Of a DNA stretch of 8,656 nt, positions 1 through 8,656 are shown one piece after another (positions within the stretch are counted from its first letter, which is position 1; every line of letters starts with the position of its first letter). Source of the DNA: Candidatus Auribacterota bacterium. Lineage in GTDB: Bacteria > Auribacterota > JAFGBW01. The position numbers and the translations under genes are program-made. A model generated the notes under the pieces. It was not told where the DNA came from. It ran no database searches and worked only from the letters and a program-made list of their open reading frames with translations. Location: NCBI GenBank assembly GCA_016932965.1, contig JAFGBW010000289.1:1-8656 (forward strand). The letters are read 5' to 3'.

Positions 1-437
1 AACACCGGATGCCTGGCACGGGGATTTAATTCCGCCAGAGGGATCAGAACAAAACGCCGTTCATGCATCTTCGGATGGGGTATCTGAAGTTTGTGTGTGT
101 TTAGGATTGTATCCCCGTACAGAATAATATCAATATCAATTTTTCTCGGACCGTACCGGAACGGTTTTTCGTTGCCGATTTTTTGTTCTATTTGTTGCAT
201 TCGTTTTAATAATTCCAAGGGTTCTATATCGGTCTGGATCTGGATCACGCAATTGATGAAATGGTTCTGTTCTCTGTATTCCAAAGGGCTGGTGAGGTAA
301 TAAGAAGAGGAAGAGATGATCCGGATGTCCTGCTCCTGGTTAATCAAAGAGATGGCATATAGGAGATTGGTTTTTGGATCTCCAAGATTGGATCCCAGGG
401 ATAAATAAGTGTTTCTACAGGAAGATGTATTCATCAT
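1..437 (-). CDS. folK: HPPK, 2-amino-4-hydroxy-6-hydroxymethyldihydropteridine diphosphokinase, C-terminus cut by window edge
   Basis: This enzyme transfers pyrophosphate from ATP to 6-hydroxymethyl-dihydropterin in cytoplasmic folate synthesis. Counting from the second of two adjacent ATG codons (434), 144 residues are visible. They include the N-terminal LSLGSNLGD (11-19), the F59-x-N61-C62 pterin-side segment, the family signature R93-Y-G-P-R-K-I-D-I-D-I-I (Mg-binding D100 and D102), and IPHPKMHERRFVL (118-130). HPPKs are usually about 150-180 residues, so only a short C-terminal tail is missing beyond position 1. The ATG pair at 437 and 434 has no clear Shine-Dalgarno sequence. No other ATG, GTG or TTG lies in frame back to the dapB stop, so 437 is the earliest start. 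It lies 49 nt downstream of dapB on the same strand and is probably translated from the dap transcript. Family assignment is secure; the exact start is less so. Confidence 0.93.
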   Translation of the reverse strand, partial: MMNTSSCRNTYLSLGSNLGDPKTNLLYAISLINQEQDIRIISSSSYYLTSPLEYREQNHFINCVIQIQTDIEPLELLKRMQQIEQKIGNEKPFRYGPRKIDIDIILYGDTILNTHKLQIPHPKMHERRFVLIPLAELNPRARHPV

Positions 438-450
438 TCTTTTAAGGTAA

Positions 451-470
451 GCGGATAAAAGTTTTTCCGC
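451..470. repeat. Short palindrome between dapB and folK, possible relict of the intergenic hairpin family
   Basis: GCGGA (451-455) and TCCGC (466-470) enclose a second near-palindrome, AAA/TTT, with one T-T mismatch. It lies 16 nt past the dapB stop on the minus strand. Read on the minus strand, TGCGGAAAAACTTTTATCC resembles the first half of the fourth hairpin at 3995-4014 (TGCGGGGAAAACTTTTGTCC, 17 of 20 aligned positions). It could be a truncated copy, or a chance AT-rich palindrome. It is not a strong terminator. Confidence 0.35.
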
Positions 471-486
471 ATATTTTCTTGAAAGG

Positions 487-1290
487 CTATGAAAGTCCCA
501 GCACGGCTTTCATGTCATAAAGGCCGGGTGTTTTTCCGATGAGGAACTCGGCGCCTTTCAATGCTCCGTGGGCAAAAGTGTCCCGGCTTTGAACACGGTG
601 AAAGAGTTCAATCTGTTCGCCCTGTCCTGCAAGAAGCAACCGGTGTTCGCCGATGATGTCTCCGCCGCGCACGGCATGAATTCCGATTTCTTTCGGAGTT
701 CTTTTTCCGATCATGCCTTTTCTGCCGTATACACCGCAGTTTTCATCCCTGTGCAGTGCCTTTCTCACTACTTCAAATAATTTCAAGGCTGTTCCGCTTG
801 GAGAATCCGCCTTTTTATTATGGTGAGCCTCGATGATTTCCATGTCGTAAAGATCACCCAGTTTTTTTGCCAGGAGTTCCGCGGCCAGAAGAACCACGTT
901 CATGCCCAATGACATGTTGGGTGAATAAAGGATCGGAATTTTTTTTGCCAGTATGGAAATCTTAGCCAATTCTTTTTCGGTAATACCGGTGGTCCCGATC
1001 ACATAAGGGATCTTTTTTTTCGCAGCCTTTTCTAAGTGAAGAAGCGTGGTGTCGTGATGAGAAAAATCAATCAGCACATCCGGATTTTCAGACAATGCTT
1101 CAATGTCAGATGTGATTTTCAAATCCGGTTTCTCTGAATGGGTGAGATGTCTGTATGACTGACCCATGCAGGGGTGTTTTGCCGCTTCAATCACTGCGCT
1201 TAATTCAAAAATATCTCCTTCCTCTGCCAGACGCGCAATCGCTTGTCCCATCCTCCCGCAACAGCCAATGATGCCTAATTTTTTTTTCAT
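487..1290 (-). CDS. dapB: 4-hydroxy-tetrahydrodipicolinate reductase (DapB)
   Basis: DapB reduces the DapA product with NAD(P)H in the lysine/diaminopimelate pathway, in the cytoplasm. The protein has 267 residues (E. coli 273). The N-terminal nucleotide-binding loop is G9-C-C-G-R-M-G15. FSHHD is at 76-80 and the GTTG segment at 99-102. The signature around E154-A-H-H-N-K-K-A-D-S-P-S-G-T167 supplies the catalytic His156 and Lys160 equivalents of E. coli His159 and Lys163. I chose the ATG at 1290 because it is preceded by AAAGGA at good spacing and the protein then begins MKKKLGIIGCCGRMG, as expected for this fold. An in-frame start at 1359 would add 23 residues encoded by the intergenic palindrome region and is unlikely. 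The gene follows dapA after a 178-nt hairpin-filled gap and precedes folK. The stop is TAG. Confidence 0.96.
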   Translation of the reverse strand: MKKKLGIIGCCGRMGQAIARLAEEGDIFELSAVIEAAKHPCMGQSYRHLTHSEKPDLKITSDIEALSENPDVLIDFSHHDTTLLHLEKAAKKKIPYVIGTTGITEKELAKISILAKKIPILYSPNMSLGMNVVLLAAELLAKKLGDLYDMEIIEAHHNKKADSPSGTALKLFEVVRKALHRDENCGVYGRKGMIGKRTPKEIGIHAVRGGDIIGEHRLLLAGQGEQIELFHRVQSRDTFAHGALKGAEFLIGKTPGLYDMKAVLGLS

Positions 1291-1296
1291 GAGATT

Positions 1297-1302
1297 TCCT
1301 TT
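1297..1302 (-). promoter_or_regulatory. Ribosome binding site that sets the dapB start
   Basis: On the minus strand AAAGGA lies 6 nt before the ATG at 1290. This supports the shorter DapB form over the in-frame upstream start at 1359. The decayed hairpin at 1321-1348 ends only 18 nt upstream of this site, so RNA structure here could affect access to it. Confidence 0.75.
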
Positions 1303-1320
1303 AATATATTTTGAAATATT

Positions 1321-1348
1321 GGAAAACTTATGTGGACAAAAGTTATCC
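1321..1348 (-). repeat. Decayed, inverted copy of the fourth hairpin of the composite element
   Basis: Arms 1321-1333 and 1336-1348 pair at 11 of 13 positions around a 2-nt GG loop. The mismatches are A1330/A1339 and A1324/A1345. On the minus strand the core CTTTTGTCCACA and the flanking AGTTTTTTGAAAGG match the perfect copies at 3978-4032 and 5209-5263, but in opposite orientation. It lies just upstream of the dapB ribosome binding site. The mismatches suggest an older copy no longer kept perfectly symmetric. Confidence 0.7.
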
Positions 1349-1372
1349 TGACCTTTCAAAAAACTATATAGG

Positions 1373-1417
1373 ATGGAACGTATCCTTACAGATAAAGACT
1401 GTAGGGATGCGTTCCAT
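1373..1417. repeat. Central hairpin of the dapA-dapB gap
   Basis: Arms 1373-1391 and 1399-1417 (19 bp) enclose the 7-nt loop ATAAAGA. Seventeen pairs are Watson-Crick. Two (T1381-G1409 and T1386-G1404) are G-U wobbles if transcribed from the plus strand but A-C mismatches in minus-strand RNA. In position it corresponds to hairpin 3 of the composite elements, since a GATAAAAGTTTTTGAAGGAG linker and another hairpin follow at 1438. Its arm sequence differs from hairpin 3 of both composite copies. Confidence 0.8.
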
Positions 1418-1437
1418 GGGATAAAAGTTTTTGAAGG

Positions 1438-1475
1438 AGTCTGAGGGAACTTTTCTCAAAAAGTTCCCTCAGACT
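1438..1475. terminator. Perfect 17-bp hairpin overlapping the dapA stop codon
   Basis: Arms 1438-1454 and 1459-1475 are fully complementary around the 4-nt loop CTCA. Each arm ends at the loop in AACTTTT or AAAAGTT, as in hairpin 4 of the composite elements, and is preceded by the same AAGTTTTTxGAA linker. The dapA TGA stop (1469-1471) and last codon lie inside one arm. It is placed to define the dapA mRNA 3' end or to attenuate read-through into dapB. There is no long uridine tract after the stem in the dapA direction, so termination is inferred from structure and position. Confidence 0.65.
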
Positions 1476-2335
1476 AATTTCATTTTAACCAATTCATCTT
1501 CCAGGATTTTAAATTTATCTGATGACATGGGGCAAAGGGGCAGGCGGAGTTCATTCTGGATGAGGCCCATTTTCGCCAGGGCGGCTTTAGCCGGCAGGGG
1601 ATTGGTTTCCAGGAAAAGCTTGGAACTCAAGCCAAAAAGCTGGTGATGGATTTTTCTTCCGGTTTCCACATCGCCTTTTAGCGCAGCATCGACCATCTGA
1701 GCAACGAGTTTGGGGACCACATTCGCAGTTACGGAAATGACACCTTTAGCGCCGACCATCATCATGGGAAAAGTCAAGGAATCATCACCGGATAAAACCG
1801 TGAGAGAGGTTTTTCCCAGGACAGCTGAAACCCGGTCAACAGAACCGCTGGCTTCCTTTATTGCCGTGATATTGGGAATCTTATTCAATTCAGCCAGTGT
1901 ATCCACATCAATGGAGACGCCGGTTCTTCCGGGAACATTATACACAACCAAAGGAATTGTGATGCTTTTTGCCACAGCTTCAAAATGCAATATCATGCCT
2001 TTTTGAGTGGGCTTATTGTAATAAGGCGTGATAACCAGCACCGCATCCGCCCCCGAACCTTCTGCATGCCGGGCAAGCTCAATGGCCTCACTTGTGCAGT
2101 TGGAACCGGCTCCTGCGATCACTTTCATCTTCCCTTTTACATGACCCACCGTTAATTCGATCAGGTGCTTGTGTTCTTCATAGCTCAAAGTCGCGGATTC
2201 ACCGGTTGTTCCGCAGGGAACAACCCCGGTTGTTCCGGCTTCCATCTGGCGGTCCAGAAGATTTCTGAATGTCTTTTCGTCTAGGACCCCGTCTTTAAAA
2301 GGAGTCACTGTCGCAACAAAAGATCCTGAGAGCAT
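1469..2335 (-). CDS. dapA: 4-hydroxy-tetrahydrodipicolinate synthase (DapA)
   Basis: DapA condenses pyruvate with aspartate semialdehyde, the first committed step to diaminopimelate and lysine, in the cytoplasm. The 288-residue protein is a full-length (beta/alpha)8 aldolase of the DapA/NAL family. C41-G-T-T-G-E46 contains the Thr43 and Thr44 pair. TPYYNKPTQKG (103-113) contains Tyr106. YNVPGRT (132-138) has Tyr132 and Arg137. The Schiff-base lysine is Lys160 in AIKEASG. These are offset by one from the E. coli catalytic residues. The ATG at 2335 is preceded by AAGGAG at 6-nt spacing. The TGA stop is inside a perfect palindrome (1438-1475). It heads the dapA-dapB-folK block and is divergent from the ATP-grasp gene. 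The family also includes N-acetylneuraminate lyases, but the dapB neighbour and CGTTGE motif favour DapA. Confidence 0.96.
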   Translation of the reverse strand: MLSGSFVATVTPFKDGVLDEKTFRNLLDRQMEAGTTGVVPCGTTGESATLSYEEHKHLIELTVGHVKGKMKVIAGAGSNCTSEAIELARHAEGSGADAVLVITPYYNKPTQKGMILHFEAVAKSITIPLVVYNVPGRTGVSIDVDTLAELNKIPNITAIKEASGSVDRVSAVLGKTSLTVLSGDDSLTFPMMMVGAKGVISVTANVVPKLVAQMVDAALKGDVETGRKIHHQLFGLSSKLFLETNPLPAKAALAKMGLIQNELRLPLCPMSSDKFKILEDELVKMKLV

Positions 2336-2508
2336 GGTTTTCTCCTTATCAGATTATTTCCGGTTATCCATTCTATTTTAGAAGGCGTGTGTCCAGAAAA
2401 AAATGAACCGAATCATCGTACCTGGAATGATGATTTTCCCAAAAAATGAGTCCGGGCGGTTGAACAATTCTGATGACATTTCATCCAGTGCCTTATATTC
2501 TTTGAGTC
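2336..2508. promoter_or_regulatory. Divergent promoter region between dapA and the ATP-grasp gene
   Basis: These 173 nt separate two divergent starts and should hold both promoters. On the plus strand TATATT (2494-2499) is a plausible -10 box only 9 nt before the ATG at 2509. Its spacing to any -35-like sequence (TTGAAC at 2460, TGACAT at 2474) is poor. On the minus strand TAAAAT (around 2380) is a weak -10 candidate for dapA. An inverted repeat, AATCATC (2411-2417) with GATGATT (2429-2435), could be an operator, but a 7-bp pair may arise by chance. I see no riboswitch-like fold and no composite-element hairpin here. Confidence 0.4.
2342..2347 (-). promoter_or_regulatory. Strong ribosome binding site of dapA
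   Basis: AAGGAG on the minus strand lies 6 nt before the dapA ATG at 2335. It contrasts with the ATP-grasp and xer genes, whose starts have no comparable sequence. Confidence 0.8.
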
Positions 2509-3738
2509 ATGCAAAATCAGGCCAGACAAAAGACTCTTCTCATGATTGGTGCCGGGATTTTTCAATCGTATGGCATCAAGGTCGCAAAAAAAATGAATTT
2601 GAAGGTCTGCGTCATTGACAAGGACGAGCATGCTCCCGGCATCCCTTTTGCCGATGATTTTATCCGGGCCAGCACCCGGCATATCGAAGAAGCCCTGCCG
2701 GCTGCCGAAGAATTTCATAAACGTTACAAACTGGATGGTGTTTTTACCTGCGGAACAGATGTTTCCCATACCGTGGCCTGTATAGCCAAAGCTCTTAATC
2801 TCCGCGGAATCCCGCCGGAAACAGCACTCTTGGCCACTGACAAGGGGAAGATGCGTGAAGCTTTGAAGAAAAAAGGGGTCCCCGTACCTTCCTTCCATGT
2901 CGTGAACAGCCTCTCCGAGGCAAAAGAAGCAGCCGCAGATATCGGATTCCCCCTGGTCATCAAACCCGTGGATAACATGGGAGCGCGCGGAGTAAAAAAA
3001 ATCGTTTCGCTGGCTGACCTGGTAAATACTTTTCCCCTTGCCCTGAATTTTTCCTCAAAAGGGCTCGTGATTCTTGAAACTTACATTTCCGGCCCTGAAA
3101 TCAGCATCGATACCCTGGTTGAAAAACCGGGCCATGTGCACCTCATCACGATCGCCGATCGCATCATTGCCATGCCCCCTTATTTCGTGGAGAAAGGCCA
3201 TACCATTCCATCCATTCATCCCAAAGAAAAATTGCACTCTGCCTTTGATATGGCTAAACGCGGTGTGGAGGCTCTGGGCATCACCCTTGGAGCTGCCAAA
3301 TATGACATGAAGCTCTCGCCCAAAGGACCTGTCATCGGAGAAATGGCGGCCCGCCTGTCCGGAGGCTTTCATTCCGGTGTCACTGAACCCCTTGCAACAG
3401 GAATGAATTCCATCAAAGCCGCCATTGACCTGTGTCTGGGCAATCCTTTAGACCTCAAAGACATCAGCCCGCGTTTTCATTACGCTGCCGCGGAACGATC
3501 CCTCTATCCCAAACCAGGCCGCGTCATCTCTATCTCCGGCGTCGATAAAGCCAGATCTTTAAAGAATATCGAGCTTGTCCACTTGAACGTCAAAGAGGGC
3601 GGTACCCTCAATCCCCTTACCTCCAATATCGGCAAAGCCGGCCATGTCGTTGGCTGGGGCAAAACCCGCTCCGAAGCTGTCAAAAACACCCTGAACGCCG
3701 TCCGTACTATCCGCATTAAGACGGATGAGCTAAGGTGA
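2509..3738 (+). CDS. ATP-grasp ligase-like protein, substrate unknown
   Basis: The 409-residue protein has the ATP-grasp architecture of carboxylate-amine ligases. The pre-ATP-grasp Rossmann-like region begins KTLLMIGAGIFQSYG (8-22) and continues to about 105. The ATP-binding core has K113 (DKGKMREAL), K152 in VIKPVDNMGARGV, E197 (GPEISID), and the metal-site segment GEMAARLSGGFHSG (277-290). A C-terminal region (about 320-409) resembles those seen in PurK/PurT and L-amino-acid-ligase-like members. Such enzymes make acyl phosphates and join them to amines; the substrate cannot be read from the sequence. The ATG at 2509 is chosen because a stop codon lies 6 nt upstream in frame and the first beta strand needs residues before Met12. 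No Shine-Dalgarno sequence is present. The TGA stop lies in the first arm of a perfect palindrome. The divergent dap genes suggest, without proving, a link to amino-acid or cell-wall metabolism. Confidence 0.85.
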   Translation: MQNQARQKTLLMIGAGIFQSYGIKVAKKMNLKVCVIDKDEHAPGIPFADDFIRASTRHIEEALPAAEEFHKRYKLDGVFTCGTDVSHTVACIAKALNLRGIPPETALLATDKGKMREALKKKGVPVPSFHVVNSLSEAKEAAADIGFPLVIKPVDNMGARGVKKIVSLADLVNTFPLALNFSSKGLVILETYISGPEISIDTLVEKPGHVHLITIADRIIAMPPYFVEKGHTIPSIHPKEKLHSAFDMAKRGVEALGITLGAAKYDMKLSPKGPVIGEMAARLSGGFHSGVTEPLATGMNSIKAAIDLCLGNPLDLKDISPRFHYAAAERSLYPKPGRVISISGVDKARSLKNIELVHLNVKEGGTLNPLTSNIGKAGHVVGWGKTRSEAVKNTLNAVRTIRIKTDELR

Positions 3739-3779
3739 AGGGAACCCATTCTTTGAGCCAAAGAATGGGTTCCCTTCAC
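3735..3779 (+). terminator. Hairpin H1 copy 1, overlapping the ATP-grasp stop codon
   Basis: The arms 3735-3755 and 3759-3779 form a perfect 21-bp stem with the 3-nt loop AGC. The ATP-grasp TGA (3736-3738) is inside the left arm. The stem is strong enough for transcription termination or mRNA 3'-end protection. The following sequence is C-rich rather than T-rich, so it is not a textbook intrinsic terminator. Confidence 0.6.
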
Positions 3780-3803
3780 GCTTCCCTCCCAAGAAATCAT
3801 TTA

Positions 3804-3841
3804 AGCGGATTGATTTTTTGAAACAAAAAAATCAATCCGCT
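3804..3841 (+). repeat. Hairpin H2 copy 1
   Basis: Arms 3804-3819 and 3826-3841 form a perfect 16-bp stem, AGCGGATTGATTTTTT against its complement, with loop GAAACA. The pair G3808-C3837 is replaced by C5029-G5059 in copy 2. A T5 run follows four nt later (TTTTT near 3847), which could help terminate plus-strand transcription from the ATP-grasp gene. Confidence 0.8.
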
Positions 3842-3906
3842 AATGGGTTTTTAATTAATATAAGCAGTCTTTTTAGACTCTGTCATGATGCTTAGTTTTA
3901 TTATTC

Positions 3907-3971
3907 CGCATTCGAAAGATCCCAAAATAAACAGAGTAAAACTCTGTTTATTTTGGGATCTTTCGAATGCG
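3907..3971 (+). repeat. Hairpin H3 copy 1, 31-bp perfect stem
   Basis: Arms 3907-3937 and 3941-3971 are perfectly complementary for 31 bp around the 3-nt loop AAA. The outer 7 bp (CGCATTC/GAATGCG) are shared with copy 2. The inner 24 bp (GAAAGATCCC and on) are unrelated to copy 2, whose stem is only 16 bp. It is flanked by TTATT and AATAA, which extend the pairing past a small internal bulge. Confidence 0.88.
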
Positions 3972-3994
3972 CCAATAAAGTTTTTTGAAAAGGG

Positions 3995-4032
3995 TGCGGG
4001 GAAAACTTTTGTCCACAAAAGTTTTCCCCGCA
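3995..4032 (-). terminator. Hairpin H4 copy 1, downstream of xer
   Basis: Arms 3995-4012 and 4015-4032 form a perfect 18-bp stem (TGCGGGGAAAACTTTTGT) with a 2-nt CC loop. It begins 27 nt past the xer stop when read on the minus strand, so it is in position to end the xer transcript. What follows on that strand is CCCTTTTCAAAAAAC, a weak tract. A T6 run lies between the stop codon and the stem. Confidence 0.55.
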
Positions 4033-4059
4033 TCTTATCCCTTTTTAAAAAATCATCCC

Positions 4060-4944
4060 CTAATAATACCTCGGATGGGCATTGCTCATGGTTTTTTTCA
4101 TCTGGTCAAATGTGACGTGGGTATAGATTTGGGTGGTGGAGATGCTTTTATGGCCAAGGAGTTCCTGCAGCGACCGGAGGTCCATTCCATTTTCCAGGAG
4201 ATGGGTGGCAAAGGAATGTCGGAAGACATGGGGGGTGACCCGGATACGGCTGCTGGTCAAGAGTCCGGCTTTTTTGACCAGGCGCTGAATGGAACGCTGG
4301 TTGAGTTTTTTCAGGTTCCGGTTGACAAAAAGGGGGGTGTTGAAATCAAACCGCAGCTTGCCGGTCAGGGCGCACATGTAACGCTGATAGGCTTTGACAG
4401 CCATTTCCCCCAAAGGGGCCAGCCTTTCTTTTTTTCTTTTTCCTTTCACCTTGAGGATTCCCTTTGACAGGTCCAAGTCGTTGAAGGTGGCATTTTCCAA
4501 TTCAGACACGCGGACTCCGCTGCCGTATAAGAATTCAATGAGAGCCAGGTTTCTGACTGTCAGCCAGTCTTCGCTGGAAAAAGCGTTCAGGATGGTTTCA
4601 ATTTCTTCAGGAGTCAGAAACTTGGGCAGGCGTTTGGCCTTGTTGGAAAGCCGAAGCGGCCTGGCTGGATGAGAGCACTCCCACCCCATTTTTTTACAGT
4701 ATCGTACAAAAGACTGGATGGAGGAGTTTTTCCTCAATACCGAGCTCCTGGCAAGGCCTGAAGAATCTAGTTTTAAAAGATGCGCTTTGATCCTGTTCGT
4801 GTCTAAATCAGACACATCTTTTGCTTTGGTGTTCTGGATAAATTCATTGAGGTCCGTGGAATAGCTTTTCAGCGTGTGTTCTGAATAATTCCTGCTGTTC
4901 CGGCAGTAATCAATGAATTGAAGTATGGCTTGTTCCAGTTTCAT
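4060..4944 (-). CDS. XerC/XerD-family tyrosine recombinase
   Basis: The 294-residue protein has the length and layout of Xer recombinases, which resolve chromosome dimers at dif. The N-terminal SAM-like core-binding domain covers about 1-90 (SEHTLKSYSTDL, 21-32). The catalytic domain has Arg145 (GSGVRVSELENA), Lys169 in VKGKRKKER, His239-x-x-Arg242 (HVFRHSFATHLL), His265 (LLGHKSISTTQIYTH) and nucleophile Tyr274. Arg145-Lys169 and His265-Tyr274 spacings equal those of E. coli XerD. The C-terminus ends AHPRYY, near the usual Xer ending AHPR. I start at the ATG at 4944 (MKLEQAILQF). An in-frame GTG at 4980 would add 12 residues encoded inside hairpin H1 and is disfavoured. No Shine-Dalgarno sequence is seen. 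Composite elements lie immediately on both sides. XerC and XerD cannot be told apart safely, and phage or island integrase paralogues remain possible. Confidence 0.9.
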   Translation of the reverse strand: MKLEQAILQFIDYCRNSRNYSEHTLKSYSTDLNEFIQNTKAKDVSDLDTNRIKAHLLKLDSSGLARSSVLRKNSSIQSFVRYCKKMGWECSHPARPLRLSNKAKRLPKFLTPEEIETILNAFSSEDWLTVRNLALIEFLYGSGVRVSELENATFNDLDLSKGILKVKGKRKKERLAPLGEMAVKAYQRYMCALTGKLRFDFNTPLFVNRNLKKLNQRSIQRLVKKAGLLTSSRIRVTPHVFRHSFATHLLENGMDLRSLQELLGHKSISTTQIYTHVTFDQMKKTMSNAHPRYY

Positions 4945-4955
4945 AAAGATCGTGA

Positions 4956-5000
4956 ATGAAGGGAACCCATTCTTTGGCACAAAGAATGGGTTCCCTTCAT
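4956..5000 (-). repeat. Hairpin H1 copy 2, in the xer 5' leader
   Basis: Arms 4956-4976 and 4980-5000 form a perfect 21-bp stem with loop GCA. It equals H1 of copy 1 except that the base pair at the foot is A4956-T5000 instead of G3735-C3779. It ends 11 nt before the xer ATG (4944) on the minus strand, where a ribosome binding site would be expected. In an xer mRNA begun upstream it would occlude translation initiation. Confidence 0.85.
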
Positions 5001-5023
5001 GCTACCCTCCGAAGAAAGTATTC

Positions 5024-5064
5024 AAGCGCATTGATTTTTTTGAAACAAAAAAATCAATGCGCTT
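5024..5064 (+). repeat. Hairpin H2 copy 2
   Basis: Arms 5024-5041 and 5047-5064 form a perfect 18-bp stem with loop GAAAC. Relative to copy 1 the C5029-G5059 pair replaces G-C, and the T/A run is longer by one pair. Confidence 0.82.
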
Positions 5065-5167
5065 TACGTGTTCTTACAAGATGTATTTTTTATCGGACAG
5101 TGAAGTGTTAATTCTGTTTTGATTGATATATCATTCGGACCGTTGGAAGTTTTATATATAACTATTC

Positions 5168-5202
5168 CGCATTCATGGAAACAAAATGTTTCCATGAATG
5201 CG
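5168..5202 (+). repeat. Hairpin H3 copy 2
   Basis: Arms 5168-5183 and 5187-5202 form a perfect 16-bp stem with loop AAA. It shares the outer CGCATTC/GAATGCG, the preceding TATTC and the following CCAAT with copy 1. The inner nine base pairs (ATGGAAACA) are unrelated to copy 1. Confidence 0.85.
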
Positions 5203-5225
5203 CCAATGAAGTTTTTTGAAAAGGG

Positions 5226-5263
5226 TGCGGGAGAAACTTTTGTCCACAAAAGTTTCTCCCGCA
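5226..5263 (-). terminator. Hairpin H4 copy 2, downstream of the large gene
   Basis: Arms 5226-5243 and 5246-5263 form a perfect 18-bp stem (TGCGGGAGAAACTTTTGT) with a CC loop, 18 nt past the stop codon of the large minus-strand gene. Two adjacent pairs differ from copy 1, both compensated. It is likely the 3' boundary of the large gene's transcript, though followed only by a short CCCTTTTC tract on that strand. Confidence 0.55.
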
Positions 5264-5281
5264 GAAAATTAATTCTTTCAA

Positions 5282-8200
5282 TTATGCCGCGGTGGCTGAG
5301 GGGGGATGCAGATCCGGGGCAGGAACTTGAGGGGGTTGCGGCAGGTATTCTTGGAGGTGGGTTAAAAGGTCTGCCAGATTCGGCGCCAGTTGGGAAATAT
5401 AGGTGCCAAAGAGAGTGCGGAACATGAGCATGGATTCCGTTTCGGTCAACTCCTGTCCGCCTTCTTTAAAACATCTATCCATTTCTGCTTTAGTAGCCTC
5501 GATCAATTGTCTTAGCTCAGTATCAGACCCACGGGTTGATGGCACGGCGAATTTCATTAAAGCAGTTATAAATTTTCCGGTTATCAACTGGACAGCTGTC
5601 CTTGCCGCTGGATGCAAGGCTGCTTTTTTCAGTTGTGCTGTGCGAACAGGGTCCACATCAGGTGCAGGGGTCAAAGCTGCCTGTTCACGAGATCGATCCA
5701 CTCTTTCTTGGAATTGTGGTGTTTGATCAATGGCAGCATTAGGATCAACAGGCGGTGCTGTTGGAGGCTGCACAGGGGGGGAGGGTGGGGATGGTGGTGC
5801 TAGAGGAGGCGGTGCTGTTGCGGGGGCTTCAGATGATGGCGCCACTGTTGTTGTGAGTTGTTGGGCGATTGACTCCATCCTTTCAATAGCAACAGCGATT
5901 TCATTGGTAAGAACTTCTGTGATAGGATTCTCCGGTTCTCTCAGCGGCATTTTTATGCTGGTTACGTCTGAAGTATCATATTGGCTTTTATCAAGGCCGG
6001 CATAAGTGAGAATGGTCTCCAGATATTCCTTGGCGGTTTTCCACAGGACGAGAGCATTAGACACAGTAGCGCGGCATTTATTTCCCAGTTCATCGGCACC
6101 AGCTGCCCAGGAGCTTTGTGCTATTGCCAAATCAACACGGTATTCTTCTGCTGCCCGTTCTGCATTTTTTGCCTGGTCCATGATGTTCATGGCAGTGGCA
6201 AAAAGGAGGCTGTTATCCGTCCAAAAATCATTCAGCCTTTGCTGTGTTTCACCGATGACTTTCTCCTCGGCAGGATCAATTATCTCGTTGGCTAACTTCA
6301 GGGTTTCCTGATTAGCGTCCAGCCATGCTTTGACAGCATCCAGAAGTTGCATCAGATGATCAATATAGTCCCTGTTTACAGCATCTGCCTGCAGAGGGAA
6401 TGAAAGAGCTTGTGTTCCACTGACAACCTGTGACAAAACAGCCGTATATTCAGCCTGACGTGCCAATTCCTGTTGCAGGGCCTGTAAAAACGGGATCTTA
6501 GCCAGGATGGCTTCGCCTTTGGTTTTTCTTTGCGCAATATCAGCGATTGCGCTGGATGTCTGGCTTAATTCCTGGACAGCCTGGAATAATCCTGCTTTGG
6601 CAGGTTCAGGAGAGCGGAGGTATGTAGCGACTGCTTCTTGGGCCACTTTTATTTTGCGCTCTGCTTCCTGCCAGGCTCTGTTGGCATCGGTATTGGCCTT
6701 TTGCCATTCCGTTGCATCAAATCTCAACATGACTAAATATCCATACCAGGTATTGGAATTCCATTGCTCTCTAAATGTTTTTTCACTGGCCGTATCTCTG
6801 TTAAGGCTGGCCAGTAACTGGGCGTCCTTTTCTGATGCAGCCTGCGCTTTTTGGACAGCCTGGCGAGCATCTTCCATCAATTGGTCAGGCGGCATTAGTT
6901 TTTCAGCGGCTTCTGCACGGCGTTTTGCATCAACTGACGGGAGGTTGACAAATCTGAACGTATAGTTTCTCACGGCTGTTCCCGGATTAGCCACTGCTTC
7001 TCTTAACGCATTAAGCTCAGGATCATCAGCGTAGGCTGTTTGTGAGGTGGCATACTGCACTAAAGTCTGCAGGTAGAGTTTGGCAGTATTATATAAATCC
7101 AATGTATTATAAACTGTACGGCGATATTGAACTGCTTTTTCACCCACTTCTGGGGGATTTTGTTCTATGGCTGCAGTCAATTCTCCTTCATATTTGTTTG
7201 CCGCCTCATCGGAAAGCTTCGCCAGTTCAACTATTTTTTTCGCCTGAGCAAAAAGAACGCTTTGATCTGTCCAGAAACTTTTTTGTCTTTGTACGGCATC
7301 TGCGATAATTCCAGCTTCATTTATCTTTTTGGCTGACTGAAGGGTTTTCTCATTGGCATCCAGCCATGCAGAGGCAAGTGAAGGGAGCTGAAGCAGGAGA
7401 TCAATATAATCCTGGCCCTGTTCATCCAGGGATAAGGGAAAACTAAGACCTTCTGCTTTTACCTCAATCATTGACAAAAGAGTCTGATAACGAAGCTGAT
7501 ATTCTCTTTCCCGGATCAGATTTCTTAACAAATGGAGTCTGGCAGTTGCATTCAAGCCTTGAGCCATTCTTTCTCCGCCATCAAATAAAGCCCGGTTTTG
7601 TTTATCTAACATATTGACAGATTCGTATAATTGTAGTTTATCTGGATCTTGAGATATCCCATAAGATCTAGTTGCCTGGATAGCTAAGTTTATTTTGCTT
7701 GAGGCTTCAAGCATGTGGGCTTGATTTGCTTGTTCATGAGCGGTCTGCCATGCTTTGACTGACGTGTCATTGTCGAGATTCTCTCTCAGTTCAGCAGACA
7801 AGACCTCACCGGATTGAATCATTTCCTCGATTTGTTTTTGGAATCTGGTCAGGTCTTCCAGAAGCCGGGTGTCTTCGGCAATGGCCTGGCGTGCTTCCTC
7901 CAGACTTCTTTCAGCGTCCCTGACCTGGGCGACGATTTCCTGGTATCTTTCATTTGCCTTCTGGGTGGATTCCAAATCAATATAAGCCATGGCAGCGGAG
8001 GAACTCGTCTCATGGGCCATCGTGGCCCGGGATGGAATGGGCTCTTCTAAAAAAATATCCGCTATTGCTGCTGCGTTTTCACCTGCCAGTTCATTTGCCC
8101 TCCGGATATGAGTGACAACCGCTTCAACATTTCGAACCGCATCGGTGTATGCCCTGCGTTTGGTTCTATCCAGGTCATTTTTATACGGTTCGCAAAGATT

Positions 8201-8656
8201 GCGTATGGTCAGGGCGCAATTCAAGGCCTTCTGATAAGCAATCACCGTTGCCCGGTTTGGGCCGGTCAACGCGATGAATTGTGAATACAATTTCCGGCAT
8301 TCTTCATGGGTTGTTTTGTATTGGGCTAAAAGATTGGGATCGATTTCTTTACCTTGGCCTTTTATCCTGCCCAATAAGGTGACTTCTTCCTGGGATATAG
8401 TGAGATATTGCTCATAGAGCGCCGTGTCAGCTTGTTCAGTTCTGCCCGCATCTGTCAGCAGTTCAATTAATTGATCATTCAATTCATTCAGAAGGAGTGG
8501 TAGCGTTAATATCTCTTGTTCAGGGTTTGGAAAAATGTTCAGTGCAGTAGTTATCAAGCGTACTTCTTCATGAAGGAATCGTTCAGAGGCATCATTGCTT
8601 TCCCTGAAAGCAGCGGTTGCCTCCTGGGCTGAACGTAAACTGGCAGAGGCGTGCGC
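5282..8656 (-). CDS. Large repetitive helical protein of unknown function, N-terminus beyond window
   Basis: The frame is open from the right edge to TAA at 5282 (1124 residues visible). No ATG start is seen; a TTG at 8557 lies inside the frame, and the 33 codons before it encode similar helical sequence, so it is not the start. Counting that TTG as residue 1, there are charged, Ala/Gln/Glu-rich helices likely to form coiled coils (about 197-260 and 540-680). Two tandem units follow with a period near 347 residues, sharing LSFPL, DYID, AWLDAN and FWTD. A proline-rich linker spans 907-940, and a C-terminal helical domain about 951-1070 ends in a Pro/Ala tail. The N-terminal LTLPL (17-21) hints at a third, diverged unit. 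No catalytic motif or membrane segment is visible; a signal peptide cannot be judged. A structural, surface or secreted role is possible, but I infer no function. Confidence 0.85.
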   Translation of the reverse strand, partial: AHASASLRSAQEATAAFRESNDASERFLHEEVRLITTALNIFPNPEQEILTLPLLLNELNDQLIELLTDAGRTEQADTALYEQYLTISQEEVTLLGRIKGQGKEIDPNLLAQYKTTHEECRKLYSQFIALTGPNRATVIAYQKALNCALTIRNLCEPYKNDLDRTKRRAYTDAVRNVEAVVTHIRRANELAGENAAAIADIFLEEPIPSRATMAHETSSSAAMAYIDLESTQKANERYQEIVAQVRDAERSLEEARQAIAEDTRLLEDLTRFQKQIEEMIQSGEVLSAELRENLDNDTSVKAWQTAHEQANQAHMLEASSKINLAIQATRSYGISQDPDKLQLYESVNMLDKQNRALFDGGERMAQGLNATARLHLLRNLIREREYQLRYQTLLSMIEVKAEGLSFPLSLDEQGQDYIDLLLQLPSLASAWLDANEKTLQSAKKINEAGIIADAVQRQKSFWTDQSVLFAQAKKIVELAKLSDEAANKYEGELTAAIEQNPPEVGEKAVQYRRTVYNTLDLYNTAKLYLQTLVQYATSQTAYADDPELNALREAVANPGTAVRNYTFRFVNLPSVDAKRRAEAAEKLMPPDQLMEDARQAVQKAQAASEKDAQLLASLNRDTASEKTFREQWNSNTWYGYLVMLRFDATEWQKANTDANRAWQEAERKIKVAQEAVATYLRSPEPAKAGLFQAVQELSQTSSAIADIAQRKTKGEAILAKIPFLQALQQELARQAEYTAVLSQVVSGTQALSFPLQADAVNRDYIDHLMQLLDAVKAWLDANQETLKLANEIIDPAEEKVIGETQQRLNDFWTDNSLLFATAMNIMDQAKNAERAAEEYRVDLAIAQSSWAAGADELGNKCRATVSNALVLWKTAKEYLETILTYAGLDKSQYDTSDVTSIKMPLREPENPITEVLTNEIAVAIERMESIAQQLTTTVAPSSEAPATAPPPLAPPSPPSPPVQPPTAPPVDPNAAIDQTPQFQERVDRSREQAALTPAPDVDPVRTAQLKKAALHPAARTAVQLITGKFITALMKFAVPSTRGSDTELRQLIEATKAEMDRCFKEGGQELTETESMLMFRTLFGTYISQLAPNLADLLTHLQEYLPQPPQVPAPDLHPPSATAA
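5738..5857 (-). other. Proline-rich linker in the large protein
   Basis: Residues 901-940 are dominated by Pro, Ala, Ser and Thr (APPPLAPPSPPSPP). The segment separates the helical repeats from the C-terminal domain. Such segments are usually extended and flexible, and in secreted or envelope proteins often act as spacers. The G-rich plus-strand DNA follows directly from the proline codons. Confidence 0.8.
5972..6415 (-). repeat. Protein repeat unit 2, conserved core
   Basis: This encodes residues 715-862 of the large protein. It runs from LSFPL (718-722), through DYIDHLMQLL, AWLDAN (744-749) and FWTDNSLLFATA (778-789), to the TAKEYLETILTYA segment. It is diverged enough (several small insertions, many substitutions) that it is an old internal duplication, not a recent one. 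The helical stretch before each core (197-240 and 541-585) also aligns weakly, so the full unit is near 347 residues. Confidence 0.85.
7028..7456 (-). repeat. Protein repeat unit 1, conserved core
   Basis: This encodes residues 368-510 of the large protein (TTG at 8557 as residue 1). It runs from LSFPL (371-375), through DYIDLLLQL, AWLDAN (397-402), FWTDQSVLFAQA (428-439) and YRRTVYNTLDLYNTAKLYL, to YA. It aligns with unit 2 at an offset of 347-350 residues. DNA similarity is visible too: TCCAGCCATGC occurs in both units (near 6321 and 7360). Confidence 0.85.

Follow-up and report, generated by a model that had tools for sequence, protein, structure and literature searches.

Repetitive extragenic palindromes of the REP, BIME and REPIN type occur at high copy number, often as inverted pairs, and lie mostly behind coding regions in tandem or convergent gaps; their abundance is species-specific, and mobilization through single-strand hairpins has been proposed (PMC2817692, PMC3733652). 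Families of REPs tagged with CGTC have been described as apparently having no dedicated transposase (PMC3733652). Paired or single dispersed intergenic hairpins are also found among double-hairpin elements (DHE) and the repetitive hairpin elements of mitochondrial DNA (for example PMC2800124), which, unlike the repeat reported here, are organellar.

The DNA analysed in this work (the window) is an 8,656-nt stretch, contig JAFGBW010000289.1, of a Candidatus Auribacterota bacterium. The hairpin repeat it contains shares with REP and BIME the high copy number of extragenic palindromes (about 60 sites in this genome), and with BIME and REPIN the inverted pairs separated by a variable spacer. Unlike REPs, it has longer and nearly perfect stems, a conserved core after the hairpin and an extra inner hairpin with freely varying arms, and the GTAG/CGTC tetramer was present near the foot in only 2 of 20 copies checked. 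The cognate RAYT (Y1) gene flanked by two inverted copies, known from REPs and REPINs, is absent. The CGTC-tagged REPs are alike in apparently having no dedicated transposase but differ in their tag, which is lacking here, and the IS200/IS605 family differs through its Y1 transposase with subterminal hairpins at both ends and through the absence here of a transposase between inverted units. No Rfam model matched the window at gathering score. On balance, the repeats probably form a dispersed REP/BIME-like palindromic family, whose units are set with the outer hairpin toward the gene end and are often paired in inverted orientation.

Anatomy of the hairpin pairs in the window

Each unit consists of an outer hairpin, then a core of approximately 23 nt, then an inner hairpin (Table 1). 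The initial annotation had described two copies of a four-hairpin element (H1 to H4), and this observation is confirmed. However, one core recurs in variants as the H1–H2 linker and, reverse-complemented, as the H3–H4 linker, and each 'element' is therefore two inverted units. The stretch from H2 to H3 shows no conservation between the copies, and a third, decayed composite is present at 1321-1475. The H3 hairpins of both copies have a 7-bp foot (CGCATTC/GAATGCG) in common, above which the apical arms are unrelated in sequence and length and near-perfect in each.

Table 1. Positions of hairpins, cores and spacer in the window (bits, covariance model score)
Feature	Unit	Position	Strand	Remarks
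Outer hairpin H1, type C	1	3735-3779	+	perfect 21-bp stem, loop AGC
Core/linker, type C	1	3780-3803	+	
Inner hairpin H2	1	3804-3841	+	T6 opposite A7
Spacer separating inverted units	1 and 2	3842-3906	.	differs between copies
Inner hairpin H3	2	3907-3971	-	perfect 31-bp arms; apical arms unique
Core	2	3972-3994	-	CACCCTTTTCAAAAAACTTTATTGG read on minus strand
Outer hairpin H4, type A	2	3995-4032	-	90.3 bits including core
Outer hairpin H1, type C	3	4956-5000	+	loop GCA
Core/linker	3	5001-5024	+	
Inner hairpin H2	3	5025-5063	+	perfect
Inner hairpin H3	4	5168-5202	-	16-bp arms, consensus type A
Core	4	5203-5225	-	
Outer hairpin H4, type A	4	5226-5263	-	87.2 bits
Decayed outer hairpin (1321-1348) and core (1349-1372)	third composite	1321-1372	+	2 mismatches in hairpin; 37.5 bits
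Inner hairpin common to both units	third composite	1373-1417	.	two one-sided mismatches
Core (1418-1437) and outer hairpin (1438-1475)	third composite	1418-1475	-	

The outer hairpins lie close to stop codons. The upstream ATP-grasp gene takes its TGA stop (3736-3738) from the foot of H1 of unit 1, and the TGA stop of dapA is contained in the foot of the minus-strand outer hairpin of the third composite. H4 of unit 2 is separated by 27 nt from the stop of a XerC/XerD-type gene (4060-4944), and H4 of unit 4 by 18 nt from that of a 1124-aa ORF (5282-8656). Given that this tyrosine recombinase gene sits between the two copies, the hairpins could be its recombination sites (attC- or dif-like), but this is very improbable. 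The genome encodes only two such recombinases, and the association was rejected as the 3.5 kb surrounding the second one are free of units; moreover, the approximately 60 sites flank ordinary genes. Integron attC sites have R/L boxes with GTTRRRY and go with an integron integrase, whereas the recombinase here scored 146 bits, far under the cut-off of 265 bits for integron integrases.

A dispersed repeat at gene ends

Searching with a covariance model of hairpin and core identified approximately 60 distinct sites on 46 contigs of the 3.14-Mb draft genome (300 contigs, 92.6% complete, estimated contamination 2%). Site counts rest on the searches together with fetched genome stretches, and gene calls are simple longest ORFs with some uncertain 5'-end assignments. 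The outer hairpin has a near-perfect stem of about 18 bp with a GC-rich foot and an apex of the AAAACTTTT type, and is followed by the core, CACCCTTTTCAAAAAACTTTATTGG. Outer hairpin and core make up the basic unit, to which a near-perfect inner hairpin is added in this genome. Among type-A copies the majority fraction is 0.81-0.89 across the hairpin-core-hairpin block compared with 0.41-0.65 outside it. Inverted pairs with unrelated spacers occur in the window and at loci L009, L010, L014, L022, L026, L031 and L039. Base-shuffling of 204 kb of the genome gave no hairpin of like quality, compared with 11 in the real DNA. An artefact of assembly, named in the initial annotation as what would undo its claim, or contamination has a negligible probability: although the genome is a fragmented draft, the sites on the 46 contigs lie in distinct gene contexts, the contamination estimate is low, copies differ by compensated changes and the motif recurs in independent assemblies. 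That the copies belong to a dispersed, gene-end-targeted, cross-phylum repeat family had not been seen in that annotation.

A stop codon lies less than 40 nt from the outer hairpin in 30 of 39 units, against 8.2 expected for random placement in the same gaps, with the hairpin usually about 25 nt or less behind the stop. The gaps comprise 18 convergent, 20 tandem and one divergent, and three genes use the hairpin's own TGA as stop codon. Genes located between inverted units are ordinary, either housekeeping or unrelated single genes, and an autonomous version of the repeat was rejected on this basis. Examples of genes between or flanked by inverted units include one without assignment (L019), a Npun_F2552-type gene (L023), and clpX and mutL in the carrier genome G052.

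Intrinsic terminators and high-stability intergenic stem-loops likewise lie near stop codons and are enriched in convergent gaps (PMC1590033), and caution in reading the gene-end position is warranted given that stem-loops in general favour the 3' ends of genes (PMC1590033). The outer hairpins could thus be non-canonical terminators or protectors of mRNA 3' ends, with the compensated changes reflecting RNA-level selection on the fold. The clpX gene of G052 speaks both for a mobile repeat and for such a role: a unit sits 5 nt past its stop, the sequence match to relatives of the same family stops with clpX, and in three relatives that could be read there an ordinary terminator takes the unit's place. 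Nevertheless, the terminator explanation is unlikely. The hairpins are followed by ACCCTTTTC or GCTTCCCTCC with no U-tract directly adjoining, terminator-like calls in the window region show no excess (8 versus 6.3 in shuffles), some outer hairpins face the starts of genes, and, unlike terminators, these hairpins form a repeated sequence family with an extremely patchy distribution and no wobble preference in their stems.

Covariation and the pattern of mismatches

All stem differences between the two copies had been proposed to occur as matched pairs. Recomputation reproduced this for H1 (G3735-C3779 versus A4956-T5000), H2 (G3808-C3837 versus C5029-G5059) and H4 (G4001-C4026 and A4002-T4025 versus A5232-T5257 and G5233-C5256), and every substitution between the copies is compensated; the T6/A7 in H2 of the first copy, a 1-nt length difference beside the loop, is not. 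Elsewhere in the genome approximately 2% of stem pairs are mismatched (40 of 1,745), with 28 of 95 stems carrying at least one mismatch. Compensation in the repeat family is very strong, not absolute. Alignment of copies gave clear covariation in both the outer and inner hairpins. In the inner hairpin, 7 of 16 pairs are altered on both sides, with two-sided change in 11 cells of the alignment compared with one one-sided G-U and three broken cells; these counts are limited to in-register subsets, MAFFT alignments mixing hairpin registers.

Two causes had been offered, a symmetry-restoring process and selection for the folded shape. Judged by the family-wide covariation, the palindromy of the repeat is actively maintained; selection on the fold of a single RNA is disfavoured. 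When all 95 stems are read in gene-to-core orientation, the mismatches comprise 8 G.T, 17 A.C and 15 others, whereas ordinary T-tailed hairpins lean the opposite way (13 G.T versus 6 A.C, small numbers). Because G.T is not favoured over A.C, symmetry seems to be maintained in the DNA itself and not in a single RNA.

Template switching, which homogenizes the arms of palindromes and inverts their loops (PMC8604942), could copy one arm onto the other during replication, making selection on the hairpin unnecessary. Double changes by transversion (G-C to C-G, T-A to A-T) are indeed common, inner-hairpin arms have been replaced wholesale yet remain near-perfect, the loops of one neighbouring pair (L014) are inverted (GCA versus TGC), and inner-hairpin loops are seen as AAC/GTT and AAA/TTT. 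Even so, as an account of the family it is decidedly unlikely. The asymmetric loops GTGGAC/GTGAAC have one orientation relative to the core in all nine cases here and mostly so in G052. Since loops mostly keep this orientation, and outer arms and core are constant across phyla, repair alone is insufficient; dispersal and gene-end position would also be left unexplained.

Distribution across phyla and the search for a possible mover

The same covariance model gave at least 140 matches each in G048, G052 and G054, two gut Clostridia and one Verrucomicrobiota, and had matches in 15 of 145 Verrucomicrobiota genomes; copy numbers are minimum values, with up to 150 candidates scored per genome and 37 in the large scan. 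The sequence of the outer arm and core is shared across phyla, the repeat occurring in a few genomes from two phyla besides that of the source. G052 contains hundreds of pattern matches, and the exact-type motif was found in one of 291 members of its class, with 221 copies in that one genome. No match was obtained in 13 genomes of the source phylum and no double-hairpin units in 338 kb of the same-order relative G001; the genomes searched included no family-level relative of the source. Plasmid, phage and viral collections gave no matches and hence no vehicle, and a literature search for the repeat sequence itself found no paper. This patchy, high-copy, cross-phylum spread fits a mobile REP/BIME-like repeat.

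A Y1/RAYT transposase (PF01797) was not found in this genome. Of seven other carriers, five likewise gave none, and the other two had a partial copy and a copy interrupted by a stop, neither of them next to a unit. With no gene here and no intact copy in those seven carriers, RAYT/Y1 was rejected as the mover. No transposase was found between inverted units and no target-site duplication was seen.

For a REP/BIME-like family, units would insert, or come to rest, so that the outer hairpin points toward the gene, mostly within about 25 nt of the stop, and two would often meet inverted in one gap, the 'four-hairpin element' being such a pair. The DNA hairpin, as single strand or cruciform, may together with the core be recognized by a trans-acting enzyme for copying, whereby broken palindromes would be weeded out or repaired. 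Positions at gene ends may persist because least harm is done there, the hairpin perhaps being able to serve as the 3' end of the transcript. More tentatively, the repeat could represent a cross-phylum mobile DNA hairpin, a near-perfect palindrome with its core, that spreads horizontally and, in place of RAYT/Y1, relies on an unrecognized enzyme to multiply at gene ends into tens to hundreds of copies; active renewal of the palindromes would keep even entirely new inner arms symmetric.

REPs are largely explained by RAYT transposases, with no known mover for a subset, and this family adds another case without a transposase. Its sequence signature is sharp and common to distant phyla but did not turn up in the relatives that were searched. 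How such palindromes are moved and maintained becomes testable in this way, as genes co-occurring with the repeat across unrelated carriers are candidates. Compensated changes are usually taken as evidence of structured RNA; here they probably are not, and the family is a natural test case for telling covariation at the DNA level from that at the RNA level.

Anatomy and abundance of the repeat units

Recomputation reproduced the placement of both copies and the base pairs named in the initial annotation. Hairpins of such quality number 11 in 204 kb of real DNA and 0 in base-shuffled versions. Comparison of all copies, however, resolved the proposed four-hairpin element into two inverted units, each ordered outer hairpin (H1 or H4), core, inner hairpin (H2 or H3). 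When the sequence joining H3 to H4 is reverse-complemented, it and the sequence joining H1 to H2 prove to be variants of a single core, best represented as CACCCTTTTCAAAAAACTTTATTGG; the spacer separating the two units is not conserved in sequence. Units are found singly as well as paired, and one inner hairpin is common to two units in the sequence stretch L026 and in a third composite of the window. Outer hairpins comprise several sequence types, with the core differing accordingly. Common-type inner hairpins share short feet, and inner arms may be wholly different (16 to 31 bp) yet near-perfect palindromes.

Between the two copies, the stem substitutions in H1 (one pair), H2 (one pair, a G-C to C-G transversion) and H4 (two pairs) are compensated, as the annotation had claimed for all stem differences, but H2 of copy 1 carries an uncompensated length difference, with six T opposite seven A adjoining the loop. 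The H3 hairpins have in common only a 7-bp foot, their apical arms being unrelated (31-bp versus 16-bp arms). The H4 loop TTGTCCACA, carried by some copies only, resembles a DnaA box (TTATCCACA), from which it departs by one change. Two units have their core interrupted at an identical point by a nested second repeat of ~75–90 bp reading GCGAAGACAAGGATGTCG...GGTGACC...GGGCAAGGCCA-GA-GGCCG.

Locations of the repeat copies and associated features
Feature	Location	Remarks
Copy 1	window 3735-4032	
Copy 2	window 4956-5263	
H4 hairpins	window 3995-4032; 5226-5263	loop TTGTCCACA
Third composite	window 1321-1475	shared inner hairpin
Long ORF	window 5282-8656, minus strand	at least 1124 aa, extends past contig end; no Pfam or NCBIfam match; DNA direct repeats ~1041 bp apart; C-terminal portion proline-rich
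Nested repeat	L014:2190-2270; L042:2100-2175	
Verrucomicrobiota unit	L206:1502-1537	loop CTTTTGTGGACAAAAG, core CCCAAAAAACTTTGATTGCGG
27-bp-arm palindromes	L209:1511-1568; L210:1494-1551	Verrucomicrobiota
Short palindromes	L172:17672-17699; 17818-17845	Clostridia; identical, with identical flanks, 146 bp apart; another local repeat

R1, a covariance model of outer hairpin and core trained on 11 copies, was run against the source genome, a draft assembly of 3.14 Mb in 300 contigs with a completeness of 92.6%. Once the 131 matches, both strands counted, had been merged, 62 distinct sites remained, spread over 46 contigs (E below 2e-4); opposite-strand matches arise at one hairpin because it is palindromic, often with weaker core-like sequence on the gene side. 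Among 39 units with readable neighbours, 18 lie in convergent, 20 in tandem and one in divergent gaps, with a median of 20 nt from outer hairpin to stop codon. In 30 the outer hairpin faces a gene 3' end no more than 40 nt away, against 8.2 expected if units were placed and oriented at random in these gaps; 30 was reached in 0 of 20,000 simulations. A TGA inside the hairpin serves as the stop codon of three genes, including dapA and the ATP-grasp gene of the window.

Stem symmetry and its possible origins

Full compensation did not extend to the whole family: covariation was present in both hairpins, but rare one-sided changes occurred and 40 of 1,745 pairs were mismatched, with 67 of 95 stems perfect. 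Among 11 common-type inner hairpins, both sides had changed in 7 of 16 pairs (11 cells with two-sided changes, one one-sided G-U and three broken), and the outer hairpin had 13 two-sided cells; each covariation score was reached by 0 of 500 shuffles.

Selection on a single transcribed RNA is expected to favour G.U. Element stems, read from gene to core, held 8 G.T versus 17 A.C mismatches, a ratio free of finder bias since the finder penalises both equally. Pooled over three phyla, element hairpins gave 12 to 12; T-tailed hairpins of the ordinary kind, taken from these data, leaned towards G.T (13 to 6), in small numbers. Given element ratios without a G.T preference, we interpret the symmetry as acting at DNA level or as strand-symmetric. 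Terminator function, which with template-switch repair is one of the main rivals of mobility, is considered unlikely; it could also act on top of mobility.

Template-switch repair of palindromes (PMC8604942) predicts loop inversion, as in L014, a stretch with paired units, and wholesale new inner arms, as found here. Most outer hairpins nevertheless keep their loop orientation, and outer-arm sequence is common to different phyla; repair is therefore not the whole story and, as the main cause, appears slightly less probable even than terminator function, though it too could be superimposed on mobility.

Distribution and relation to REPs

BLASTN against 18 relatives and R1 in 13 same-phylum genomes, two of the same order among them, gave no match, and no double-hairpin unit was found in 338 kb of one same-order relative. 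Exact matches to a 28-nt core-and-foot pattern came from gut Clostridia and from a single Verrucomicrobiota genome; several of these carry tens to hundreds of copies, whereas the reversed control pattern gave almost no matches. R1 matched two of the Clostridia and this Verrucomicrobiota genome at least 140 times each (E down to 1e-17), and it matched 15 of 145 sampled Verrucomicrobiota, some as hairpin-only, moderate-score hits. These units consist of hairpin and core without inner hairpin, many 5–20 nt 3' of stop codons. The unit-rich genome G052 holds 221 copies, and a close pattern occurs in only one of 291 sampled members of its class. Its clpX has a unit 5 nt past the stop; matching to family relatives stops at the gene end, and three readable relatives have canonical terminators there. 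The combination of patchy occurrence and common sequence favours horizontal spread with local amplification over an inherited regulatory signal.

In L206, the asymmetric loop is identical to that of the window H4 unit and the core closely similar. The 27-bp-arm palindromes of two further Verrucomicrobiota genomes, near-identical and with numerous equal-scoring copies in one of them, are possibly a sister family.

In general surveys, convergent gaps and 3' ends are where stem-loops concentrate (PMC1590033), and the same holds for REPs (PMC3733652). The present family is set apart by the length and perfection of its stems, by its core and inner hairpin, and by the lack of the known REP mover: RAYT/Y1 transposase was absent from the 92.6% complete source genome, and no intact copy was found in seven other carriers. 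GTAG/CGTC tags were absent from the foot in 18 of 20 copies checked. The family is therefore REP-like in its working and is not classed as REP. No paper containing its sequence was found in an open-access library. On balance, a REP/BIME-like mobile repeat is somewhat favoured, in which a putative enzyme would recognise the DNA hairpin and core and so may move the repeat.
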